Assembly (NCBI GenBank): GCA_023957115.1
Contig: JAMLHN010000002.1
Coordinates: forward strand, 1 to 64,000
DNA length: 64,000 nt
Direction of reading: 5' to 3'
Origin: Thermomicrobiales bacterium
Lineage (GTDB): Bacteria; Chloroflexota; Chloroflexia; Thermomicrobiales; UBA6265
In this document: positions 1-64,000 of the stretch, piece after piece
Numbering within the stretch: the first letter of the stretch is position 1
Layout: every line of letters starts with the position of its first letter
The notes under the pieces: model-generated
Told to the model about the DNA's origin: nothing
Database searches by the model: none
What the model saw: the letters and a program-made list of their open reading frames with translations, nothing else
Position numbers and translations under genes: made by a program

Positions 1-1181
1 CCGCCGACGGCATCGACCAGATCCTCGAAGCCGGTGAAGTCGATGAGCGCGTAGTGGTCGATCTCGATCCCCAGGTAGAGCTCCACCACCAGCTCCTCAT
101 AGGGAATACCGCCCAGCATGAGCGCATGGTTGATCTTCGTTTCGCCGTATCCGGGCAGCTCCACCAGCGAGTCGCGTGGGATGGCCAGCCCCCGGCACGT
201 CCCCGATTCTGGATCGAGCCGGAGGACCATCAGCGCGTCGGGACGCACCCCGATATCGATCGCTTGGCCTGGCCGGGCATCGACCCCCATGATCAGGATC
301 GTCATCGGATCCGTCTTGGGATCCTTCAGCCCAACCGCAACGGCCGCGCCATCGACGGCGTCCTGCACGTTCTCCCCGACTCCCCGCAGCCCATCGAGAA
401 TGCCACCGCCCTCGTCGTCATCGTCGTCGTCCGTGTCAGCGGTGGTTTGCAGCGAGCCGGCGGTCTGCTCGAAGACGTAGGAGGAATCTCCCGACGGCGT
501 CGAAGTCGGGCCTTTCTTGAGTTCCTCGGCAGCGGCAACGGCTGTTTGGGCCGGCCCGGTGTCGAAGGTCATCCCCCCGGCCATCATCTGCTCGGCCTGT
601 CCCTCGCCATCGATCACCGGTGTCGCCTCGGCCACGGGGGAGCCGTCTCCAGCCGGTGGGGTGGCCGCATTCGACGTGAAGACCTCACCAATCGCCCCCG
701 ATTGCGCCAGCGCAACGGCCGTCTGCCGGACCGGACCGCCGGGACTCGAACCGGAATAGCTTGGAATGACGATGGTCGGCGCCGGTCCCGCGTTCGCGGT
801 TGGCAATGCCGGCGGGGTTACTATCGCGTTCGGCGTCCCATCCAGCTCCTGCGCGGTCTGATCCTGAATCTGTGCCGGAACGGTGCTGATCGCGTTCAAA
901 TCGTTGATCGTGCGATCGAGCCGCCAGACGCCAATCCCGCCGGCAAGTCCCAGCAGGAGGACGAGCAGCACCGCAATGCGCACCGGCCAGCGGTTGTACC
1001 ACTTGCGTTTCTTCGATCGCCGTTTGTTCCGGCTACCGCGCTCCGGTTGGCTCGACCGGGGCAGGTCGAACGATTCGGTGACGACCGGAGCGTCGGAGTT
1101 CACCGTCGTACCGCAGTTCTCGCAATACCGATCCGTCGCCTGGATCGGAGCATGGCAGATGGGACAACGATTGGGCGGCAA
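1..1181 (-). CDS. LCP (LytR-CpsA-Psr) family protein with N-terminal zinc ribbon, 3' end cut by window
   Basis: LCP enzymes are membrane-anchored transferases that attach anionic or secondary polymers to the cell wall. Read on the minus strand the protein begins with two Cys-x-x-Cys pairs (CPIC and CENC, residues ~5-25) that look like a zinc ribbon, then a basic stretch (NKRRSKKRK), one transmembrane helix (about residues 60-80), a ~150-residue Pro/Thr/Ala-rich linker containing an acidic run, and the LCP core: ILIMGVDARPG, RPDALMVLRLDP, GLAIPRDSLVELPGYG, KINHAL and GFEDLVDAVGG. The catalytic-site arginines and aspartates of LCP motifs are present. The protein runs off the left edge, so about 390 codons are visible. 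No ATG or GTG lies in frame before the zinc ribbon; TTG at 1181 is used here, but an AGGAGGA lies 6 bases before an in-frame CTG at 1193, so the true start may be CTG. Confidence 0.85.
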   Translation of the reverse strand, partial: MPPNRCPICHAPIQATDRYCENCGTTVNSDAPVVTESFDLPRSSQPERGSRNKRRSKKRKWYNRWPVRIAVLLVLLLGLAGGIGVWRLDRTINDLNAISTVPAQIQDQTAQELDGTPNAIVTPPALPTANAGPAPTIVIPSYSGSSPGGPVRQTAVALAQSGAIGEVFTSNAATPPAGDGSPVAEATPVIDGEGQAEQMMAGGMTFDTGPAQTAVAAAEELKKGPTSTPSGDSSYVFEQTAGSLQTTADTDDDDDDEGGGILDGLRGVGENVQDAVDGAAVAVGLKDPKTDPMTILIMGVDARPGQAIDIGVRPDALMVLRLDPESGTCRGLAIPRDSLVELPGYGETKINHALMLGGIPYEELVVELYLGIEIDHYALIDFTGFEDLVDAVG

Positions 1182-1353
1182 TTGAGCAGACAGAATGCTT
1201 CCTCCTGGAAGGGAACACGTGGGCTGGCATGTACGGTGAGGGAATCATAGTACGACGGACGGCGGATTCCACGCGAATATGGCGCGACAACGAGTGATGC
1301 GCGGCAGCGCAACCGTGCCCTCCGCGCCGTCCCGTGCGCTCCGTTCCGTTGTG

Positions 1354-2439
1354 TTATGCCGGGAGAGCTTGACCGGAATTCGGATCGACCATCAGCGACG
1401 TGCAGTCGACCGCTTCGAAATCGCTGCCGAGGATGCGGTTTCGGAGCTCGCGAAGATCGTCATTGTCCCAGCGATCGTCAGGGACCCCGGAGAGAAACCA
1501 ATCACTCCCGTTGTCGGCCAGCATCATTCCATAGGTCTTGAGCGCTTGCAGAATGACCTGATTCACCGGCGAGAAGTCGCTGATATCGGTCGTCGCTTTG
1601 AGCCGAAAGCGCTGTCCCATTGGCGGCAGATTGCTATCGGACGAGGCGCCCGCGTGGTGGCGTGCCGGCCAGACATATGCTTGCTGGGTTTGTGCCGCCG
1701 TGAAGCGGAGGGCGTGCGGAATAACCCCGGCAGCGATCTCCTCGTAGCGCACCAATCCCGGGAGGATCGGTAGTCCTGCCGCGTCGGCCGAGGTCCATTC
1801 GTCTGGCCGCAGCGCGTTCGAGGTGAGATCGAACTGGGCGCCCGCGTACGCCGTCCAGCTTCCATCGGCTTGTGGAGTGGCATCGTACAGCTCGTAGAGC
1901 TGGCAGGTCTCCTCCTGCACGACGATGACATGACGATCGCCGCCGCCGCAGGATCCTCCTTCGATTGGAGCGTCGGGTGGTATCGGATAAGGCCCGGGAT
2001 CGCTTTCATCGTCGATTTCAAAAGCAACGTCGACGTCCGGTTGTGTTGCCGGCACGCGCACAAAAGGGATACCCAGCGGCTGGCCTTCGTACAGACCCGA
2101 TCCGAAGTCCGGATGGAGACCGGTGTCTGGTCCTATGCTCGCGATGTAGGTCTCGGACAACGGGTCCAACGGGAGATCGGCGACCGGGGTGTTCCAGATA
2201 TTGTCTGCGGGAAACAGGGGACAGTCAGGTGGGACTTGTCCACACACCGAGCTCGTGCACCCGAGGCTACAGTCGTCCTGCGCTGCCGCAAACACCGCCG
2301 TGGCGTCGCCACGAGACCCGAGACCAAGCACCTGGGCAAAAACGCCACCGGCGAGGCCGTGCGCGAGCAGGCGACGACGGCTCGAGGGACGACGCTGCGT
2401 CCAACTTCCCATCCAGCGGTCGATGTCGTGCTGATTCAT
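1354..2439 (-). CDS. exported protein of unknown function with FPADNIWNTPV motif
   Basis: A 361-residue protein of unknown function. The N-terminus has a twin-arginine-like, arginine-rich signal (RRPSSRRRLLAHG followed by a hydrophobic stretch to about residue 50), so it is probably exported folded. A short Cys-containing segment (CSLGCTSSVCGQ) precedes the conserved-looking core FPADNIWNTPVADLPLDP at about residue 78. This DN-x-WN opening is one I associate with uncharacterised secreted proteins of Chloroflexota, Acidobacteria and fungi. The core also has DRHVIVVQEETCQLYELYDA and RHHAGASSDSN, which suggest a beta-rich domain with possible metal or catalytic His residues, but no function can be assigned. 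It lies just downstream of the Cys-rich paralogue cluster on the same strand, 46 bases after its last gene, so it may be co-transcribed. Confidence 0.8.
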   Translation of the reverse strand: MNQHDIDRWMGSWTQRRPSSRRRLLAHGLAGGVFAQVLGLGSRGDATAVFAAAQDDCSLGCTSSVCGQVPPDCPLFPADNIWNTPVADLPLDPLSETYIASIGPDTGLHPDFGSGLYEGQPLGIPFVRVPATQPDVDVAFEIDDESDPGPYPIPPDAPIEGGSCGGGDRHVIVVQEETCQLYELYDATPQADGSWTAYAGAQFDLTSNALRPDEWTSADAAGLPILPGLVRYEEIAAGVIPHALRFTAAQTQQAYVWPARHHAGASSDSNLPPMGQRFRLKATTDISDFSPVNQVILQALKTYGMMLADNGSDWFLSGVPDDRWDNDDLRELRNRILGSDFEAVDCTSLMVDPNSGQALPA

Positions 2440-2485
2440 CTCAACCTCCCAAGTGTTCAGTCCTCAGCGCGACAAGACAACGAGG

Positions 2486-3493
2486 CTATATATCAGTGCA
2501 GACTTGGCCTATGCAGTCCTGACCCGGCCCGCAGACAACGCGGTCGGGCCCACAAGAAAATCGATCGTAGCCGGGCATCACGCAGCGAGCGCCCAAACAG
2601 ACATTCCCGCCTATGCACGGGAAGCCGCATTCGCCGCAATTGTTGACATCGACCTGCACGTCGGTACAAATGCCGCCACAGTTCGTCTCAAAAGAGGCGC
2701 AGCCGCACGTTCCGAAGTTGCAGATTTGTGTGCAGCATTGCTCACTCGTCTCACACATGCCCTGATCCGGAACGCACGTGGGCTCCTGGTTTGCCTCGCA
2801 TTGGCAGGTGTCGAGATTCAGGGATTCATTCTCATCGAAACATTCGGGAACGCAGCTGAGACCGCATTGAATGGTTCCGTCGGGACAGGCGCAGATACCC
2901 TGGTTGGCGTCGGTGCACATACCGCCGCCGGGACAGCAGTTTTGACCGCAGGCAATCTGGGGAGGCGGGCAGCTGCTTGTCGAGCCTCCGCCGGCGTTCG
3001 TTGAGCCCGAGCCACTGGCCGTCGAACCAGATCCGGCGGTCGATTGGCCGCCGGTGGTCTGCCAGCCACCGATATCGCCGGGCTGGGGACCGCCGAAGAG
3101 GCCAGCAGCGGCACCCTGGCAACTTGAGAACGGCTGCTCGCCGGCGCCGGAGAACGCAACGATCTGGTTGCCGGCGAAGGTCACTTCGAAGTCGCTGGCC
3201 CGGCCGGTTGCCCGACCGGTCACCGATTGCGCGCCGGTGAACGATGCCTGGGTAAACGCTCCATCCGGTCCGAGCGTGAACTGCAGGGTGCCATCGTACG
3301 CGGTCGGTGCGGAGGGGCCGCCGGCGGTTTCGGCGTGAATGATCAGACTGCACGGTCCTTGGGCCAGGGTGTTCGATTCGAGGATGGGCAATGCGGCCAC
3401 GGCTCCGCCGGCGCCGACGAGACGAAGGGCATCGCGCCGGGAGAGGCGCCGGGCTCGATTGCGGGTCCAGGTATCGAAGCGTTTCGCGTCCAT
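2486..3493 (-). CDS. Tat-exported Cys-rich protein, paralogue 3 of a local family
   Basis: 335 residues. The first ~45 residues are a Tat signal (RNRARRLSRRDALRLVGAGG then a hydrophobic run). Residues ~46-145 form the family domain shared with the two upstream neighbours: it starts CSLIIHAET, has GTLQFTLGPDGAF, then VTGRATGR, then a Gly near IVAFSGAGEQPFSSC and ends DIGGWQTTG. After a Ser/Gly-rich linker (~145-170) comes a tail with over 25 cysteines containing units such as CGQNCCPGGGMC, CETSEQCCTQIC, and NNCGECGFPCIGGNVC. Such tails resemble disulfide-rich extracellular repeats common in myxobacterial and Chloroflexota secreted proteins. The gene follows its paralogue by 24 bases on the same strand. 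Function unknown; a surface or matrix role is inferred from export and the Cys repeats. Confidence 0.85.
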   Translation of the reverse strand: MDAKRFDTWTRNRARRLSRRDALRLVGAGGAVAALPILESNTLAQGPCSLIIHAETAGGPSAPTAYDGTLQFTLGPDGAFTQASFTGAQSVTGRATGRASDFEVTFAGNQIVAFSGAGEQPFSSCQGAAAGLFGGPQPGDIGGWQTTGGQSTAGSGSTASGSGSTNAGGGSTSSCPPPQIACGQNCCPGGGMCTDANQGICACPDGTIQCGLSCVPECFDENESLNLDTCQCEANQEPTCVPDQGMCETSEQCCTQICNFGTCGCASFETNCGGICTDVQVDVNNCGECGFPCIGGNVCLGARCVMPGYDRFSCGPDRVVCGPGQDCIGQVCTDI

Positions 3494-3517
3494 GAGGGAC
3501 CTCCCAATCGGTGGCGA

Positions 3518-4519
3518 CTATTGGCACGAGCCGTTTAGGCACGTGGTACCGATACAGGTGTTGTTGCAGTTTCCGCAGTTGTTGCTGTCGGAGAAGGTGT
3601 CGACACACATGTCGTTACAGACAACCAAGCCACAGCTATCGCAGGTTCCGCCGTTGCACCATCCGCTGCAACACTGACTGCTGAAGCTGCATGCGCCGCC
3701 AAAGTCGATACACCCACCTCCGCCATCTCCGTTGCCGCCACCGTCGTCGCCGGTACAGACGCTGCCGACGCACGATTGGGTATCGACATCACAGGCATTG
3801 AAGCAGGCTCCGCAATGAGCCAGATTGTCCGAGAGGACGATGCAGCTTTCACCGCAAATGGTGTCACTGCAGGTGCGACATTCGTTGTCGGTACACCAGC
3901 CGGAGCAGCATTCGCTGCTGGTATTGCATTGGCTGTGCAGCTCCAGACAGGCGCTGCCGGGTTGATCTCCTCCTTGCGGTTGGGACCCGGCTTGGGTTTG
4001 CGGTTGAGTTTGGAGGGCCGGGGGAGCCGATGTCTGTCCGGAATCGCCTTCGCTCGATTCGGCTCGCCAGGTGCCAAGCTGGCCAGTGTCTGGGTTGGCC
4101 AAAAAGCCAACGATTGGACTGGAGCACTGTTCAATCGGGCCGTTGGCCACCCCGGTCAGTGCGAGGGTCGTGCCATCGCCAAGTGCGGCAAGCAGATCGA
4201 CGGCCGGTCCGGTGGCCTGACCGACGACCGAGGCGGGACCTTGGCCGGCAAGACTGAGGGACCCGGTATCGATGGCGCCGCCGTTGCCCATATCGAGCAC
4301 GAGTGTGCCGGAGACGGTTTGGCTGGAGTCGAATGAAGAGGTGAGGGTAACTGCATACGTGCAGGAGCCGTTGCTCCCGTCACCGAATTGGGCGTTGGCG
4401 CGTTGGAGGCGTGTCAGGGCCGCGGCGACGCCGGCGGTGAGCGACCAGCCGAGGATGGACCGGCGGTTGGCGGTGGCAGAGCGTGTGCGCGTCCACGTAT
4501 CGAAGCGGTTGCTATTCAT
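3518..4519 (-). CDS. Tat-exported Cys-rich protein, paralogue 2 of a local family
   Basis: 333 residues from the ATG at 4519, chosen because it gives a clean signal (MNSNRFDTWTRTRSATANRR then a hydrophobic segment ending near AQFGDG) matching the start of the next paralogue (FDTWTRNRARR). A longer frame reaches 4603 but would run back through the preceding gene. The family domain spans ~40-150: CTYAVTLTSS, GTLVLDMGNGGAIDTGS, VVGQATGPAVDL, LALTGVANGPIEQC and LGTWRAE. A Gln/Pro/Gly linker follows, then a Cys-rich tail with two copies of the CxxSSxCCSGWC type (SECCSGWCTDNEC, SQCCSGWCNGGTC) and NNCGNCNNTC. Only 5 bases separate it from the upstream gene, so translation is probably coupled. No enzymatic motif is visible; function unknown. 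Confidence 0.82.
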   Translation of the reverse strand: MNSNRFDTWTRTRSATANRRSILGWSLTAGVAAALTRLQRANAQFGDGSNGSCTYAVTLTSSFDSSQTVSGTLVLDMGNGGAIDTGSLSLAGQGPASVVGQATGPAVDLLAALGDGTTLALTGVANGPIEQCSSPIVGFLANPDTGQLGTWRAESSEGDSGQTSAPPALQTQPQTQAGSQPQGGDQPGSACLELHSQCNTSSECCSGWCTDNECRTCSDTICGESCIVLSDNLAHCGACFNACDVDTQSCVGSVCTGDDGGGNGDGGGGCIDFGGACSFSSQCCSGWCNGGTCDSCGLVVCNDMCVDTFSDSNNCGNCNNTCIGTTCLNGSCQ

Positions 4520-4524
4520 GACGG

Positions 4525-4935
4525 TCAGGCTTGTGTGGCGTTCCAAACGCCGATATTTTGCAGACCGGTGCCGACGAACGCTCCACCAAAATCGCCACTG
4601 CATTGGTCGATCGGGAAGACTCCACTACCAGTAAAGGTGATGGTGGAGTTAGGGGCCGATCCGACGCGGAGGCGAATCGACCGGCCAGTGGCCTGGCCGA
4701 CGACTGGAGCGGTCGTGCCGTCGGAGAATTGAAAGGTCCCGGAGTCGATGGCGCCGTCCTGCCCGACGGAGAACGTAAGCGTTCCCTGAAAGGTTTGCCC
4801 GGCGTTGGGTCCAAATTGGACGACGCCGCTGATGAAGAGCGAGCATCCCTCTCCATTGAATTGGGTTAACGAGCTGTATCTGTGCGGAAAGGAATTGACG
4901 CCTGACGCAATGCGCTTTGCAGCCGAACGTGCCAT
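4525..4935 (-). CDS. small protein made only of the local family domain, paralogue 1
   Basis: 136 residues from ATG 4935, which has GGAGG 8 bases upstream; upstream in-frame codons lack a better site. The protein is almost entirely the ~100-residue domain that its two downstream neighbours carry after their Tat signals: CSLFISGVVQFG, GTLTFSVGQDGAIDSG, VVGQATGRSIRL, ITFTGSGVFPIDQC, and the closing IGVWNATQ. It has no Cys-rich tail and no clear signal peptide (the start MARSAAKRIASG is basic but not followed by a hydrophobic segment), so it might be cytoplasmic or exported by another route. It is the first gene of the three-paralogue run. Function unknown. Confidence 0.72.
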   Translation of the reverse strand: MARSAAKRIASGVNSFPHRYSSLTQFNGEGCSLFISGVVQFGPNAGQTFQGTLTFSVGQDGAIDSGTFQFSDGTTAPVVGQATGRSIRLRVGSAPNSTITFTGSGVFPIDQCSGDFGGAFVGTGLQNIGVWNATQA

Positions 4936-5181
4936 GAGGGGGGCCTCCGCGAGCATGATTCGAAAACGTGGCTGGCTGTTGATCCAGCCTTCACACCAGC
5001 AGCAAAAACTACGCATGTAAATGGGCGAAATGCGCAAGTTCGTGGAAGGAGGCAATTCCTCTTGATGCGTTGGGACAGCGCGGCCGTATACTGCCGTCCA
5101 CTCGCCTTCTCATCATCAGCTCGCCAGCACGTTGCTGCGGGTCATTGTCGTTCCTGGGGCGAGCTGGAGGTAACGGTCACG

Positions 5182-6123
5182 ATGGACGAACCTCAGACAA
5201 GTATCCGGCGTACCCTCACCCGTCGTCACGCGTGCGTTGGTTTCGGCGCGAGCACCCTCGGGTTGGCGTTGGCCAACCGCGTGCTTCCGGTTTTGGCCCA
5301 GGATGACGAGGCTGAGCTCCTGCAGAGTGAAACTGATGTCGTCTATAGCACGGTGGGCGGGGTCCCCTTGCTTCTCGACGTGGTGCGACCGGCCGATCGT
5401 CCTGAGCCTCGCCCGGCGGTGGTCGTGATTCACGGTGGCGGATTGGTGCAAGGGACCCGCTGGGATCATGGCGAGGCGGCCACCAACCTGGCCCTGGCAG
5501 GCTACGTCACCTTCAGCATCGAGTACCGTCTTTTCGTGTCGGGAGATCCGACGACGTTTTGGCCAGCCCAACTGGATGACGTGCAGCGGGCGGTTCGTTG
5601 GGTCCGGGCCAATGCGGACATGTACGGTGTCGATTCGAATCGAGTGGGTGCGTTTGGATTTTCCTCAGGTGGGCAGCTCGCCGCCTTTCTTGGTACGCGG
5701 GAAACCCGTGACGAGAGCGACCCGGAACTCGCCGGCTATTCCAGCAAGGCCACTTGTGTGGTGACGATGGGCGGGTTGTTCGATTTCACCTTCGCGAATG
5801 CCCATCCGGATTCGCTGGAGACGGACGCCGAGATCCTGGGGGGATCGGCGGAGGCGTTGCCACCGCCAACCGCCTATGAGGACTTCTCACCAGTTCATTT
5901 TGTGGACAATGCCAGTGCGCCGTTCCTGATCTTGCAGGAGGGCAACGAAGACGTTATTCCCTATGAGCAGCCCCAGCGAATGGTGGCCGCATTGCAAGCG
6001 GCCGGGGTCCAGGTCTCGTACAGCTGGTTCCCGGACTATGCGCACGATTCCTGGTTCGATTGGGCGGCCGAGGCTCCAGAAACGCTGGCGTTCTTTGGGC
6101 GGCACCTCACTCCGGAGGTGTAA
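5182..6123 (+). CDS. Tat-exported alpha/beta hydrolase (esterase/lipase-like)
   Basis: 313 residues from the ATG at 5182 (GGAGG 11 bases upstream; a longer frame to 5062 lacks support). A Tat signal (IRRTLTRRHACVGFG... VLPVLAQ) occupies the first ~35 residues. The mature part is an alpha/beta hydrolase of the BD-FAE/hormone-sensitive-lipase type: oxyanion-hole motif VVVIHGGGLVQG, nucleophile elbow GFSSGG (Ser of GxSxG), a late Asp in GNEDVIPYEQP and the catalytic His in DYAHDSWFDW. The expected role is hydrolysis of carboxylic esters or acylated sugars outside the membrane. It is divergent from the Cys-rich cluster (246-base gap) and followed by a phosphatase gene on the same strand. The substrate cannot be read from sequence. 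Confidence 0.9.
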   Translation: MDEPQTSIRRTLTRRHACVGFGASTLGLALANRVLPVLAQDDEAELLQSETDVVYSTVGGVPLLLDVVRPADRPEPRPAVVVIHGGGLVQGTRWDHGEAATNLALAGYVTFSIEYRLFVSGDPTTFWPAQLDDVQRAVRWVRANADMYGVDSNRVGAFGFSSGGQLAAFLGTRETRDESDPELAGYSSKATCVVTMGGLFDFTFANAHPDSLETDAEILGGSAEALPPPTAYEDFSPVHFVDNASAPFLILQEGNEDVIPYEQPQRMVAALQAAGVQVSYSWFPDYAHDSWFDWAAEAPETLAFFGRHLTPEV

Positions 6124-6301
6124 GCGGCGCGCTCATCCCACGTACATTTTCGGCAGCTTGCTCAGATGGACGCTTTCCCTGCGGTATCTGCCCTCTGCAG
6201 TGTTTTGGAATGGTTGCCACAATCAGGGTTGAAGGGAGACGGGTGGGCGCGGGTTGCGTAGACTGACGGAAATGGACGTGGCCTGTGAAGGGGGAGAGCA
6301 G

Positions 6302-6790
6302 TTGAAGCAACTGATCATATTGCGGCATTCGAAAACGGAGAAAATCAATCCCGCGGGCGATGCGGCGCGAGAGCTGACCAAGCCCGGGCGCCGGTGGGCG
6401 ACGGAGGCGGGACGCGAGATTTTCGAAGCGACAGGAATGCCAGATCTGCTGGTGACCTCGAATGCGATTCGGGCGTTGCAGACAGGCGATTTGGCGGCGG
6501 AAGCGATGAAGTTTGCTGGAGAGCGACGTGTCGTTCCCGAGGTGTATGGCGCCACGGAGGACGAGTTGGTGCAGGTGATCCAGGCGTTTCCGGACGACTT
6601 CTCCAAAATCGTGCTGGTGGGACACAATCCAGGGCTGGAAGAACTGGCGAACAGCTACGCCGGCAAGCGAGCGCATGGTCATTTGCCGACGGCGGGATGG
6701 GTCGTGGTCGACATAAGCGCGAATGCGTGGAAGGATGCGAAGGCAGGTGGTGGCAAGGTAACCGCGTTCGGAACGCCGAATAAGGAGTAG
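6302..6790 (+). CDS. SixA-like histidine phosphatase
   Basis: Histidine phosphatase superfamily, short SixA type, about 162 residues. Catalytic motif LIILRHSKTEK replaces the usual RHG with RHS as in SixA proteins; later motifs are SNAIRALQT, the second catalytic His in VLVGHNPGLEEL, and LPTAGWVVV. SixA removes phosphate from phosphohistidine on phosphocarrier or phosphotransfer proteins in the cytoplasm; many remote homologues act on unknown small phosphoesters. TTG at 6302 is chosen because it sits 5 bases after GGGGGAG and places the beta-strand LIILRH at the very N-terminus as in the family; an in-frame ATG at 6272 would add ten residues. Confidence 0.82.
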   Translation: MKQLIILRHSKTEKINPAGDAARELTKPGRRWATEAGREIFEATGMPDLLVTSNAIRALQTGDLAAEAMKFAGERRVVPEVYGATEDELVQVIQAFPDDFSKIVLVGHNPGLEELANSYAGKRAHGHLPTAGWVVVDISANAWKDAKAGGGKVTAFGTPNKE

Positions 6791-6796
6791 AGGGAA

Positions 6797-6900
6797 GGCA
6801 ATGGGAACTGGGCAAAAGGCAATGGGCAATAGGCAAGAGTGGTGGAGTGGTGTTCACTTGGGCACCCCGTCCAAGACTATTGCCTTTTGCCTATTGCCCG
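6797..6900. repeat. facing heptamer-repeat arrays (GGCAATR type) between convergent genes
   Basis: The left arm (6797-6838) is built of 7-base units such as GGGCAAA, AGGCAAT, GGGCAAT, AGGCAAG; the right arm (6878-6900) reads ATTGCCT, TTTGCCT, ATTGCCC, the reverse complement. Together they can fold into a long hairpin between the convergent phosphatase and flavoprotein genes and could end transcription in both directions. This is one of about ten such arrays in the window and resembles cyanobacterial short tandemly repeated repetitive sequences. Confidence 0.75.
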
Positions 6901-6916
6901 GCACATGCTTGACGCA

Positions 6917-9328
6917 TCAGGGGATAAGCGGAGATTTCGCCACGGTGGCGGAGTAGGGTTTGGCGAAGTATTCGATGGCGAGCTTGGTTCCCGGACGGGC
7001 GAGATCGAGCGGGAGATACCCGAGGGCGATCGGTTGGCCGATGGTGAAGCCGAAGTTGGCGCTGGAGACGTAGCCAACGACGGTTCCGTTCGCGAGAATG
7101 GGTTCCTTGCCGAGGGGAACCGGGGAGGTTGGGTCGAGGAGCAGGGTGGTGAGCTTTTTCACCGGTTGGGTTTTTGCCAGGGCGTCCGCGCCGATGTAAC
7201 TGTTGCGGGACTTGTCGACGGTGAAGCCAAGTCCAGCTTCAAGGGGGGTGTATTCGCCCCGGAGATCGGTGCCAAGCGCGAGAAACCCCTTTTCGAGCCG
7301 GAGCGAGTCCATGGCCGTGCCGCCCGCGGCAATCAGTCCATGGGGTTGCCCAGCCTCCCAGACGAGATCCCAGAGGGCGCCTCCGTATTCCGTGGAGGTA
7401 TGAAGCTCGAAGCCTTCCTCGCCGACGTAGGACATGCGGATGGCGAGCACCGGAATGTGCCCGACGGAAATCCATCTGGCACGGTAGCGCGGATGGTCGT
7501 CGAGGCAGAGCGGTTCGTCGACGATGGCATCGAAAATGGCAAGCGCGTTCGGCCCAAACAAGCCAAGCGCGGCCCAGGCTGGGGTGATGTCGCGAATGAT
7601 GACATCGGGCAGATCGCGCAGGTGGTTCTGAATCCAGCCGAGATCGCGCGGGCCACTGGCGCTGCCGGACATGATCATGAAACGGTCGCTTGCCAGGCGG
7701 GCGATCGTAACGTCCGATTCGATCCCGCCATGTGGATTCAGCAGCAGGCTATACGCCACGCGTCCCACCGGCTGGTCGACCGTGCTGCAGGTCACTCGTT
7801 CCAAGCCGGCTAGTGCTTCTGGACCGGAGAGCTCGATGCGCATGAAGGTGCTGAGATCGAAGAGCCCGGCGTTCTGGCGGGTAGCGAGGTGTTCGGCGCC
7901 GGCGATGGGTGACCATTCGATCGCTCCCCAGGATTCGCGTTTCGACCCTAGTGCCGGAAGCGGGAGGCTCGCATTCGCCTCGAACCATTGTGGCCGTTCC
8001 CACCCGTTCGATTCGAAGAAGTGCGCTCCGAGCGCAACCTGCTGGGCATACCACGGCGGGCGGCGAAGACCGCGCGGTTTCGAGATCTGATACCGCGGGT
8101 GGATGATGTCGTAGACCTCGGCGTATTGGCTCCAACCACGGCTCTGGATGTACCTGGGGCTCTGATGGTGGGGCGCAAATCGATTGACATCGAGCTCGCG
8201 CATGTCCAGCTCGCAGTCGTGGGCAACCATTTGCTGGGCCAGAGCGCGGGCGGTCCCGGTCGAATGCGTGACCCAGATGGCCATGGCGGTCCAGAGCCCG
8301 CGTGCGCTGGCGACCTCACCGGCGATTGCCTGGGCATCGATCGTGAACGAGAACATCCCGTAGACGCGGTCGGTGATGCCGGTATCGCGCAGGCCGGGGA
8401 CGAGGCGTTGCGCCTCGTCGAAACCGGGGTCCATCGGCGTGGGATCGAAATCGAGCTCGGCCGGGTGGCGGCGCGTGTTGTCGATGGCGGCCGCGGCAAC
8501 CATGACCGGTTCGTGCCGGTAATTCCCCACGCCCATCCGATCTCCATCCTGCCAGAGGTACATCGAATGGTCCTGGTGCCGCCAAAGGGGCTGGACGACC
8601 TGCCGATCGCGCAGGTGGGCCAGCTCGGCAAGTGGGGTCGTGCGGATATACGGATGCGCGCACGGATGCAGAGGGATGGGGGTATCGGTGAGCTTTCCCA
8701 GAAGCGGACCCCAGATACCGCCACAGAGGACCAGCTCCTCACAGGTGAAATCGCCGGCGTTTGTATGGATGCCCCGGACCACGCGGTTGGGCATATCGAC
8801 CGAGAGAAGTGTGGTTTCGCCGCGAAAGGTGACGCCGAGCGCTTCGGCGCGTTTGGCGATCTGTTCGACCGTGGGGACGGAGCGCACGATCCCATCGCCG
8901 GCCACATGGATCGAACCGTGAATCTGTGTGGTATCGAGCTGCGGCACCAGCGCGCCTGTTTCCGCCGGGTCGAGCAGCATCGCATCGAGTCCCCAGGACG
9001 TGGCGTAGCCGAGTTTTCGCTTGAGATCGTGCCAGCGTTCTGGCGTGGTCGCGATCTCGAGACTGCCAGAGGGGAACCAGGTCGGCTGGTCGATTGGAGA
9101 AACCTCGGCAAAGGCCGCCGTGGTCCATTGGGCGAGCTTGGAAACGGTGCGGGATGCGTTGTTCTGGAAGATACCACCAGGCGCATGTGAGGTCGAGCCA
9201 CCGGTTTCGTAGAGCGGGGCGCGGTCGATCACGAGGATGTCGGTACGGCCGAGCTTGGCCAGCTCCCAGGCGACAGAGACGCCGACGATACCGGCGCCAA
9301 CGATGATGGTTCGGACGTGGGTCTGCAT
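6917..9328 (-). CDS. FAD-dependent oxidoreductase / aminomethyltransferase-fold protein (dimethylglycine or sarcosine dehydrogenase-like)
   Basis: 803 residues from ATG 9328 (MQTHVRTIIVGAG); a 12-residue extension to 9364 is unlikely. Residues ~5-360 are a DAO-type FAD domain starting with the dinucleotide motif IIVGAGIVGVSVAWELAKLG and ending in a typical middle domain (RYIQSRGWSQYAEVYDIIHP). From ~430 to the end is a GcvT-like folate domain: LFDLSTFMRIELSGPEA, GGIESDVTIARL, SYVGEEGFELH, LRLEKGFLALGTDLRGEYTPLEAGLGF and the C-terminal barrel. The domain order is that of dimethylglycine/sarcosine dehydrogenases, which oxidise N-methyl groups and hand the one-carbon unit to tetrahydrofolate. 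The exact methylamine substrate is not readable. The gene stands alone on the minus strand with convergent neighbours. Confidence 0.9.
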   Translation of the reverse strand: MQTHVRTIIVGAGIVGVSVAWELAKLGRTDILVIDRAPLYETGGSTSHAPGGIFQNNASRTVSKLAQWTTAAFAEVSPIDQPTWFPSGSLEIATTPERWHDLKRKLGYATSWGLDAMLLDPAETGALVPQLDTTQIHGSIHVAGDGIVRSVPTVEQIAKRAEALGVTFRGETTLLSVDMPNRVVRGIHTNAGDFTCEELVLCGGIWGPLLGKLTDTPIPLHPCAHPYIRTTPLAELAHLRDRQVVQPLWRHQDHSMYLWQDGDRMGVGNYRHEPVMVAAAAIDNTRRHPAELDFDPTPMDPGFDEAQRLVPGLRDTGITDRVYGMFSFTIDAQAIAGEVASARGLWTAMAIWVTHSTGTARALAQQMVAHDCELDMRELDVNRFAPHHQSPRYIQSRGWSQYAEVYDIIHPRYQISKPRGLRRPPWYAQQVALGAHFFESNGWERPQWFEANASLPLPALGSKRESWGAIEWSPIAGAEHLATRQNAGLFDLSTFMRIELSGPEALAGLERVTCSTVDQPVGRVAYSLLLNPHGGIESDVTIARLASDRFMIMSGSASGPRDLGWIQNHLRDLPDVIIRDITPAWAALGLFGPNALAIFDAIVDEPLCLDDHPRYRARWISVGHIPVLAIRMSYVGEEGFELHTSTEYGGALWDLVWEAGQPHGLIAAGGTAMDSLRLEKGFLALGTDLRGEYTPLEAGLGFTVDKSRNSYIGADALAKTQPVKKLTTLLLDPTSPVPLGKEPILANGTVVGYVSSANFGFTIGQPIALGYLPLDLARPGTKLAIEYFAKPYSATVAKSPLIP

Positions 9329-9397
9329 GGTCGGTGCTCCGGAACGGTGGGTTGGCTGGTGCAAAACGATTGGGGGAATTATGGAGGAAGGAATCGC

Positions 9398-9527
9398 CTC
9401 ATCCCCAGCCCCACTCCCCAGGATTGGGAGACGGGACCGCGTAGGGAAACAGGAGGACCTCAGGCGGAGGGGAGGGGGGCCACGCTTCGTTCCTCCTCAC
9501 CCGCCTTCTCCCAGGATTGGGAGAAGG
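9398..9527. repeat. two copies of a CTCCCcAGGATTGGGAG-type repeat with hairpin
   Basis: Two similar units lie at 9398-9431 and 9492-9527. Both are runs of 7-base C-rich units ending in a CCCAGGATTGGGAGA core. In the second copy CTTCTCCC (9505-9512) and GGGAGAAG (9519-9526) form a perfect 8-bp stem around AGGATT. The rest of the gap from 9329 to 9594 has no credible gene. Confidence 0.7.
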
Positions 9528-9594
9528 TGCTTGCATGGCAGCAGGGCGGTCTGCTCAGGACGTAGCACCCAGGACTCCAGGCAGTGGCGGCGCG

Positions 9595-10011
9595 TCAGCC
9601 TGTTGGGCGAGCGTACCGGGTAATGGCATCGCCCATGGTGCGGTGGAACTCGCCGTTCGAGAAGACGCGGGTGAGCCCGGCGCGTTTGGCGGAGCGGAGG
9701 CCCTCGACGTTGGTATGAGAGCCGAAGGCGATGGACGGAAGCTCGGGCGTCTCGGCGACGATCGTTCCCAGAGCATCCCAATCATCGACTGCGGCGATAT
9801 CGATGACAACCAGCGCTGGCTCCTGCGTAACCGACAGCGCCGACGCGAGCGCGGTCGTGGAACGGGCCGCAATGGGCGTGTAGCCGAGCGCGCGCACCGT
9901 ATTGGCAATGGTCACCCCGAAGAAGAGGTCCTTGTTCAGGACGATGACCGCAGGGCCGAGGGTTTCGGATTCGTTTGGAGAAGGGGGTTGTATTTGCATG
10001 GTGCCTGTCAT
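9595..10011 (-). CDS. stand-alone receiver-like protein with degenerate active site
   Basis: 138 residues. The pattern of hydrophobic strands (AVIVLNKDLFFG, ALVVIDIAAVDDWD, LPSIAFGSH, GLTRVFSNGEF) fits a CheY-like receiver domain of about 115 residues with no output domain. The aspartate at the end of strand 3 (VVID) is retained, but the strand-1 acidic pair is reduced (NKD) and the strand-5 lysine is missing (RVFSNG), so phosphorylation by a histidine kinase is doubtful. A pseudo-receiver or adaptor role is an inference. It is divergent from the MMPL transporter, 64 bases away. No kinase gene is nearby. Two starts are close together (10011 and 9999). Confidence 0.7.
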   Translation of the reverse strand: MTGTMQIQPPSPNESETLGPAVIVLNKDLFFGVTIANTVRALGYTPIAARSTTALASALSVTQEPALVVIDIAAVDDWDALGTIVAETPELPSIAFGSHTNVEGLRSAKRAGLTRVFSNGEFHRTMGDAITRYARPTG

Positions 10012-10075
10012 AGGATAACGATGTTTGGTCTTGCCGAACGTCGTTCAGTTGGGGTGAATAAGATTTCGGGGGATA

Positions 10076-11587
10076 ATGATAATGGTTCCATCGACAGCCG
10101 GAATTTCCGCCAGTAGCGCCCGTCATCCTTGGAGAACAGTTGGCATCTGGCTGGTACTCCTGGTGCTGGGTGGTCTCTTCTCTGGGCTTTTCCTTTCCGA
10201 CGCGCTGACGACCAATGTCGAGCTTCTCGACAATCCGGAATCGATCCAGGGATCGAATCTGCTCGAAGAGCGGATGGGCTACGAGATGCCGCTCACGGAG
10301 ACGATCGTCGTATCGTCCGATAGTCTGACCGTCGACGATCCCGAGTTCAAGCAGGTCGCCGATCAGGTCTTTGCCCAATTGGCCGGGTTGACCGAGCTGG
10401 TCGACCAGGACCCGGGCAAGACCGTCAATTACTACCAGCTTGCCGCCGTCGAGGATCCGGATATCGCGGCCCAGGCGGAACAGCTGGTTTCCGAAGACCG
10501 GTCGACCTTGCTGATACCGGTGACGCTGCTGGGCGATGCCGATCAGGTCAGCGAGGCGGCAGAGACATACATCGACGCGATCGATGCCCAGGGAACCGAA
10601 GCGGTTTCGGTGGCTAGCGTCGGTGACCTGACCACTAACGAGACCTTCAATACGGTGTCGGAAGAAGACTTGATCCGAGCCGAGATTGTTGGATTGCCGA
10701 TTGCGTTGATCGTCCTGATGGTTGTCTTCGGAGCCGTCGTCGCAGCCTTGATTCCCGTCGGCATGGCGCTGGCCGCGGTAGCGATTGCCACCGGGTTGGC
10801 CGCCCTGGTGGGCATGCGGTTCGAGCTCTCCTTCTTTATCACGAACATGATTTCGGTGATCGGTCTGGCCGTCGGAATCGACTACGCGCTCTTTGTGATC
10901 GAACGCTACCGTGAGGAACGACGGCATGGCAGGCCGAAGTTCGAGGCGATTCATGTTGCGGGCGGCACGGCCACCAAAGCCGTGGTCTTCTCGGGTTTGA
11001 CCGTCGTCTTCGCGCTCATCGGTCTCTTTCTGATGCCCAACTCTATCTTCCGTAGTCTGGGATTAGGCGCCATTCTGGCCGTGCTGGTGTCGGTGGCGGC
11101 AATTCTGACACTGATTCCGGCGATCCTGGCGCTGCTCGGCGATCGTATCGACTGGCCGCGACGGCGGAACTACGATGCGTTGGATCACGAGAAGGTGATC
11201 CGGGCAGAACGCGCCGAAGAGCAGCATGGCTTCTGGGGACGAGCGGCTCATCTCGTGATGGCGCGGCCGTGGCCCGCACTGGTGCTGGGCGCAGGCATTC
11301 TGCTGATTCTGGCATTCCCCGTCTTCAGCATGAAGACCGGATTCGCGGGGGTCGAGTCGCTCCCGGAAAGTGATGTCAAAGACGCGTTTATTCTGCTCGA
11401 AGAGAAATTCACGACTGGTCGTCTTTCGCCCGTTGATATTGTGATCGATGCCCCGCGCTCGGATACCACGGACGCCTCCGTCGATGCGCTTGTGCAGGCA
11501 CTGGCGAGCGATCCAGCAATCGCGCTGGCGTGCAACCGGTCGTTTGGAACGATGCGGGCGATCTGGCGTTGCTCCAGGCCACGCTGA
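10076..11587 (+). CDS. MMPL family transporter, N-terminal part (gene split by frameshift)
   Basis: First two thirds of an RND-superfamily MMPL transporter, which in actinobacteria and Chloroflexota move lipids or hydrophobic compounds across the membrane using proton motive force. It has TM1 (IWLVLLVLGGLFSGLF), a ~150-residue extracytoplasmic loop, then TM2-6 including the signature GLAVGIDYALFVIERYREER, in which the Asp-Tyr pair belongs to the proton relay, and TM7 near residue 410. The frame is normal through SDPAIA and then turns into unrelated residues before a stop at 11587, while the adjacent frame continues the family sequence. One base appears to be missing near 11518-11529. ATG 10076 or 10082 are possible starts; GGGGGA precedes them. 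Confidence 0.85.
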   Translation: MIMVPSTAGISASSARHPWRTVGIWLVLLVLGGLFSGLFLSDALTTNVELLDNPESIQGSNLLEERMGYEMPLTETIVVSSDSLTVDDPEFKQVADQVFAQLAGLTELVDQDPGKTVNYYQLAAVEDPDIAAQAEQLVSEDRSTLLIPVTLLGDADQVSEAAETYIDAIDAQGTEAVSVASVGDLTTNETFNTVSEEDLIRAEIVGLPIALIVLMVVFGAVVAALIPVGMALAAVAIATGLAALVGMRFELSFFITNMISVIGLAVGIDYALFVIERYREERRHGRPKFEAIHVAGGTATKAVVFSGLTVVFALIGLFLMPNSIFRSLGLGAILAVLVSVAAILTLIPAILALLGDRIDWPRRRNYDALDHEKVIRAERAEEQHGFWGRAAHLVMARPWPALVLGAGILLILAFPVFSMKTGFAGVESLPESDVKDAFILLEEKFTTGRLSPVDIVIDAPRSDTTDASVDALVQALASDPAIALACNRSFGTMRAIWRCSRPR

Positions 11588-12390
11588 CGACGTCCCCCAA
11601 CGACGAGGCGTCCTACGATGAGATTCGTCGCCTGCGGAACGAGGTGATTCCGGCAGCCATCCCCTCCGATCAGGGAACGGTCTACGTCACCGGTCAATCG
11701 GCCGGGAATCTCGACTTCATCGAAACGACCACGACCTGGACCCCGCGAGTTTTCTTCTTTGTACTCGGACTCAGCTTCCTGTTGTTGCTGGTCGCGTTCC
11801 GGTCGATCGTGGTGCCGGCGACGGCCATCATCATGAACTTGCTTTCGGTCGGCGCAGCCTATGGGGTGCTGGTCCTCGTCTTCCAGCGCGGGCATCTGAC
11901 CGGATTGCTCGGCTTCGATCGGGCTCCGACCATCGAAGCATGGATCCCCATTTTCCTCTTCTGTGTCCTGTTCGGGCTTTCGATGGACTATCAGGTCTTC
12001 CTGTTGAGCCGCATTCGTGAGTATTACGACCAGACCGGGAACAACCGCGAGTCGGTCGCGCATGGTGTGGAATCGACCGCCCGCATCATCACCGGAGCGG
12101 CGTTGATCATGGTCGTCGTCTTCCTCGGATTCAGCACCGGCCGGCTCGTCTTCCTGCAACAGGTCGGCTTCGGGCTGGCGGTTGCGATCTTTCTCGATGC
12201 CACCATCGTCCGGACGGTGCTCGTGCCGGCGGTGATGCGCATCCTGGGCGACTGGAACTGGTACCTGCCGAAATGGCTCGAATGGTTGCCGGACCTGCGG
12301 ATCGAAGGCACACCGATGGAGAGCGAGCCGCAGGCAGCAGGCGGTACGCGGCAAGTGTCCAGCAGTAAAGAGCTGGCGCCAGGGGACTAG
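11530..12390 (+). CDS. MMPL family transporter, C-terminal part (gene split by frameshift)
   Basis: Continuation of the previous entry in the next frame, beginning VQPVVWNDAGDLALLQATL, which is the usual end of the second extracytoplasmic loop. It contains TM8-12, with the second-half signature CVLFGLSMDYQVFLLSRIREYY. No ribosome site precedes GTG 11530, so it is unlikely to be translated by itself; restoring one base gives a single protein of about 770 residues, normal for the family. The last ~20 residues (AAGGTRQVSSSK) are encoded by a run of 7-base repeats at 12330-12350 (GCAGGCA, GCAGGCG, GTACGCG), so the intergenic repeat family appears to have invaded the 3' end. Confidence 0.82.
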   Translation: MQPVVWNDAGDLALLQATLTTSPNDEASYDEIRRLRNEVIPAAIPSDQGTVYVTGQSAGNLDFIETTTTWTPRVFFFVLGLSFLLLLVAFRSIVVPATAIIMNLLSVGAAYGVLVLVFQRGHLTGLLGFDRAPTIEAWIPIFLFCVLFGLSMDYQVFLLSRIREYYDQTGNNRESVAHGVESTARIITGAALIMVVVFLGFSTGRLVFLQQVGFGLAVAIFLDATIVRTVLVPAVMRILGDWNWYLPKWLEWLPDLRIEGTPMESEPQAAGGTRQVSSSKELAPGD

Positions 12391-12398
12391 TGAAGCGG

Positions 12399-12520
12399 TC
12401 CTGTGTCCTGAGCCCTGGGTCCTGCGACGATTTGGGCGGCTGATGCCGGGGCGTGGACGGACGGATTGCGGGCCAATCCAGCGCGGGTGGAGGCACGTCG
12501 TCGAGGTTTCGAACACGACC
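12399..12520 (+). repeat. 122-bp dispersed intergenic element, copy A
   Basis: It opens with four heptamers (CCTGTGT, CCTGAGC, CCTGGGT, CCTGCGA; 12400-12427) and ends with a well-conserved block, GACGGATTGCGG to TTTCGAACACGACC. The same arrangement in the same order occurs at 32856-32978; the 3' 65 bases match at roughly four positions in five. No gene is credible in 12391-12733; the element and the inverted repeat after it fill most of that gap. Confidence 0.75.
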
Positions 12521-12545
12521 TGACGTTCGGGTCTAGTTTTCTCCC

Positions 12546-12585
12546 AACTCCTACGTGCTCTCAATGCTGGGAGCAGGTAGGAGTT
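12546..12585. repeat. inverted repeat AACTCCTAC / GTAGGAGTT
   Basis: Arms at 12546-12554 and 12577-12585 are perfect reverse complements separated by 22 bases. The units belong to the AACTCCT heptamer type seen at 30426, 33084 and 56367. Confidence 0.6.
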
Positions 12586-12733
12586 CTTGGTTTCTTGGGG
12601 GTTGGGGACGAGCTTGAACGAGCGGATCGCCTCACCCCGATTCCCCAGCGTCTAGCGGCATCCATTCCACAGTGCAGATCCAGACTCGGCGATAGAATGA
12701 CCGCACGAGTATTGCCATCGAGAGGGTTGGGGA

Positions 12734-14092
12734 ATGCAGTTGATCGATCAGGAGACGACACCGGTCATTTATCGTGATTTGCAGCGGCCGTTGCCGACCA
12801 TCGTGCGTGGCGAGGGGATCTACCTCTGGGATTCGACGGGGAAACGCTATATCGACGGAGCGGCGGGGTCCTCGGCGGTGGTCAACATCGGACATGGGGT
12901 GCCCGAGGTCATCGAGGCGATGACGGAGCAGGCGCGGAAGATCGCCTACGTACCGACGCATGCCTTTTCCAGCGAGCCGATCGAAGCATGCGCTCAGACG
13001 CTGGTGGAGGAGTTTGCCCCGGCCGGTTTGGACAAGGTCTGGTTCGTCTCGGGGGGCTCGGAGGCGACGGAAAATGCCGTGAAGATCGCGCTCCAGTACC
13101 AGCGGGATCGAGGGAAGGGAACCAAGCAGCTGGTCATCGGGCGGTGGCAGAGCTTCCATGGCGCCACGCTTGCCTCTCTTGGATATGGAGGCAACGCCGG
13201 CCGGCGCAAGAAATACCAGGGAATACTCTCCACGGCCGAACATATCGGGCCTTGCTTCCCCTACCGTCATGCCACCGGGGACGAGATCGAATACGGACTC
13301 GCTCAGGCGGATCAGCTGGATTATCTGATCCAGCAGGTGGGGGCGGAGAACGTGGCGGCATTCATCGCCGAACCGGTGGTCGGCGCAACCACCGGGGCGG
13401 TGCCGGCCACGACCGGGTATTTCGAGCGGATCCGTGAGATCTGCGACCGGCATGACGTCCTGTTCATTGCCGACGAGGTGATGAGCGGCTTTGGACGTAC
13501 CGGCAAGAAGTTCGGGATCGACCATTGGGAGGCGCCACCCGATCTGATCGCCTGCGCCAAGGGAATTTCCGGCGGCTATACGCCGCTGGGGGCGGTGCTG
13601 GTCCGGCCGGAGATTGTCGGTCAGGTGCGCGGGACCGGTGGGTCGTTCGTGATCGGCCATACAGCTGGCGGAAATCCACTCTCGACCGCCATCGGCAAGG
13701 CGGTGCTCGACTACACCGTCAAGCATCGCCTGGTCGACAACGCGGAGATCGTCGGAGCGTATTTCAAGGAAAAGTTGGTCGAGCTGATGGCGGTTCACCC
13801 GATCATCGGCGACGTGCGCGGACTCGGCCTCATGCTCGGGATCGAATTCGTCGCCGACCGGGAGACCAAGCGGCCGTTTCCGCTCGAGCTTCAGGTAAGT
13901 AGACGGATCGGCGACGCGACCCTCGAGCGCGGGCTCGTTTCCTACCCGGGACAGGGTACGGTCGACGGGGTGGTGGGCGATCATCTCCTGTGCACGCCGC
14001 CGCTCGTGATTACGAAACTGCAGATCGATGAGCTTATCGAGATTCTGGACGCGTCCCTCCATTCGGTCGAACGCGACCTCCGGGTGGTGTAG
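12734..14092 (+). CDS. class III PLP-dependent aminotransferase
   Basis: 452 residues. Fold type I, class III (ornithine/GABA/omega-amino acid aminotransferase family). Visible marks are WDSTGKRYIDGAAGSSAVVNIGH, the PLP-phosphate site SGGSEATENAVK, the SFHGATLASLGYGG segment, the PLP-ring Asp in LFIADEVMSGFGRTGK, and the Schiff-base lysine in LIACAKGISGGYTPLGAV; GTGGSFVIGHTAGGNPLS follows. It transfers an amino group between an amine or omega-amino acid and pyruvate or 2-oxoglutarate in the cytoplasm; the substrate cannot be assigned. The following gene starts 5 bases after its stop, so the two are probably translated from one message. Confidence 0.93.
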   Translation: MQLIDQETTPVIYRDLQRPLPTIVRGEGIYLWDSTGKRYIDGAAGSSAVVNIGHGVPEVIEAMTEQARKIAYVPTHAFSSEPIEACAQTLVEEFAPAGLDKVWFVSGGSEATENAVKIALQYQRDRGKGTKQLVIGRWQSFHGATLASLGYGGNAGRRKKYQGILSTAEHIGPCFPYRHATGDEIEYGLAQADQLDYLIQQVGAENVAAFIAEPVVGATTGAVPATTGYFERIREICDRHDVLFIADEVMSGFGRTGKKFGIDHWEAPPDLIACAKGISGGYTPLGAVLVRPEIVGQVRGTGGSFVIGHTAGGNPLSTAIGKAVLDYTVKHRLVDNAEIVGAYFKEKLVELMAVHPIIGDVRGLGLMLGIEFVADRETKRPFPLELQVSRRIGDATLERGLVSYPGQGTVDGVVGDHLLCTPPLVITKLQIDELIEILDASLHSVERDLRVV

Positions 14093-14096
14093 CGAA

Positions 14097-15020
14097 GTGC
14101 GTGAGATCGATTTCGAGGTTGCTCCGCGATTCGTGTTTCTGGGGGATTCGATCGTTTCGGATTGGCGCAATCCGCAAGCGACCACGAGCCGCGCTGTGGT
14201 GCAGGCGCTTGGCGATCTCGGATTCGAAACGGTCTATATGGAACCACGACGCAACAGCGCCACGGTGGGACTCCTGGGGCAGCGTGGGTCTGAGCCGGTG
14301 CGGTCGTTCAATGCGTTGTGGACGGGTGTGCAGTACCGCACCGTCGATCTTCCCGCCCGGTGGGAGCTGGAAGCGTGGATCGGGCAGTTTGCCGCCACGT
14401 CCGGCGTCATCGTCCTGCTCGATGGTATGCCCGAGATGTTCGAGCGCGGTCTGGCCGAATTCGAGCAGGACGACGTGCTGATCCTGGTCGAACGTCCGGA
14501 GCTCGGCGGAGATTGGGGCCGATCGGTTCTTCGCCGGCTGGGTGAGTCCGATGCAACCATTGGTTTTCGACCGGCCGTCTTGCCTGGCTCCTGGGATGTT
14601 CCTCGGTCCGGGACCGTTCTGGTTGCGTATGACGATGCCGATCTGGCTCGTGCGGTTGCGGCCACTGTGCCCGATGCGCGGCGAATCGTGACCGGGAGCG
14701 CCGACCTGCCAGATTGGGACTATCTGCCGGAGATCGAGCTCCCGGCCGTCTATGGCGCCGCGGAGCGCGTGCTGGTGGTCGATAGCGCCGAACGCCCCAT
14801 CGCCCCTGCCCGGGTTTGGTTGCCACGAGCGAACGGCGCTGCGGCCTGGGGTATGGTGCAGGCGGGCGAGATCGATGAGTCGGTTGCGGTTCGGTTCGAC
14901 GACCTGGAGAATGTTTGGGACCGCGAGGCGCCGGACCTGCCGGAGCGGCTGGACGCTCGCTGGGTGGCGAGGGGATTGGTGGAGATGTGGCGGCATCGGA
15001 GCATCGGCTCCGAGGGGTGA
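14097..15020 (+). CDS. CgeB/glycosyltransferase-like protein of unknown function
   Basis: 307 residues from GTG 14097, four bases after the aminotransferase stop; a frame extending to 14028 would overlap that gene. The opening FVFLGDSIVSDWRNPQATTSRAVVQALGDLGFETVYMEPRRNS resembles the N-terminal Rossmann half of CgeB-type glycosyltransferases (a GDS-W-N-ATT-R pattern followed by a helix and a strand ending in an acidic residue). A second half with GTVLVAYDDADLARAV and RVLVVDSAERP could be the nucleotide-binding lobe. The protein is short for a full two-domain enzyme and the donor-site residues are not clear, so the assignment is an inference from the fold pattern only. Confidence 0.65.
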   Translation: MREIDFEVAPRFVFLGDSIVSDWRNPQATTSRAVVQALGDLGFETVYMEPRRNSATVGLLGQRGSEPVRSFNALWTGVQYRTVDLPARWELEAWIGQFAATSGVIVLLDGMPEMFERGLAEFEQDDVLILVERPELGGDWGRSVLRRLGESDATIGFRPAVLPGSWDVPRSGTVLVAYDDADLARAVAATVPDARRIVTGSADLPDWDYLPEIELPAVYGAAERVLVVDSAERPIAPARVWLPRANGAAAWGMVQAGEIDESVAVRFDDLENVWDREAPDLPERLDARWVARGLVEMWRHRSIGSEG

Positions 15021-15234
15021 ATCTGCTCCTGGTTGGCGCGTCGTGAGCGCTCGTCTCGAGAAACGATGCGTTGGTCAGACGCGTTTGGTTGTGCGGATTG
15101 GACGAGCAAGACCTGCCAATACCGTTCAATCTGCATTTAACCAATGCATCAGCAGTTTGCTTTACTTTGAGTATGGACCGGGATGGTCCGGAACCGATTT
15201 TGGGGACATCGTCGTCTCGTGATTGGAGTAGACG

Positions 15235-15483
15235 ATGGAAGCCGTATTGATTGTTGTCGTTATCACCCTCGCCTTTGCGGTCGCGAATCTCTTCGTACCC
15301 ATGGCCGCGACGAAGCTCATCGACCGGGATCGAGAGCCTATCTCACCGAATCCGACGCTATCGCTCGAACATCCCTTCTACGCGCGTACCGATGGAATGC
15401 CGCGCACCCGAATCGACCGGCACGATCTGCAGTTGGCCATCGGTCCTCCGGACGTGGAGCAGAGTGTCTGGCCCAGGGCGTAG
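15235..15483 (+). CDS. small membrane-anchored protein, unknown function
   Basis: 82 residues. TTGGAG lies 6 bases before the ATG. The first ~22 residues (MEAVLIVVVITLAFAVANLFVP) form one transmembrane helix with no basic N-terminus; the remainder is soluble and Pro/Asp/Arg-rich. Codon use matches neighbours and a strong hairpin follows it, both supporting a real gene. No homologous family recognised. Confidence 0.55.
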   Translation: MEAVLIVVVITLAFAVANLFVPMAATKLIDRDREPISPNPTLSLEHPFYARTDGMPRTRIDRHDLQLAIGPPDVEQSVWPRA

Positions 15484-15564
15484 CGCACGGCGGGCAGACG
15501 GTAGTCAAGCGTGTTTGAAACAAGGCATGAACCCTAGGCCTTGAGGAGATCGACCTGGGGTCAG

Positions 15565-15598
15565 GAGATGCCCGCGGATCAAACCCCGTGGGCATCTC
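15565..15598 (+). terminator. strong hairpin, likely bidirectional terminator
   Basis: GAGATGCCCgCGG (15565-15577) pairs with CCGtGGGCATCTC (15586-15598) around an 8-base A/C-rich loop, and TCGTTTCATT follows on the plus strand. It lies between the small plus-strand gene and the convergent ThuA-like gene. Confidence 0.7.
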
Positions 15599-15648
15599 TC
15601 GTTTCATTCCACCAGAACGAAACTATGCCCTCCGCCCTCCCTGCCCGC

Positions 15649-16401
15649 TCAACCGCGGGCGGTCCAATCGGCAATGTTCTGCCAGAGGGTTGCATAGCCA
15701 TCCCATTCGACGAATGGCGGGGGCGCCCAGTGCGGACCGCAGTCCGATGCGAACGCAACACTGCGGCCCTTTCCGAAGCTCCAGGCGGCAATGAGCGGAT
15801 CGTCCCCGACCATCGCAACGACCGTGGCATCTTCCCGTGGGGTCAGTCGGTTGTAGCCCAGCAAGACCGGCCATTCGAGCGGGAGTCCGGTGGCAATTTC
15901 GTGGTCAGGAGCGGTGACCGCCGGCTGCACTCCTTGCGGCGTCTCGACCCGGTCGTCGCTTGTTTGCAACGTGACCGGCAGAGCGGCTTCGATCGGCGAG
16001 CCGGCATAGTTCCCTTTGGCTTCGATTCCCTGGAAGGTGAGATAGCCGCCGATCATGATCAACCCGCCGCCCAGGGAGACGTAGTCGCTCAGTTCCTGCA
16101 ACCGGTTTGGCAATACGGCTGATTTCACGAAGGTGTCTGGATGGAGCAGGAGCGTATTGGCGCCGATATCGCTCAGGATGATCAGATCGTACCGGTCCAT
16201 ATCGGCGACTGACGCCGGAAATTTCTCGTTCGCCAGGTGATTGGGGAGGTGCTCCACATTCCATCCACCGGCGGTCAAGCCGGCCGCGAGCCATTGATGC
16301 CCTTCTCCGTAGGCGGTCGTGGTGAACGAATCGAACCCTTTTTGATGGATCGTATGCATGATCCAGGATTCACCGGCGATCAGGACATTTCTGCTGGTCA
16401 T
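15649..16401 (-). CDS. ThuA-like / glutamine amidotransferase-like (DUF1355) cytoplasmic protein
   Basis: 250 residues. The sequence MTSRNVLIAGESWIMHTIHQKGFDSFTTTAYGEG and the centre YDLIILSDIGANTLLLHPDT with GGGLIMIGGYLTFQGIEAKGNY match the class I glutamine amidotransferase-like family typified by Salmonella STM3548. The usual nucleophilic cysteine of true amidotransferases is not evident in the nucleophile-elbow region (GLIMIGGYLTF), so catalysis by the classical triad is doubtful. These genes often stand beside sugar isomerases and sugar transporters; here it follows a xylose-isomerase-like gene on the same strand after 75 bases, which fits a carbohydrate catabolic role. Confidence 0.82.
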   Translation of the reverse strand: MTSRNVLIAGESWIMHTIHQKGFDSFTTTAYGEGHQWLAAGLTAGGWNVEHLPNHLANEKFPASVADMDRYDLIILSDIGANTLLLHPDTFVKSAVLPNRLQELSDYVSLGGGLIMIGGYLTFQGIEAKGNYAGSPIEAALPVTLQTSDDRVETPQGVQPAVTAPDHEIATGLPLEWPVLLGYNRLTPREDATVVAMVGDDPLIAAWSFGKGRSVAFASDCGPHWAPPPFVEWDGYATLWQNIADWTARG

Positions 16402-16476
16402 GATGGTCTGTTCTCCTCTGGCGCTTGTCCGGAGAACATGCTGGAGCGGGCAGTGGCTCCGGTCCCCGGATATCTC

Positions 16477-17217
16477 CTACGCAACGAGGCCGGTCAGGTT
16501 CTCGAACGCGGCTTGTGCGGTTTTCATCGAATCGAGTGGATGGTCGTCCTCGGCGATCAGATATTTGGCCCCGGCGGCCTTCCCCGCGGCAACGATCTCC
16601 TTCCAGGGAAGCGGCCCCGAACCGGGCGCGGGGAGACCTGCGACACCGTCCACCTGCTCTTCCTTGGCATGAATGAGGGGAACTCGACCGGCATGTTGCT
16701 CGATGATCGCGACTGGGTCCTGCCCGGCGTACTTCACCCAGCCCACGTCGATTTCCAGCGACACCAGAGCCGGATCGGTGTTCCCCGCGATGCGATCGAA
16801 GGGGAAGACTCCGTCGATCGGAATGAACTCGAAATCATGGTTGTGATACCCGAGGTGTAACCCGGCATCTCTCGCTTCGGGGGCGCGTTTGTTCAAGGTT
16901 TCGATGAGGTGATCGTAGCCGGCCCGATTCCGCTGGTCTGGGGGAAGCCAGGGAACGATCAGGTGCTCGACCCCGAGAATCCGCATCTCGTCGACCACGG
17001 TATCGAACTCGTCGTCGATGCGAGCAAGGGCCACATGCGCGGCGAATCCGGCAATACCCGCCTTGTCGATCGCTTCTCGAATGGCATTCGGTTCCGAGTT
17101 GCCATACCCCGCGAATTCGACAGACCGGTACCCAATCTCTCCGATCCTTGTCAGCGTTCCGAGCATGTCCTCGGCAGTCTTGTCCCGAACGGTATAGAGC
17201 TGAATGGCGACCTGCAT
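16477..17217 (-). CDS. sugar phosphate isomerase/epimerase (xylose isomerase-like TIM barrel)
   Basis: 246 residues, AP-endonuclease 2/xylose isomerase-like TIM barrel. MQVAIQLYTVRD, IGYRSVEFAGY, HLGYHNHDFEF and VSLEIDVGWVKYAGQDP are typical; the metal-binding Glu, His and Asp are present in EFAGYG, YHNHDFEF, EIDVGW and LIHAKEE. Members epimerise or isomerise ketoses, inositols or keto-inositols using a divalent metal. AGGAGAGTC directly precedes the ATG at 17217. It is the first gene of a minus-strand pair with the ThuA-like gene. The substrate is unknown. Confidence 0.88.
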   Translation of the reverse strand: MQVAIQLYTVRDKTAEDMLGTLTRIGEIGYRSVEFAGYGNSEPNAIREAIDKAGIAGFAAHVALARIDDEFDTVVDEMRILGVEHLIVPWLPPDQRNRAGYDHLIETLNKRAPEARDAGLHLGYHNHDFEFIPIDGVFPFDRIAGNTDPALVSLEIDVGWVKYAGQDPVAIIEQHAGRVPLIHAKEEQVDGVAGLPAPGSGPLPWKEIVAAGKAAGAKYLIAEDDHPLDSMKTAQAAFENLTGLVA

Positions 17218-17298
17218 GACTCTCCTGGAACCTCCACGTGGGCGACCTCGGACCGTTACTCGTAAGGATACGGGACGAAGTGTGGAGCATTCGGAGCC

Positions 17299-17370
17299 GG
17301 GATTTGGGAATTGGGCTTTTGGTCAAGGGCGCCATTGCAAGAAATTCCTCGCTCCTCGCTCCCAGCTCCT
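17299..17370. repeat. facing heptamer arrays (GGGATTT and CCTCGCT types)
   Basis: GGGATTT, GGGAATT, GGGCTTT at 17299-17319 face CCTCGCT, CCTCGCT, CCCAGCT at 17347-17367. They lie in the divergent gap between the isomerase and the recombinase and upstream of the recombinase promoter. Confidence 0.6.
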
Positions 17371-17428
17371 CCGACGATGGTAAGGTGGAGACCGGGATGG
17401 GGATCCCGAAGGTGGAATTCGCACAATG

Positions 17429-17468
17429 TTGACGAATTGCGCAAGTGAACGTACAGTGTACGTACACT
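17429..17468 (+). promoter_or_regulatory. sigma70-type promoter of the recombinase gene with overlapping 14-bp palindrome
   Basis: TTGACG (17429-17434, 5 of 6 consensus) is followed after exactly 17 bases by TACAGT (17452-17457, 4 of 6). A perfect palindrome AGTGTACGTACACT (17455-17468) overlaps the -10 box, a typical position for a repressor operator. The recombinase start lies 33 bases downstream. The promoter is a prediction from spacing and consensus. Confidence 0.6.
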
Positions 17469-17500
17469 CTGGAAGGACCCCGGAACGAGGAGTATGTGCG

Positions 17501-18547
17501 ATGTCCCTAGTGCTCGATCGAAATTTGCGTGCTGTCGATCCGCCGCCACCGCCGAATGGCATTGTGACCATTCAGGCTGCGGTCGAGATGTTCTTTGGAG
17601 ACATGCGGTTGGCTCCGCGGTCGAAAAAAACCTATCGTCACGGGCTGGACAAGTTCCTGCGCCATATCGAGCAGCATGAAGGAATCGATCCGCAGACGGC
17701 GCCAGTGTCCGCATTGGCCTCGGACCATGTCACATCGTTTGCGTCGCTGATCGTGCCGTCCGACATCCGAACCCCGGAAGAGGTCTCCCGGATGCGGACC
17801 GCGCAGAACAACCTTTCCGCGGTGCGAAAGTTCTGCGCATACATTTCCGCCTACGATTTGCATCCCAATTTGCCGACCGATCGCCTCCGGGTCCGGATTG
17901 CGGCCTTGATGCCGCGGTTTACCCCGCCTCCGCCCGATGTACGCATCTCCGATCTGGAGCGGATCGTCGAGCATGTCAAGTCGACCCAGCCGGAAGAGAA
18001 ACCGCATCTCGAGCTCCGGCGTCTCAAGGTGCGGGCGATGATTCTCTTCCTCTATCGCACGGGGGTCCGGGTTTCCGAGCTCTGCGCCCTCCGGCGTCGG
18101 GATATCGATCTCGTCAACGGAACCGCAAATGTCTATCGTGCGAAGGGCGGCAAGAGCCGTACCGTACACTTCGATGCCGAGACCGCGCAGGCGCTGGCGG
18201 TCTACTGGCAGTATCGTGAAGACGAGGTGCGCGGCTCGGGTGGGTTGCCTGCATTCAGCGGGCGAGACAAGGTCGGTGCGCCGGGTTCGGCGATTAGCCC
18301 CCGTACCGTCGAGCACATCGTCGCGCAGCTCTGCCGGGAGCTCGGTATCGAAAGCGATGTCACACCGCATTCCTTCCGGCACGGACTGGCGACCGAGATG
18401 GTTCGCCGCCGGGTACGCGAATCGACGGTGCAAACGATTCTTGGACATGCCTCTCCACAAACGACTCGTATCTATGTACACAAGACGGCCATGGACGTGG
18501 CCGACGAATATCAGGACGCATTTGGGCAGTATCGACCGCCGAGCTGA
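17501..18547 (+). CDS. tyrosine recombinase / integrase (XerC/XerD-like)
   Basis: 348 residues from ATG 17501, with GAGGAG 8 bases upstream. N-terminal SAM-like DNA-binding domain (about 25-140) with SKKTYRHGLDKFLRHIE, then the catalytic domain with all active-site residues visible: Arg in YRTGVRVSELCALRRRD, Lys in RAKGGKSRTVHF, His-x-x-Arg in PHSFRHGLAT, His in ILGHASPQTTRIY and the nucleophilic Tyr of TRIYVHKT. These enzymes cut and rejoin DNA in chromosome-dimer resolution, plasmid or element integration. Length and lack of a C-terminal extension fit Xer-type enzymes. No phage, transposase, or attachment repeat is seen around it. It has its own good promoter. Confidence 0.92.
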   Translation: MSLVLDRNLRAVDPPPPPNGIVTIQAAVEMFFGDMRLAPRSKKTYRHGLDKFLRHIEQHEGIDPQTAPVSALASDHVTSFASLIVPSDIRTPEEVSRMRTAQNNLSAVRKFCAYISAYDLHPNLPTDRLRVRIAALMPRFTPPPPDVRISDLERIVEHVKSTQPEEKPHLELRRLKVRAMILFLYRTGVRVSELCALRRRDIDLVNGTANVYRAKGGKSRTVHFDAETAQALAVYWQYREDEVRGSGGLPAFSGRDKVGAPGSAISPRTVEHIVAQLCRELGIESDVTPHSFRHGLATEMVRRRVRESTVQTILGHASPQTTRIYVHKTAMDVADEYQDAFGQYRPPS

Positions 18548-18572
18548 TCGTTCATTTGCCGATCTCGTTCAC

Positions 18573-19100
18573 ATGCGCGGCTGGCGCGGGGCGGTCTGCT
18601 CCGCGCTTGTCGTTTTGCTGGTGGTTTCGTGCTCGACTGGAGATGCGCGGGACGAGCGCAAGTTCGAAGCGCAGGAGGCGAAGCGGACACAGCAGGTTCC
18701 CGCTGTGCAGCAGACCGAACTGGCGAATACCTTCCTGCAACCGACCGGAACCCCGATGGCAACGTATACGCCGCGCGCGTTGCTCTCTGAGCTGGTCATC
18801 ACGACCGGACTCGATGCGTCGGGGGCACCGACAAACGATGTGTCATCCGTCAGTCAAGGACAGTCGGTGACCTTGGCCGCGCGCTTGACCGCGTTGACGG
18901 GTGGCGAAACCATCACGGTCCAATGGCTGGATAACAATGGAACGGTGCTTGCCTCGGCCGATCAGATCGCCGAGCCGACCAGTGGACCGCGGTGGTTTAC
19001 CTCGACCTGGCAACCCGCGGGCGTACCGTCCGGTATCTACGCGGCGGCCGTGCGCATCAACGGCGATCTGCTCGATTCGATCACCTTCCGCGTTGGATAG
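18573..19100 (+). CDS. lipoprotein of unknown function
   Basis: 175 residues from ATG 18573, 25 bases after the recombinase stop. A short positively charged start (MRGWRG), hydrophobic core and lipobox VVSC at Cys20 mark a lipoprotein signal. The mature part has a Gln/Glu/Ala-rich linker, then a beta-rich domain (residues ~68-175: LSELVITTGLDASGAP, QGQSVTLAARLTALTGGETITVQWLDNNG, GIYAAAVRINGDLLDSITFRVG), which looks like an Ig-like fold. It may bind a surface partner; function unknown. No clear ribosome site is visible before the ATG. Confidence 0.72.
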   Translation: MRGWRGAVCSALVVLLVVSCSTGDARDERKFEAQEAKRTQQVPAVQQTELANTFLQPTGTPMATYTPRALLSELVITTGLDASGAPTNDVSSVSQGQSVTLAARLTALTGGETITVQWLDNNGTVLASADQIAEPTSGPRWFTSTWQPAGVPSGIYAAAVRINGDLLDSITFRVG

Positions 19101-19253
19101 CCATTGCCGGTGCGCACATGATACGAAAATCCAAATTTCCTGCCGTGGCTATTGCGGATTCGGCCGGGTTCTCCTTATAGTCACGATGAAGGACTACGCC
19201 ACGTGCATCAGCGTTGGATGGCGACGCTGGAGATGGCGAGGGAGGAGGGTGCG

Positions 19254-20054
19254 GTGTCGGAAAACATTGCTCAGAAGCTGGTGGTGGAGGCATTGGGCGC
19301 ATTTGCCCTCTGTTTCTTCTCGATCGGCGCGGTTGTCTTGACACAGGGTGAGGATATTGTTGCGATCGGTATCGCGACCGGTCTGGCAATCGGCATCATG
19401 GTCGCGGCCGCGGCGCACATCTCTGGTGGGCACTACAACCCCGCGGTGACGATCGGCATGCTGGCGACGAAGCGCATCTCCGTACCAGACGGGATCGCCT
19501 ACATCGTAGCCCAGGCAGTGGGATCCGTGCTCGGGGCCGGCGCGATCACGCTGGCGTATCTCGATGTCGACCGGAATCGGGTCAATCTCGGTTTGCCGGA
19601 AGTCGGAACTTCGCTGGTGGCCGATCCGGCGGTCGATTTGTCCGCATCCAACGCAGTGGCGATGGAAGCGATCTTGACCTTCTTCCTGGTGCTGGTCATT
19701 TTTGGAACCGCGGTCGACAAGCGTTCGATCGGACGCTGGGTGGCTCCATGGGCGATCGGTATCACGATCGCGATCGGCAACATGGCCGGTGTCGCAGCCA
19801 GTGGCGCGGCAATGAATCCGATCCGGTGGTTCGGACCGGCGATCATTCAGCAAGACTTTGCGAACGCCTGGGTCTGGATCGTCGGTCCGATCGTGGGTGG
19901 ACTGATCGCGGCGCTGCTCTACGATCTATTCCTGATGGATAAATCGCCGGCGCCAGCCGTGGCGACGGGTGCGCCGGACGTGGAGATCGACGTGGACGAA
20001 GTGGATGAAGCGGCCGTTTCCGCGCCGCGCCCTCGGTCGCGCCGGAAGCGATAA
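19254..20054 (+). CDS. aquaporin / glycerol facilitator family channel with altered second NPA motif
   Basis: 266 residues from GTG 19254, chosen because GGAGGAGGG lies immediately upstream; ATGs at 19218 and 19233 would add up to 12 residues. Six transmembrane segments of the MIP family. The first half-helix motif is intact (SGGHYNPAVTIG); the second reads GAAMNPIRWFGPA, so the Ala of the second NPA is Ile while the selectivity-filter Arg is kept. The tail (residues ~230-266) is acidic then basic and cytoplasmic. MIP channels pass water, glycerol or other small neutral solutes down gradients. The NPI variant may change pore width or gating. The gene is followed by a strong hairpin at 20168. 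Confidence 0.9.
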   Translation: MSENIAQKLVVEALGAFALCFFSIGAVVLTQGEDIVAIGIATGLAIGIMVAAAAHISGGHYNPAVTIGMLATKRISVPDGIAYIVAQAVGSVLGAGAITLAYLDVDRNRVNLGLPEVGTSLVADPAVDLSASNAVAMEAILTFFLVLVIFGTAVDKRSIGRWVAPWAIGITIAIGNMAGVAASGAAMNPIRWFGPAIIQQDFANAWVWIVGPIVGGLIAALLYDLFLMDKSPAPAVATGAPDVEIDVDEVDEAAVSAPRPRSRRKR

Positions 20055-20459
20055 CCCGCTGGTGCCTTCGTAAGGCGCATGAACGTTCCAACGAAGATAT
20101 CGGCAGGGCTGGGGCGCAGCACGATGCATTCCTGAAGTGCCGGGCCGGTTTCGGCCGTAGATATGGAGAGGGCGCTGTCGTGACCAGAGACGGCGCCCTC
20201 CAATCGGCTGCCACGCCGGTAGCCTCTTCGATGTTCGCCTCGATCCTGCTCAACACCCCCCCCGTCATGTCCGCCGACCCAGAGCGCGTTGGCACTCGTC
20301 CGGTGTTGCTCGCCCAGTTCTGAGACTCCGTTCGATCTGCTCCTGTGTCGAAGAGCACAGGTGACCTGTCATGCTCGACATAGCCAGGCCGTCTGGTTAA
20401 CACCAGAGTCGATGGAGAGCAGAAGTGCCGTCATCGAAACGGCTGGCAAGGAGATCGGA
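20055..20459. other. intergenic stretch, no gene seen
   Basis: About 400 bases between the aquaporin and the next gene. Apart from the hairpin listed next and a ribosome site (AAGGAG, 6 bases before ATG 20460) I see no coding frame with support, no RNA gene and no clear promoter. Confidence 0.6.
20168..20200 (+). terminator. hairpin downstream of aquaporin gene
   Basis: GAGGGCGCtGTC (20168-20179) pairs with GACgGCGCCCTC (20189-20200) around a 9-base loop, one mismatch in twelve. No T run follows, so termination would be weak or Rho-assisted; an mRNA-stabilising role is equally possible. Confidence 0.5.
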
Positions 20460-21611
20460 ATGGATCGACGGAGTTTCTTGAAGGCGACGGCTGCGTCCGC
20501 CGGAATTGCAATGGTGAACGGTGCGTCGGGATCGGCCGGCGCGACGCCGGGGACGCGTGCCGGTCGCCGTCGTGGCGCGTTGGCCGCGCAGATCCCGGCG
20601 GGCTACGAGCTGATCGACCTCTACGCAAACGTGGAACAGGTCGTCGTCGGCGAACAAGGGTATATCGGCTCCGTGCGCGATGTTGCCAATGATGGGACCG
20701 CCATTGGAGAGGTCGTCGAAAACGGCATCTTGCGTGCGGTGACCTGGGATCCGGCCGGTACGATGAACTATTTGCCTTTGGGTCCCAATGAGGGAACGTG
20801 GTCCATCGGATGGGTGATCAACTCCGCTGGCATCGCCGGCGGCGAGTTGCGCCCGCCGGAAACGGCTCACGCCGAGGGCGTCCAGGTGGATCTGGACAAG
20901 ACTCCACTGATTTGGCGCAATGGCGTCCTCCAGGAATCTGCCGCGGAGTTTCTCCCGGTGGGAACCGAGATCTTCCGTCTCGGCGAGGACGGCTGGTTCA
21001 CCGGTTCGATCGGCGATGCGCCGGCACGCTGGACGGCCGATGGAGTCGTAGAGACGATGGACGTCCCCGCCGGATTCACGTCGGGGACCGCGCGAGCCCG
21101 GAACGCAACTGGCGATACCGCGATCGTCGTTTACGAAGCGGGTCCGCCCTTTGCCGGCGGGGTTCCCGGGATCTGGGGAGTTGACGGGTCGGTGACGTTG
21201 TTCGACCCGCCCGGCGGGCGGGCTCCCGGCTGGGCTGGGGTGATCCGGCCGGTGTACCTCTCCGACGATGGACAGCTCGTCATCCATGCCGTCGATGGCG
21301 AGAGCTATTTCGGACAGCTCTACCGGTATGTCGACGGGGTCGATCAACCGATTGCCGATGCCTACGGCGAAGGCGCCCGGCTCAGCGACGCCGACACCCA
21401 AGGCGTCGTTGTTGGCGTGTCCGCGTACAGTGGCCTCACGATCCCAACCATGTGGATCGACGATCAACCCATCGTCATCGCAGATCTCATCGTGCCGGGT
21501 CCGGATCGGCTCTTGACCAACGTGAGCGGAATAAACGACGACGGCGCAATGGTTGGCTACGCTCGGGACAGTGCTGGCATCACCTACAGCGTGCTCTTGC
21601 GTCCCGTGTAG
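20460..21611 (+). CDS. Tat-exported beta-propeller-like protein with HAF-type repeat
   Basis: 383 residues from ATG 20460 (AAGGAG 6 bases upstream). A textbook Tat signal, MDRRSFLKATAAS followed by a hydrophobic region, is present. The mature protein has repeating ~50-residue beta units with GYIGSVRDVANDGTAIGEVVENG, GWVINSAGIAGGE and SGINDDGAMVGYARDSAG, the last matching the extracellular HAF repeat, plus GQLYRYVDGV and VSAYSGLTIPTMWIDD. A propeller or similar carbohydrate-binding surface protein is inferred. No catalytic residues are apparent. The function and ligand are unknown. Confidence 0.78.
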   Translation: MDRRSFLKATAASAGIAMVNGASGSAGATPGTRAGRRRGALAAQIPAGYELIDLYANVEQVVVGEQGYIGSVRDVANDGTAIGEVVENGILRAVTWDPAGTMNYLPLGPNEGTWSIGWVINSAGIAGGELRPPETAHAEGVQVDLDKTPLIWRNGVLQESAAEFLPVGTEIFRLGEDGWFTGSIGDAPARWTADGVVETMDVPAGFTSGTARARNATGDTAIVVYEAGPPFAGGVPGIWGVDGSVTLFDPPGGRAPGWAGVIRPVYLSDDGQLVIHAVDGESYFGQLYRYVDGVDQPIADAYGEGARLSDADTQGVVVGVSAYSGLTIPTMWIDDQPIVIADLIVPGPDRLLTNVSGINDDGAMVGYARDSAGITYSVLLRPV

Positions 21612-21679
21612 CTGGAACGCTCGGTCCAGAGCCCTGCGAACGACCCAGGTCGGTGTCCGGCAATTGCTCAGGACTCACA

Positions 21680-23002
21680 TCAGCCAACGGGCGGCGGTGT
21701 AGCCACCGGAGCGCCGGTTTCCATTTCGGGCGGCTCGAGCAAGCCAGGGGTGAGCTCCAATGGTGGACACGGGTCAGGCGATTGCAGGCATGCGAGTTGG
21801 GCGGTTGCGATCTCGATCGCGGCTGCCTGCGCCCCGTCGAGCGTCTTGTTGGCCTGGAGATCGAGGATGACCAGGTCGTTTCCGGCAATCATCACGATGC
21901 GGACACTGTCTCGTTCGGCTCCGGAGAGCATGGGGTTCGCATAGGTGAACGCCTGGGTTACCGAGGATCCCGGAATCGGCGCGATATCCAGCGGTTGGAC
22001 ACCGTCGAAGGGAGGATGCAGAACGGCCGCCGCGTCGTTCAACAGCTGCAGGGCGGCGGCGGGATCCTGAAACCGTGCGACCGTGAGGCTGACCAGCGGG
22101 ATCGGGAGTGCGACCAGATCGGACGCGAGCGACTGGTTGGTGAAATATCCGCTGATGAAGGCAGGCTCGATTGGCGCGGCGGCAGCCGGGCCGACGATTT
22201 CCGCCGCGGAGAGATACCCCTCGTCGTGACTTTGGAAGGTGGGTCCAAGGGTGACCATCTGCCCCGGAAGGACAGGGTCGATGAGATCGATCGCTTGATG
22301 TTGAAGGACGAGCTGGATCCGGTCGTAGAGGACGCTGGTGAGACTGACGACCTGAGCCCGATCGGCCTCTTGGCCGGGCAAGGTGTCGATGGAGACGCCG
22401 GCGAGGAGGTTGCCGGTGCGGAAGGTCGAGTCGATGGAGTTCACCACCGGCGCCGGGCCCGACGGTTGAAGCGACCCTTCGCTGATCTCGGCTGGCTCCT
22501 CTCCAACTCCCGCGCCGGGACCATCGGTGAAGACCGAACCTTCCGGCGCGAGTCGATCCTCATCTTCGAGGAGCTCGAAGCCCCGGATGGCGCCATCGAT
22601 ATCCGCGTATTGCTGGACATATGAGCGCAATCGAGTCGATCCGTCGGCACTGATGTAGACGCTTTCGTAGTACCACTGCAACCCGCTGCTGGCGATTTCA
22701 TCTTCGGTGATGGCCCCGCCGGTCAGCATGGTGCTCACCTGGTCCCCACGAATATAGAGCTCATAGAAGAGGGTGTAGCCCTCTGGAGCGACCGTGGAAT
22801 CGAGTGCCATGGCTGCCAGATCGAGCCGCTCTTCGATGGTTGGCGACGGACTGGCGTCACCGGCCGGCAGGGTGATCGGTGGACCGGCGATCACCGGGGT
22901 CGACGCTGGAGCCGTTGGTTTACCCGGAGGTTGCGCCAGGACGAACGCGGGCAGCATTCCGAGCATCAGCATGGTGGTGAGGATGGTGGCGATCTTGCGC
23001 AT
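21680..23002 (-). CDS. secreted protein of unknown function
   Basis: 440 residues from ATG 23002 (GGAGG 11 bases upstream; an extension of the frame to 23524 overlaps the malic enzyme gene and is rejected). A Sec-type signal peptide (MRKIATILTTMLMLGMLPAFVLAQ) is followed by a Pro/Thr/Ala-rich stretch (~25-60) and a mixed alpha/beta mature region with segments such as GYTLFYELYIRGDQVSTML and VRIVMIAGNDLVILDL, and a Pro-rich end. No family or motif is recognised. It follows the malic enzyme gene by 41 bases on the same strand and may be transcribed with it. Confidence 0.75.
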   Translation of the reverse strand: MRKIATILTTMLMLGMLPAFVLAQPPGKPTAPASTPVIAGPPITLPAGDASPSPTIEERLDLAAMALDSTVAPEGYTLFYELYIRGDQVSTMLTGGAITEDEIASSGLQWYYESVYISADGSTRLRSYVQQYADIDGAIRGFELLEDEDRLAPEGSVFTDGPGAGVGEEPAEISEGSLQPSGPAPVVNSIDSTFRTGNLLAGVSIDTLPGQEADRAQVVSLTSVLYDRIQLVLQHQAIDLIDPVLPGQMVTLGPTFQSHDEGYLSAAEIVGPAAAAPIEPAFISGYFTNQSLASDLVALPIPLVSLTVARFQDPAAALQLLNDAAAVLHPPFDGVQPLDIAPIPGSSVTQAFTYANPMLSGAERDSVRIVMIAGNDLVILDLQANKTLDGAQAAAIEIATAQLACLQSPDPCPPLELTPGLLEPPEMETGAPVATPPPVG

Positions 23003-23043
23003 CCGCGAATGGACCTCCTGAACGATGGAGCCTGCTGCCGGAA

Positions 23044-25593
23044 TCAGTAAATAGTCGAACCCTCGTACACCAGACTGCGCGTGTGTGCCTCGATGGAAGC
23101 GGGGTCGATCTGCAACTGCGCGACGCCCGTCTCGATCGCCGCCTGCGCAACTGCTGCGGCGACCCGCGGCGGGACTCGCAAATCGAGCGAATCCGGTATG
23201 AGATTCTCGGTCGTCAGCTGTCCCGGAGGCACCAGATCGGCAATGGCGCGGGCGGCCGCCAGCTTCATCTGATCGTTGACTTCCCGTGCTTTGACATCGA
23301 GCGCGCCCCGGAAGACCCCTGGAAATGCCAGCGAGTTGTTCACCTGGTTCGGATAGTCCGAACGTCCAGTCGCGATCGCAAACGCGCCTGCCTCGCGGGC
23401 GAGCTCCGGCATGATTTCCGGCGTTGGATTGGCGAGCGCGAACACGATCGGATGCTGTGCCATCGTGCGGACCATATCCGCCGTGAGCACGGCGGGCGCG
23501 GAGAGACCGATGAAGACATCGCATCCCTGAACTACGTCGGCCAGCAACCCCTTGCGCATTTCGGGATTGGTCAGCTCGGCGATCTCGAGCTTGGAGAAGT
23601 CCATATGCTCAGGCCGCCCGGGGTAGATTGCCCCGACCCGGTCGCAGACCACGATATCGTCGATGCCGAGCGCCAGCAAGAGTTTCGACACTGCCACGCC
23701 CGCGGCGCCACCGCCGTTGATAGTGACCTTGAGCTCCTCGAGCGGGGTGCCGCGCAGCTTGGCGGCGTTGAGCAAGGCGGCGCCGACGATGATCGCGGTT
23801 CCATGCTGATCGTCGTGAAACACCGGCATATCGAGCTCGAGGCGCAGCCGGCGCTCGATCTCGAAACAGCGTGGCGCGGAGATATCCTCCAGATTGATGC
23901 CACCGAAGCTGGGCGCGATGCTGCGGACATGCTGGACGATGAGATCGGGATCGCGCGCGGCCAGGCAGATGGGAAACGCTTCGACGCCCGCCAGGGAGCG
24001 GAACAGCACCGCTTTCCCTTCCATGACCGGCAGCGCGGCTTGCGGCCCGATATCGCCCAGGCCGAGCACGGCCGATCCATCGGTGACGATTGCCACCAGA
24101 TTGCCTTTCGAGGTGAGCTCGGTCACCTGGGCGGGATCGTCGCGAATCACTGCCGCCGGTTCCAACGCCGCCGGAGGGACGTAGATCATATTGAGAATAT
24201 GATGATCGCGAATCGGAATCTTGCTTTGCACTTCGAGTACGCCGCCGTGTTTGTGGCGGAGCTCGATGGATTCGGAACGCGTGCTCGCGTTCGTCTCGTC
24301 CTTTGCGGCTGCTGGTGGCGGGCGGCGTCCTTCATAGACATACCGCAGGGTGGATTCGGCCACTTCCTCAGGCGAGACGATGCGTCCCGCCTCACCGGCG
24401 TCGACCGTTGCACGCGCGACCGCGGCCGCGACATTGGGCGCCACGCGAAAATCGAAGATCTGCGGCACGATGTAGTCGGCGTGCAACTCGTCTGGACGGA
24501 CCATGTCGGCCAGCGCATGCGCCGCCGCGACCAGGGTGCGTAAGCGAATGTTGTGGGCCCGGCAGTCGAGCAGTCCGCGGAAGACGCCCGGGAAAACGAG
24601 CGAGATATCCATCGTATTCGCGTAGTCTGAACGGCCAGTTGCCACCACCCGCGCCCCGGCGGCTCGCGCCGCGGCTGGATCGACCTCCGGTGTCGGGATC
24701 GACAGCGCAAAGACGATGGCGTCGGGCGCCATGGCCGCAATATCTTCCTCGGTCAGGATGTCTCCGCTCGAAACGCCGATGAAGACATCGGCATCGTTCA
24801 GCATTTCCGAGAGTGATCCACGGCGCCGGTCGAGATTCGTCTCCTTGGCGACATAGGACTTGGCCCAGTTCATCCGCTCCGGGCGGTACATGTAAATGGC
24901 GCCAGCTCGATCGCAGACCGTCACGTTCTTCGCACCGGTACGCGTTAGCAAACGTGCCACGCCAACGCCGGCAATACCCGCGCCACTGATGACGATCCGT
25001 GCGGTTGCCAGGTCTTTTTGCACCACCTTGAGCGCGTTGATCAATGCGCCCAGCACGAGCACGCCGGTGCCATGGTGCTGATTGGAAAAGACCGGGATGT
25101 CGGTTGCGCGTTCCAGATGATCCGCAATCGTGAAGGTACGCGGGCTGGAGATGTCGTCAATGCAGATGGCGCCAAACGTGGGCGCCATTGCCGTCCCCAC
25201 CTCGATGATTTCGGTCATGTCATTGGTGCCGAGACAGAGTGGGAAGGCGTCGACCCCGGCAAAGGTCTTGAAGAGCACGCTCTTGCCTTCTTCGATCGGT
25301 ATGGCTGATTCCGGCGGACCGCCCTGCCGGCCGAAAAGGTCGGAGCCGTCCGTAATGAGGGCGACGGTATTTCCGCGACAGGTCAGGTCGAAGGAAGCGA
25401 GCGGGTCATCCTGGATGGCCAGACAGGCTTCGGCGACCCCCGGCGTGTAGACGAGCGAAAGAACCGACCGGTCTCGGAGGGGAACCTTGCTGTTGACCCC
25501 GATCAACCCACGGTAACGGCGCCGGTAATCGAGCCCCTCGCCTGTTCCGTTGCGATTCAGCCAGTTGTCCACATTGCGCTCCCAACCCTTCAC
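23044..25593 (-). CDS. tandem two-module NAD(P)-dependent malic enzyme
   Basis: Malic enzyme oxidatively decarboxylates malate to pyruvate with NAD(P). This protein is about 850 residues because it carries two complete malic-enzyme modules head to tail (counting from a TTG at 25644, modules span ~40-440 and ~458-866). Module 1 keeps VYTPGVAEAC (Tyr66) and Lys121 (EEGK) but has IDD for the LED metal box, SNQHHGT for HDDQHGT, IPT for NPT and NTMDIS for NQVNNS, losing metal and substrate residues. Module 2 keeps MEGK (Lys544), LED (586-587), HDDQHGT (611-616), ANPTP and NNS but has YVPPAALEP for YTPGVAEPC. Both keep a Gly-rich NAD fold (GAGIAGVG, GGGAAGVA). The start is uncertain: GTG 25593 is used; TATACT just upstream suggests a leaderless or near-leaderless message. 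No ACT or phosphotransacetylase domain. Confidence 0.9.
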   Translation of the reverse strand: MKGWERNVDNWLNRNGTGEGLDYRRRYRGLIGVNSKVPLRDRSVLSLVYTPGVAEACLAIQDDPLASFDLTCRGNTVALITDGSDLFGRQGGPPESAIPIEEGKSVLFKTFAGVDAFPLCLGTNDMTEIIEVGTAMAPTFGAICIDDISSPRTFTIADHLERATDIPVFSNQHHGTGVLVLGALINALKVVQKDLATARIVISGAGIAGVGVARLLTRTGAKNVTVCDRAGAIYMYRPERMNWAKSYVAKETNLDRRRGSLSEMLNDADVFIGVSSGDILTEEDIAAMAPDAIVFALSIPTPEVDPAAARAAGARVVATGRSDYANTMDISLVFPGVFRGLLDCRAHNIRLRTLVAAAHALADMVRPDELHADYIVPQIFDFRVAPNVAAAVARATVDAGEAGRIVSPEEVAESTLRYVYEGRRPPPAAAKDETNASTRSESIELRHKHGGVLEVQSKIPIRDHHILNMIYVPPAALEPAAVIRDDPAQVTELTSKGNLVAIVTDGSAVLGLGDIGPQAALPVMEGKAVLFRSLAGVEAFPICLAARDPDLIVQHVRSIAPSFGGINLEDISAPRCFEIERRLRLELDMPVFHDDQHGTAIIVGAALLNAAKLRGTPLEELKVTINGGGAAGVAVSKLLLALGIDDIVVCDRVGAIYPGRPEHMDFSKLEIAELTNPEMRKGLLADVVQGCDVFIGLSAPAVLTADMVRTMAQHPIVFALANPTPEIMPELAREAGAFAIATGRSDYPNQVNNSLAFPGVFRGALDVKAREVNDQMKLAAARAIADLVPPGQLTTENLIPDSLDLRVPPRVAAAVAQAAIETGVAQLQIDPASIEAHTRSLVYEGSTIY

Positions 25594-25651
25594 GTACGAA
25601 TGCGTGAGTATACGCCGGGCGGGTGTCCCGATAGACGAACGCAAACCGTCG

Positions 25652-25685
25652 GGCGGAATGAGATTCCGTAATACGGAATTCCGCC
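25652..25685. promoter_or_regulatory. overlapping inverted repeats between malic enzyme gene and ABC ATPase genes
   Basis: An outer pair GGCGGAAT (25652-25659) and ATTCCGCC (25678-25685) and an inner pair ATTCCGTA (25663-25670) and TACGGAAT (25672-25679) are each perfect; they share two bases, so they are alternative folds. The site lies after the ATPase operon (minus strand) and before the malic enzyme start. It could be an operator, a terminator or both. A related GATTCCGTATTAGGAAATC occurs at 30406. Confidence 0.55.
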
Positions 25686-25706
25686 GGCGTGCTGTCCCAG
25701 TGTCAT

Positions 25707-26738
25707 TTACGGCGTGCCGGCCGGGGTATGACTGGCGGAGGAATAGAGAAAACAGGCAACCTCATGCTTCGGCTCGATCTCGACCAGTGCCGGCCGGGCG
25801 GCGTCGCAGGTACCGGGAATGCGCCGGGGGCATCGCGAATAAAAGGGGCAATGTGTTGGCGCGGTCGACGAAGGCGATGGTTCGCCCGGAACGACCTCGC
25901 GGCGGCGATGCCGGTTGGCCGGATCGGGTTCGGGAATAGCGGCGATAAGCGCCGCCGTATACGGATGCAGCGGATGATCGATGACCGTGCCAACCGGCCC
26001 GGTTTCGACGATCGTGCCCTGATAGAGGACTGCAATGCGATCGGAGAAATAACGCGCGCTGGCGATGTCGTGCGTGATATAGGCGAACGAAACCCCTCGT
26101 TCCTGTTGCAGTTTTGCCAGGAGCGAAAGGATTGCAATCCGGCTGGAGGCGTCGATCATCGAAACGGGTTCGTCGGCGACGATGTAGTCGGGATTGCGGA
26201 CCAGCGCTCTGGCGATCCCGACCCGCTGTCGCTGACCGCCCGACATCTGGCTCGGATACTTGCTTCCGAATCTGGCGGTCGGAATGAGGTCGACCGCCGC
26301 CAATGCCGCGTTGGCCCGCTCGCGACGCTCGCCGGCGCGCTTGACCCCATCGATCTGCAGCGGTTCTTCGATCAGGTCCCAGACCCGCATGTACGGATTG
26401 AGCGACGAAAACGGATCCTGGAAGACGATCTGCGCCCGTTGCCGGAACCAACCCAGCGATTGCTCCCGGTCGTGCGTAATGTCCCGGCCGAGAAAGGAGA
26501 CCGTGCCGGATGCCGGTTCGACCAGTCGGAGCGTCAGGCGGCCGAGGGTCGTCTTGCCCGAACCGGACTCTCCGACCAGTGCAAGCGTTTCCCCGACACC
26601 GATCTCGATCGAGACTCCATCGAGCGCATGCACCTGTCCCGATTTGAAGATGCCCGCCCGGGTTTCGAAGACAACGGAGGCATCCTCGACCGCGATCATC
26701 GGTGGAGTTCCGGCCGAGTTGGAGTCCGACTTAGGCAT
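25707..26738 (-). CDS. oligopeptide/dipeptide-type ABC transporter ATP-binding protein (OppF-like)
   Basis: 343 residues. Walker A GESGSGKTTLG, signature MSGGQRQRVGIA, Walker B YIVADEPVSMIDASSR, and H-loop in FAYITHDIASARYF. The C-terminal oligopeptide-type extension (CPFYSRCPRRIPGTCD) carries the four cysteines that in this family can bind an iron-sulfur cluster. It powers uptake of peptides, nickel or related solutes with the OppD-like partner just upstream, whose stop overlaps this start by 8 bases, so translation is coupled. DEPVSMIDA replaces the usual DEPTSALD, but Glu and Asp needed for catalysis are kept. The permease and binding-protein genes are not adjacent; a matching set lies at 36797-41991. 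Confidence 0.93.
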   Translation of the reverse strand: MPKSDSNSAGTPPMIAVEDASVVFETRAGIFKSGQVHALDGVSIEIGVGETLALVGESGSGKTTLGRLTLRLVEPASGTVSFLGRDITHDREQSLGWFRQRAQIVFQDPFSSLNPYMRVWDLIEEPLQIDGVKRAGERRERANAALAAVDLIPTARFGSKYPSQMSGGQRQRVGIARALVRNPDYIVADEPVSMIDASSRIAILSLLAKLQQERGVSFAYITHDIASARYFSDRIAVLYQGTIVETGPVGTVIDHPLHPYTAALIAAIPEPDPANRHRRREVVPGEPSPSSTAPTHCPFYSRCPRRIPGTCDAARPALVEIEPKHEVACFLYSSASHTPAGTP

Positions 26739-27744
26739 CGATGGTTGCCTGCAGATGGATCTGATAACGATCGCCCGCGATCTCCCGGTCGTTGAGAAAG
26801 CAGCGGGCGTGGCCGCCGTCTTCGACTCTATATTCCGGTGGCACGATCACCGGGCACGGTGCGAAGGCATACGGGCAACGCGGATGAAAACGGCAACCAG
26901 CCGGGGGATGGGTCAGATCGGGCGGTTCGCCCGGCATGGGCACGGGAGGCGCCGGATCGTGCAAGCGTGGCAGTGACGAAAGGAGCAGGCTCGAATAAGG
27001 ATGATGCGGTTCCACCAGCACCCGATCGGCGCTGCCGAACTCGACATGCTGGCCCGCGTAGGCGACCGCAATCGAATCGCACAGGTCGCTAGCCAGTCCG
27101 ATATCGTGCGTGATGAAAATCATCGAGATGCCCGGGTCCTCCTTGAGGTCCTTGAGCAGGTTCATGATCTGGGCCTGGACGCTGACATCGAGGGCGGACG
27201 TTGGCTCGTCGAGAATCAGGAGCTCCGGGTTCATGACGAGCGCGGTGGCAATGACCACACGTTGTCGCTGACCGCCGCTCAGCTCGTGCGCATATCGGGA
27301 CCCGATTCCAGCCGGGAGCCCAACCCGTTCCAGCAGCGCATCGGCTCGTGCGAGCGCCGTTTTCTTCTCCATTCCATCGAAGATCAGCGTCTCGGCGATC
27401 TGCTCACCGACGCGGACCACGGGATTGAGCACGTTCATCGCGCCCTGGAAGACCATCGCGATCTTCTTCCATCGAATCTCACGCCGGAACTGGTCGTCGG
27501 AGAGGGTGGTCAGCTCCTGGCCCGCAAGCTGGATGGAGCCGCGGAAGGACTCGACATTCTTCGGCAGCATCCGCATCAGCGCCGTCGCCATCGAGGTCTT
27601 CCCCGAGCCCGACTCGCCTACGATGCCAACCGCCTGCCCCCGATCCTCGATCGTGAACGAGACGCCATCGACTGCATGGACCGGGTGGTTCCCAGCCCGG
27701 TAGTAGAGCAGCAGATCTTCGACACGCAGCAGTGGTGTACTCAT
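26731..27744 (-). CDS. oligopeptide/dipeptide-type ABC transporter ATP-binding protein (OppD-like)
   Basis: 337 residues from ATG 27744; the frame extends to 27882 but that portion lacks similarity and has no ribosome site. Walker A GESGSGKTSMA, signature LSGGQRQRVVIA, Walker B LLILDEPTSALD, H-loop in FITHDIGLA, and the family-typical C-terminal Cys region (CRFHPRCPYAFAPCP). The first of two ATPase genes, overlapping the next by 8 bases. Role as in the partner: cytoplasmic ATPase for an Opp/Dpp/nickel-type importer. Confidence 0.93.
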   Translation of the reverse strand: MSTPLLRVEDLLLYYRAGNHPVHAVDGVSFTIEDRGQAVGIVGESGSGKTSMATALMRMLPKNVESFRGSIQLAGQELTTLSDDQFRREIRWKKIAMVFQGAMNVLNPVVRVGEQIAETLIFDGMEKKTALARADALLERVGLPAGIGSRYAHELSGGQRQRVVIATALVMNPELLILDEPTSALDVSVQAQIMNLLKDLKEDPGISMIFITHDIGLASDLCDSIAVAYAGQHVEFGSADRVLVEPHHPYSSLLLSSLPRLHDPAPPVPMPGEPPDLTHPPAGCRFHPRCPYAFAPCPVIVPPEYRVEDGGHARCFLNDREIAGDRYQIHLQATIDA

Positions 27745-27797
27745 GCTCCGCCGCGATCCCGACCTGTGTGACGCCGAACGCTCCACCTGGTCGTAGC

Positions 27798-27821
27798 CGA
27801 GGGCGTGTCTGCCCTCTCGTG
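27798..27821. repeat. 24-bp palindromic repeat, copy 1
   Basis: The sequence includes GAGGGCGTGTCTGCCCTC, where GAGGGC and GCCCTC form a 6-bp stem with a 6-base loop. The full 24 bases (CGAGGG to CTCGTG) recur identically at 30292-30315. It lies in the 210-base gap between the OppD-like and molybdopterin genes, where no gene is credible. Confidence 0.65.
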
Positions 27822-27954
27822 GATTGAGCGCGTTTCGCCAGAATGACCGGCGAACCTCGAGCGTCCAATGTCCGAGATCCACAGCAAACCGGTGCGCCCG
27901 CTGGGAAGGGCCCCGACCGGATACGCGGCATGGCGGACGGCTCGCGGCATGAGA

Positions 27955-30087
27955 TCAGGCAGGGGTCAGGGCCAGCTCGACACCGTTGTCGGCGAGCCGT
28001 GCTTCGAACTCTTCCGGCGACAGCTTTCGCACCCGAACCAGATTGCTATGGAAGGACGCCTGGTTGCCGAGATCGGAGAGAACGTCGGTCGTGAGCCAGT
28101 TGACATTGCGCCCGGCCAGCGAGCCTTGGGACCAATATCCCTTTGTCGTGACCGCGCACCCCGGAATGACATCCTCGGTGACGTTGGCTCGCAGCAGACA
28201 CCAGCCTCGATCGTTTTCGACGAGCAGCTCATCGCCGGTTGCGATGTTGCGGTTGGCCGCGTCCGTTGGATGGATTTCGAGCGCGGGCGTGCCTTCTTTG
28301 TGGCGCAGCGCGGGCTGATTGGCGAACGAGCTGCTGACGAAGTGGTGCGCAGCCGCACTGACGAGTACCAGCTCGTCGGTTTTCCGGTCGACCATTTCGA
28401 TCGGCACGACATAATCGGGGAGCGGATCGACTCCAAGCGGAATCATCGATTCGCAGTAGAGCTCGATCTTGCCGGACGGGGTTCCGAAGTTCAGATTCGG
28501 CCAATTGAAGGTCGATGTCTCATCCGGTTCGGTGTAGGGAACCCAGCCTTTGGCGACGAGATCGTCGAATTCGATACCGGACAGCCAGGGATTGGTGCGC
28601 CTGGTGGCGTCGAAGACCTCGCGGGCGACTTCGATATTGGTCTGATCGAACCAGGCTTCGGTGAATCCCATCTTGCGGGCGATTTGACGTTGCACGTCCC
28701 AGTTGCCGCGCGCCTCGCCCAGTGGTTGCATCGCCGCTTTGTTGAAATGGATATGCCGGTGCCCGGACGGCTTGACGACATCGTCCACTTCGAGCTGCGA
28801 TGTGGCTGGAAGGACGATATCGGCGAAGCGGGCGGTATCGGTCATGAACTGCTCGTGGACCACTGTGAAGAGGTCGTCACGCAGCAGCCCTTGAATCACC
28901 TTTGGTGCGTTGGGGGTCGAGGTGACCGGGTTGGCGATGAAGACATAGAGCGCCTTGATGGGTGGATCGGTGATCTCGCCGGTCAGGGCGGCGCCCAGGC
29001 GGTTCATGTTGACGATACGAGGCTGGGGCGGGCATTCGGAGAATTTGCCGAGCGCCTCCCCGTTCCAGACCACGACGCTGCTTTCGGAATAGAACGCGCC
29101 GGCGCCACGCTTGCCATAGTGCCCGGTGACGGCGGGAAGCGCGAGGATGGCGCGGATGGTCTGGCCGCCATTTTGCGACCGCTGGATACCGTCGTTGAAC
29201 TTGACGAGTGGGGTGGTCGCGTTCATCCAGCGTTCGGCAAGCTCGACGATGACGGTCTCATCGAGACCGGTAATCTGGGCAACGCGCTCGACCGGGTACT
29301 CGGCGGCGCGCTCGCGCAAGGCTCGCCAACCAACCGTATGTGTCTCCAGCCACGGCTCATTGTGTCGCCCGGCGGCGAAGATCAGATCGATCAGGCCGAG
29401 CGCGAGCGCGGCGTCGGTCGATGGATTGGGCTGGATGTGGAGATCTGCGGCGCGTGCGGAGCGTGTGCGGCGTGGATCGATGACAACGACGAAGGTGCCG
29501 TTGCGTTGCGCCTCGCGCATGAGGGGGACGAAATGAGGTGAGGTGCTGGAGGGGTTGTGTCCCCAGATCAGGAGGAGGTCGCTCTCCCGAACCTCCCGTG
29601 GGTCCATCCCCGGTTTGCCGCCGAGCGTGTGCTTGCAGGCGGCGGTAGCAGCCGCATCGCAGATCGTTCGTTCCAGGCCGGACGCTCCGATCCGGTTCCA
29701 GAGACGGTTGGACGCGGCCATGTTTTCCACCATGCCGAGGGTGCCACTGAACGAGTAGGGGAGGATGGCCGCCCCGCCGTATTGGTCGATGATCTCGGTC
29801 CAGCGTTGCGCGATCTCGTCGATCGCCTCGTCCCAGGCGATGCGCTCCCACTGATTGCCACCCTTGGGCCCAACCCGGCGCATTGGGTACTGAAGTCGGT
29901 CGGGCGCATAGACCCGATCGAGATAGGGGCGAACCTTGGCGCAGAGCCAGCCCTGCGTGATGGGATGGTCGGGATTGGCATAGAAATCGACGACCTTGCC
30001 GTTTTCGACCTCGGAGATGAAGGAGCACCCGTCGGGGCAGTCGTGGGCACAGGCTCCACGAACGATGAGGCGATTGGAGGTCGACAT
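27955..30087 (-). CDS. molybdopterin-dependent oxidoreductase (DMSO reductase superfamily)
   Basis: 710 residues. The N-terminus holds four cysteines for a [4Fe-4S] cluster (CAHDCPDGCSF with a fourth in GWLCAKVRPY), followed by the bis-MGD binding domains: NQWERIAWDEAIDEIAQRW, DLLLIWGHNPSSTSPHF, and the C-terminal beta-barrel ELVLVSAAAHHFVSSSFANQP ... ALEIHPTDAANRNIATGDELLVENDRG. There is no Tat signal, so it should be cytoplasmic. Members move oxygen or electrons on small substrates (formate, thiosulfate, sulfoxides); the exact Mo ligand residue and substrate are not readable. No partner iron-sulfur or membrane subunit is next to it, so it probably acts as a single subunit with an unknown redox partner. 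Confidence 0.92.
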   Translation of the reverse strand: MSTSNRLIVRGACAHDCPDGCSFISEVENGKVVDFYANPDHPITQGWLCAKVRPYLDRVYAPDRLQYPMRRVGPKGGNQWERIAWDEAIDEIAQRWTEIIDQYGGAAILPYSFSGTLGMVENMAASNRLWNRIGASGLERTICDAAATAACKHTLGGKPGMDPREVRESDLLLIWGHNPSSTSPHFVPLMREAQRNGTFVVVIDPRRTRSARAADLHIQPNPSTDAALALGLIDLIFAAGRHNEPWLETHTVGWRALRERAAEYPVERVAQITGLDETVIVELAERWMNATTPLVKFNDGIQRSQNGGQTIRAILALPAVTGHYGKRGAGAFYSESSVVVWNGEALGKFSECPPQPRIVNMNRLGAALTGEITDPPIKALYVFIANPVTSTPNAPKVIQGLLRDDLFTVVHEQFMTDTARFADIVLPATSQLEVDDVVKPSGHRHIHFNKAAMQPLGEARGNWDVQRQIARKMGFTEAWFDQTNIEVAREVFDATRRTNPWLSGIEFDDLVAKGWVPYTEPDETSTFNWPNLNFGTPSGKIELYCESMIPLGVDPLPDYVVPIEMVDRKTDELVLVSAAAHHFVSSSFANQPALRHKEGTPALEIHPTDAANRNIATGDELLVENDRGWCLLRANVTEDVIPGCAVTTKGYWSQGSLAGRNVNWLTTDVLSDLGNQASFHSNLVRVRKLSPEEFEARLADNGVELALTPA

Positions 30088-30291
30088 ATGTGGATGCTCC
30101 GGATAGTGAATGGTCTTCGTTCTGTTGAGTTTACAGGACCGCGGGTGACCAGTCCGGGGGCCGGAGGCTGGAGCAGTTGACGCTATGCGCCAATGGCTCG
30201 TTCATGACGGTCTGAAGCCATGTTGCTACGCACTTGACGTCCGCTGGGACTCGATCCGGCAGGCTTTCGCCCCGACCACCCCGATCGCGGT

Positions 30292-30315
30292 CGAGGGCGT
30301 GTCTGCCCTCTCGTG
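30292..30315. repeat. 24-bp palindromic repeat, copy 2
   Basis: Identical over 24 bases to 27798-27821. It lies with the hairpin at 30332 in the ~420-base noncoding gap 30088-30506. Confidence 0.65.
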
Positions 30316-30331
30316 TCCAAACACCGATTCT

Positions 30332-30361
30332 CCGGTGCCGGCGAAGCACCGCCGGCACCGG
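30332..30361. repeat. 11-bp perfect inverted repeat
   Basis: CCGGTGCCGGC (30332-30342) and GCCGGCACCGG (30351-30361) are perfect complements around an 8-base loop. It is next to the 24-bp repeat copy and could be a REP-like element. Confidence 0.6.
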
Positions 30362-30425
30362 GCCGGCGGCTACCCCATGCGGTGCATCCCCAGGGAATCA
30401 CGCGGATTCCGTATTAGGAAATCCA

Positions 30426-30453
30426 AACTCCTAACTCCCACCCCCTAACTCCA
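30426..30453. repeat. four heptamers of the AACTCCT type
   Basis: AACTCCT, AACTCCC, ACCCCCT and AACTCCA follow without a gap. The array lies 10 bases from the terminator stem of the OsmC gene. Confidence 0.65.
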
Positions 30454-30462
30454 GAAAACAAA

Positions 30463-30494
30463 CGAGGCGCTCTCCGGAACAGGAGAGCGCCTCG
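30463..30494 (-). terminator. Rho-independent terminator of the OsmC gene
   Basis: CGAGGCGCTCTCC (30463-30475) and GGAGAGCGCCTCG (30482-30494) form a perfect 13-bp stem with a 6-base loop. On the minus strand TTTGTTTTC follows directly, so it ends transcription of the OsmC gene, 13 bases after its stop. Confidence 0.88.
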
Positions 30495-30506
30495 TACGGT
30501 GACGTG

Positions 30507-30956
30507 TTAGGCCAGCGTCGACTCGAGCTCAATGTCGACATTGCCGCGCAGGGCGTTGGAGATCGGGCAGCCGGCCTCGCCGGCCTTGGCCAGCTCGACG
30601 AACTGCTCCGCGGTGAGTCCATCCACCTTGCCGTTGACGGAGAGCTTCGAATATTTGACTTCGACACCGCCGCCGTCCTTGGGACCAAGCCCGACCGTGG
30701 ACGTGACTTCCAGACTCTGCGCCGGCGTGCCGTTCTCGGCCAGGGCATTGGACAGCGCCATCGCGTAGCAGGACGCGTGCGCGGCGGCGATCAGCTCCTC
30801 AGGGCTGGTTGCGCCCTCCGGCTCACCGGCGCGGCGGGCCCAGCTGACATCCTGCGGGCCAAAGGCGCCGGAGCCGACGCTGAAGTTGCCTGAGCCTTCG
30901 AAGAGCGTTCCCGACCAGTTCGCGGTCGAGGTTCGTTCGGTCATGATGTCCGCCAT
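30507..30956 (-). CDS. OsmC/Ohr family peroxiredoxin
   Basis: 149 residues from ATG 30956, with AAAGGAG 9 bases upstream; the frame extending to 31091 is not supported. OsmC-type enzymes reduce organic hydroperoxides with a pair of cysteines. Both are present: Cys in AAHASCYAMALSNAL and Cys in EAGCPISNAL, with the Arg expected near the start (WARRAGEPEGATSPEELIAAAH). It acts in the cytoplasm and dimerises in known members. It ends in a perfect terminator and is probably its own transcription unit; 174 bases separate it from the aldehyde dehydrogenase. Confidence 0.92.
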   Translation of the reverse strand: MADIMTERTSTANWSGTLFEGSGNFSVGSGAFGPQDVSWARRAGEPEGATSPEELIAAAHASCYAMALSNALAENGTPAQSLEVTSTVGLGPKDGGGVEVKYSKLSVNGKVDGLTAEQFVELAKAGEAGCPISNALRGNVDIELESTLA

Positions 30957-31130
30957 GGGGCGAAACTCCTTTCGGTTGTGGGCCCGGCGTTTGGAGTCCG
31001 AGGCCCGGAGAAAAAGAGAAGACGAGCTACGTGCTCTGCTTCGACAATTGCGTGCTGTGCGATTCGCGCGTCCGCCGAGCGCGGTTCCCATTCGCTTCGG
31101 CCGGGATGACGGTGTGAACGGAGATGACGG

Positions 31131-32609
31131 CTACGAGGCCGGTGGCGGATCGATGTAAACCGTCTTCACCTGCGTATAGAAATCGCGTGCCGATTTGCCC
31201 TGCTCGCGCGAGTAGGAGCTCGAACCCTTGTACCCACCGAAGGGCACTTGCGGCTCGGCGCCCGGTGTCTCGCTGTTGATATGGACGATACCGGCCTGGA
31301 TCTTCTTCGCGAAGTGAAGCGCCCGGCCGAGATCGCGGGTGAAGATCGAGGCAGCGAGCCCATATTTGACCGAGTTGGCGATGGCAATTGCTTCGTCGAT
31401 ATCGTCGACCGGGATGACCCCCATGATCGGACCGAAGATCTCTTCCTGGCCGAGATGTGTCGACGGATCGACGTTTGCGAAAAGCGTCGGTGCAACGAAG
31501 AAGCCATGCTCGCGGCCATCATCGGTCAGGCGACCTCCGCCGATCAGCAGCTCGTTGCCCTCCTGTTTCGCCCGATCTGCTCCGGCGACGACGTTGTCCG
31601 CGGCTTCGGCCGAGATCACCGGCCCGAGATGGGTTGCCTCGTCGAGCGGGTCGCCCACGTTGAGTCCCTCGATCTTTTCGAGCAGCTTGCTGGTGAATTC
31701 GTCCACGATCGAGCGATGGACGATGGCCCGGCTCGTTGCCGTGCACTTCTGACCGGTCGACCACATGGCGCCGGTCATCACATGCTGGAGCGCGTGGTTC
31801 ATATCGGCATCGGCAAGCACGATCGCCGGATTCTGACCGCCCAGCTCGAGCTGGATCTTGGCGCCACGTTTCGCGGCGGTGACGGACATCTTGCGTCCGA
31901 CCTCACCGGACCCAGTGAAGGAAATTGCGGCAATGCGGTCGTCCTCGACGATGGGATCGCCAACCACCGACGCGCTTCCGGTGACCATATTGAGCACACC
32001 GGCCGGGAGCCCGGCTTCATGCAGCGCGTCGACGAAACGGGCCGCCAGGAGCGGTGTCGCGCTGGCCGGTTTGAACACGACGGTGTTGCCGAAGGCCAGC
32101 GCCGGTGCGATCTTCCAGGCCGGAATGGCGATCGGGAAGTTCCAGGGGGTGATCACACCCACCACGCCGAGCGGTTCTCGCGTGGTATACAGGAGCGTAT
32201 CCAGATTCATCGAGGGATAGTGTTCGCCGTTCGGTTGCTGGGCTTCTCCCGCGTAGTAGCGCAGGATCTGAATGGCGCGACCCGTCTCGCCGATCCCTTC
32301 CTTCAGTGTCTTGCCTTCTTCGCGCGCGAGCTCCCGTCCGATCTCGTTCTGGCGAGAGGCCAGAATTTCGGCTGCTTTGAGCAGGATGACCGAGCGGGCG
32401 ACCACATTGGTGTCTCGCCATTTCGGCGCGGCATCGGTAGCTGCCTGGATGGCCGCCTCGACATCCGCCTTCGTCGATGCGGCAAATTCGCCGATCAGGT
32501 CGTTGGTATTCGACGGGCTGCGGCTCTCGAAGGTCTTGCCCGATTCGGACGCGACCCATTCTCCGCCGATGTAATTGCCCCACGTCTTCGGTGCTGACGC
32601 GACTGCCAT
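31131..32609 (-). CDS. NAD(P)-dependent aldehyde dehydrogenase
   Basis: 492 residues from ATG 32609 (AAGGAG 9 bases upstream); a 10-residue extension to 32639 lacks one. Aldehyde dehydrogenase superfamily: NAD site FTGSGEVGRK, general-base Glu in IQLELGGQNPAIV, nucleophilic Cys in TGQKCTATSR, and Asn in PWNFPIAIP. The overall sequence resembles 2-oxoglutarate semialdehyde (2,5-dioxovalerate) dehydrogenases, which would complete oxidative pentose or aldarate pathways, but general aldehyde oxidation is also possible. It starts a minus-strand transcription unit; the small membrane gene at 32667 lies upstream. Confidence 0.93.
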   Translation of the reverse strand: MAVASAPKTWGNYIGGEWVASESGKTFESRSPSNTNDLIGEFAASTKADVEAAIQAATDAAPKWRDTNVVARSVILLKAAEILASRQNEIGRELAREEGKTLKEGIGETGRAIQILRYYAGEAQQPNGEHYPSMNLDTLLYTTREPLGVVGVITPWNFPIAIPAWKIAPALAFGNTVVFKPASATPLLAARFVDALHEAGLPAGVLNMVTGSASVVGDPIVEDDRIAAISFTGSGEVGRKMSVTAAKRGAKIQLELGGQNPAIVLADADMNHALQHVMTGAMWSTGQKCTATSRAIVHRSIVDEFTSKLLEKIEGLNVGDPLDEATHLGPVISAEAADNVVAGADRAKQEGNELLIGGGRLTDDGREHGFFVAPTLFANVDPSTHLGQEEIFGPIMGVIPVDDIDEAIAIANSVKYGLAASIFTRDLGRALHFAKKIQAGIVHINSETPGAEPQVPFGGYKGSSSYSREQGKSARDFYTQVKTVYIDPPPAS

Positions 32610-32666
32610 GAACGCATGCTCCTTACTGGCCTGGGCCATCTTGTCTTGTCGATCAATTGTGCCAAA

Positions 32667-32843
32667 TCAGCTCATCTGCCGGGAAACGAACAACGCGATT
32701 CCGAAGATCAGAATGAGCAGGACGATGACCGAGCAGCCGATTGCCAGCACCGAGCCGGTGCCCACGGTCGATTCGTCATCCGGGGTGGGGTCGATTTCGA
32801 ATTCCGGGTTTGCCGGCGGTTCGACGGGATCGAGGTCAGGCAT
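32667..32843 (-). CDS. small single-span membrane protein
   Basis: 58 residues from ATG 32843. An acidic, Pro-rich N-terminus (DLDPVEPPANPEFEIDPTPDDES) is followed by one transmembrane helix (GSVLAIGCSVIVLLILIFGIALFVS). Too short and simple to name; the reading frame and charge pattern look real, but there is no clear ribosome site and the dispersed element copy B abuts the start. Confidence 0.5.
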   Translation of the reverse strand: MPDLDPVEPPANPEFEIDPTPDDESTVGTGSVLAIGCSVIVLLILIFGIALFVSRQMS

Positions 32844-32855
32844 ACGCTGCGCGGG

Positions 32856-32978
32856 TCCTGCGTCCTGCGCCCTGGGTCCTGAGAGGAGCCAGGGGTGCTG
32901 ATTCCTGGGTTTGAACCGACGGATTCCGGACCAGTCCAGCGCGAGCGGAGCCAAGCCGTCGAGATTTCGAACACGCCC
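32856..32978 (+). repeat. 123-bp dispersed intergenic element, copy B
   Basis: Same architecture and orientation as 12399-12520: four heptamers (CCTGCGT, CCTGCGC, CCTGGGT, CCTGAGA; 32857-32884) and the conserved block from GACGGATTCCGG to TTTCGAACACGCCC. A tRNA T-arm-like GGTTCAAACC on the minus strand occurs only in this copy. Confidence 0.75.
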
Positions 32979-32980
32979 GA

Positions 32981-33110
32981 GGAGTTAGGAATTTGGTAGC
33001 GCCGCAGATGGTATCCGGGGACGGCTTGCTGCGACGAGGAAGTCCCTCCACGTCGTTCGGGACGACGAGAAGTACGTTCCCGACTCCTAAATCCCAGCTC
33101 CTAACTCCAA
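32981..33110. repeat. heptamer arrays with facing arms
   Basis: GGAGTTAGGA (32981-32990) and TCCTAACTCC (33099-33108) are perfect complements; the right side is heptameric (CTCCTAA, ATCCCAG, CTCCTAA). The stretch between holds no gene. Confidence 0.6.
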
Positions 33111-33113
33111 CAA

Positions 33114-34040
33114 TCATCCATTCCATTTCCACTGGCCGTCCTCGAAGATGAACATGAAGTTCTGGAAGTCCTGTTCTGTGCCGACGGTCGAGCGGACCGT
33201 CGCCGAGATCTGGTTGGGGGCGACCAGCGTGATCTCGCCAGCGCGTTCCCAGACGATGGGCGACGACATCGAGATTGCCAGGGTTTCCAGGAAATTGGGA
33301 TCGGACTGGAGCAGCGCGTCTCGGAAATCGTTGCTCAGCAACGGCAACCAGCGCTCCGGCTCTCGGCTTGCCCAGCAGGCGGTCATCTGCGCGAGCAGAT
33401 TGTCGATCTCGGCCGTAAAGTCGATTGTGATCGGTGCGGGCGAACCCGTCATCTCCAGCGATGTAGCCGGGGCGATGGGGGACGCCACTTCGGGGGGATC
33501 GGCTTCCGGGGTACCCAGCAACGTCGCCTGCGACATTGGCGCGGTGATGCAGGCGATGTACTCGCTGAACGAGAAGGTGGTCAGCAGGATCACCCGGCCG
33601 GGGCAGGCGTCATCGACCCGGGTCAGCGTCAGGTTCTTGCCCGATCGCTCCCAGGTATAGGTGCCGGTATCCATGTCTTCGTTGATGATCGGCGCAGCGG
33701 CGTCGTTTCCACATGAGAGAATGCCCGCTTTATCGGTAAACGTGATCTGATTGCCATCGACGGTCCAGGCGCCACTGACCACGACTCCGGCGTCGGTCCG
33801 CTCGGCCTCGTAGGTGCCATCGGCCTCGATTCCCAATCTCCAACGTCCGACATAGGAAAACGAGCTGGCAATGTCGACGGGGATATCGGTGCGCGCGAGC
33901 GCGACCGACCATTGCCCGACCGGTGTGTCGTCCTGGGCGCGAGCTCGATCGAACACCAGGACGGAACCGAGCAGTGTCAGAAGCACCACGGCCGCCGAGC
34001 ATGCAGCAAAGATTCGGAAACGCTGGTTCGAACGCTGCAT
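33114..34040 (-). CDS. exported protein of unknown function
   Basis: 308 residues from ATG 34040 (AGGAG 9 bases upstream). MQRSNQRFRIFAACSAAVVLLTLLGSVLVFDRARAQ is a Sec signal or membrane anchor. The mature part has a lipocalin-like or META-like beta section (GRWRLGIEADGTYEAERTDAGVVVSGAWTVDGNQITFTDKAG) at about 60-120 ending in a Cys, then a Pro-rich stretch and a second domain (~200-308) resembling SnoaL/NTF2-like folds (LLAQMTACWASREPERWLPLLSNDFRDAL ... FMFIFEDGQWKWNG). The two-part reading is an inference from pattern; no catalytic residues are named. It is divergent from the propeller protein. Confidence 0.8.
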   Translation of the reverse strand: MQRSNQRFRIFAACSAAVVLLTLLGSVLVFDRARAQDDTPVGQWSVALARTDIPVDIASSFSYVGRWRLGIEADGTYEAERTDAGVVVSGAWTVDGNQITFTDKAGILSCGNDAAAPIINEDMDTGTYTWERSGKNLTLTRVDDACPGRVILLTTFSFSEYIACITAPMSQATLLGTPEADPPEVASPIAPATSLEMTGSPAPITIDFTAEIDNLLAQMTACWASREPERWLPLLSNDFRDALLQSDPNFLETLAISMSSPIVWERAGEITLVAPNQISATVRSTVGTEQDFQNFMFIFEDGQWKWNG

Positions 34041-34354
34041 CGCCGGGAACTCCTGGGTGATCGGGGCCTGATGGCGGTTCATGAACCGGGTGACACTCGT
34101 CGCATCGGTGATTCCCTGGGGCGGAAGCCGCGCGGCCACGATAGACGAAGCGTCTTCGAGAGTCTAGCATGGGGCGATCGACGGGAATCGCTCAGGTTCT
34201 GGGCCATACTTCTCGTTCATACTATAAAGATGAGCGACGCGTTCAAGAAAACGAGCAACGCTCTGACAGGGTCCGGTTCGTCGCAAGGATGGCCGAGGAC
34301 ACCCGAATCAACGAGTCGTCGCAACGCAGTCAACCGGTCGACGAGGTGAGCCGA
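34041..34354 (+). promoter_or_regulatory. divergent intergenic region with weak promoter candidate
   Basis: TATAAA at 34223-34228, in the only AT-rich patch of this 314-base gap, could be the -10 of the plus-strand propeller gene; no well-placed -35 is seen (TTCTGG lies 20 bases upstream). Nothing else stands out. Confidence 0.3.
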
Positions 34355-36613
34355 ATGCTTTCACGTTTCCGACAGAATCGCCGGCGAGTCTGGCGTCCAT
34401 TGTCTCTGGCGCTCGTGGCCATGCTGCTCGTGACCGCGGTCGTGCCAGTGGTCTCGCGGCCGAACGTTGTTGCCCAGGGGGAGGGCCAGCTTGCCGGTCG
34501 TCCGTTGAATTTCGGTGATCTGGTCGTCATCGACCGGCAGTTTGCCTCGAATGGGGCCAAGCTGGCGCTCGAACGGTTCTATGTCGATCGAGGCATCATC
34601 AGCGATCCCTATCTCAGCGCGGTCGCCGGCAGCGGGGGCGATGACCATACCGCGAACCAGCAGGTGCCGTATCGCAATCCGGCGCCGGGATTCAGCCGCA
34701 ATCTCCTGATCACGCGGAACTTCGGCTACTCGCCATTCCAGACCGAACCGCATATCGCGGTCGATCCCACCGATCCCGATCACCTCGTCGTCGGCGTGAT
34801 CGACTACAACATGGGCTCGACCATGTCGGTCTACGTCTCGTTCGATGCCGGCGAGACGTGGGACGGTCCGAATCAGATCGTCTATTTCCGCGACGATATC
34901 TCCGGCGCCGGCGACCCGGTCGTCGCGTTCGACCGGGATGGCAACGTCTTCATTTCGATGATCTCGATCGGTGTACGCGAGTTCGTGCTCGGGTCGATTT
35001 CATCGCAGGTTGCGGTCATGAATATGGCCGTGGCGACCTCGTACGACGGAGGACTGACCTGGACCGAGCCGCAGCTGGCGGCGAGCGGCGCGGTTTCCAC
35101 CGTGAGCAATATCGATGCCGAGGGGAAAGAGCGCGGCACGATTACCACCGTCGATCTCGACAAACCATGGATGATCGTCGGACCGGATCCCGAAGATCCG
35201 GATAAGGACATCCTCTACCTCTCCTATACGGAATTCGAACAGACATCGTCAGTCCTCTACGCGGATGAGCTCGCCTTCCTGTCGAATCCCTTCCTGGGGA
35301 CGCAGATCAAGGTGGTGGCCTCTCGGGATGGCGGACAGACCTGGGGACCGCCGGTTGCCGTAAGCGAGCAGGTCTTTGCCGGATTCAGTCTGGCCGCCCC
35401 GGGACAGGACACCGCCCAGCAGCAAACGGGCGTTGGGTCGTTCGCCTCCCGGGTCGTTCAGGGGTCGCAGCTTGCGACCTTGTCGGACGGGACCCTGGCG
35501 GTTTCCTGGTACGACTCGACCGATGACGGCAACGACACCGGCCTGGCGACGGTCGGATTTTCGACATCGACCGATGGCGGAACGTCGTTCAGCCGGCCGA
35601 TCGTCGCGGCGACCTATCGAGAGGCGCCCTATCGATTGCGAACGGCCAATTTCCGCTACGGCGCATTGCCATCGATGGCCGCTGGTCCCGGTGGCGAGCT
35701 CTATATCGTGCAGGCGTCCCGCTCGATCGAGGATTCGGTCGACGATAGCGATGTCTTCCTCTATCGATCGTTCGACACAGGCGAGTCCTGGGACCCAGGC
35801 ATCCAGGTCAACCAGGACGACACCGATGCGAGCCAGTTCTTTCCGCAGGTCACGGTCGGGCCAGATGGCATCGTCCACATCATGTGGGGAGATCAGCGTG
35901 ACGATCCGACACGGCTGAAATACCACATCTACTACACGCAATCGACCGATCAGGGCGCAACGTTTGGGTTCACCCTGGAAGACCAGGGGTTCACGGTGCC
36001 CGATACGCGGGTGACCGATTTCCCATCCAACCCAATGAAGGGCTTCCCGGGTGGACGCTTCATCGGCGACTACATGGCGCTAGCCGCAACCGAGGAAGAT
36101 GTCTTCCTCGTCTGGCCCGATACGCGCCTGGGCGAGTACGGCGGCTATAGCCAGCAGATTGGGTTTGCGCGTAAGACGGCGCTCGAGCCACCGAGTCTCT
36201 TCCTGAGCCCTCCATCGGGATCGGCCGGCCGGGTCGTCGATATCCAGGGATTTGGCTTCCAGCCGGACAGCGGGATCCAGCTCTACGTTTCGGGGGTCAT
36301 CACGGCTCAGCTGCGGTCGGACGATGCGGGTCAGTTCCAGACCAGCATTTACATGCCGTTGACTGGCGAAGGGCCAACCGAAATCCGCGCCTTCGACGAT
36401 ACCGGCAATATTGCGACCGCGTCGTTCTATACGGAATTCGGGTTCGATTCGTTGCAGCAGCAGCTCGAAGACATCTCGACTCAGCTTGGGATGACACCGG
36501 AGGCCGAAGCGAGTCCAGCAGTGGATGGCACGCCGGAGGCGTCTGAAGGCGGATCCGAAGGATCGGCGGAGAATGCCGAGGAGGTCGAAGCAGTCGGAAC
36601 GCCGACGAGCTAG
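34355..36613 (+). CDS. large secreted beta-propeller protein with Asp-box (BNR) repeats
   Basis: 752 residues from ATG 34355, preceded by GAGGTGAG; the frame extends to 34169 but this start gives a Sec signal (RPLSLALVAMLLVTAVVPVVSRPNVVAQ). Six Asp-box motifs of S-x-D-x-G-x-x-W type can be read: SFDAGETW, SYDGGLTW, SRDGGQTW, STDGGTSF, SFDTGESW and STDQGATF, typical of sialidase-type six-bladed propellers. A C-terminal domain (~610-700: PPSLFLSPPSGSAGRVVDIQGFGF ... IRAFDDTGNIATASF) looks like an IPT/TIG fold. The usual sialidase Arg triad cannot be identified, so enzymatic activity is not claimed. Cell-surface adhesion or polysaccharide binding is the likely role. The Ser/Glu/Ala-rich tail is unusual. 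Confidence 0.85.
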   Translation: MLSRFRQNRRRVWRPLSLALVAMLLVTAVVPVVSRPNVVAQGEGQLAGRPLNFGDLVVIDRQFASNGAKLALERFYVDRGIISDPYLSAVAGSGGDDHTANQQVPYRNPAPGFSRNLLITRNFGYSPFQTEPHIAVDPTDPDHLVVGVIDYNMGSTMSVYVSFDAGETWDGPNQIVYFRDDISGAGDPVVAFDRDGNVFISMISIGVREFVLGSISSQVAVMNMAVATSYDGGLTWTEPQLAASGAVSTVSNIDAEGKERGTITTVDLDKPWMIVGPDPEDPDKDILYLSYTEFEQTSSVLYADELAFLSNPFLGTQIKVVASRDGGQTWGPPVAVSEQVFAGFSLAAPGQDTAQQQTGVGSFASRVVQGSQLATLSDGTLAVSWYDSTDDGNDTGLATVGFSTSTDGGTSFSRPIVAATYREAPYRLRTANFRYGALPSMAAGPGGELYIVQASRSIEDSVDDSDVFLYRSFDTGESWDPGIQVNQDDTDASQFFPQVTVGPDGIVHIMWGDQRDDPTRLKYHIYYTQSTDQGATFGFTLEDQGFTVPDTRVTDFPSNPMKGFPGGRFIGDYMALAATEEDVFLVWPDTRLGEYGGYSQQIGFARKTALEPPSLFLSPPSGSAGRVVDIQGFGFQPDSGIQLYVSGVITAQLRSDDAGQFQTSIYMPLTGEGPTEIRAFDDTGNIATASFYTEFGFDSLQQQLEDISTQLGMTPEAEASPAVDGTPEASEGGSEGSAENAEEVEAVGTPTS

Positions 36614-36796
36614 GCGGTTTTCGATGACATTACCGGGTTCACGGGGTCCCAGGGTTGAAACCCCGGGCTCACAGAGCGAAGTCCCTCCGGGACTGAGGAC
36701 GAGCGTGATTGTCCGGTTTCAGAGAATGACGGCAGAGATTCTTCGCTTCGCTCAGAATGACAATGATGTGAGCGGGCGGTTCAGGGGAGTCCAGAG
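36614..36796. other. intergenic stretch with REP-like small hairpins
   Basis: No gene. It contains CCCAGGGTT/AACCCCGGG (imperfect) and AGTCCC-TCC-GGGACT, then two direct AGAATGAC repeats flanking TTCGCTTCGCTC. These phrases are typical of short palindromic repeats in environmental bacteria. GGGGAG 7 bases before ATG 36797 is the ribosome site of the next gene. Confidence 0.5.
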
Positions 36797-39259
36797 ATGA
36801 ATCGAGAGCGTCAACTTTCCGACTTGTTGCGGCGATACTCAAATGGTGAGCTCAGCCGGCGGGCGTTCTTCGGCCGGGCGGTTGGACTTGGGCTCACTGT
36901 GTCGGCCATCGGCGCGGTATCGAATGATCCGGTCGTTGCGCGTGCGCAGGATGCGACGCCCGCGACCGGTGGATCGATTGGCCCTGCGACCGACACGATC
37001 ACCTTCGGCGCCTACAACGTCGACCAGGCTCCCCTGAATATCCAGAACGGCGACATCGACCTCTATGTCTTCGGGCTCAAGACGGCCGGTGCGCAGAGTC
37101 TCGCGGAAGACGAATCCGTCCGCTTGATCGATGCGCCTGCCTCGACCGTCTCCCTGATTTTGAATCCGGCCCCGGCTCCGGAAGGACAGATCAATCCCTT
37201 TTCGATCAAGGAGGTGCGGCAGGCGATGCAGTACCTGATCGACCGGGAGTTCATCGCCAGCGATATCTATCAGGGACGGGCGCTGCCGATGCTGACCAAC
37301 ATCAGCCCGACCGACTACGATCAATTGACCATCTTCCCGGTCGTGAGTCAGGCCAATATTCGCTACGACGCCGAGCTGGCCGCGCAGATGATCGACGAGG
37401 CGATGACGGCCGCCGGCGCCAGCAAGGAGGGCGATGCCTGGTCGTACGACGGCAAGCCGATCCAGATCAAGATCGTGACCCGGGTCGAGGACGAGCGCCG
37501 AGATATTGGGGATCTGGTGCGCACCGCGCTCGAGCAGGTGGGGTTCCAGGTCGCGCCGGTCTATCAGCAGTTCGGCCCGGCAACCCTGGCGGTCTACGCC
37601 AGCGATCCGGCGACCTTCCAGTGGCATATCTACACCGAAGGCTGGAGTCGTGGCGCGCCGGTGCGGTATGACGACGCCGGGATCAACCAGTTTGCGGCGC
37701 CCTGGCTGGGCAATATGCCGGGTTGGCAGGAAGTCGGCTTCTGGCAGTACCAGCAGGAGGAGATCGACGAGCTCGGCAAGCGACTCTACCGAGGGGAATT
37801 CGCCAGCCAGGACGATCGCGATGCGATGTACCAGCAGATGGTGCAGCTGGCGTTGGACGAATCGGTGCGCATCTGGATGGTGACGGCGTTGCAGAGCTTC
37901 CCGGTCAGCAGTGAGGTCGAGCATCTGACCGTCGACATCGTCAGCGGTCCGCGGAACGTCTTCGCGCTTCGCGGTGCGGAGATCCCGGGCCGGACCGACT
38001 TGAAGGTCGGCAATCTCTGGGTGTGGACCGAGCGGACGACCTGGAATCCGATCGGTGGGTTTGGAGATGCCTATAGCTCGGATATCTACAAGAACCTGGT
38101 CGATCCGCCGTTGATCAATCATCCCTTTACCGGTCTGCCGCAACCGTTCCGGGCTGACTTCACGGTCGAGACGGCCGGCCCCGACGGGACGCTCGACGTG
38201 CCGGCCGAGGCGGTGACCTGGGATGCGCAGAACGATGCCTGGATTCCGGTTGCCGGCGGAACGACTGCCCGCAGCAAAGTCACGTTCGACTACGCCAAAT
38301 TCCTCGGATCGAGTTGGCAACATGGCCAGCCGGTCACGATGGCCGATGTGATCTACCCGATCGCGCAGGGGTACGAGATTGCATTCGACGAACGGAAAGT
38401 GCAGATCGAAACCGCGATCGGCATCACGGCCCGGCCCCTGTACGAAACATTCAAGGGCTATGTCTTCGGTGAGTCGACGGTCGAGGTCTATGTCGACTAC
38501 TGGCATTTCGAAGAGAGCTATATCGCGTCGTATGCCTCGCCCTCGGGCGTTTCGACTCCCTGGGAGGTGCTGGCCGGAATGGACGATGTCGTCTTCGAAA
38601 AGCGGACCGGCGCCTATTCCGATACCGCCGCGGCGCGGTTCAGCGTCCCCTGGCTCAGTCTGGTGACCGAGTCGGATGCCCGATTGGTGCTGCGCTCGAT
38701 TCGGGAATTTGGGCGACAGAACACGATTCCGGCCGGTGTGTTCGACATCGGCGGAGCCAGCATCGTCTCCGAGGACGAGGCCGTCGCTCGCTATGAGGCG
38801 GTCGACCAGTGGTTCGACGAAACCAATCTGCTGGTCATTGCCAATGGCCCGTATCGGCTGAGCCGGTACGATCCACCGGCCCAGTTCGCGCAGCTCGACG
38901 CGTTCCGTCCGGAGGGATATCCCTTCACGCCGGACGATGTGCGGTTCGGCGAGCCGCCGGCATTGACGGTTTCCGCCAGCCCGCCCGATGCGTTGGCGCT
39001 TGGGGACGACATCACCGTGCCGGTGACCGTGGATGGCCCGGGGACGCTGGCAGTCCAGTACACCTTCATCGACTCGGCGACTGGCGAGGTGCTGGAGTCG
39101 GGCGCTGCCAGCGGCGAGGGCGGGAGCTTCACGATTGCTGTCGATCCGGCCATCAGCGCCATGCTCTTCCCCGGCTTGTACGAGCTGGTGGTGCTCGCCT
39201 CCAGCAGTGAGCTGGCCAAGGTCGCTTTGCAACGGCTCGATCTGGAGATCGGCGTCTAG
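36797..39259 (+). CDS. ABC transporter solute-binding protein, family 5 (peptide/nickel type), with C-terminal Ig-like extension
   Basis: 820 residues, long for the family (usually 500-600). A Tat signal (ELSRRAFFGRAVGLGLTVSAIGA) exports it. Binding-protein family 5 landmarks include NPAPAPEGQINPFSIKEVRQAMQYLIDREFIA, the paired EVGFQVAPVYQ strand, NPIGGFGDAYSSDIYKNLVDPP and the DAQNDAWIPVAGG segment. The N-terminal lobe starts late, so part of lobe I looks reduced. About 100 C-terminal residues (PPALTVSASPPDALALGDDITVPVTVDGPG ... YELVVLASSSELAK) resemble an Ig-like beta domain not usual in this family. It heads an operon with two permeases; the two ATPases of this type lie 9 kb away at 25.7-27.7 kb. 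Confidence 0.9.
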   Translation: MNRERQLSDLLRRYSNGELSRRAFFGRAVGLGLTVSAIGAVSNDPVVARAQDATPATGGSIGPATDTITFGAYNVDQAPLNIQNGDIDLYVFGLKTAGAQSLAEDESVRLIDAPASTVSLILNPAPAPEGQINPFSIKEVRQAMQYLIDREFIASDIYQGRALPMLTNISPTDYDQLTIFPVVSQANIRYDAELAAQMIDEAMTAAGASKEGDAWSYDGKPIQIKIVTRVEDERRDIGDLVRTALEQVGFQVAPVYQQFGPATLAVYASDPATFQWHIYTEGWSRGAPVRYDDAGINQFAAPWLGNMPGWQEVGFWQYQQEEIDELGKRLYRGEFASQDDRDAMYQQMVQLALDESVRIWMVTALQSFPVSSEVEHLTVDIVSGPRNVFALRGAEIPGRTDLKVGNLWVWTERTTWNPIGGFGDAYSSDIYKNLVDPPLINHPFTGLPQPFRADFTVETAGPDGTLDVPAEAVTWDAQNDAWIPVAGGTTARSKVTFDYAKFLGSSWQHGQPVTMADVIYPIAQGYEIAFDERKVQIETAIGITARPLYETFKGYVFGESTVEVYVDYWHFEESYIASYASPSGVSTPWEVLAGMDDVVFEKRTGAYSDTAAARFSVPWLSLVTESDARLVLRSIREFGRQNTIPAGVFDIGGASIVSEDEAVARYEAVDQWFDETNLLVIANGPYRLSRYDPPAQFAQLDAFRPEGYPFTPDDVRFGEPPALTVSASPPDALALGDDITVPVTVDGPGTLAVQYTFIDSATGEVLESGAASGEGGSFTIAVDPAISAMLFPGLYELVVLASSSELAKVALQRLDLEIGV

Positions 39260-39439
39260 TACGGCAGGACCTGAGCCATCAGGACACGGAGGTCCTGCAC
39301 GACTCCGGTGGTGACCGGGAGCGTGGTCGTTCTCTCAACGGTAGTCGGTGTCCGACATGCCGGAGCGGAAGAAGATTGCCATGACGTTCGGAGCGACGCA
39401 CGATCCTGGACCGGCGCATTGTCTTCTCGGGGAGCCGGC

Positions 39440-40489
39440 GTGAACATTGCGCGCAAGCTGGGATTGCGGGCGCTGACCCTCTTTGGGGTCCTGGTGGCCG
39501 TGCTCGTGCTGTTGGTGGTTTCGCTGGGCGCGACCGGGTATTCCGACAAGCTCCTCTCTGCCCAGCTCAATGAAGAGTTGCGCGGTTTTCGACAGGCGCA
39601 GGCGGAGACGATCAGGGATCCGGCGCAGCTCGAAGAGGCGGTTGCGCAGCGGCAAACCGAGCTGGAGGCGTTCTACGGGCTGGACGAATCGTGGTGGAGT
39701 CGCATGCCGTCCCAGATTTGGAACGTGCTGACTCTCGATTTGGGAGACGCGCGTTCGTTGCGAACGGCTGATGGCAGCTCGAAGATCTCGGACATCGTGC
39801 TGGAACGACTGCCCTACACGATGCTGTTGCTGACCACCGCTTCGGTGATTACAGCCATCATTGGATTGATCGTCGGGGTACGGATGGCGACCCGGGTTGG
39901 GAGCAAGCTCGACCGCGGCGTGGCCTATTTCGCCGCGATTTCCTTTGCGGTGCCGGCGTGGTGGCTCGGCATTCTCTTCATTCTGATCTTTGCGTTTCGG
40001 CTGGAGCTCTTGCCGGCGGGGGGAATGTACGGCGTACCGCCACCCGAAGATCGCTTCGACCGCTGGCTCGACCTCGCCAAGCACGCCATCTTGCCGGTGT
40101 CCACGCTGGTGTTGGTCAGCGTCGGCCCCTATATCTATTCGGTCCGCACCATGACCGTGACCACGGCGATGGAAGACCATGTGCAGCTCGCACGCGCCAA
40201 GGGACTCTCGGAGGGGTATATCAATCGCCGCCACATCCTCAGAGTCGCGGCAGCGCCGATCGTGACCGGGCTGATTCTGGGGCTTGCCGGATCGCTGGGC
40301 GGATCGATTCTGACCGAAACCGTCTTCAACTGGCGGGGCATGGGACGGCTCTACTATGACGCGATCGTGGGGACGCCCGATGAAGGCGTGATCGTCGCGC
40401 TGACCTTCCTCTTCACGTTGATCTATCTGCTGGCCCGGTTCCTGCTCGATATCCTCTATGTCGTGCTCGATCCCAGAGTCCGGTACTGA
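39440..40489 (+). CDS. ABC transporter permease, DppB/OppB type
   Basis: 349 residues from GTG 39440, with GGGGAG 5 bases upstream; a frame back to 39308 has no site. TM1 (ALTLFGVLVAVLVLLVVSLGATG), then a ~70-residue extracytoplasmic region, then five more segments. The EAA loop that contacts the ATPase is present (ARAKGLSEGYINRRHILRVAAAP). First permease of the binding protein-permease-permease run; the next begins 5 bases on. The 180-base gap before it has no other gene. Confidence 0.92.
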   Translation: MNIARKLGLRALTLFGVLVAVLVLLVVSLGATGYSDKLLSAQLNEELRGFRQAQAETIRDPAQLEEAVAQRQTELEAFYGLDESWWSRMPSQIWNVLTLDLGDARSLRTADGSSKISDIVLERLPYTMLLLTTASVITAIIGLIVGVRMATRVGSKLDRGVAYFAAISFAVPAWWLGILFILIFAFRLELLPAGGMYGVPPPEDRFDRWLDLAKHAILPVSTLVLVSVGPYIYSVRTMTVTTAMEDHVQLARAKGLSEGYINRRHILRVAAAPIVTGLILGLAGSLGGSILTETVFNWRGMGRLYYDAIVGTPDEGVIVALTFLFTLIYLLARFLLDILYVVLDPRVRY

Positions 40490-40494
40490 TCGTC

Positions 40495-41991
40495 ATGGAG
40501 CTGGGAACGCCGCTGGAGCAAATCGTCACGGTCGATGAGACCGACACAGGCGTACCCGACGCGGGAACATTTTCTCTGCGAGGCGCGTGGCGGGTTCTGA
40601 TCTCGAGCTGGTCGGGCCGGGTCGGGTTGCTCATGTTCGCGATTATGATCGGCATCTCGATCTACGTCCTCACGACGTACCCGTCCGATTTTGGATCGCA
40701 GCTCTGGAGCTCTCCCAAGGATTGGGCCGACAACCCGAAAACGGCGGCGCCCAAATGGACCGCCCTCTGGGACGAGAACGCGGTCGAAACCCAGACCGGA
40801 ACCCTGCACGAGCCGGCGACCACCGGTGAGCGTGGCCCGGCCGCGGTCTATGACTACGATTGGCCGATCGCCCAAACGTCCGGCGCCTTCCCGACGTTTC
40901 TCTCGACCACCATCGAAGGGGTGCGCTTCAACGGCCGCGCTCCGGTAATCGTGGTCACCCTCCTGCGACCGGATGGCGGGGAGATCCGGCTTGCGAATCT
41001 GGCGGTTCCAGCGGCCCGCACGGGCGAAGACGCGCCGGTGGAGCGGTACTTCGACACACCGGAACGAATCCTGCTGACCCAATCGGATACCGCGCAGCAA
41101 TCGATTCAGGCCTGGTTCGATCAGACCTATCCAGGCGATCGGGATACACCGGTCACGATCGCCGACTTGAATAAGGCGCTCTTTGGCATACCCACTGGAA
41201 CCGGATTCTCGGCGTTGCAGGGTGACTACACGCTGCGCGTGCAGATGCTCGCGGCCGACCCTGACGATTCCCTTCAGGCAGTCTCGAATGTCTACGGTGG
41301 GAATGTTTATGGGTGGATGGGCACCGACTCGCTGGGACGTAATCTCTGGCAGGGGCTTCTCTATGGATTCCCGATTGCGCTCCTGATCGCAACCGTGACC
41401 GCGATTCTGGCAACCGTCCTGGGCGCCAGTCTCGGTATCCTCAGCGGCTATACCGGCGGACTCACCGATTCGGTTATCCAACGCGCGGCCGATATCGTCT
41501 CGAACGTTCCGATTCTGCCGCTGTTGATTTTTCTGGTCTTCATCATTGGACCGAATTTGTCGGTCATCCTGCTGGTGCTGGTGGCGTTCAGCTGGCCTGG
41601 ATTGACGATCCTGGTACGGTCGATGGTGCTGTCATTGCGCTCGGGGCAACTGGTGGAAGCAGCCCAGGCGATGGGCGCATCTCGCTGGCGCATCATGTCC
41701 CGTCATGTCTTCCCGCAGGTCGCGCCCTTCATCGTGGCACAGATGATCTTCGCGGCGCCGGCGGCGATCCTGGCCGAAGCTTCGCTCAGTTTTCTGGGAC
41801 TAGGCGATCCGTCGATCCCGACCTGGGGGCAGATGCTGGAATCGGGGTTCCGCACCGGAGCGCTCTATGTCGGCTATTGGTGGTGGGTCATCCCGCCGGG
41901 TGTGCTGATCATCGTAACGGCGCTCGCGTTTACGTTGCTGGCGCTGGCGATGGAGCAGGTGGTCGATCCTCGATTGCGCGATCAACGCTGA
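40495..41991 (+). CDS. ABC transporter permease, DppC/OppC type, with large extracytoplasmic insert
   Basis: 498 residues. TM1 is GRVGLLMFAIMIGISIYVLTT (~40-60), after which about 200 extracytoplasmic residues (~65-270) precede TM2; canonical DppC proteins have a much smaller loop. The remaining five segments and the EAA loop (AAQAMGASRWRIMSRHVFPQVAPFIVA) are regular. The insert may contact the substrate-binding protein. It is 5 bases after the first permease and overlaps the convergent class V aminotransferase remnant at its 3' end. It probably uses the OppD/OppF-like ATPases at 25.7-27.7 kb. Confidence 0.9.
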   Translation: MELGTPLEQIVTVDETDTGVPDAGTFSLRGAWRVLISSWSGRVGLLMFAIMIGISIYVLTTYPSDFGSQLWSSPKDWADNPKTAAPKWTALWDENAVETQTGTLHEPATTGERGPAAVYDYDWPIAQTSGAFPTFLSTTIEGVRFNGRAPVIVVTLLRPDGGEIRLANLAVPAARTGEDAPVERYFDTPERILLTQSDTAQQSIQAWFDQTYPGDRDTPVTIADLNKALFGIPTGTGFSALQGDYTLRVQMLAADPDDSLQAVSNVYGGNVYGWMGTDSLGRNLWQGLLYGFPIALLIATVTAILATVLGASLGILSGYTGGLTDSVIQRAADIVSNVPILPLLIFLVFIIGPNLSVILLVLVAFSWPGLTILVRSMVLSLRSGQLVEAAQAMGASRWRIMSRHVFPQVAPFIVAQMIFAAPAAILAEASLSFLGLGDPSIPTWGQMLESGFRTGALYVGYWWWVIPPGVLIIVTALAFTLLALAMEQVVDPRLRDQR

Positions 41992-42090
41992 CCGTTCGTT
42001 TCGGGCCGCGCTTTGTCAGGGCCTCGATCGCGCACATCAACCGCTCGAGATCGTCGTAGTCGTTGTATCCCTGGTAAGAAGCGAACCATA
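41930..42090 (-). pseudogene. out-of-frame C-terminus of the class V aminotransferase
   Basis: In the next frame after the aminotransferase stop the minus strand reads GLIWFASYQGYNDYDDLERLM and CAIEALTKRG, which is the expected family C-terminus (a YNDYDDLERL-type end). One G missing from a GGG run at 42099-42101 would join it to the gene. The in-frame stop is at 41930-41932, inside the convergent permease gene. Confidence 0.7.
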
Positions 42091-43158
42091 TCAGGCCACC
42101 CATGAGCTGATCAGGGCTTCGACCTTGAACTCGTCATACATGCGCCGTTTGAGCTCGACCGGATCATCGGTGCGAACGGGGCAGGCAACCATCTGCGTAT
42201 ACCACTCAGGCGAATCGGGGTGGATCGGCTCGAGTCCGCTGTATTCGGCGATGCGCTGGCGGGTTTCCCGGGCAAGCTCGTGACAGCGCGCGCGCACCGA
42301 CGGCCAATCGTGCCGCGCCTGGAAGGCAATGGCGTCCGGCACGGTCAGGAACGCCGACGGATCGCGGGTTCCCTGCCATTCGTTGCGCTGCACGAAGGTC
42401 GACGGCTCCAGCACACCACTTTGCCCCCAACCCCAGCTGATAATGAGCGATTCGACCCAACCTTGTTCCTCGGGGCGGACGTAGAGAAATCCCGAGCCCT
42501 TGGGGGAGCAGAGCCACTTGTGGAAATTGCCGGTATAGACGTCGGCCTCGAGCGCGCACAGATCCAACGGAATCTGCCCAGGTGCATGTGAACCGTCGAT
42601 GATGGTCAGAATGCCGGCGTCACGCGCCCGCTGGCAGATGATCTCGACCGGGAGTGTCAGCGCGGTTGGCGAGGTGATGTGGCTCATGAAGATCGCTTTA
42701 GTTCGCTCGTTCACTTGCGACCAGAGCGATTCGACGATCTCCTCCTGCGATGTCACCGGGAGGGGAATGTCGTGCCGGACCAGGTGCGCGCCGGTTTTGT
42801 CCAGGAGCCAATCCCAGGCCATCGTGCAGGCGCCATATTCGTGATTGGTGGTCAATACTTCGTCGCCCTCTTCGAGGTCGAGCGAGCGAATGATGAGATT
42901 GACGCCCCAGGTGGAGTTCGTAATATTGACCACCGAATCGGGCGGACAGTTCAGATACGCCCCGATCGACTCGCGAACCGCGACAAGGAGCTCGTCGATG
43001 CGGCGGCCGAGGAACTCGACGGGCTGGCGTTCGAGCTCGCATTGCCAGCGTTGATACGTTTCGAACACGGGAATGGGGCAGGCGCCGAACGAGCCGTGAT
43101 TGAGGAAGGTAACCTGGGGATCGAGTTGAAAGAGCGACTTCAACGAACTGGCTGACAC
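42091..43158 (-). CDS. class V PLP-dependent aminotransferase (isopenicillin-N epimerase-like), truncated by frameshift
   Basis: 355 residues from GTG 43158 (start VSASSLKSLFQLDPQVTFLNHGSFGACP). The frame extends far upstream but without similarity. Fold type I, class V: FLNHGSFGACP, NITNSTWGVN, LTTNHEYGACTMAWDW, DGSHAPGQIPLDLCALEADVYTGNFHKWLCSPKGSGFLYV, where the Lys in NFHKW is the Schiff-base residue. The family includes isopenicillin-N epimerase-like and cysteine-desulfurase-like enzymes with unknown substrates. The protein stops early (ALISSWVA) while its true C-terminus is in the next frame (see previous entry). Divergent from the SDR gene. Confidence 0.85.
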   Translation of the reverse strand: MSASSLKSLFQLDPQVTFLNHGSFGACPIPVFETYQRWQCELERQPVEFLGRRIDELLVAVRESIGAYLNCPPDSVVNITNSTWGVNLIIRSLDLEEGDEVLTTNHEYGACTMAWDWLLDKTGAHLVRHDIPLPVTSQEEIVESLWSQVNERTKAIFMSHITSPTALTLPVEIICQRARDAGILTIIDGSHAPGQIPLDLCALEADVYTGNFHKWLCSPKGSGFLYVRPEEQGWVESLIISWGWGQSGVLEPSTFVQRNEWQGTRDPSAFLTVPDAIAFQARHDWPSVRARCHELARETRQRIAEYSGLEPIHPDSPEWYTQMVACPVRTDDPVELKRRMYDEFKVEALISSWVA

Positions 43159-43287
43159 AGGCAACCTAAACCTTGCGAAACACACACGGGCGCGAAGCCG
43201 AACGCAAGTGGACCTCACATGGTCTGGTCTTCGTGGGCAGTATACAAGGGAGTCAGACGGGAGTTTCCGGAAATGGTGGAGCGAACG

Positions 43288-44055
43288 ATGAGCACACGAT
43301 GGGCGATGGTGACCGGTGTTGGCCGGAGTGTCGGGATCGGCGCGGCGATCTGCCGCACATTGGCGGCCGAGGGAGTATCGATCTGCTTCACCGGTTGGAC
43401 GAGCTATGACACAGCGATCTACGGCGGTGAGCATCGACGGTGGCAAGCGTCATTTGCGTCGGAGATCGAGCAGCATGGGGTCGATGCGTTTGGCCTCGAG
43501 GTGGATCTCTCCGATCCGGCGGCGATCGAGCCGCTGATGGACCAGGCGCGCCAGCGGGCCGGGATGCTGTCGATTCTGGTCAACAACGCGGCGTTTTCGA
43601 CCAACGGCGATATCGAGGAACTGACGGCACAGCAGCTGGACGATCACTATGCAGTCAACGTGCGCGGAATGGCACTGCTGACACAGGCGTTCGCGCGGCA
43701 GTGGAGTGGAGAGACGGGTGGCCGAATCGTCAATATGACCTCGGGGCAGGGACAGGGACCGATGCCCGGGGAGCTGGCCTACGCGGCGAGCAAGGGGGCG
43801 GTCGAAGCATTTACCACCTCGGTTGCGCCCACGCTGGCCCTGCGTGGAATTACTGTGAATGCCGTCAACCCGGGACCGACCGATACCGGTTGGATGTCGG
43901 ACGAGCTGAAAGCGATTCTGCTGCCGCAATTTCCCATGGGCCGAATCGGGTTGCCAGAGGACGCTGCGCGGCTGGTCGCATTCCTGTGTAGCGAGCAAGC
44001 CGGGTGGATCACTGGACAGGTCATGAACTCCGAGGGCGGCTTCTGGCGCAAGTAG
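43288..44055 (+). CDS. SDR-family oxidoreductase
   Basis: 255 residues from ATG 43288 (GGTGGAG 6 bases upstream). Short-chain dehydrogenase: TGVGRSVGIGAAICR (NAD(P) binding), LVNNAAFSTNG, MTSGQGQGPMPGELAYAASKGAVEAF holding the Ser, Tyr and Lys of the catalytic tetrad, and NAVNPGPTDTGWM. Most like 3-oxoacyl-ACP or sugar/steroid dehydrogenases; substrate unknown. A cytoplasmic enzyme in a single-gene unit, opposite in strand to the class V aminotransferase (130-base gap). Confidence 0.93.
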   Translation: MSTRWAMVTGVGRSVGIGAAICRTLAAEGVSICFTGWTSYDTAIYGGEHRRWQASFASEIEQHGVDAFGLEVDLSDPAAIEPLMDQARQRAGMLSILVNNAAFSTNGDIEELTAQQLDDHYAVNVRGMALLTQAFARQWSGETGGRIVNMTSGQGQGPMPGELAYAASKGAVEAFTTSVAPTLALRGITVNAVNPGPTDTGWMSDELKAILLPQFPMGRIGLPEDAARLVAFLCSEQAGWITGQVMNSEGGFWRK

Positions 44056-44075
44056 AGTCCGAAGCCGGGGAAGGT

Positions 44076-44090
44076 CCAGTGTCCAGTGTG
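44076..44090. repeat. two CCAGTGT heptamers
   Basis: Direct CCAGTGT, CCAGTGT repeats just after the SDR stop; a further copy of the unit occurs at 49526 within CATCCAGTGTCCAG. Confidence 0.5.
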
Positions 44091-44234
44091 GCAGTCATTG
44101 ACGTTTGCTCTGGGTGCTGGACTCGCACACCCATGGTTCGGCACTCGTGCCTGCCAGAGCATCGACGAGACCGCATGATATCCTACTGAAATAGTCGGAT
44201 TTATTGTATTCGCGGTTCGTCGAAAGGAACTCAA

Positions 44235-45281
44235 TTGTCGATTCAGGAGAACTCGGTGATCGGCGCAGGCACGACTCGCCGTACCTTCCTTGCTGCAAGC
44301 GCCGGAGTTGCGGCAAGCGCCATGCTGGCGAGCGGAACCTCGGCCCAGGACGGCACACCCGAGGCAACCACGACCGACGGCGGATGGTCGTTTACCGATG
44401 ACAAGGGTGTGACGGTGACCCTTCCCGAAGCTCCCAAACGATTGGTGATCGACGTCAATCCTGCGGCTCCGTTGTGGGATTTCGGCGTGCGGCCGGTGGC
44501 CGTATTCGGTTGGCTGGCCAATCCCGAAGGCAATTTCGGGATGGCAGGCGGCAATATCGATTCGAGTCAGGTCGAAATCATTGGCAATGGCGAAGAGACG
44601 ATCGATGTCGAGGCGTTGATCGCGCTCGATCCCGATCTCATCATCACATTGACACACTTGCCAGACGATCCATTGGACTACTGGAGCCTTGCGGCTGACG
44701 GCCCGTTGGAGCAGGTGCAGCAGGTGGCGCCTATTCTTGCGATCTCGGCCGTCCAAAGCGCGGATGCGCAACTTGCTCGCTTCGCTGAGCTTGCGTCCGC
44801 GCTGGGCGCCGATCTCGAGAGCGCCGAGCTGCAGGATGCCCGCGCCTCCTGGCAGGCGTCGGAAGACGCGTTCAAGACGGCACTGGCGGAAAAGCCTGGT
44901 ATTTCGGCCATTTTCGGTGGTTCGTTTGCGGGAGAGATTTACATCGCGAATCCGAAGCAGGCGGGCGATTTGGTCTATTTCCGCGCGCTGGGTATGACGA
45001 TTCCGGATGTGGATCTACCGGAGGGCAGCACGGACTACTGGGAGGCGTTGAGCCAGGAGGCAATTGGCAAGTACCAGACCGATATGATCATGAACAGTTA
45101 TCGTGGCGATCCGGTCGAAACCTTCACCGCTATCCCGACGGTCGCAACGCTGCCGGCGGCGCGGGCCGGGCAGATCTTTACCTGGAATCAGGACTTCATT
45201 GCCAGCTACCAGGGGTTGAGCTCCATTCTCGACGGATTGACCGAGGCGGTCACCGCGTCCGAGATCGTCACCGGGTCGTAG
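44235..45281 (+). CDS. Tat-exported iron-siderophore type ABC binding protein (FepB/FhuD-like)
   Basis: 348 residues from TTG 44235 (AAAGGA 6 bases upstream). A Tat signal (GTTRRTFLAASAGVAASAMLAS) precedes a Periplasmic binding protein class III fold: TLPEAPKRLVIDVNPAAPLWDFGVRPVAVFGW, GNGEETIDVEALIALDPDLIITL, and AEKPGISAIFGGSF. This fold binds siderophores, heme or vitamin B12. The mature part starts after AQD. There is no permease or ATPase gene beside it; the partners may lie elsewhere. The AT-rich patch just upstream could hold the promoter and a Fur-type site but no clean consensus is seen. Confidence 0.85.
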   Translation: MSIQENSVIGAGTTRRTFLAASAGVAASAMLASGTSAQDGTPEATTTDGGWSFTDDKGVTVTLPEAPKRLVIDVNPAAPLWDFGVRPVAVFGWLANPEGNFGMAGGNIDSSQVEIIGNGEETIDVEALIALDPDLIITLTHLPDDPLDYWSLAADGPLEQVQQVAPILAISAVQSADAQLARFAELASALGADLESAELQDARASWQASEDAFKTALAEKPGISAIFGGSFAGEIYIANPKQAGDLVYFRALGMTIPDVDLPEGSTDYWEALSQEAIGKYQTDMIMNSYRGDPVETFTAIPTVATLPAARAGQIFTWNQDFIASYQGLSSILDGLTEAVTASEIVTGS

Positions 45282-45356
45282 ACGGTAGTCACGGGACGCA
45301 GCAAAAAACAGGCGGTCAGGGCGCGGTCGGCACATTCGCAACGCCGGTCGCGTCCA

Positions 45357-45377
45357 CCTCTTGTCGCGAGCAAGAGG
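45357..45377. terminator. hairpin between convergent genes
   Basis: CCTCTTG (45357-45363) and CAAGAGG (45371-45377) pair around TCGCGAG, between the binding protein and the DUF5615 gene. Without a long T run it is only a possible terminator. Confidence 0.4.
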
Positions 45378-45379
45378 TC

Positions 45380-45760
45380 TCACTTTGGCTTCGGATAGAG
45401 GATGAAACTCGCGAATGCGGTGATCTCGACGATCGAATTCTCGAGATCAAGGTCTACTGCCTCAGATTCGAAGAACCGGTCGAGCATTCGCTTTTCTCCT
45501 TCGAGCGTTCTTAGCGAAGGAGGAGGATGGAGCCAGATGATGCCCGGTGGTGTGGGTCCGATGAGGTTGGCCAGCGCTGAGAAGTCGCTGTCGAGCGTGA
45601 TCAGCACCCGGCCCAATCGTCGTGCAAGGGCTTTGACATCAGCGTCGGAAGTTCCGGGTCGTGCAACTTTCGGAAACGCCACGACGTCGATACCATGCAC
45701 CAGCGTTAGGTGCTTGGCGATTCGGGGAGAAACGTTCTCGTCGAGCAGAAACCTCGGCAT
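45380..45760 (-). CDS. DUF5615 family PIN-like protein (probable toxin)
   Basis: 126 residues. MPRFLLDENVSPRIAKHL and RVLITLDSDFSAL are the DEN and LDxDF acidic motifs of DUF5615, a PIN-like nuclease fold. In many bacteria it pairs with a DUF433 protein as a toxin-antitoxin-like module. Here the DUF433 gene is 6 bases upstream on the same strand. Whether it cuts RNA in this organism is unknown. Confidence 0.88.
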   Translation of the reverse strand: MPRFLLDENVSPRIAKHLTLVHGIDVVAFPKVARPGTSDADVKALARRLGRVLITLDSDFSALANLIGPTPPGIIWLHPPPSLRTLEGEKRMLDRFFESEAVDLDLENSIVEITAFASFILYPKPK

Positions 45761-45766
45761 CGGCGA

Positions 45767-46003
45767 CTATGCGCTGGCAGAAGTAACGTCTGTTTGGCGA
45801 AGGTGGAAAGCCAAGGCGGCTCGAACATCGTCGAGCGACAGCGAAGGATAGTCCTCGACGATCTCTTCTGGGGTTACGCCATTCCACAATCGGTCGATGA
45901 TGATGCCGACGGAAATCCTGGTCCCGCGAATGACTGGCTTGCCCTTGAGAATCTCAGGGTCGCGCACGATCCGTTCCTCGATTTCTCGTTCAATGTCGTA
46001 CAT
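45767..46003 (-). CDS. DUF433 family protein (probable antitoxin)
   Basis: 78 residues from ATG 46003, with AGGA 7 bases upstream; TTG at 46009 would add two. Family core IVRDPEILKGKPVIRGTRISVGIIIDRLWNGVTPEEIVEDYPSLSLDDVRAAL is the classic DUF433 domain, a winged-helix-like DNA-binding element. It likely neutralises the DUF5615 product and may autoregulate the pair. Confidence 0.9.
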   Translation of the reverse strand: MYDIEREIEERIVRDPEILKGKPVIRGTRISVGIIIDRLWNGVTPEEIVEDYPSLSLDDVRAALAFHLRQTDVTSASA

Positions 46004-46057
46004 ACCCAATTCCTACTCACAAACGTCAACTGCAAACGCTACGCATTGCACAGCTTC

Positions 46058-47422
46058 TTACGCCGTTGCGGGCTGGCGGGTGAACTGGTTCGCCCCGATG
46101 CCAATACCGTAGTAGATGAGACCCTCACGTTCGACCCGATCCGGGTCGAGCATGTTGCGGCCGTCGAAAATGACCGGGTTGCTGAGCGTGGTCCGCAAAA
46201 GCTCGAAGTCGGGCATCTTGAAGGTACGCCATTCGGTGCAGACGGCCAACGCATCGGCGCCGGTGAGCGCGGCTTCGGCGTCGTCCATCAGGACCAGCTG
46301 GCCCGAGTCGATTTCGCCCGAAAAGAGATGAGCTGCTTCTTTCATGGCAACCGGATCGTAGGCCTGAACCGTTGCTCCCGCGTTCCAGAGGGCCGTCATC
46401 AGGTTGATGCTGGGCGCTTCGCGCATGTCATCCGTGTTCGGCTTGAACGCCAGCCCCCAGACGGCAATGGTCTTGCCTCCCAAGTCCCCATCGAAGTGCG
46501 CGAAGATCTTCTCGAACAGCTGATCCTTTTGCCGGTCGTTGACCCGATTGACCGCACGGACGAGCTGCGCCTCGTAGCCGACCGATTCGGCGACTTTTTC
46601 GAGGGACGAGACATCCTTCGGGAAACAGGAGCCTCCATATCCGCAGCCTGGATAGATGAACGAGTAGCCGATACGCGGGTCGGACCCGATGCCAACGCGC
46701 ACGTTTTCGATATTGACCCCGATTCGCTCGGCGATGTTGGCCATTTCATTCATGAAGCTGATCTTGGTGGCCAGCAACGCATTGGCCGCGTACTTGGTGA
46801 ACTCGGCAGAGCGGAGATCCATCACCATCAGCCGGTTGTGGTTACGGTTGAATGGCGAATAGAGCTCCCGCATGATCTCGGTGGCCCAGGGATCGTTGCT
46901 TCCAACGATGATTCGATCGGGCCGTTGGAAGTCGTCGATGGCGGCGCCTTCCTTCAGAAACTCGGGATTCGAGATCACGGCAAACGGGATCGATTCCTCT
47001 CGCTTGCGCAGCTCGTCGCGGATGATCGCGGCCACCCGGTCACCGGTGCCGACCGGCACGGTCGACTTATCGACGATAATGGTTTGCTTGGTCATCAGCC
47101 GGCCGATCGTCTCGGCGACTGAGAAGACGGCCGACAGATTCGATGAGCCATCCTCGTTTGGCGGCGTGCCGACACAGATGAAAACGACCGAGGCATGATC
47201 GATGCCACGTTGCGGATCGGTGGTGAATTCGAGACGGCCGGCTTTGAGATTGCGTTGCAGCATCTCGGACAGACCCGGCTCGAAGATGACCGATTCACCT
47301 TGCGACAATCGTTCGATACGCGATGGGTCGATATCGACTCCGACGACGTGATTGCCCGCTTCCGCAAAACAGGTGCCGGTCACCAGCCCAACATAGCCTG
47401 TGCCGAAAATGGTGATTTCCAA
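46058..47422 (-). CDS. ugd: UDP-glucose/GDP-mannose 6-dehydrogenase
   Basis: 454 residues. NAD(+)-dependent oxidation of UDP-glucose to UDP-glucuronate (or a related nucleotide sugar) for surface polysaccharide synthesis. N-terminal Rossmann motif [32 protein letters not shown], catalytic Cys in [24 protein letters not shown], and C-terminal UDP-binding domain [23 protein letters not shown]. All active-site residues are present. It is divergent from the RNase J gene. UDP-glucose is the commonest substrate; GDP-mannose cannot be excluded. Confidence 0.94.
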
Positions 47423-47627
47423 CGTTCACATCCTCGCTGAGATTTTCGATGGATTGTGTCGAGACTCGATGTCGACGTTGGGAAAGATACTACGCCGATT
47501 CCATACCCACATCGCGTACGAATGACCGAAAGTGTGTTCGGACAGGTAGACTCTTGACTAACACCGCATGGATCGTTGCAGCCGTCCATGCACCCTACGA
47601 GACGATTCACCTTGCTCGGAGAAGAGT

Positions 47628-49493
47628 TTGGATAACACAACAAAGAACAATGACGATGCGCAGCGCCGGCGACGGAGACGCCCGCAGCCGGCCGAACGTG
47701 CCAATAGCAATGGGGCACCGGACGGCGCCAAGACCACCATCGGCGCTTCGAACCGCGGGAAACAGAGCGCCGGGCGCGCGGGCGATGCACGAAAACAAGC
47801 GTCGAAACCCGCTCCCAAAGGGGCGCCACGTGGCCGCCTGCGTGTCATTCCGCTTGGCGGCGTTGGCGAGGTCGGCAAGAACTGTACCGTCGTGGAATAC
47901 GAGAATGACCTGATTCTGATGGATGTGGGCGCGAAATTCCCCGAAGACGATCAGCTCGGCATCGACCTGATCGTGCCCGACGTCTCCTACGTACGGGAGC
48001 GCGAGCGAAATCTGCGCGGCATCCTCATCACCCACGGGCACGAGGACCACATCGGCGGATTGCCATTCATCATTCTGCAACTGAAGCCGAAAGAACCGAT
48101 CCCAGTCTACGGACCGGCGTTGGCCCTCGGCCTGCTCGAAGCCAAGATGCGGGAATACCGGCTCGAAAAACACGTCGAGTTTCGTCCGTTCCAGCAAGGG
48201 CAGCGGATCTCGCTCGGCAAGCTCTCGGCCGAGTTTATTCACGTCACCCACTCGATCCCCGATACCAATGCGATTGCCGTGCATTCGCCGGTTGGAACGA
48301 TCATCGATACCGCCGACTTCAAGTTCGATCCCACCCCGATCATGGGCAAACCGACCAACGAGCGACGCCTGCGCAAGCTTGGGGAACAGGGCGTCCTGGC
48401 GCTCTTTTCCGACACCGTTCGGGTGGAGAGCGAAGGGTCGACCCCGAGCGAGCGGGTCGTCTATGACACCATGCGCCGGGTCATCGAACGATCGAAGGGG
48501 CAGGTCATCATTGCGACCTTCGCGTCGAATATCAGCCGTCTCAAGATGGCGCTCGATGCCGCCAAGCGGAGCGGGCGCAAGGTTGCCGTTGCCGGTCGCA
48601 GCATGGAGCAGAGCTCCCGCGTGGCGCAAGAGCTCGAGTATCTCGATCCCGAGCCGGGACTGCTGATCTCGCTGGAAGAGGCATTGCGGCTCCCGGCGGA
48701 GAAGCGGCTCCTCGTCGTGACGGGAAGTCAGGGCGAGCCCGCGGCGGCGCTCGCGCGTATCGCCATGGGCGGTCATCCGAAAGTGCGCGTGGCGCGTGGC
48801 GACGTCGTCATCATCTCGGCGACGCCGATTCCCGGGAACGAAGAGACGGTGACGCGAACGATCGACAATCTCTTCCGGCGTGGGTGCGAGGTGGTCTATA
48901 GCGCCATCGAGCGCGGCGTTCATGTTTCCGGTCACGCCGGGCGTGACGAGCTCAAGCGGATGATCGAGCTGGTCAAGCCGAAATTCGTCGTTCCGATTCA
49001 TGGCGAGTTTCGTCACATGGCGCTCTACCGGGAGCTGGCCCGATCGGCCGGCATCCCACCCGATCGGGTCTTCTTTCCGGAGATTGGCGGGGTGCTGGAA
49101 TTCACGGCCGACAAGCTCGTAGCCAAGGGCCGTGTGAAAGCCGGGTCGGTGCTCGTCGACCGGCCTGGCGAGCGGGACGGCGGACAGGTCATTCTCCGGT
49201 CGCCAGATACGCTGACCGACGATGGAATCATCATCGCCTCGGTGGTGCTGCGGCGCGAAACCGGCGAGATCATTGCCGGTCCCGATCTGATCGGACGGTC
49301 ACTCCGGCCCGATCTGACTCCGCAGCGGCTCGATGCCGCGGAGGATGAGCTGCGCAAGGTGATGAGCCGGCAGAAAAAAGGTGAGGTGGAACCGTCGTTC
49401 TACGCTCGCCGGATGAAAGAGTCGGTCGCCAAGTCGCTCTATCGGAATACCAAGAGCCGGCCGTTGATTCTGCCGGTGCTGACCAAGGTTTGA
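47628..49493 (+). CDS. rnj: ribonuclease J
   Basis: Metallo-beta-lactamase/beta-CASP RNase with both 5'-3' exo- and endonuclease roles in RNA decay. From TTG 47628 (GGAG 6 bases upstream) it is about 621 residues; ATG 47568 would add 20. Unusual feature: a ~70-residue low-complexity basic tail in front (DDAQRRRRRRPQPAERAN...) likely binds RNA. Catalytic signature LITHGHEDHIGGLP, beta-CASP motifs AGRSMEQSSR and VTGSQGEPAAAL, and the GHAGRDELKRMIELVKPKFVVPIHGE region are complete, with a C-terminal domain to IMPVLTKV-like end ILPVLTKV. Ended by a perfect terminator. Confidence 0.95.
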   Translation: MDNTTKNNDDAQRRRRRRPQPAERANSNGAPDGAKTTIGASNRGKQSAGRAGDARKQASKPAPKGAPRGRLRVIPLGGVGEVGKNCTVVEYENDLILMDVGAKFPEDDQLGIDLIVPDVSYVRERERNLRGILITHGHEDHIGGLPFIILQLKPKEPIPVYGPALALGLLEAKMREYRLEKHVEFRPFQQGQRISLGKLSAEFIHVTHSIPDTNAIAVHSPVGTIIDTADFKFDPTPIMGKPTNERRLRKLGEQGVLALFSDTVRVESEGSTPSERVVYDTMRRVIERSKGQVIIATFASNISRLKMALDAAKRSGRKVAVAGRSMEQSSRVAQELEYLDPEPGLLISLEEALRLPAEKRLLVVTGSQGEPAAALARIAMGGHPKVRVARGDVVIISATPIPGNEETVTRTIDNLFRRGCEVVYSAIERGVHVSGHAGRDELKRMIELVKPKFVVPIHGEFRHMALYRELARSAGIPPDRVFFPEIGGVLEFTADKLVAKGRVKAGSVLVDRPGERDGGQVILRSPDTLTDDGIIIASVVLRRETGEIIAGPDLIGRSLRPDLTPQRLDAAEDELRKVMSRQKKGEVEPSFYARRMKESVAKSLYRNTKSRPLILPVLTKV

Positions 49494-49500
49494 CGGTAGC

Positions 49501-49538
49501 CTGGAGGCTGGGAACTGGAGAACATCCAGTGTCCAGAG
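49501..49538. repeat. CTGGAGG heptamers with facing TCCAG arm
   Basis: CTGGAGG, CTGGGAA, CTGGAGA (49501-49521) then CATCCAGTGTCCAG complementary to the same unit. Located between the RNase J stop and its terminator. Confidence 0.55.
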
Positions 49539-49546
49539 CGAAGAAG

Positions 49547-49579
49547 AAAATGCCGTCCCGAAACTGGGACGGCATTTTT
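49547..49579 (+). terminator. Rho-independent terminator of the RNase J gene
   Basis: AAAATGCCGTCCC (49547-49559) and GGGACGGCATTTT (49566-49578) form a perfect 13-bp stem with a 6-base loop; a T run ends the right arm. The A run on the left makes it work for minus-strand transcription as well. Confidence 0.92.
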
Positions 49580-49653
49580 CTGGGCTTGTGTTGTACCGAA
49601 CTGCGGAGCGGAAAGCATCTCCGGACGGAATAGCGGAGGACTTCTGTGTCCTG

Positions 49654-50028
49654 TCAATGTCCGGCGGCGACCAATTCTGCCGGTTGCGAGCTGGCTTCTT
49701 CTTCGCAGGCCCAGCGTGCCGACCATTCGGAGATCGCCTCGACCACCCGGCTGAGATCCTGCCCCTTGTCGGTCAGGTGATACTCGATACGAACCGGGGT
49801 TTCCGGGTAGACGACGCGGTTGACGACCCCTTCTGCTTCGAGCTCCTTGAGCCGTTCGGAGAGGAGCCGGTCGCTCAACCCTGGGATGGCGTGTGCAATA
49901 TCGCTGAACCGGGTTTCGCCACTCAGGAGCGCTCGCAAAATTGCTCCCGTCCAGCGCCGGCCAATGAGCTCGACCGATTTGTGAAATTTTGGACAAAAGC
50001 TTTCCGGGAACTGTCCGTCGTTTACCAT
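49654..50028 (-). CDS. HxlR-type winged-helix transcriptional regulator
   Basis: 124 residues. HxlR family: CPKFHKSVELIGRRWTGAILRALLSGETRFSDIAHAIPGLSDRLLSERLKELEAEGVVNRVVYPETPVRIEYHLTDKGQDL. The Cys near the N-terminus (PESFCPKFH) matches the redox or electrophile-sensing cysteine used by HypR/YodB/QorR-like members. These dimers bind inverted repeats and regulate the divergent gene. The perfect inverted repeat at 50100-50126 is the obvious target. Divergent from yceI-like gene 139 bases away. Confidence 0.93.
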   Translation of the reverse strand: MVNDGQFPESFCPKFHKSVELIGRRWTGAILRALLSGETRFSDIAHAIPGLSDRLLSERLKELEAEGVVNRVVYPETPVRIEYHLTDKGQDLSRVVEAISEWSARWACEEEASSQPAELVAAGH

Positions 50029-50059
50029 AGCGAATCTTCTCTAATGCTTCGTAAGCTCC

Positions 50060-50088
50060 TTGACAGTCGTTAGGAGCAGGGGTATAGT
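50060..50088 (+). promoter_or_regulatory. consensus-like promoter driving the YceI gene
   Basis: TTGACA (50060-50065, 6 of 6) is separated by exactly 17 bases from TATAGT (50083-50088, 5 of 6). Transcription would begin near 50095, just before the operator-like repeat, about 70 bases upstream of the YceI start codon. Confidence 0.8.
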
Positions 50089-50099
50089 CGCTGACGAAG

Positions 50100-50126
50100 T
50101 GTAAGTCACAGGATAAGTGACTTACA
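50100..50126. promoter_or_regulatory. 10-bp perfect inverted repeat, likely HxlR operator
   Basis: TGTAAGTCAC (50100-50109) and GTGACTTACA (50117-50126) are perfect complements around a 7-base spacer. Position immediately after the predicted start of transcription is typical for a repressor block. It lies between hxlR and yceI-like genes. Confidence 0.75.
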
Positions 50127-50167
50127 AGTTGCGTTCGATAAGCAAGATCACCGGAGGATGAAAATCG

Positions 50168-50719
50168 ATGAGCAGCACGACTGCGCAGACTGGTACGACA
50201 ACGTATGCGATCGACGCGTCGCATTCGCAAGTGGGATTCTCGGTCAAGCACATGATGTTTTCGACGGTGCGCGGTAATTTCCGGGGTTTCCAAGGGACGA
50301 TCGTTGTCGATCATGCCAATCCAGCCAACTCTTCGGTGAATGTCACGATCGATGCATCGACGATTACGACTGGTGACGAGAAGCGCGACGAGCATCTTCG
50401 CTCGGCTGATTTCTTCGATGCTGCCAACTATCCGACGATTACCTTCAAGAGCACGTCGATCGATTTCAAAGACGCTGAGAAATTCACCATCAATGGTGAG
50501 CTCACCATGCATGGCGTCACCAATGCGGTGAAGATCGAGGCCGAGCAGACTGGTGAGGGGACCAACCCGTGGGGTATCGATGTCGCCGGGTTCGAAGGAT
50601 CCGCCAAGATCAATCGGAAGGACTTCGGCCTCAACTGGAATGCTTCGCTCGAAAAGGGCGGTGTGCTCGTGGGTGAGGAGATCAAGATCAACCTCGAGCT
50701 CGAGGCTGCCAAGCAGTAG
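50168..50719 (+). CDS. YceI family protein
   Basis: 183 residues. YceI lipocalin-like fold that binds isoprenoid quinones or polyprenyl lipids in known members. Visible: YAIDASHSQVGFSVKHMMFSTVRGNFRGFQGTI, DEKRDEHLRSADFFDAANYPTITFKS, GELTMHGVTNAVKIEAE, and GFEGSAKINRKDFGLNWNASLEKGGVLVGEEIKINLELEA. No signal peptide, so it should be cytoplasmic. GGAGG lies 10 bases before the ATG. Probably regulated by the adjacent HxlR gene. Strong terminator follows. Confidence 0.94.
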   Translation: MSSTTAQTGTTTYAIDASHSQVGFSVKHMMFSTVRGNFRGFQGTIVVDHANPANSSVNVTIDASTITTGDEKRDEHLRSADFFDAANYPTITFKSTSIDFKDAEKFTINGELTMHGVTNAVKIEAEQTGEGTNPWGIDVAGFEGSAKINRKDFGLNWNASLEKGGVLVGEEIKINLELEAAKQ

Positions 50720-50745
50720 GCGCACGTTTTCCTGCACGAATCTGA

Positions 50746-50780
50746 GCGGAGCGGGGTCTCACCTCGCTCCGGTTTTCTTT
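50746..50780 (+). terminator. Rho-independent terminator of the YceI gene
   Basis: CGGAGCG (50746-50752) and CGCTCCG (50764-50770) form the stem, extended by GG/CC inside, followed by GTTTTCTTTT. Confidence 0.85.
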
Positions 50781-50869
50781 TACTGGCGAAGCGCAACCAC
50801 GACGGGCGTTGCCCTTACCAGCACGGAGGGGCGCCCTGGCGGGTGGAGGCGCCCTCCAGAACCGCAGGA

Positions 50870-51694
50870 TTAGCTGGGCGTCCGTTCCAAATCCTCGGCC
50901 AGGCGGAGCAGGGGATCGGGGGTGTCGGGGTTCGAGATTGCCTCGATGTAATACTCATTCTGGGCGAACTGCCTGCGCGTCTCCTCCTCCTCGATGAAAT
51001 TTCGTTCGCCTTCCTTGGGTTGCTGCGTCTTGTGTGCGGTGAAGGCGGCGATCTTGCGATCGATGTAGGGTTCCACGTTGACGACCAGATCGAACGCGGC
51101 CAGGGGTTGGCCCATCCGGGCCCAGCGCTCTTCGGACATGCCGGCGAATACCCCCTGATCCTGGCGGGCGAGCTCATGGAAGAACTCGCGCGGGATCGAG
51201 TTGTAATAGAGATGTGGAATCAGCTCCGGGTGGAGACGGGCGAGCTCGACAACCGATTCGTGGGTATGCACGTGATCGGGATGCAGGTATCCGCCTTCTT
51301 CGGAGAACGTGATGACCAGCTCCGGGCGGATCTCTTCGAGTATCGATGCCAGCTTCTTTGCCACCGATGCCGTCGACTGTTGAATGAATGCCTCTGGATG
51401 CTGGTTGGCTTCCGTGCCGAACATGCCGGAATCCCGGAAATCGAGGAAGCGGACCGCGGAAATCCCAAGGATCGCGGCGGCATCCAGCAATTCCTGCTCC
51501 CGCACCGAGGCGAGATTGCCGGGTGTTGCCAGAGACGGGTGCGCAATCTCTCCTTCCTCCCCGCGGGTGGCGGTGATGAGGGTGATGGCCGCGCCCCGGT
51601 CGGCAAACGCCGAGAGCACTCCGCCGATGGTGAACGCCTCATCGTCTGGATGGGCGAATATGGCGACCACTCTGGTTCCGGTCAAATCGAGCAT
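50870..51694 (-). CDS. PIG-L family deacetylase
   Basis: 274 residues. Metal-dependent N-deacetylase of the LmbE/MshB family: AIFAHPDDEAFTIGG (the AHPDDE zinc box), RFLDFRDSGM and the later His in DHVHTHESV. Family members remove acetyl groups from N-acetylglucosamine-containing small molecules such as mycothiol or bacillithiol precursors, teicoplanin-like antibiotics or glycolipid precursors. Here the substrate is unknown. It is on the same strand as the FGGY kinase and 84 bases after that gene's restored stop. Confidence 0.92.
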   Translation of the reverse strand: MLDLTGTRVVAIFAHPDDEAFTIGGVLSAFADRGAAITLITATRGEEGEIAHPSLATPGNLASVREQELLDAAAILGISAVRFLDFRDSGMFGTEANQHPEAFIQQSTASVAKKLASILEEIRPELVITFSEEGGYLHPDHVHTHESVVELARLHPELIPHLYYNSIPREFFHELARQDQGVFAGMSEERWARMGQPLAAFDLVVNVEPYIDRKIAAFTAHKTQQPKEGERNFIEEEETRRQFAQNEYYIEAISNPDTPDPLLRLAEDLERTPS

Positions 51695-51778
51695 GGTTGC
51701 GTATCCCGAGTGCTAGTTAGCCAATAGAGACGATAGGCGAAAGCGTACGAGGTTTTGCCGGGGACGAGCAGGGTTCGA

Positions 51779-52042
51779 TCAGCTCGACGCGTACCACGGC
51801 GATGCCGGCTGCTCGAAGAGTGCCAGCAAGGCATTCTGCCGGGCACGCTCGCTTTGATAGAGACGGTGCCGTTCGGCGTCCGGTCTGGAGCGCGGGGCGT
51901 TTGCGGTTGGATCGTCGAATGCAGGATGGTCGAGACCGAAAGCGCCGACTGGTGGCCCCCTGGCTGCTGATTCCAGCTCCTCATCCAGGGCAACGACGAG
52001 GCGCCCAGCGTATCGGACACGATCTGAGGAGGAGATCGGATT
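51779..52042 (-). pseudogene. out-of-frame C-terminus of the FGGY kinase
   Basis: Read in shifting frames, the minus strand gives ALLKSDLLL, then QIVSDTLGA, then RLVVALDEELESAARG, PDAERHRLYQSERARQNALLALF and a stop at 51779-51781. These are the normal C-terminal FGGY segments. At least three indels between ~52000 and 52060 separate them from the intact N-terminal part. Confidence 0.72.
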
Positions 52043-53290
52043 TCAGCAACGCGGCCCGCTGGCAATGATCTCCGCATCTGCTAAAGCAATCGCGCGTACG
52101 GCGTCGCACGTCTCGGCAAGGCGAAACGCGACCGCCTCGGTTGCGGCTCGCATGACATCGGCGCGGGTGGTTGCCAAGGTCAACCCAGAGATTACTCCAC
52201 GGGCGCGGTCGTTCCAGATCGGCGAACGTTCCCCCGAGAGAAATGGCAGGATCGAGAGACCATGCGCCCCCGGGGCCAGCTCCGCGGCTGCTGAACGGAG
52301 CTCCCCCTCCGGGTCGTCCAGCAGTTCCAGCGTCCAATCGAGCATCAGGCCGCCGTTGCTGATCGCCGCGCCGTAGAGCGCGGTGTTGCGGTCGATGCGG
52401 TAGATCCAGAGATGGTCGTGGAGTGGTGGTCTGCTGCCAAGCGGTGCACGGACGGGCATGCGGGTGGCGCCAGACGACCCCAGCGTCATAGCGATCCGCT
52501 CCTGGCCGGTGCTTCCTGAACCGATTGTCGCGCAGGCGCCGTCACCCAGCGCTGGATACCAGGCCGCTTGCGCAAGCTGTGGCCAGCGTTGCGCGTACGC
52601 CTCGTTCAATCGAACGGGTTCGTCTCGATCGACGATGGGAGGAAGGGTGGCCGGATCGATCCGAAGCAGATCGCCAAAATCCGTGATCCATTTCCCGCTT
52701 TCCAGATCGACCATGCCGGTTCCCGATGCCATGCAGAGCGACATCGCATCCGAATCGAGCCAGGCGCGGGACATGAGTCCCGTGGGGGCGGTCCAAAGAT
52801 GAACCCGAGCGAAGGTTTCAGGATCGGTTTCGCGCAACCACAGCAGCTTGGCGGGCCAGAAGTTCGAATGAAAGACGCAGCCGGAACGAGCACGCCATTC
52901 GTCCTGATCGAGTGCTGCGCGCAGCCGGTCCACCTGTGCGATGGAACGATTGTCACCCCAATAGAAGACGGGGGTTATCGGAGTGCCGGAATCATCTAGC
53001 CCGACCAGGCTGTGCCAGAAACAGGAAACACCGACGGCGGCAACGGGCAGATCGCCGGTTTCGTCGCACGCTTCGTCGATGACGCCCTCGGTCAGCAGAC
53101 GCAACGCGTCGCCGTCGAAGGTCGAGCGGCCATCGAGTCCGGTATCGATCTCGTAGTGCGCCTGGGCGTGCCGGTCCGCGACGGCCATTCCGGTCGCATC
53201 GTAGAGAATTGCGCGCGCCGACGAGGTGCCGATATCGATGGCCAGACAATAGGGTCCGATTCCGATCGTTTCGCTCACAGATGCCGTCAT
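52043..53290 (-). CDS. FGGY family carbohydrate kinase, truncated by frameshifts
   Basis: 415 residues of an FGGY sugar kinase (gluconokinase/xylulokinase-like), about 85 short of normal. Present: phosphate-1 motif CLAIDIGTSSARAILYD, VGVSCFWHSLVGLDDSG, the ISNGGLMLDW and LPFLSGERSPIWNDRARGVISGLTLATTRADVMRAATEAVAFRLAETCDAVR region. The final ATP-binding part after IIASG is missing from this frame and appears in fragments downstream. If the indels are real the product would be inactive. The sugar is unknown; gluconate or a pentulose fits the family. It lies just upstream of the PIG-L gene on the same strand. Confidence 0.85.
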   Translation of the reverse strand: MTASVSETIGIGPYCLAIDIGTSSARAILYDATGMAVADRHAQAHYEIDTGLDGRSTFDGDALRLLTEGVIDEACDETGDLPVAAVGVSCFWHSLVGLDDSGTPITPVFYWGDNRSIAQVDRLRAALDQDEWRARSGCVFHSNFWPAKLLWLRETDPETFARVHLWTAPTGLMSRAWLDSDAMSLCMASGTGMVDLESGKWITDFGDLLRIDPATLPPIVDRDEPVRLNEAYAQRWPQLAQAAWYPALGDGACATIGSGSTGQERIAMTLGSSGATRMPVRAPLGSRPPLHDHLWIYRIDRNTALYGAAISNGGLMLDWTLELLDDPEGELRSAAAELAPGAHGLSILPFLSGERSPIWNDRARGVISGLTLATTRADVMRAATEAVAFRLAETCDAVRAIALADAEIIASGPRC

Positions 53291-53503
53291 ATCAAGCCCG
53301 ATTCCATCGTGCGATCATGCGCCCAGTGTACCGAGGTTGCCGCCTCCTCGGGCTGGAGGCCGGAGAAGATTGGGAAGTCGATGTCTGGGATTCGTCGAGT
53401 TCTGCGCATCGTCGCGGTGTTGCCGGCGACACGCTATGCTCCTTTGAGGGCATACTTACCCGTCTGTGCTTACGAATGATTAGATTGGAAAGCTCTGTCT
53501 CTG

Positions 53504-53917
53504 ATGAAACTCACCGAGAAGCAGCTCGAATTTCTCGAAGAAACGCGCTTTGGGGTGCTCGCGACGATCAATGCCGATGGATCGCCCCAGCAAACGGTGA
53601 TGTGGTACATGCCCGTCGATGGCGACACGATGCTGATGAACACCAGGAAGGGCCGCGTCAAGGACAAGAATCTCGAGCGGGACGGCCGCGTATCGCTCTG
53701 CATCGAGGACGGCCAACGGTATGTCTCCATGCGGGGAACCATCTCGATCGATGACGATCGGCAACGTGGTCAGGAGACCATGCGAGCGATGACCACCCGA
53801 TACGAAGGGGCGGAGACGGCCGAACGGCAGATGACCGAAATGTATAGCTCGCAGCATCGCATCACATTGACGATGACCATCGATCATGTCGATGCCCATG
53901 GCTTCGAGGAAAACTAG
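53504..53917 (+). CDS. F420-dependent PPOX-class (FDOR-B) oxidoreductase
   Basis: 137 residues. Split-barrel flavin/F420 fold like pyridoxamine-5'-phosphate oxidases; similar to the F420-dependent PPOX family (TIGR03618). ETRFGVLATINADGSPQQTVMWY and GRVKDKNLERDGRVSLCIEDGQRYVSMRG are the cofactor pocket. It lies 7 bases upstream of cofD, which supports F420 as its cofactor; in other organisms such enzymes reduce biliverdin or other unsaturated substrates. The substrate is not known. First gene of the F420 run. Confidence 0.88.
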   Translation: MKLTEKQLEFLEETRFGVLATINADGSPQQTVMWYMPVDGDTMLMNTRKGRVKDKNLERDGRVSLCIEDGQRYVSMRGTISIDDDRQRGQETMRAMTTRYEGAETAERQMTEMYSSQHRITLTMTIDHVDAHGFEEN

Positions 53918-53924
53918 CTCCCGT

Positions 53925-54884
53925 ATGGCCCGACGTGTCGTTGCGCTTGCTGGGGGAGTCGGTGGAGCCAAGATGGCCGAGGGGCTGATGCATGCCTCGG
54001 ACGACATCGAGCTCTCGGTCGTTGTCAATACGGCCGACGATTTCGAGCTCTATGGGTTGAGTATCGCTCCCGACCTGGATACGGTCATGTATACCCTGGG
54101 TGGGGTCGCGAACCCCGCAACCGGCTGGGGAATTGCCGGCGATACCCGCAACACCCTCGACGGAATCGGCGCGTACGGCGTTGAAAACTGGTTTCTCCTG
54201 GGCGACCGCGACTTTTCGACCCACATCCTGCGAACGATGTGGCTGAAGGACGGTGCGAGTCTGACCGAGGTGACCCGGCGATTGTCGCAGGGGCTCGGGA
54301 TACCGGCGCGCATCGTCCCAATGTCCGACCAGCCGGTCGCCACCATGGTGCGTACGCCGGAGGGGGAGCTTGCGTTTCAGGATTATTTCGTCCGGCGCCG
54401 TCAGGAAGACGAGGTGACCGGCATTCGGTTCGCCGGTATCGAGCATGCGCGCGCGACCCAGGAAGCGCTTGATGCGATCGAGTCGGCCGACCTGATCGTG
54501 TTCGCACCGTCCAATCCAATCGTGAGCATCGGTCCGTTGCTGGCGGTGGCGGAGCTGCGGGCAGCCCTCTCTGCCACTCGGACGCCAAGGATAGCCGTCA
54601 GTCCGATCGTTGCGGGCAAGGCGCTCAAGGGACCGGCGGACAAGATGCTGGCGACATTGGGACACGAGCCCAGCGCGCTCGGCGTTGCCAGAATTCTCCG
54701 TCCGGTCCTCGACGGTTTTGTGTTGGACCGGCAAGATAGCGACCTGATCCCCGAAATCGAAGAGCTCGGTCTCCCGGCTCGGGCGATGGACACCATCATG
54801 GGCGACCGGGACGACCGCGCGCGACTCGGACGTGAGGTGATCGATTTCGGCTGGTCGTTGCGGACGGATGATTCGGCGGCATGA
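53925..54884 (+). CDS. cofD: CofD: 2-phospho-L-lactate (or enolpyruvyl) transferase of F420 synthesis
   Basis: 319 residues from ATG 53925 (start MARRVVALAGGVGGAKMAEGL), chosen over 53886 because the family begins with the GGVGG motif. It joins the activated phospholactyl or phosphoenolpyruvyl-GDP to Fo to form F420-0 precursor. FVLD, ADDFELYGLSIAPDLDTVMYTLGG and DIAGDTRNT-like GIAGDTRNTLDGIG and NPIVSIGPLLAV are typical. The gene ends at 54884 and overlaps cofC by 4 bases (ATGA), and cofE follows with the same overlap, so the three are translationally coupled. Confidence 0.94.
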   Translation: MARRVVALAGGVGGAKMAEGLMHASDDIELSVVVNTADDFELYGLSIAPDLDTVMYTLGGVANPATGWGIAGDTRNTLDGIGAYGVENWFLLGDRDFSTHILRTMWLKDGASLTEVTRRLSQGLGIPARIVPMSDQPVATMVRTPEGELAFQDYFVRRRQEDEVTGIRFAGIEHARATQEALDAIESADLIVFAPSNPIVSIGPLLAVAELRAALSATRTPRIAVSPIVAGKALKGPADKMLATLGHEPSALGVARILRPVLDGFVLDRQDSDLIPEIEELGLPARAMDTIMGDRDDRARLGREVIDFGWSLRTDDSAA

Positions 54885-55522
54885 GTGCACGTGCGGCGAT
54901 CGTCATCCCGATCAGATCATTGACCGATGGAAAAACCCGGTTGTCACCAGTGCTCGATCCCGCGGCGCGGTCGGCGCTGACCCGGGAAATGCTGGAGCGG
55001 GTTGTCCGCGCCGCGCTTGGGACAGTGTCGCGTGCCGAGGTTGTAGTCATTAGCCCCGATGCCAATGTGCTGGCGGAGGTCGGATGCATCGACCCCTCGA
55101 TTCGGGTGATGCTCCAGGATCCGAATCGACCGGGGCTCAATCCGGCACTCGAACAAGCGGCCGCCGCCGTGCGGGCGGCAGGCGTTTCGACCGTTTTGAT
55201 CCTGCCGGCCGATCTTCCGCTCATTTCCACCGCCGATATCGACAATCTCTTGCGGCGAGACGCCCCGGTGGTCATCGCACCCGACCGGCATCGATCGGGA
55301 ACCAACGCGCTGATGGTGCGTTTGGACGCGTTTGGCGAGCCGTTCGTCTTTCGATTCGGTGAGGGGAGCTATGGCAAGCATCTGGACGAGGCGAGTCAGC
55401 TGGGAGTGGATGCCATGACCGCGGTGTCATTGGGAACCTCGTTCGATCTCGATACGCCGGACGATCTGCGCCAGTTCGAGGAGATGCGGCTTGGCTCGGA
55501 AACTGGACAGGCTGCCCGATGA
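54881..55522 (+). CDS. cofC: CofC: 2-phospho-L-lactate/PEP guanylyltransferase
   Basis: 213 residues. MSARAAIVIPIRSLTDGKTRLSPVLDP, ILPADLPLISTADI and RHRSGTNALMVR are the nucleotide-transferase marks of CofC, which uses GTP to activate 2-phospholactate or PEP for CofD. Overlaps cofD by 4 bases at its start and cofE by 4 at its end. Cytoplasmic. Which substrate it prefers cannot be read reliably from sequence. Confidence 0.94.
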   Translation: MSARAAIVIPIRSLTDGKTRLSPVLDPAARSALTREMLERVVRAALGTVSRAEVVVISPDANVLAEVGCIDPSIRVMLQDPNRPGLNPALEQAAAAVRAAGVSTVLILPADLPLISTADIDNLLRRDAPVVIAPDRHRSGTNALMVRLDAFGEPFVFRFGEGSYGKHLDEASQLGVDAMTAVSLGTSFDLDTPDDLRQFEEMRLGSETGQAAR

Positions 55523-56280
55523 GCGACCCGACCTTGCAGGTTATCGGGCTTCCCCAGCTTCCCGAGATCCATCCGGGTGACGATCTGATCGGCGCGATCG
55601 GCGATTCGATCGCGGCATCCGGACAGGGGGTGCGCGAGGACGACATTCTGATCGTGACCCAAAAGGTTGTCAGCAAGGCCGAGGGGCGATTGGTCGATCT
55701 GCGAACGATCGAACCATCCGCGTTTGCACGCGACTTTGCCGAGCAATGGGGCAAGGACCCCCGGCAGGTCGAGGTCGTTTTGTGCGAATCGAAGCGAATC
55801 GTGCGAATGGACCGGGGGGTATTGATTACCGAAACCCGGCACGGGTTCGTCTGCGCCAATGCCGGGGTCGATGCATCGAATGTCGGACCAGAATCCGTTT
55901 GTCTCCTGCCGGTCGATCCGGATGGATCGGCGCATGCGATCCGGCGGGGGATCGGCGATCGGTTTGGCGTCAAGCCGGGGGTCATCATCTCGGATTCGTT
56001 TGGCCGTCCGTGGCGGGTCGGCATCGTGAATGTCGCCATCGGTGTCGCGGGTCTGGCTCCACTGGCCGATTATCGCGGTCAGTATGATGACGCCGGGTAC
56101 GAGCTCCATGTCACGGTCATAGCGGTCGCCGACGAATTGGCCTGTGCCGCGGAACTGGTGGCGAACAAGCTCGACAAACGCCCCGTGACGTTGATCCGCG
56201 GGTACCGGTCGCCAGTCGAGATGCCTGCCGGTAGTGGGCAGGATCTGGTCATCGACCCGGCGAGGGATATGTTTCGGTAG
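55519..56280 (+). CDS. cofE: CofE: F420-0:gamma-glutamyl ligase
   Basis: 253 residues. LIVTQKVVSKAEGRLVDL, ETRHGFVCANAGVDASN, LLPVDPDGSAHAIRRGI, ISDSFGRPWRVGIVNVAIGVAGLAPLADYRG and ELVANKLDKRPVTLIRG are CofE landmarks. It adds gamma-linked glutamates to F420-0 with GTP and divalent metal. No FbiB-like nitroreductase domain follows; the protein has only the ligase domain, as in archaea and many Chloroflexota. Coupled to cofC by a 4-base overlap. Confidence 0.95.
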   Translation: MSDPTLQVIGLPQLPEIHPGDDLIGAIGDSIAASGQGVREDDILIVTQKVVSKAEGRLVDLRTIEPSAFARDFAEQWGKDPRQVEVVLCESKRIVRMDRGVLITETRHGFVCANAGVDASNVGPESVCLLPVDPDGSAHAIRRGIGDRFGVKPGVIISDSFGRPWRVGIVNVAIGVAGLAPLADYRGQYDDAGYELHVTVIAVADELACAAELVANKLDKRPVTLIRGYRSPVEMPAGSGQDLVIDPARDMFR

Positions 56281-56289
56281 TGCAGCGGA

Positions 56290-56396
56290 ATTAGGAGTTA
56301 GGATTTAGGAGTGACGACTACGAAGGCGTGCCGTCCAATTTGGGCGTGCAGGCCAATGTCCCATGTCCTAACTCCCAACTCCTAATTTCTAACTCC
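56290..56396. repeat. facing heptamer arrays (TTAGGAG and CCTAACT types)
   Basis: TTAGGAG, TTAGGAT, TTAGGAG at 56291-56311 face CCTAACT, CCCAACT, CCTAATT, TCTAACT at 56367-56394. The arms could form a large stem between cofE and the LLM oxidoreductase gene; no gene lies inside. Confidence 0.75.
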
Positions 56397-56415
56397 CTGA
56401 CGGGAAGGAGATTCG

Positions 56416-57405
56416 ATGAGCATCGTTGGATACGCGGCGAGTTTTGAGCAGTTCCACCCGACGGATCTGCTGAACTGGTCGAAGCTGGCCGAGGACAAGG
56501 GCTTCGGCGCGATCATGGCGTCAGACCACTTTCATCCCTGGGTGCCGTCGCAAGGGCATTCGGCGTTCGTCTGGTCGTGGATGGGGGCGCTCGGGGTCGA
56601 GACCAGCCTGAAATTCGGGACCGGCGTGACCCCACCGGGATATCGCTACCATCCGGCGATTCTGGCGCAGGCAGCGTGTACGCTCGAAGCCATGTTCCCC
56701 GGACGGTTCTTTCTCGGTCTCGGCGCCGGGGAGGCGCTCAACGAGCACATCACCGGCGAATACTGGCCCGAGGCGCCGGTGCGCTTGACCCGGTTGGCCG
56801 AGTCGATCGAGATCATCCAGAAGCTCTTCACGGGCAAGGTGGTCAAATACAAATCCGAGCATTTCAATGTCGAGAGCGCGCGCATCTACACGTTGCCCGA
56901 TAACCCGCCGCCCATCTACATTGCGACCGCGGGGCCCATTCAGGCATACCGCACCGGTAAGATGACCGACGGTCTGATTCTGGTCGGCGCGGCGGACGAA
57001 AAGCTGAAGATGCTGATGGAGCGGTTCGAGAAGGGCGCGATCGAAGCCGGCAAGGATCCCAGCACCATGCCGAAGATGATTCAGGTCAAGGTCTCGCTCG
57101 CGGATACCGACCAGGACGCTATCGACCAGGCGGTCAAGGACTGGCCGAACGGTGGTATGGCGTTCCCCAAGGGGGACATTCGCAACCCCGAGGATTTCGA
57201 GATCATGGCCAAAATGGTCGAAGGGAAGCATTTCAAGAACCGTGTGCTGACGACCGCCGATCTCGACAAGCACATCGAGTACCTGCAGCATTTCATCGAT
57301 CTCGGATTCGACGAGGTCTACGTCCACAACGTCAATCGGAATCAGGAGGCTTTCATCACGACCTACGGTGAGAAGGTGATTCCGAATTTGAAGTGGGGCA
57401 AGTAG
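56416..57405 (+). CDS. F420-dependent LLM-class oxidoreductase (G6PD-like, TIGR03557 type)
   Basis: 329 residues. Luciferase-like TIM barrel of the F420-dependent glucose-6-phosphate dehydrogenase family: ASDHFHPWVPSQGHSAFVWSWMGALG, FGTGVTPPGYRYHPAILAQAACTLEAMFPGRFFLGLGAGEALNEHI, and YIATAGPIQAYRTG. GGAAGGAGATTCG precedes the ATG. It likely reduces F420 with a hydroxyl substrate or uses F420H2 as donor; the substrate is not certain. Follows the cof genes on the same strand and fits a shared cofactor. Confidence 0.9.
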   Translation: MSIVGYAASFEQFHPTDLLNWSKLAEDKGFGAIMASDHFHPWVPSQGHSAFVWSWMGALGVETSLKFGTGVTPPGYRYHPAILAQAACTLEAMFPGRFFLGLGAGEALNEHITGEYWPEAPVRLTRLAESIEIIQKLFTGKVVKYKSEHFNVESARIYTLPDNPPPIYIATAGPIQAYRTGKMTDGLILVGAADEKLKMLMERFEKGAIEAGKDPSTMPKMIQVKVSLADTDQDAIDQAVKDWPNGGMAFPKGDIRNPEDFEIMAKMVEGKHFKNRVLTTADLDKHIEYLQHFIDLGFDEVYVHNVNRNQEAFITTYGEKVIPNLKWGK

Positions 57406-57407
57406 GA

Positions 57408-57436
57408 GCAGGCAGCACGCGGCACGCAGCAGGCAG
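57408..57436. repeat. GCAGGCA heptamer array
   Basis: GCAGGCA, GCACGCG, GCACGCA, GCAGGCA without gaps, directly after the LLM gene stop. Confidence 0.6.
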
Positions 57437-57440
57437 TCGA

Positions 57441-57472
57441 GAACGAGGTGGGGCCCTTACCCCGCCTCGTTC
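57441..57472. terminator. bidirectional hairpin terminator
   Basis: GAACGAGGtGGGG (57441-57453) and CCCCgCCTCGTTC (57460-57472) pair around CCCTTA with one mismatch. TTCTGTATT follows on plus. It separates convergent LLM and DinB genes. Confidence 0.75.
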
Positions 57473-57492
57473 TTCTGTATTCAGGGGTTCCT

Positions 57493-57978
57493 TCAACCGG
57501 TGAAGAGACCGCGGCGGACGAAGTCCCAGAGGGCATGGTCGATTTCCGGGACGTTCTCGATCTCGAGGCGGTTGAGGATGTGCAGGATCTCCTGACGGTG
57601 CTCGTCGTCGTGCAGGATCACGTGCAGGATGGCGGCGCCATATGACTGCGGTTGGTCCCAGCTATCGGTGAAGGTTTCGTCGAGCCGGCCCGCGTCGCGG
57701 ACGGCCAACGCAAACTGCTCGAAATCGCCATACACCTGTTCGAACAGCGACCGCAGATTGCCTCGCGACCAGTCTTGATCCCGGTCGATGTCGATTCCCT
57801 TCATGCTGTCCGTCCAATAGAGGACGTTCCCGATGATATGGGCGAACGTCGTGTGAATGTTTTCGTGACCGATATCGAACGAACGGCCGAATTGCTCATC
57901 GGTCAGCGGTTCACACGCATCGAAGAGCGTGTTCGTTGCCCATCGGTCATGGGCGAGCAGGCGTTCGAGTAGATCCAT
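57493..57978 (-). CDS. DinB family protein
   Basis: 161 residues from ATG 57978 (AGGAG 10 bases upstream). Four-helix DinB/YfiT fold with metal-binding histidines in LLAHDRWATN, HTTFAHIIGN and HVILHDDEHRQEIL. Family members include thiol transferases (mycothiol- or bacillithiol-dependent) and metal hydrolases; an exact role is not readable. Single-gene unit convergent with the LLM gene. Confidence 0.92.
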   Translation of the reverse strand: MDLLERLLAHDRWATNTLFDACEPLTDEQFGRSFDIGHENIHTTFAHIIGNVLYWTDSMKGIDIDRDQDWSRGNLRSLFEQVYGDFEQFALAVRDAGRLDETFTDSWDQPQSYGAAILHVILHDDEHRQEILHILNRLEIENVPEIDHALWDFVRRGLFTG

Positions 57979-58304
57979 GCCGGTTTCACTCCTGGAGCCG
58001 ATGGTGTAAGCGGTCACGATGTCGTTTCAAGGATTGGTAGCGCACGTTGCCCAGACGAAACTCGAGGGGCGATGGGATGTGCCCGTCCGCCCGTTATGAG
58101 GATTGGTTCGCTGGGGCCAGCACGTCGGCGGAGCCCGCTGTACGAAATCTAACCGGGTAGCGCGCAGAGGAAAACGTCGTTCCCGATGGTGATCGGCGGA
58201 TACGCACAGATTTCCCAGAGAAGCCATTGGCAACGGGGTGTTCCACACATCCCCGAATCCGGAATGGAGACCGGCGCATGCCTATTTGCTGACTCGTCGT
58301 GCGA
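57979..58304. other. intergenic stretch, no gene seen
   Basis: About 326 bases between DinB and the YjbQ gene. Small frames occur on both strands but none has a ribosome site or recognisable protein. No repeat of the heptamer type was found here. Confidence 0.55.
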
Positions 58305-58736
58305 TCAGTCTCCCAGAACGTGGACTACCCAATTACGAAGAAGTGGACCATCGAGCTCGACGAGGTAGATCGTCTGACGCCCGCCGATGACCAGCTTTCC
58401 GTCCTCGACTGGAAAGAGGACTTCCATACCCAGCAACGCTCCCCGGAGATGGGATGGTGCGTTGACGGCCATCTGGCCATCGGAATCGAGAAAGCGGGCA
58501 TGGCGGTATGGGGCATTCGCCGGAACCAGACGCTGGATCAGCTCGAGGATGTCGTCTTCCAGATCCTCCAGTCCCTCATTGACCGTGATCGCAGTGGTCG
58601 TATGCAGCGTCATGACAAGGGCGAGGCCATTCGCGATGCCGCTTTCGGCGACGGCCCGATGGACGTCGCTCGTGATGTTTACGAGCGCGGTGTCGCCTGG
58701 TGTCTGAACCGTTCGTCGCAGCACTATCGATCGCAT
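58305..58736 (-). CDS. yjbQ: YjbQ family protein (UPF0047, secondary thiamine-phosphate synthase)
   Basis: 143 residues. Family marks are TSDVHRAVAESGIANGLALVMTLHTTTAITVNEGLEDLEDDIL and APSHLRGALLGMEVLFPVEDGKLVIGGRQTIYLVELDGP with His residues that bind metal in homologues. Some family members can substitute weakly for thiamine phosphate synthase, but the true role is uncertain. Its start overlaps the amidohydrolase stop by 13 bases, so it is the last gene of the sugar operon. Confidence 0.93.
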   Translation of the reverse strand: MRSIVLRRTVQTPGDTALVNITSDVHRAVAESGIANGLALVMTLHTTTAITVNEGLEDLEDDILELIQRLVPANAPYRHARFLDSDGQMAVNAPSHLRGALLGMEVLFPVEDGKLVIGGRQTIYLVELDGPLLRNWVVHVLGD

Positions 58737-59596
58737 GGCAGCTCCTTGTCGAGTCCCAGCAGGCGGCTTGCATTGCCGAAAAAGATCCGATCGGCGAGGC
58801 GCGAACGAAGGTCCAGTGCCTCGATTGCCCAGACCGCGCGTTTCGGATCCACCCGCGGATAGTTCGAGCCGAAGACGATCTGCTTGCTCAGACTACGGTC
58901 GAGCGTGTCGATGCCGCCGATCTCCTCGATGGCTGTGCGTACCGAATCGGTCGGCGTCCCGCTGAACAGCACTGAGGTGTCGAGGCAGATATGACGGTGT
59001 TTGATGGCTAGCATGGCCGATTCGCGTACCCACGGCCAGCCCATATGGGCGATTACAAAAGGGAGAGACGGAAAGTCGTGGATGACGCGCTCGAGCAAGA
59101 GCGGGTGCGCCAGGGAGGCCATGCCGGTGGGTGCCCAGCTCATTCCGCAATGGATCAGGATGGGAATGCCCAGCTCGACGCAGGTCTGGTAGATCGGATA
59201 GGCATGATCGTGATCGTCGACGGCGAATTGCTGGAGGGCGGGATCGAGCTTGAGTCCCCGCGCGCCGTAGCTTCTGACCGCATGTTCCAACGCTTTCGGG
59301 GCGTTGGGCACCATCGGGTCGACCGAGGCAAAAGGGATCAACCGGTCGGATTGCTCAGCCAGCCAGGCTACCTGCTCGTTGCTGACGATGGTCGTGCCAT
59401 GTGCCGTGGTGCAATCGAGCGGCAACATGACTGCCTTGTCGATCGCTCCCGCGTCGAGATGAAGGAGAAGCGTTGCGAGCGGCTGGGGCGGCATTTGCAG
59501 ACCGAACGGTCCGCGAACGGCACGGTCGAGCGAGGCATCGCTATCATGCAGCTCCTGCACCTGCACTGGATGAATATGGAAATCGATTCGCGTCAT
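58724..59596 (-). CDS. amidohydrolase family 2 (TIM-barrel metal hydrolase)
   Basis: 290 residues from ATG 59596; the frame extends to 59656 but that part overlaps the kinase. IDFHIHPVQVQEL (HxH metal box), ILIHCGMSWAPTG, FVIAHMGWPWVRES and FGSNYPRVDP complete a mononuclear metal site. The family includes decarboxylases and lactone or amide hydrolases. Next to a PfkB kinase and sugar importer, a lactonase or sugar-acid step is plausible. Overlaps the kinase by 4 bases. Confidence 0.9.
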   Translation of the reverse strand: MTRIDFHIHPVQVQELHDSDASLDRAVRGPFGLQMPPQPLATLLLHLDAGAIDKAVMLPLDCTTAHGTTIVSNEQVAWLAEQSDRLIPFASVDPMVPNAPKALEHAVRSYGARGLKLDPALQQFAVDDHDHAYPIYQTCVELGIPILIHCGMSWAPTGMASLAHPLLLERVIHDFPSLPFVIAHMGWPWVRESAMLAIKHRHICLDTSVLFSGTPTDSVRTAIEEIGGIDTLDRSLSKQIVFGSNYPRVDPKRAVWAIEALDLRSRLADRIFFGNASRLLGLDKELPCDR

Positions 59597-60558
59597 GACG
59601 TTGTGTCCGCGATGGCCGTTCCGCTGAGCATTTTGCTGCGTACCTCCTCTTCGCACGGAAATCTGGATTCGATCCGGGAGACATAAATCGATGCGGTTGC
59701 ATTGCCCAGGCGAAGCGACTCGTCGAGTGAAGCGCCGCGGAGCCGGCCGAGCAGGAAACCGGCATCGAACGCATCGCCCGCGCCGACCGCATCGACGACC
59801 TCAGTGGGATAGGCCGGCGCAACGATGAGCTCATCGTTGGTCACCGCCAGACTGCCCTCGGCGCCACATTTGACGACCACCGTCGACGGTCCGAGCTCGA
59901 GGAGGGCGCGCGCGGCATCGCTCGGTGAATCGATCCCAGTGATGGCTCGCGCCTCGTCGTGATTCGGCAGGAAAAGCTCGGTCCAGCGGAGCAGATTATG
60001 GACGGACGACAAATGCTCGTCGGGCCAGTTCGCTGGATCCCAACCGGTATCGAGGACCGTGGTCTGGCCGCGTTGCCGGGCCGCTTTCATGATTTCAGCC
60101 ATGGTATCGAGGGCGAAGCTGGGGAGGCAGAAGATCCCCACGAAGCAGACTATTCTGGCGCGCTCCACGATCGCTCGATGCCGTTCGACGAGAGCGTGGT
60201 CGAAACGACTCAACGGTGTGAAATCCGAGACAAACGCACGTTCTCCATCCGGCCGCACAATGCCGACCGTGATGGCGGTTGGCGTACCGGGCAGTCGCTC
60301 GACATCTGCCAATGGGATTCCCATACGAGCCAAATCAGCGGCAATCTGATCGCCGAAGCGGTCGTCACCGAGGCAGGAAACGAGCGTGGCGGGCAAGCCC
60401 AGACCGGCCAAAGCCATCGAAAGATAGCCGGCCTGCCCAGCCGACGCCGCCGTGTGGCTATCGCCGAATACTTCCTGACCCCAAAGAGGCATCTGGTCGA
60501 TCCCCCGGATGATCAAGTCGATATTGAGGTTGCCGATGACACAGACGGGTTGGGTCAT
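59593..60558 (-). CDS. PfkB family sugar kinase
   Basis: 321 residues from ATG 60558, whose codon overlaps the permease stop by 4 bases. PfkB family: N-terminal VIGNLNIDLIIRGIDQMPLWGQEVFGDSHTAASAGQAGYLSMAL with GG-type substrate site, and the ATP anion hole with catalytic Asp in EVVDAVGAGDAFDAGFLLGRLRG. It phosphorylates a sugar or nucleoside in the cytoplasm; probably the sugar brought in by the ABC importer immediately upstream. The exact sugar is unknown. Confidence 0.93.
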   Translation of the reverse strand: MTQPVCVIGNLNIDLIIRGIDQMPLWGQEVFGDSHTAASAGQAGYLSMALAGLGLPATLVSCLGDDRFGDQIAADLARMGIPLADVERLPGTPTAITVGIVRPDGERAFVSDFTPLSRFDHALVERHRAIVERARIVCFVGIFCLPSFALDTMAEIMKAARQRGQTTVLDTGWDPANWPDEHLSSVHNLLRWTELFLPNHDEARAITGIDSPSDAARALLELGPSTVVVKCGAEGSLAVTNDELIVAPAYPTEVVDAVGAGDAFDAGFLLGRLRGASLDESLRLGNATASIYVSRIESRFPCEEEVRSKMLSGTAIADTTS

Positions 60559-61388
60559 TTCACTGCACCCAGTGTTAATCCACGTGTGAGTCCGCGCCGT
60601 ACGAAGAAGGTGCAGACGATCATGGGGAGCATCATCACAGTAGCAGCCGCAGTCATATATCCCCATTCGATGCCTGTCTGTCGCATGAAGAGCGTGACGG
60701 CGACCGGTACCGTCTGCGCGCGGTTCCCGGTGAGAATCAGCGCGAAGAGAAATTCATTCCAGATGAAGACGAACGTGAGGATGGCTGTCGCGGAAAGCCC
60801 GGGACCGATCAATGGCAGGGCGATCCGAGCAAACGCGCCGATACGGGTCGAACCGTCGATCAGCGAGCTGTCCTCGATATCTCGCGGTAGATCGTCGAAA
60901 AAGCTCTTCATCAACCAGATGACGAGTGGGACATTGGCTGAGACATAAACGATGATCATCCCGAGGCGTGTATCGATGAGATCGATATTGCGCAGAATGA
61001 TGAAAATGGGGATGACCACGGCCACCGCCGGCATCATGCGCAGCGAGAGAATCCAGTAGCCGAGCGCGTTGGATCCGCGGAAGTCGAACCGCGACAGTCC
61101 GTAGGCAGCCAGAGAGCCGAGCATAAGCGCCAATACCGTCGAGCAACTGGCGATGATGACGCTGTTCTGGAAGAAGTGTCCGAGATCGTACTCGGAAAAG
61201 ACGTGCCGATAGTTCTCCGTTGTCGGCGAGAAAAACCAGACTGGCGGCGAGGCGAGCGCGTCGGCGCGCGTCTTGAATGAGGTCAGCACGAGCAGCACAA
61301 TCGGCCCGAGAAAGATCGCCATGATCAGCACGATCAGGATCCGGCGGACTATTCGCTCCAGTAGGGAGCCGGTACCGAGAACGTCCAT
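60555..61388 (-). CDS. carbohydrate ABC transporter permease (MalG/UgpE-like)
   Basis: 277 residues from ATG 61388; a long frame continues upstream only because the gene before it is frameshifted. Six transmembrane segments, and the EAA loop SSLIDGSTRIGAFARIALPLIGPGL that contacts the ATPase. Second permease of a CUT1 sugar importer whose binding protein is at 62409. No ATPase gene is seen in the window, so a shared MsmK-like ATPase elsewhere is expected. It ends 4 bases inside the PfkB start. Confidence 0.92.
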   Translation of the reverse strand: MDVLGTGSLLERIVRRILIVLIMAIFLGPIVLLVLTSFKTRADALASPPVWFFSPTTENYRHVFSEYDLGHFFQNSVIIASCSTVLALMLGSLAAYGLSRFDFRGSNALGYWILSLRMMPAVAVVIPIFIILRNIDLIDTRLGMIIVYVSANVPLVIWLMKSFFDDLPRDIEDSSLIDGSTRIGAFARIALPLIGPGLSATAILTFVFIWNEFLFALILTGNRAQTVPVAVTLFMRQTGIEWGYMTAAATVMMLPMIVCTFFVRRGLTRGLTLGAVK

Positions 61389-61396
61389 GATTGTTT

Positions 61397-62339
61397 CTAA
61401 CGCTCCCGGCTGATGTAGCGAAACGCCACCGTGGCGACCAGATCGATACCAGCGATCATGACGTAGGCCAGCGCCGCCGCGTATCCCATCTGAAAGAATT
61501 TGAAGCCCCACTTGTATGTATAGAGGCTCAGCACTTCGGTGCTGGTGCCGGGTCCACCCTGGGTGAGCACGTAGAAGAGATCGAGACTGCGAAAAGCGTC
61601 GATCGTGCGCAGAAGGAGTGCAATGACTGGCGGCCGGGCGTATCATGGCAAAGACGATCGAGGTTATTGCCTGCCACCGAGAGGCGCCGTCAACCACGGC
61701 TGCTTCGAGCGGATCGCGCGGAACCGATTGCAGCGCCGCAAGCATGATCAGCGCCATGAACGGCGTCCATTCCCAGACGTCGGCGATGATGACCGAGATA
61801 AGCCCGGTTCGGCGATCCCCTAGCCAAACCGGCCCATCGATTCCCACCAATCCAAGGAGGTAGTTCACCATCCCGAGATCAGGGTTGTACATGAATCGCC
61901 AGATCAGCCCCACGACAACGGGGGTGATCATCATCGGCAGAATCATGATCGTCTGGATCGGGCCGAGCGCCCGGGTTTCCTGACTGATCAAAATGGCGAT
62001 GATGAGGCCGAGAACGAATTCCAGCGCAACAGCGACCGTCAGGAAGATGACCGTGACGCGGACCGAATCCCAGAAAAAAGGATCATGGAACAGGATGCGC
62101 CGGTAGTTGTCGACGCCGACCCATTGCCACGACGCGTTGCGGTCCGCCAGGTTCCATTGGTGGAGACTGAGCCAGATGGAGTAGACAAAGGGAAAAATGG
62201 CCATTGCCAGCAAGACCAGCATGGCCGGACCCAGAAAGATTACGAGCGGACGTCGGTCGATGAACTCGAGTGCGCGCTGGAGCAGATTGCCGCGTGCGCG
62301 TTTCGAGGTCATCTGACTCAGGGAAGGTGAGATCGACAT
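61397..62339 (-). pseudogene. carbohydrate ABC transporter permease (MalF/UgpA-like), frameshifted
   Basis: First permease of the sugar importer. From ATG 62339 the frame gives TM1 (PLVIFLGPAMLVLLAMAIFPFVYSIW), IGVDNYRR-like WVGVDNYRRILF, and the EAA loop start (LEAAVVDGASRWQAITSIVF) up to MIRP, then degenerates. In the next frame the family end is intact: VIALLLRTIDAFRSLDLFYVLTQGGPGTSTEVLSLYTYKWGFKF and AYVMIAGIDLVATVAFRYISRER with a stop at 61397-61399, 8 bases before the next ATG. One base too many (or two missing) near 61628-61640 explains it. Restored length is about 314 residues, normal for the family. Confidence 0.85.
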
Positions 62340-62408
62340 TGAGACCGGGTCGTTTCTGCTTCAAAAGGAAACAAGGCGGGGACCGCAAACGGCCCCCGCG
62401 GTTGTGGA

Positions 62409-63773
62409 CTATTGCTGCAGACCAGCGGCCATAAGAATCTGGTCGACGAGGCTGTTTGCCTCGGAGAGCGCGTCTTCGGGCGAACTGTCGCCAGAGACGG
62501 CCGCCGAAAGCGACGCTTCGATTGCATCGGCCATCTGCGGCCACTCGGGAATACGCGGCCGTCCCCAGCCCAGACCAAATGAGTCGAGCATGGCTGGATA
62601 CTGTGGGAACTTGGCGACCATATCGGGATCGCTCAGCACCGACTCGCGGGCGGGAGGTTGCGCTTCGGCGAGTCGCGCTTCCATCTCCGGCGACGTCGCC
62701 CAGAGCATGAATTCCCAAGCAGCATCCCGGTTCGGTGTGTCTGTCAGGATGCCGACATTCCAGCCCCCCAGCACGGGTGTCTGGAGGATCGCGCCATCGT
62801 CCTGTGGTTGACCGGGCATCACAGCGACATCCCAGTCGTCGACGATCTTCGATCGCTCCGGATCGCCGTATGCTGGTATCGAGTCGTTCCACTGAATGAA
62901 CATGGCCGCCTGGCCGCCGGAAAAGAAGGCATCACCTTCATCATAGTCCTGGGCAAGCGAGCCCGGGTTTGCCTGGCCAACCAGTGCAACCAGGGTTTCG
63001 AGCGCACTGACCGCAGCCGGTTCGGTCAGGGTCGATTTGAAGTTCTCATCGTAGAAGCGGCCGCCATAGGAGCCGAGCAGATTGGCATAGGTACACCCGA
63101 GCTGAACACCGCGTTTGGCCATCAGGGTGATGCCGTAAACATCGTTGCCCTGTTCACCGGCGGTGATTGCGGTTGCGGCGGCCAGCACATCGTCCCATGT
63201 TTGCGGGACTTCGAGGTTGTATTTCTCGAGCAGTGACGGTCGGTAGTAGAACATCATGACCGACGTATCGAACGGTAGACCATAGAGCTCGCCATCCCAT
63301 TCGGAAAGCTCGCTGACCAGTGCGGGCAGAAAATCGGGAAGATTCAATACCTCTGGATCGGTAGCGTCGACCAGATCCTGTACCGATCCGATCCAGCCGT
63401 TTCCGGCGTACTGTCCCATCCAGACCCCATCGACATGCACGATGTCATAGGTGTCACCGCCCTGGGTGAGTGCGGTGAGCTGTTTTTCCTGCAGGGTTGG
63501 ATAGGCCAGATCGTCGAATTCGACCTCGATCCCGGTCAGGTCAGTGAATTCACCGAGCAGGCTCTTGAGCATAACCGGCTTCGGCTCGGCCACCATGGCG
63601 ACCCGGAGCTTGGCGCCGGCGAACGGCTTGCCCTCTGCCGGGAACGTCGACTGGGCAAGCACCGAAGGGTGAACGGATGCCCCGCGGGCCAATGCGGCTG
63701 CTGCGATACCTGCGCTGGTTCCCTTTATTAGCGTGCGGCGATCGAAACGCGAGAATTGTGGACGGTTCTTCAT
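62409..63773 (-). CDS. Tat-exported sugar ABC transporter solute-binding protein (family 1)
   Basis: 454 residues. A Tat signal (RFDRRTLIKGTSAGIAAAALARGAS) precedes a family-1 (MalE-like) binding fold: KLRVAMVAEPKPVMLKSLLGEFTDLTGIEVEFDDLAYPTLQEK, GDTYDIVHVDGVWMGQYAGNGWI, LYGLPFDTSVMMFYYRPSLLEKYNLEVPQTWDDVLAAA and AAMFIQWNDSIPAYGDPERS. GAGGACATCG precedes the ATG. First gene of the importer operon that continues with two permeases, the PfkB kinase, amidohydrolase and YjbQ. The sugar is unknown. Confidence 0.93.
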   Translation of the reverse strand: MKNRPQFSRFDRRTLIKGTSAGIAAAALARGASVHPSVLAQSTFPAEGKPFAGAKLRVAMVAEPKPVMLKSLLGEFTDLTGIEVEFDDLAYPTLQEKQLTALTQGGDTYDIVHVDGVWMGQYAGNGWIGSVQDLVDATDPEVLNLPDFLPALVSELSEWDGELYGLPFDTSVMMFYYRPSLLEKYNLEVPQTWDDVLAAATAITAGEQGNDVYGITLMAKRGVQLGCTYANLLGSYGGRFYDENFKSTLTEPAAVSALETLVALVGQANPGSLAQDYDEGDAFFSGGQAAMFIQWNDSIPAYGDPERSKIVDDWDVAVMPGQPQDDGAILQTPVLGGWNVGILTDTPNRDAAWEFMLWATSPEMEARLAEAQPPARESVLSDPDMVAKFPQYPAMLDSFGLGWGRPRIPEWPQMADAIEASLSAAVSGDSSPEDALSEANSLVDQILMAAGLQQ

Positions 63774-63871
63774 CGATGTCCTCTCTTGCCAAAAGCGATG
63801 TCGTCGGTCGATCTGTTGTCGTCATTCCGGCCGGCCCTGGCCGGTTCGATCGGTTCCTCCTTCCGGTTCGC

Positions 63872-64000
63872 TCAGCTCGACAGTAATCGCGTCATTTCAG
63901 TGCGGGTGTCGCGCAGAAGACGTTCCGCGTTTTCGGGGAGCGCATAGGGGCCGAGGACGCTGAGCTCAGCCGAGATCCACCCCCGATAGCCATTGGCGAC
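63872..64000 (-). CDS. C-terminal end of a sugar phosphate isomerase/epimerase-like protein, cut by window
   Basis: The last 42 residues of a protein entering from the right: VANGYRGWISAELSVLG, YALPENAERLLRDT and RTEMTRLLSS then stop. The GYxGWIS-EL pattern is the typical last strand and helix of xylose-isomerase-like TIM barrels. It lies 98 bases before the sugar-binding protein start and on the same strand, so the sugar operon may begin further right. Only a fragment is visible, so confidence is limited. Confidence 0.62.
   Translation of the reverse strand, partial: VANGYRGWISAELSVLGPYALPENAERLLRDTRTEMTRLLSS

What the first reader, a model, noticed from the sequence alone, without database searches (positions are those of the whole stretch)
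2486..4935. Three tandem paralogues define an undescribed ~100-residue exported domain, two with Cys-rich tails
Three adjacent minus-strand genes share a domain: start Cys, GTL-f--G-dGAid-g, V-GqATGr, a Gly-containing strand, a second Cys, and a closing iG-W. One gene is the bare domain; two have a Tat signal in front and a disulfide-rich tail behind, with repeats such as ECCSGWC. Genes are separated by 5 and 24 bases. Export folded by Tat fits a protein with many disulfides. The family is not one I recognise.
Basis: partly seen in the sequence, partly recalled or inferred. Interest (0 to 1): 0.65.

Follow-up and report, generated by a model that had tools for sequence, protein, structure and literature searches.

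The report
Exported barrel proteins with knottin tails
Three neighbouring genes of a Chloroflexota bacterium encode sibling proteins built on a small eight-stranded barrel that no public family model describes; two carry export signals and disulfide-rich tails spaced like cystine-knot peptides, and distant cousins of the barrel form the probable outer part of membrane protein kinases, so it is probably a new extracellular binding module.

Summary
Three minus-strand genes (4525-4935, 3518-4519, 2486-3493; gaps 5 and 24 nt) share a homologous ~105-residue domain (E 8e-12 and 2e-11 to the first). No Pfam, NCBIfam or PHROGs model describes it. AlphaFold2 predicts an eight-stranded antiparallel barrel (pLDDT 92) of avidin/TbpB type. 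Its two Cys occur together in all 15 barrels of the host's family and are both missing in 7 of 7 barrels from other families, so they probably form a disulfide. The tails are of known kinds: Stig1-like repeats (PF04885) plus cystine-knot-spaced modules C-x6-C-x5-CC-x3-C-x4-C. The trio is old: each gene has its own strongly supported orthologue, in the same order, in another genus (Thermomicrobiales MAG ACE_CHL14). All three bare first genes known lack any export signal and nearly touch the Tat-leader gene behind them, which suggests co-export in a complex (inferred). Remote relatives are secreted multi-barrel proteins and C-terminal, probably extracellular domains of Ser/Thr kinases elsewhere in Chloroflexota. 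Best reading: a new extracellular binding/sensing barrel family, used here as a hetero-assembly on knottin/Stig1 stalks. Ligand and function are untested. New variant of a known kind; interest about 0.5.

The parts
4525..4935 (-). Gene 1 (P0001, 136 aa): bare barrel without signal peptide or tail; GGAGG about 8 nt upstream of the ATG
   Evidence: 98-99% supported orthologue of the first gene of the trio in G253 C30, itself signal-less
4528..4845 (-). Barrel domain of gene 1 (Cys4 of the domain to the end)
   Evidence: AlphaFold2 pLDDT 92.4, eight strands
3518..4519 (-). Gene 2 (P0002, 333 aa): RFD-box plus twin-Arg leader, barrel, linker, two knottin-spaced modules, Stig1-like segments
4388..4519 (-). 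Tat-type leader of gene 2 (MNSNRFDTWTR...NRRSILG...ANAQ)
   Evidence: twin Arg invariant in all leader-bearing members; Pfam TAT_signal 0.13, below cut-off
4058..4363 (-). Barrel domain of gene 2
3878..3949 (-). Knottin-spaced module 1 of gene 2 (CLELHSQCNTSSECCSGWCTDNEC)
   Evidence: exact pattern C6C5CC3C4C
3641..3712 (-). Knottin-spaced module 2 of gene 2 (CIDFGGACSFSSQCCSGWCNGGTC)
   Evidence: weak PDB match to omega-atracotoxin-Hv1a, E 0.34, same spacing
3524..3625 (-). Stig1-like segment of gene 2
   Evidence: PF04885 0.0024, below cut-off; MXAN_6577-like NF041328 1.1e-4, below cut-off
2486..3493 (-). Gene 3 (P0003, 335 aa): Tat-type leader, barrel, Ser/Gly linker, Cys-rich tail
3359..3493 (-). 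Tat-type leader of gene 3 (MDAKRFDTWTR...SRRDALRLVGAGG...LAQ)
   Evidence: TIGR01409 E 0.0087, 16.4 of 16.7 bits
3050..3352 (-). Barrel domain of gene 3
2705..2776 (-). Knottin-spaced module of gene 3 (CVPDQGMCETSEQCCTQICNFGTC)
2495..2689 (-). Stig1-like repeat of gene 3
   Evidence: PF04885 2.7e-5, 26.5 bits, over the cut-off in the genome scan; 8.6e-5, 23.4 of 24.1 bits on the whole protein
1354..2439 (-). Next gene downstream (P0004, 361 aa), same strand, 46 nt gap, twin-Arg leader, no Pfam or NCBIfam family; possible fourth operon member, linkage not tested

Best explanation
A three-gene cassette for an extracellular, barrel-based binding assembly. Each protein has the same small eight-stranded antiparallel barrel (avidin/TbpB-like architecture), locked in this lineage by one disulfide (Cys4-Cys85 of the domain alignment). 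Genes 2 and 3 carry Tat-type leaders and, after a flexible linker, a protease-resistant stalk of knottin-spaced modules and Stig1-like repeats that holds the barrel at or near the cell surface or matrix. Gene 1 has no signal and is translated directly before gene 2; it most likely pairs with a sibling barrel in the cytoplasm and is carried out by Tat as a hitchhiker, giving a hetero-oligomer. The barrel then binds a ligand (protein, glycan or small molecule) outside the cell, as the relatives that form the outer domain of membrane kinases suggest. Shown: homology, fold prediction, Cys co-occurrence, tail types, retention of the trio, missing signal. Inferred: the disulfide itself, operon expression, pairing, hitchhiking, surface location, ligand binding.
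For: Homology of the barrels. Confident barrel model with Foldseek probability near 1 to NHBA, avidins and TbpB barrels, and to TbpB and haemophore HphA again from gene 2. Cys pair present in 15/15 family barrels and absent in 7/7 others. Stig1 repeats over cut-off in relatives' tails. The exact knottin spacing is found in the own genome at three places in genes 2 and 3 plus one unexamined place on another contig, recurs in orthologues, and in the genes that carry it was not reached in 2000 shuffles each. Trio positions 1, 2, 3 are each orthologous between two genera (supports 98-100). Bare genes have no hydrophobic leader (maximum KD below 0.6) in 3/3 cases, have a Shine-Dalgarno-like sequence before their ATG, and junctions of 5 nt, 4 nt and overlapping. 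The barrel profile finds the C-terminal domain of Ser/Thr kinases after a membrane-like segment; hhalign score 38 against at most 17.7 in 200 column shuffles and 22.3 reversed. Hitchhiker precedent: PaoABC (PMC4273604).
Against: No ligand, expression or localisation data. No conserved polar pocket or functional neighbours were found: the trio's flanks differ between genomes (GroEL and enoyl-CoA hydratase in G253; hydrolase and P0004 here). Foldseek E-values are about 0.007-0.1, so the fold match is architectural rather than proof of common descent. Monophyly of the bare genes is not rejected (p-AU 0.18), so independent loss of signals is not shown. Formal Tat models score just below cut-off. 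The kinase relation covers 70 columns at 88% probability.
Confidence: 0.45

Rival explanations
1. The tail is the active part: secreted knottin/Stig1 modules act on other organisms or their proteases (inhibitor or toxin-like), and the barrel is only a carrier; the bare barrel stays in the cytoplasm as a chaperone or protective partner.
For: Exact cystine-knot spacing, weak matches to omega-atracotoxin and to conotoxin O-superfamily PF08087 in a relative (0.0036, below cut-off); gene 1 lacks a signal.
Against: Toxin matches are below significance and spacing alone is shared by harmless knottins. The knottin is missing in several relatives that keep barrel plus Stig1, and one G253 member is leader plus barrel with no tail, so the barrel is the constant part.
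Confidence: 0.17
2. Structural matrix or coat protein: the Cys-rich tails cross-link into an extracellular layer and the barrels are assembly joints; no specific ligand.
For: 28-30 tail Cys; several copies per genome (5 and 6); Stig1-repeat proteins are numerous in the family; one in the own genome ends in an LPATG-like sorting signal.
Against: The barrel also serves as outer domain of kinases and as tail-less secreted double barrels; each trio position is kept as a distinct orthologue.
Confidence: 0.2
3. Gene 1 is a decaying fragment that lost leader and tail, with no function.
For: No leader, no tail.
Against: A 54% identical signal-less orthologue in another genus with the barrel core, Cys pair and start site with Shine-Dalgarno intact; a third signal-less first gene in the G253 C1 array.
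Confidence: 0.07
4. The barrel is a true, highly diverged member of the TbpB/HphA surface-protein barrel family and binds an iron protein or haem.
For: The TbpB C-lobe barrel is the top PDB profile hit with the wide alignment (E 0.13); PF01298 0.094 in one relative; PF22829 HphA_C 0.064 in one member; closing motif GxFxGPxxxDxGxW aligns with GGFYGPKAEELGGW.
Against: No score is significant on its own; no PF01298 member in 151 Chloroflexota genomes (but the controls rang nowhere either); no lipobox, no TbpA-like partner seen near the trio.
Confidence: 0.11

Closest known systems
TbpB/NHBA/HphA surface-protein beta-barrels (PF01298, PF22829)
   Same: Eight-stranded small barrel; best Foldseek hit (NHBA 6cuj, E 0.014, prob 1.00); closing motif aligns; displayed outside the cell
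   Different: No significant sequence score; no lipoprotein signal; disulfide and Cys-rich tail instead; PF01298 not detected in the phylum sample
Avidin/streptavidin (PF01382)
   Same: Eight-stranded barrel (TM 0.59-0.61 to chicken avidin); chicken avidin also has its only Cys at residues 4 and 83, the domain alignment here at 4 and 85
   Different: No sequence similarity (hhalign aligns one column); only one conserved Trp instead of avidin's four; no Pfam hit
Stig1 (PF04885) / MXAN_6577-like Cys-rich proteins (NF041328)
   Same: Tail repeats of the type CGxxCVDxxxDxxNCGxCGxxCxxGxxCxxGxC; over cut-off in four close relatives and in gene 3 in the genome scan
   Different: The family models do not include this barrel; window tails mix in knottin-spaced modules
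Inhibitor cystine knot (knottin) peptides
   Same: C-x6-C-x5-CC-x3-C-x4-C, the same spacing as omega-atracotoxin-Hv1a
   Different: Modules inside a larger bacterial protein; disulfide pattern not determined; sequence match not significant
PaoABC and HybOC Tat hitchhiker complexes
   Same: Operon in which signal-less subunit(s) accompany a Tat-signal subunit
   Different: Those are cofactor enzymes with unrelated subunits; here subunits are paralogous barrels and co-export is only inferred

Membership tests
Avidin (PF01382) | Significant match to the family profile | tested here: not met
   No hit for any of 15 members at E<=10; hhalign to avidin aligns one column
Avidin (PF01382) | Conserved aromatic cage (several Trp) for biotin | tested here: not met
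   Only one conserved Trp, at the C-terminal end
Avidin (PF01382) | Eight-stranded barrel fold | tested here: met
   AlphaFold2 pLDDT 92.4; TM 0.59-0.61 to avidin
TbpB barrel (PF01298) | Significant profile match | tested here: inconclusive
   0.094 in one remote relative; PDB TbpB E 0.13 as top hits; none in window proteins
TbpB barrel (PF01298) | Surface lipoprotein with lipobox | tested here: not met
   Leaders are Tat-type with no Cys at the predicted cleavage site
Stig1 (PF04885) | Profile match over gathering score in the tail | tested here: inconclusive
   Gene 3: 26.5 bits in the genome scan but 23.4 of 24.1 on the whole protein; gene 2 below; relatives 42-95 bits
Knottin (ICK) | C-C-CC-C-C spacing | tested here: met
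   Exact C6C5CC3C4C in genes 2 (twice) and 3
Knottin (ICK) | I-IV, II-V, III-VI disulfide knot | not testable with these tools
   AlphaFold2 of gene 2 gave pLDDT 77-89 only for the last 65 residues; bonding not read out
Tat substrate | Twin-Arg n-region with a weakly hydrophobic core, and a significant signal model match | tested here: inconclusive
   RR invariant in the leaders; core KD 1.2-1.7; profile models slightly below cut-off
Tat hitchhiker complex | Signal-less subunit exported only with a Tat-bearing partner | not testable with these tools
   Only missing signal and gene order shown

The most novel reading that the evidence does not exclude
A previously undescribed superfamily of extracellular binding barrels, spread through several Chloroflexota families as secreted multi-barrel proteins, as outer domains of transmembrane Ser/Thr kinases, and here as a Tat-exported hetero-complex of paralogous barrels in which a signal-less barrel hitchhikes on siblings that carry bacterial knottin stalks.
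Probability: 0.3. Interest if true: 0.7.

Novelty: new variant of a known kind. Interest (0 to 1): 0.5.

Why it matters
If right, it defines a domain family for proteins without any family model in Chloroflexota, links secreted proteins to the unknown outer domains of their kinases, and offers a natural case of bacterial knottin-like modules and of Tat hitchhiking between paralogues that can be tested in laboratory hosts.

Tried and rejected
Pfam, NCBIfam and PHROGs for the domain: only sub-threshold Ig/PKD-like matches, rejected because the model is a barrel. PDB sequence search with the first small alignments: MIF and others, chance. The G143 match at 1.2e-4 lies in a 729-aa ORF that reads as unrelated (start like cysteinyl-tRNA synthetase) and lacks the domain's first half; rejected. 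Avidin and TbpB_B_D families in Chloroflexota: none convincing, though the TbpB control rang nowhere, so absence is not shown. Plasmid and viral collections: nothing. Missed signal peptide or frameshift before gene 1: no leader-like stretch with a preceding RR in any frame. Monophyly of bare genes: not rejected, so a claim of independent signal loss was dropped. Promoter and terminator scan and Rfam: nothing above chance. The first genome-contig scan failed for lack of a conserved stretch, the second worked. Paper searches found nothing on this family.

Full report
OBSERVATION. The domain similarity is real: searching the window's own genome with the gene-1 domain finds gene 2 at E 8e-12 and gene 3 at 2e-11, and two more full proteins of the leader-barrel-Cys-tail type on contigs 25 and 2.

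FAMILY MODELS. No Pfam, NCBIfam or PHROGs model describes the domain; the few matches are weak and inconsistent among members. The tails are of known kinds. Stig1 (PF04885) is just under its cut-off in gene 3 as a whole protein, over it in the genome scan, and clearly over it in four relatives with two to six repeats. In the own genome the exact pattern is found four times, three of them in genes 2 and 3; the fourth, on contig 3, was not examined. In each gene that carries it, the pattern was not reached in 2000 composition shuffles of its tail, and it recurs in the G253 orthologues and in G401.

FOLD. AlphaFold2 on 15 barrels gives pLDDT 92.4, pTM 0.82, eight antiparallel strands. Foldseek puts it near NHBA (E 0.014, probability 1.00), shwanavidin, TbpB, nitrobindin and avidin (TM 0.59-0.61). 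A model of gene 2 (low overall confidence, barrel about 70) gives NanoLuc, TbpB and the haemophore HphA. The match is one of architecture: the best E-values are about 0.007-0.014, and avidin shows no sequence relation.

RANGE. In the 32 held genomes of the same family, six have the domain; the other 29 genomes of the order have none with the first profile. With the 15-barrel profile the class search added secreted double-barrel proteins in G454 and G458 and three-barrel proteins in G493. These lack both Cys; the family barrels have both: 15/15 against 0/7. Joint presence and absence of two distant Cys is what a disulfide predicts, though the groups are also lineages, so this may be a single event.

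KINASES. With 22 barrels the phylum search added a secreted two-barrel protein in G053 (5e-9) and the C-terminal region of a Ser/Thr kinase in G321 (1.9e-4). The kinase domain is PF00069 at 4.5e-41, followed by a hydrophobic, membrane-like segment and then the barrel-like domain. Eleven genomes of that family carry a related C-terminal domain. hhalign of the barrels to nine of these gives 88% probability over 70 columns, score 38, against at most 17.7 in 200 column shuffles and 22.3 for the reversed profile. I take the relation as likely. The topology outside the cell is inferred from the domain order.

TRIO. In trees, gene 1 groups with the first gene of the G253 C30 array (98-99), gene 2 with the second (100) and gene 3 with the third (98). 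So the order bare, leader-tail, leader-tail was set before the two genera split. The G253 C1 array has the same first and second type, and a third gene with leader but no tail. The surroundings are not shared. The three first genes have no hydrophobic leader in frame and none with a preceding RR in the other frames, but do have a Shine-Dalgarno-like sequence before the ATG. They end 5 nt before, 4 nt before, or overlapping the start of the Tat-leader gene. That is the arrangement of a coupled operon; whether the bare genes lost signals once or twice is undecided (p-AU 0.18).

MECHANISM. A signal-less paralogue kept for long in front of Tat-leader siblings is best explained by assembly before export, as shown for PaoABC in E. 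coli (PMC4273604). Stable extracellular barrels on disulfide stalks, plus the use of the same barrel as a kinase outer domain, point to ligand binding. I put about 0.9 on the fold, 0.5 on extracellular binding, and 0.35 on hitchhiking.

COMPARISON. It works like a small binding barrel of the avidin/TbpB kind but is not filed in either family: avidin's sequence features were tested and not met, TbpB is inconclusive. With the wide profile the TbpB C-lobe barrel is the top PDB hit (E 0.13), covering strands 3 to 8 and aligning GGFYGPKAEELGGW with GxFxGPxxxDxGxW; one relative has PF01298 at 0.094. These are leads for a common origin, not proof.

VERDICT. Real and undescribed as a family, with a known type of fold and known types of tail modules: a new variant of a known kind. 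Interest 0.5, limited by the absence of any functional data.

Noticed in passing
L007:1294-2235 (+), own genome contig 2: A Tat-leader protein made of Stig1-like repeats ending in TLPATGSGATSM, a hydrophobic stretch and Arg, a sortase-like cell-wall sorting signal; suggests surface anchoring for this class of Cys-rich protein.
   Followed up: no
window 1354-2439 (-): P0004, a 361-aa twin-Arg leader protein (DNIWNTPVADLP..., PARHHAGASSDSNLPPMG) directly downstream of the trio, without a Pfam or NCBIfam family.
   Followed up: partly
L077-L087: Ser/Thr kinases of a large-genome Chloroflexota family share a C-terminal domain without a Pfam model that is related to the barrel.
   Followed up: partly
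L068:3642-4445, L069:4986-5717, L071:973-1809, L070:4935-5948 and 13819-14964: Proteins made only of two or three tandem barrels (G458, G454, G053 with Sec-type leaders; G493 with three barrels) with no family model.
   Followed up: partly
all leader-bearing members, e.g. window 4519 and 3493 (-): A conserved RFDxxxR box a few to fifteen residues ahead of the twin Arg in the leaders; role unknown.
   Followed up: partly
G404 contigs 644 and 704: ORFs of 913 and 962 residues holding many tandem Stig1-like repeats in a relative.
   Followed up: no
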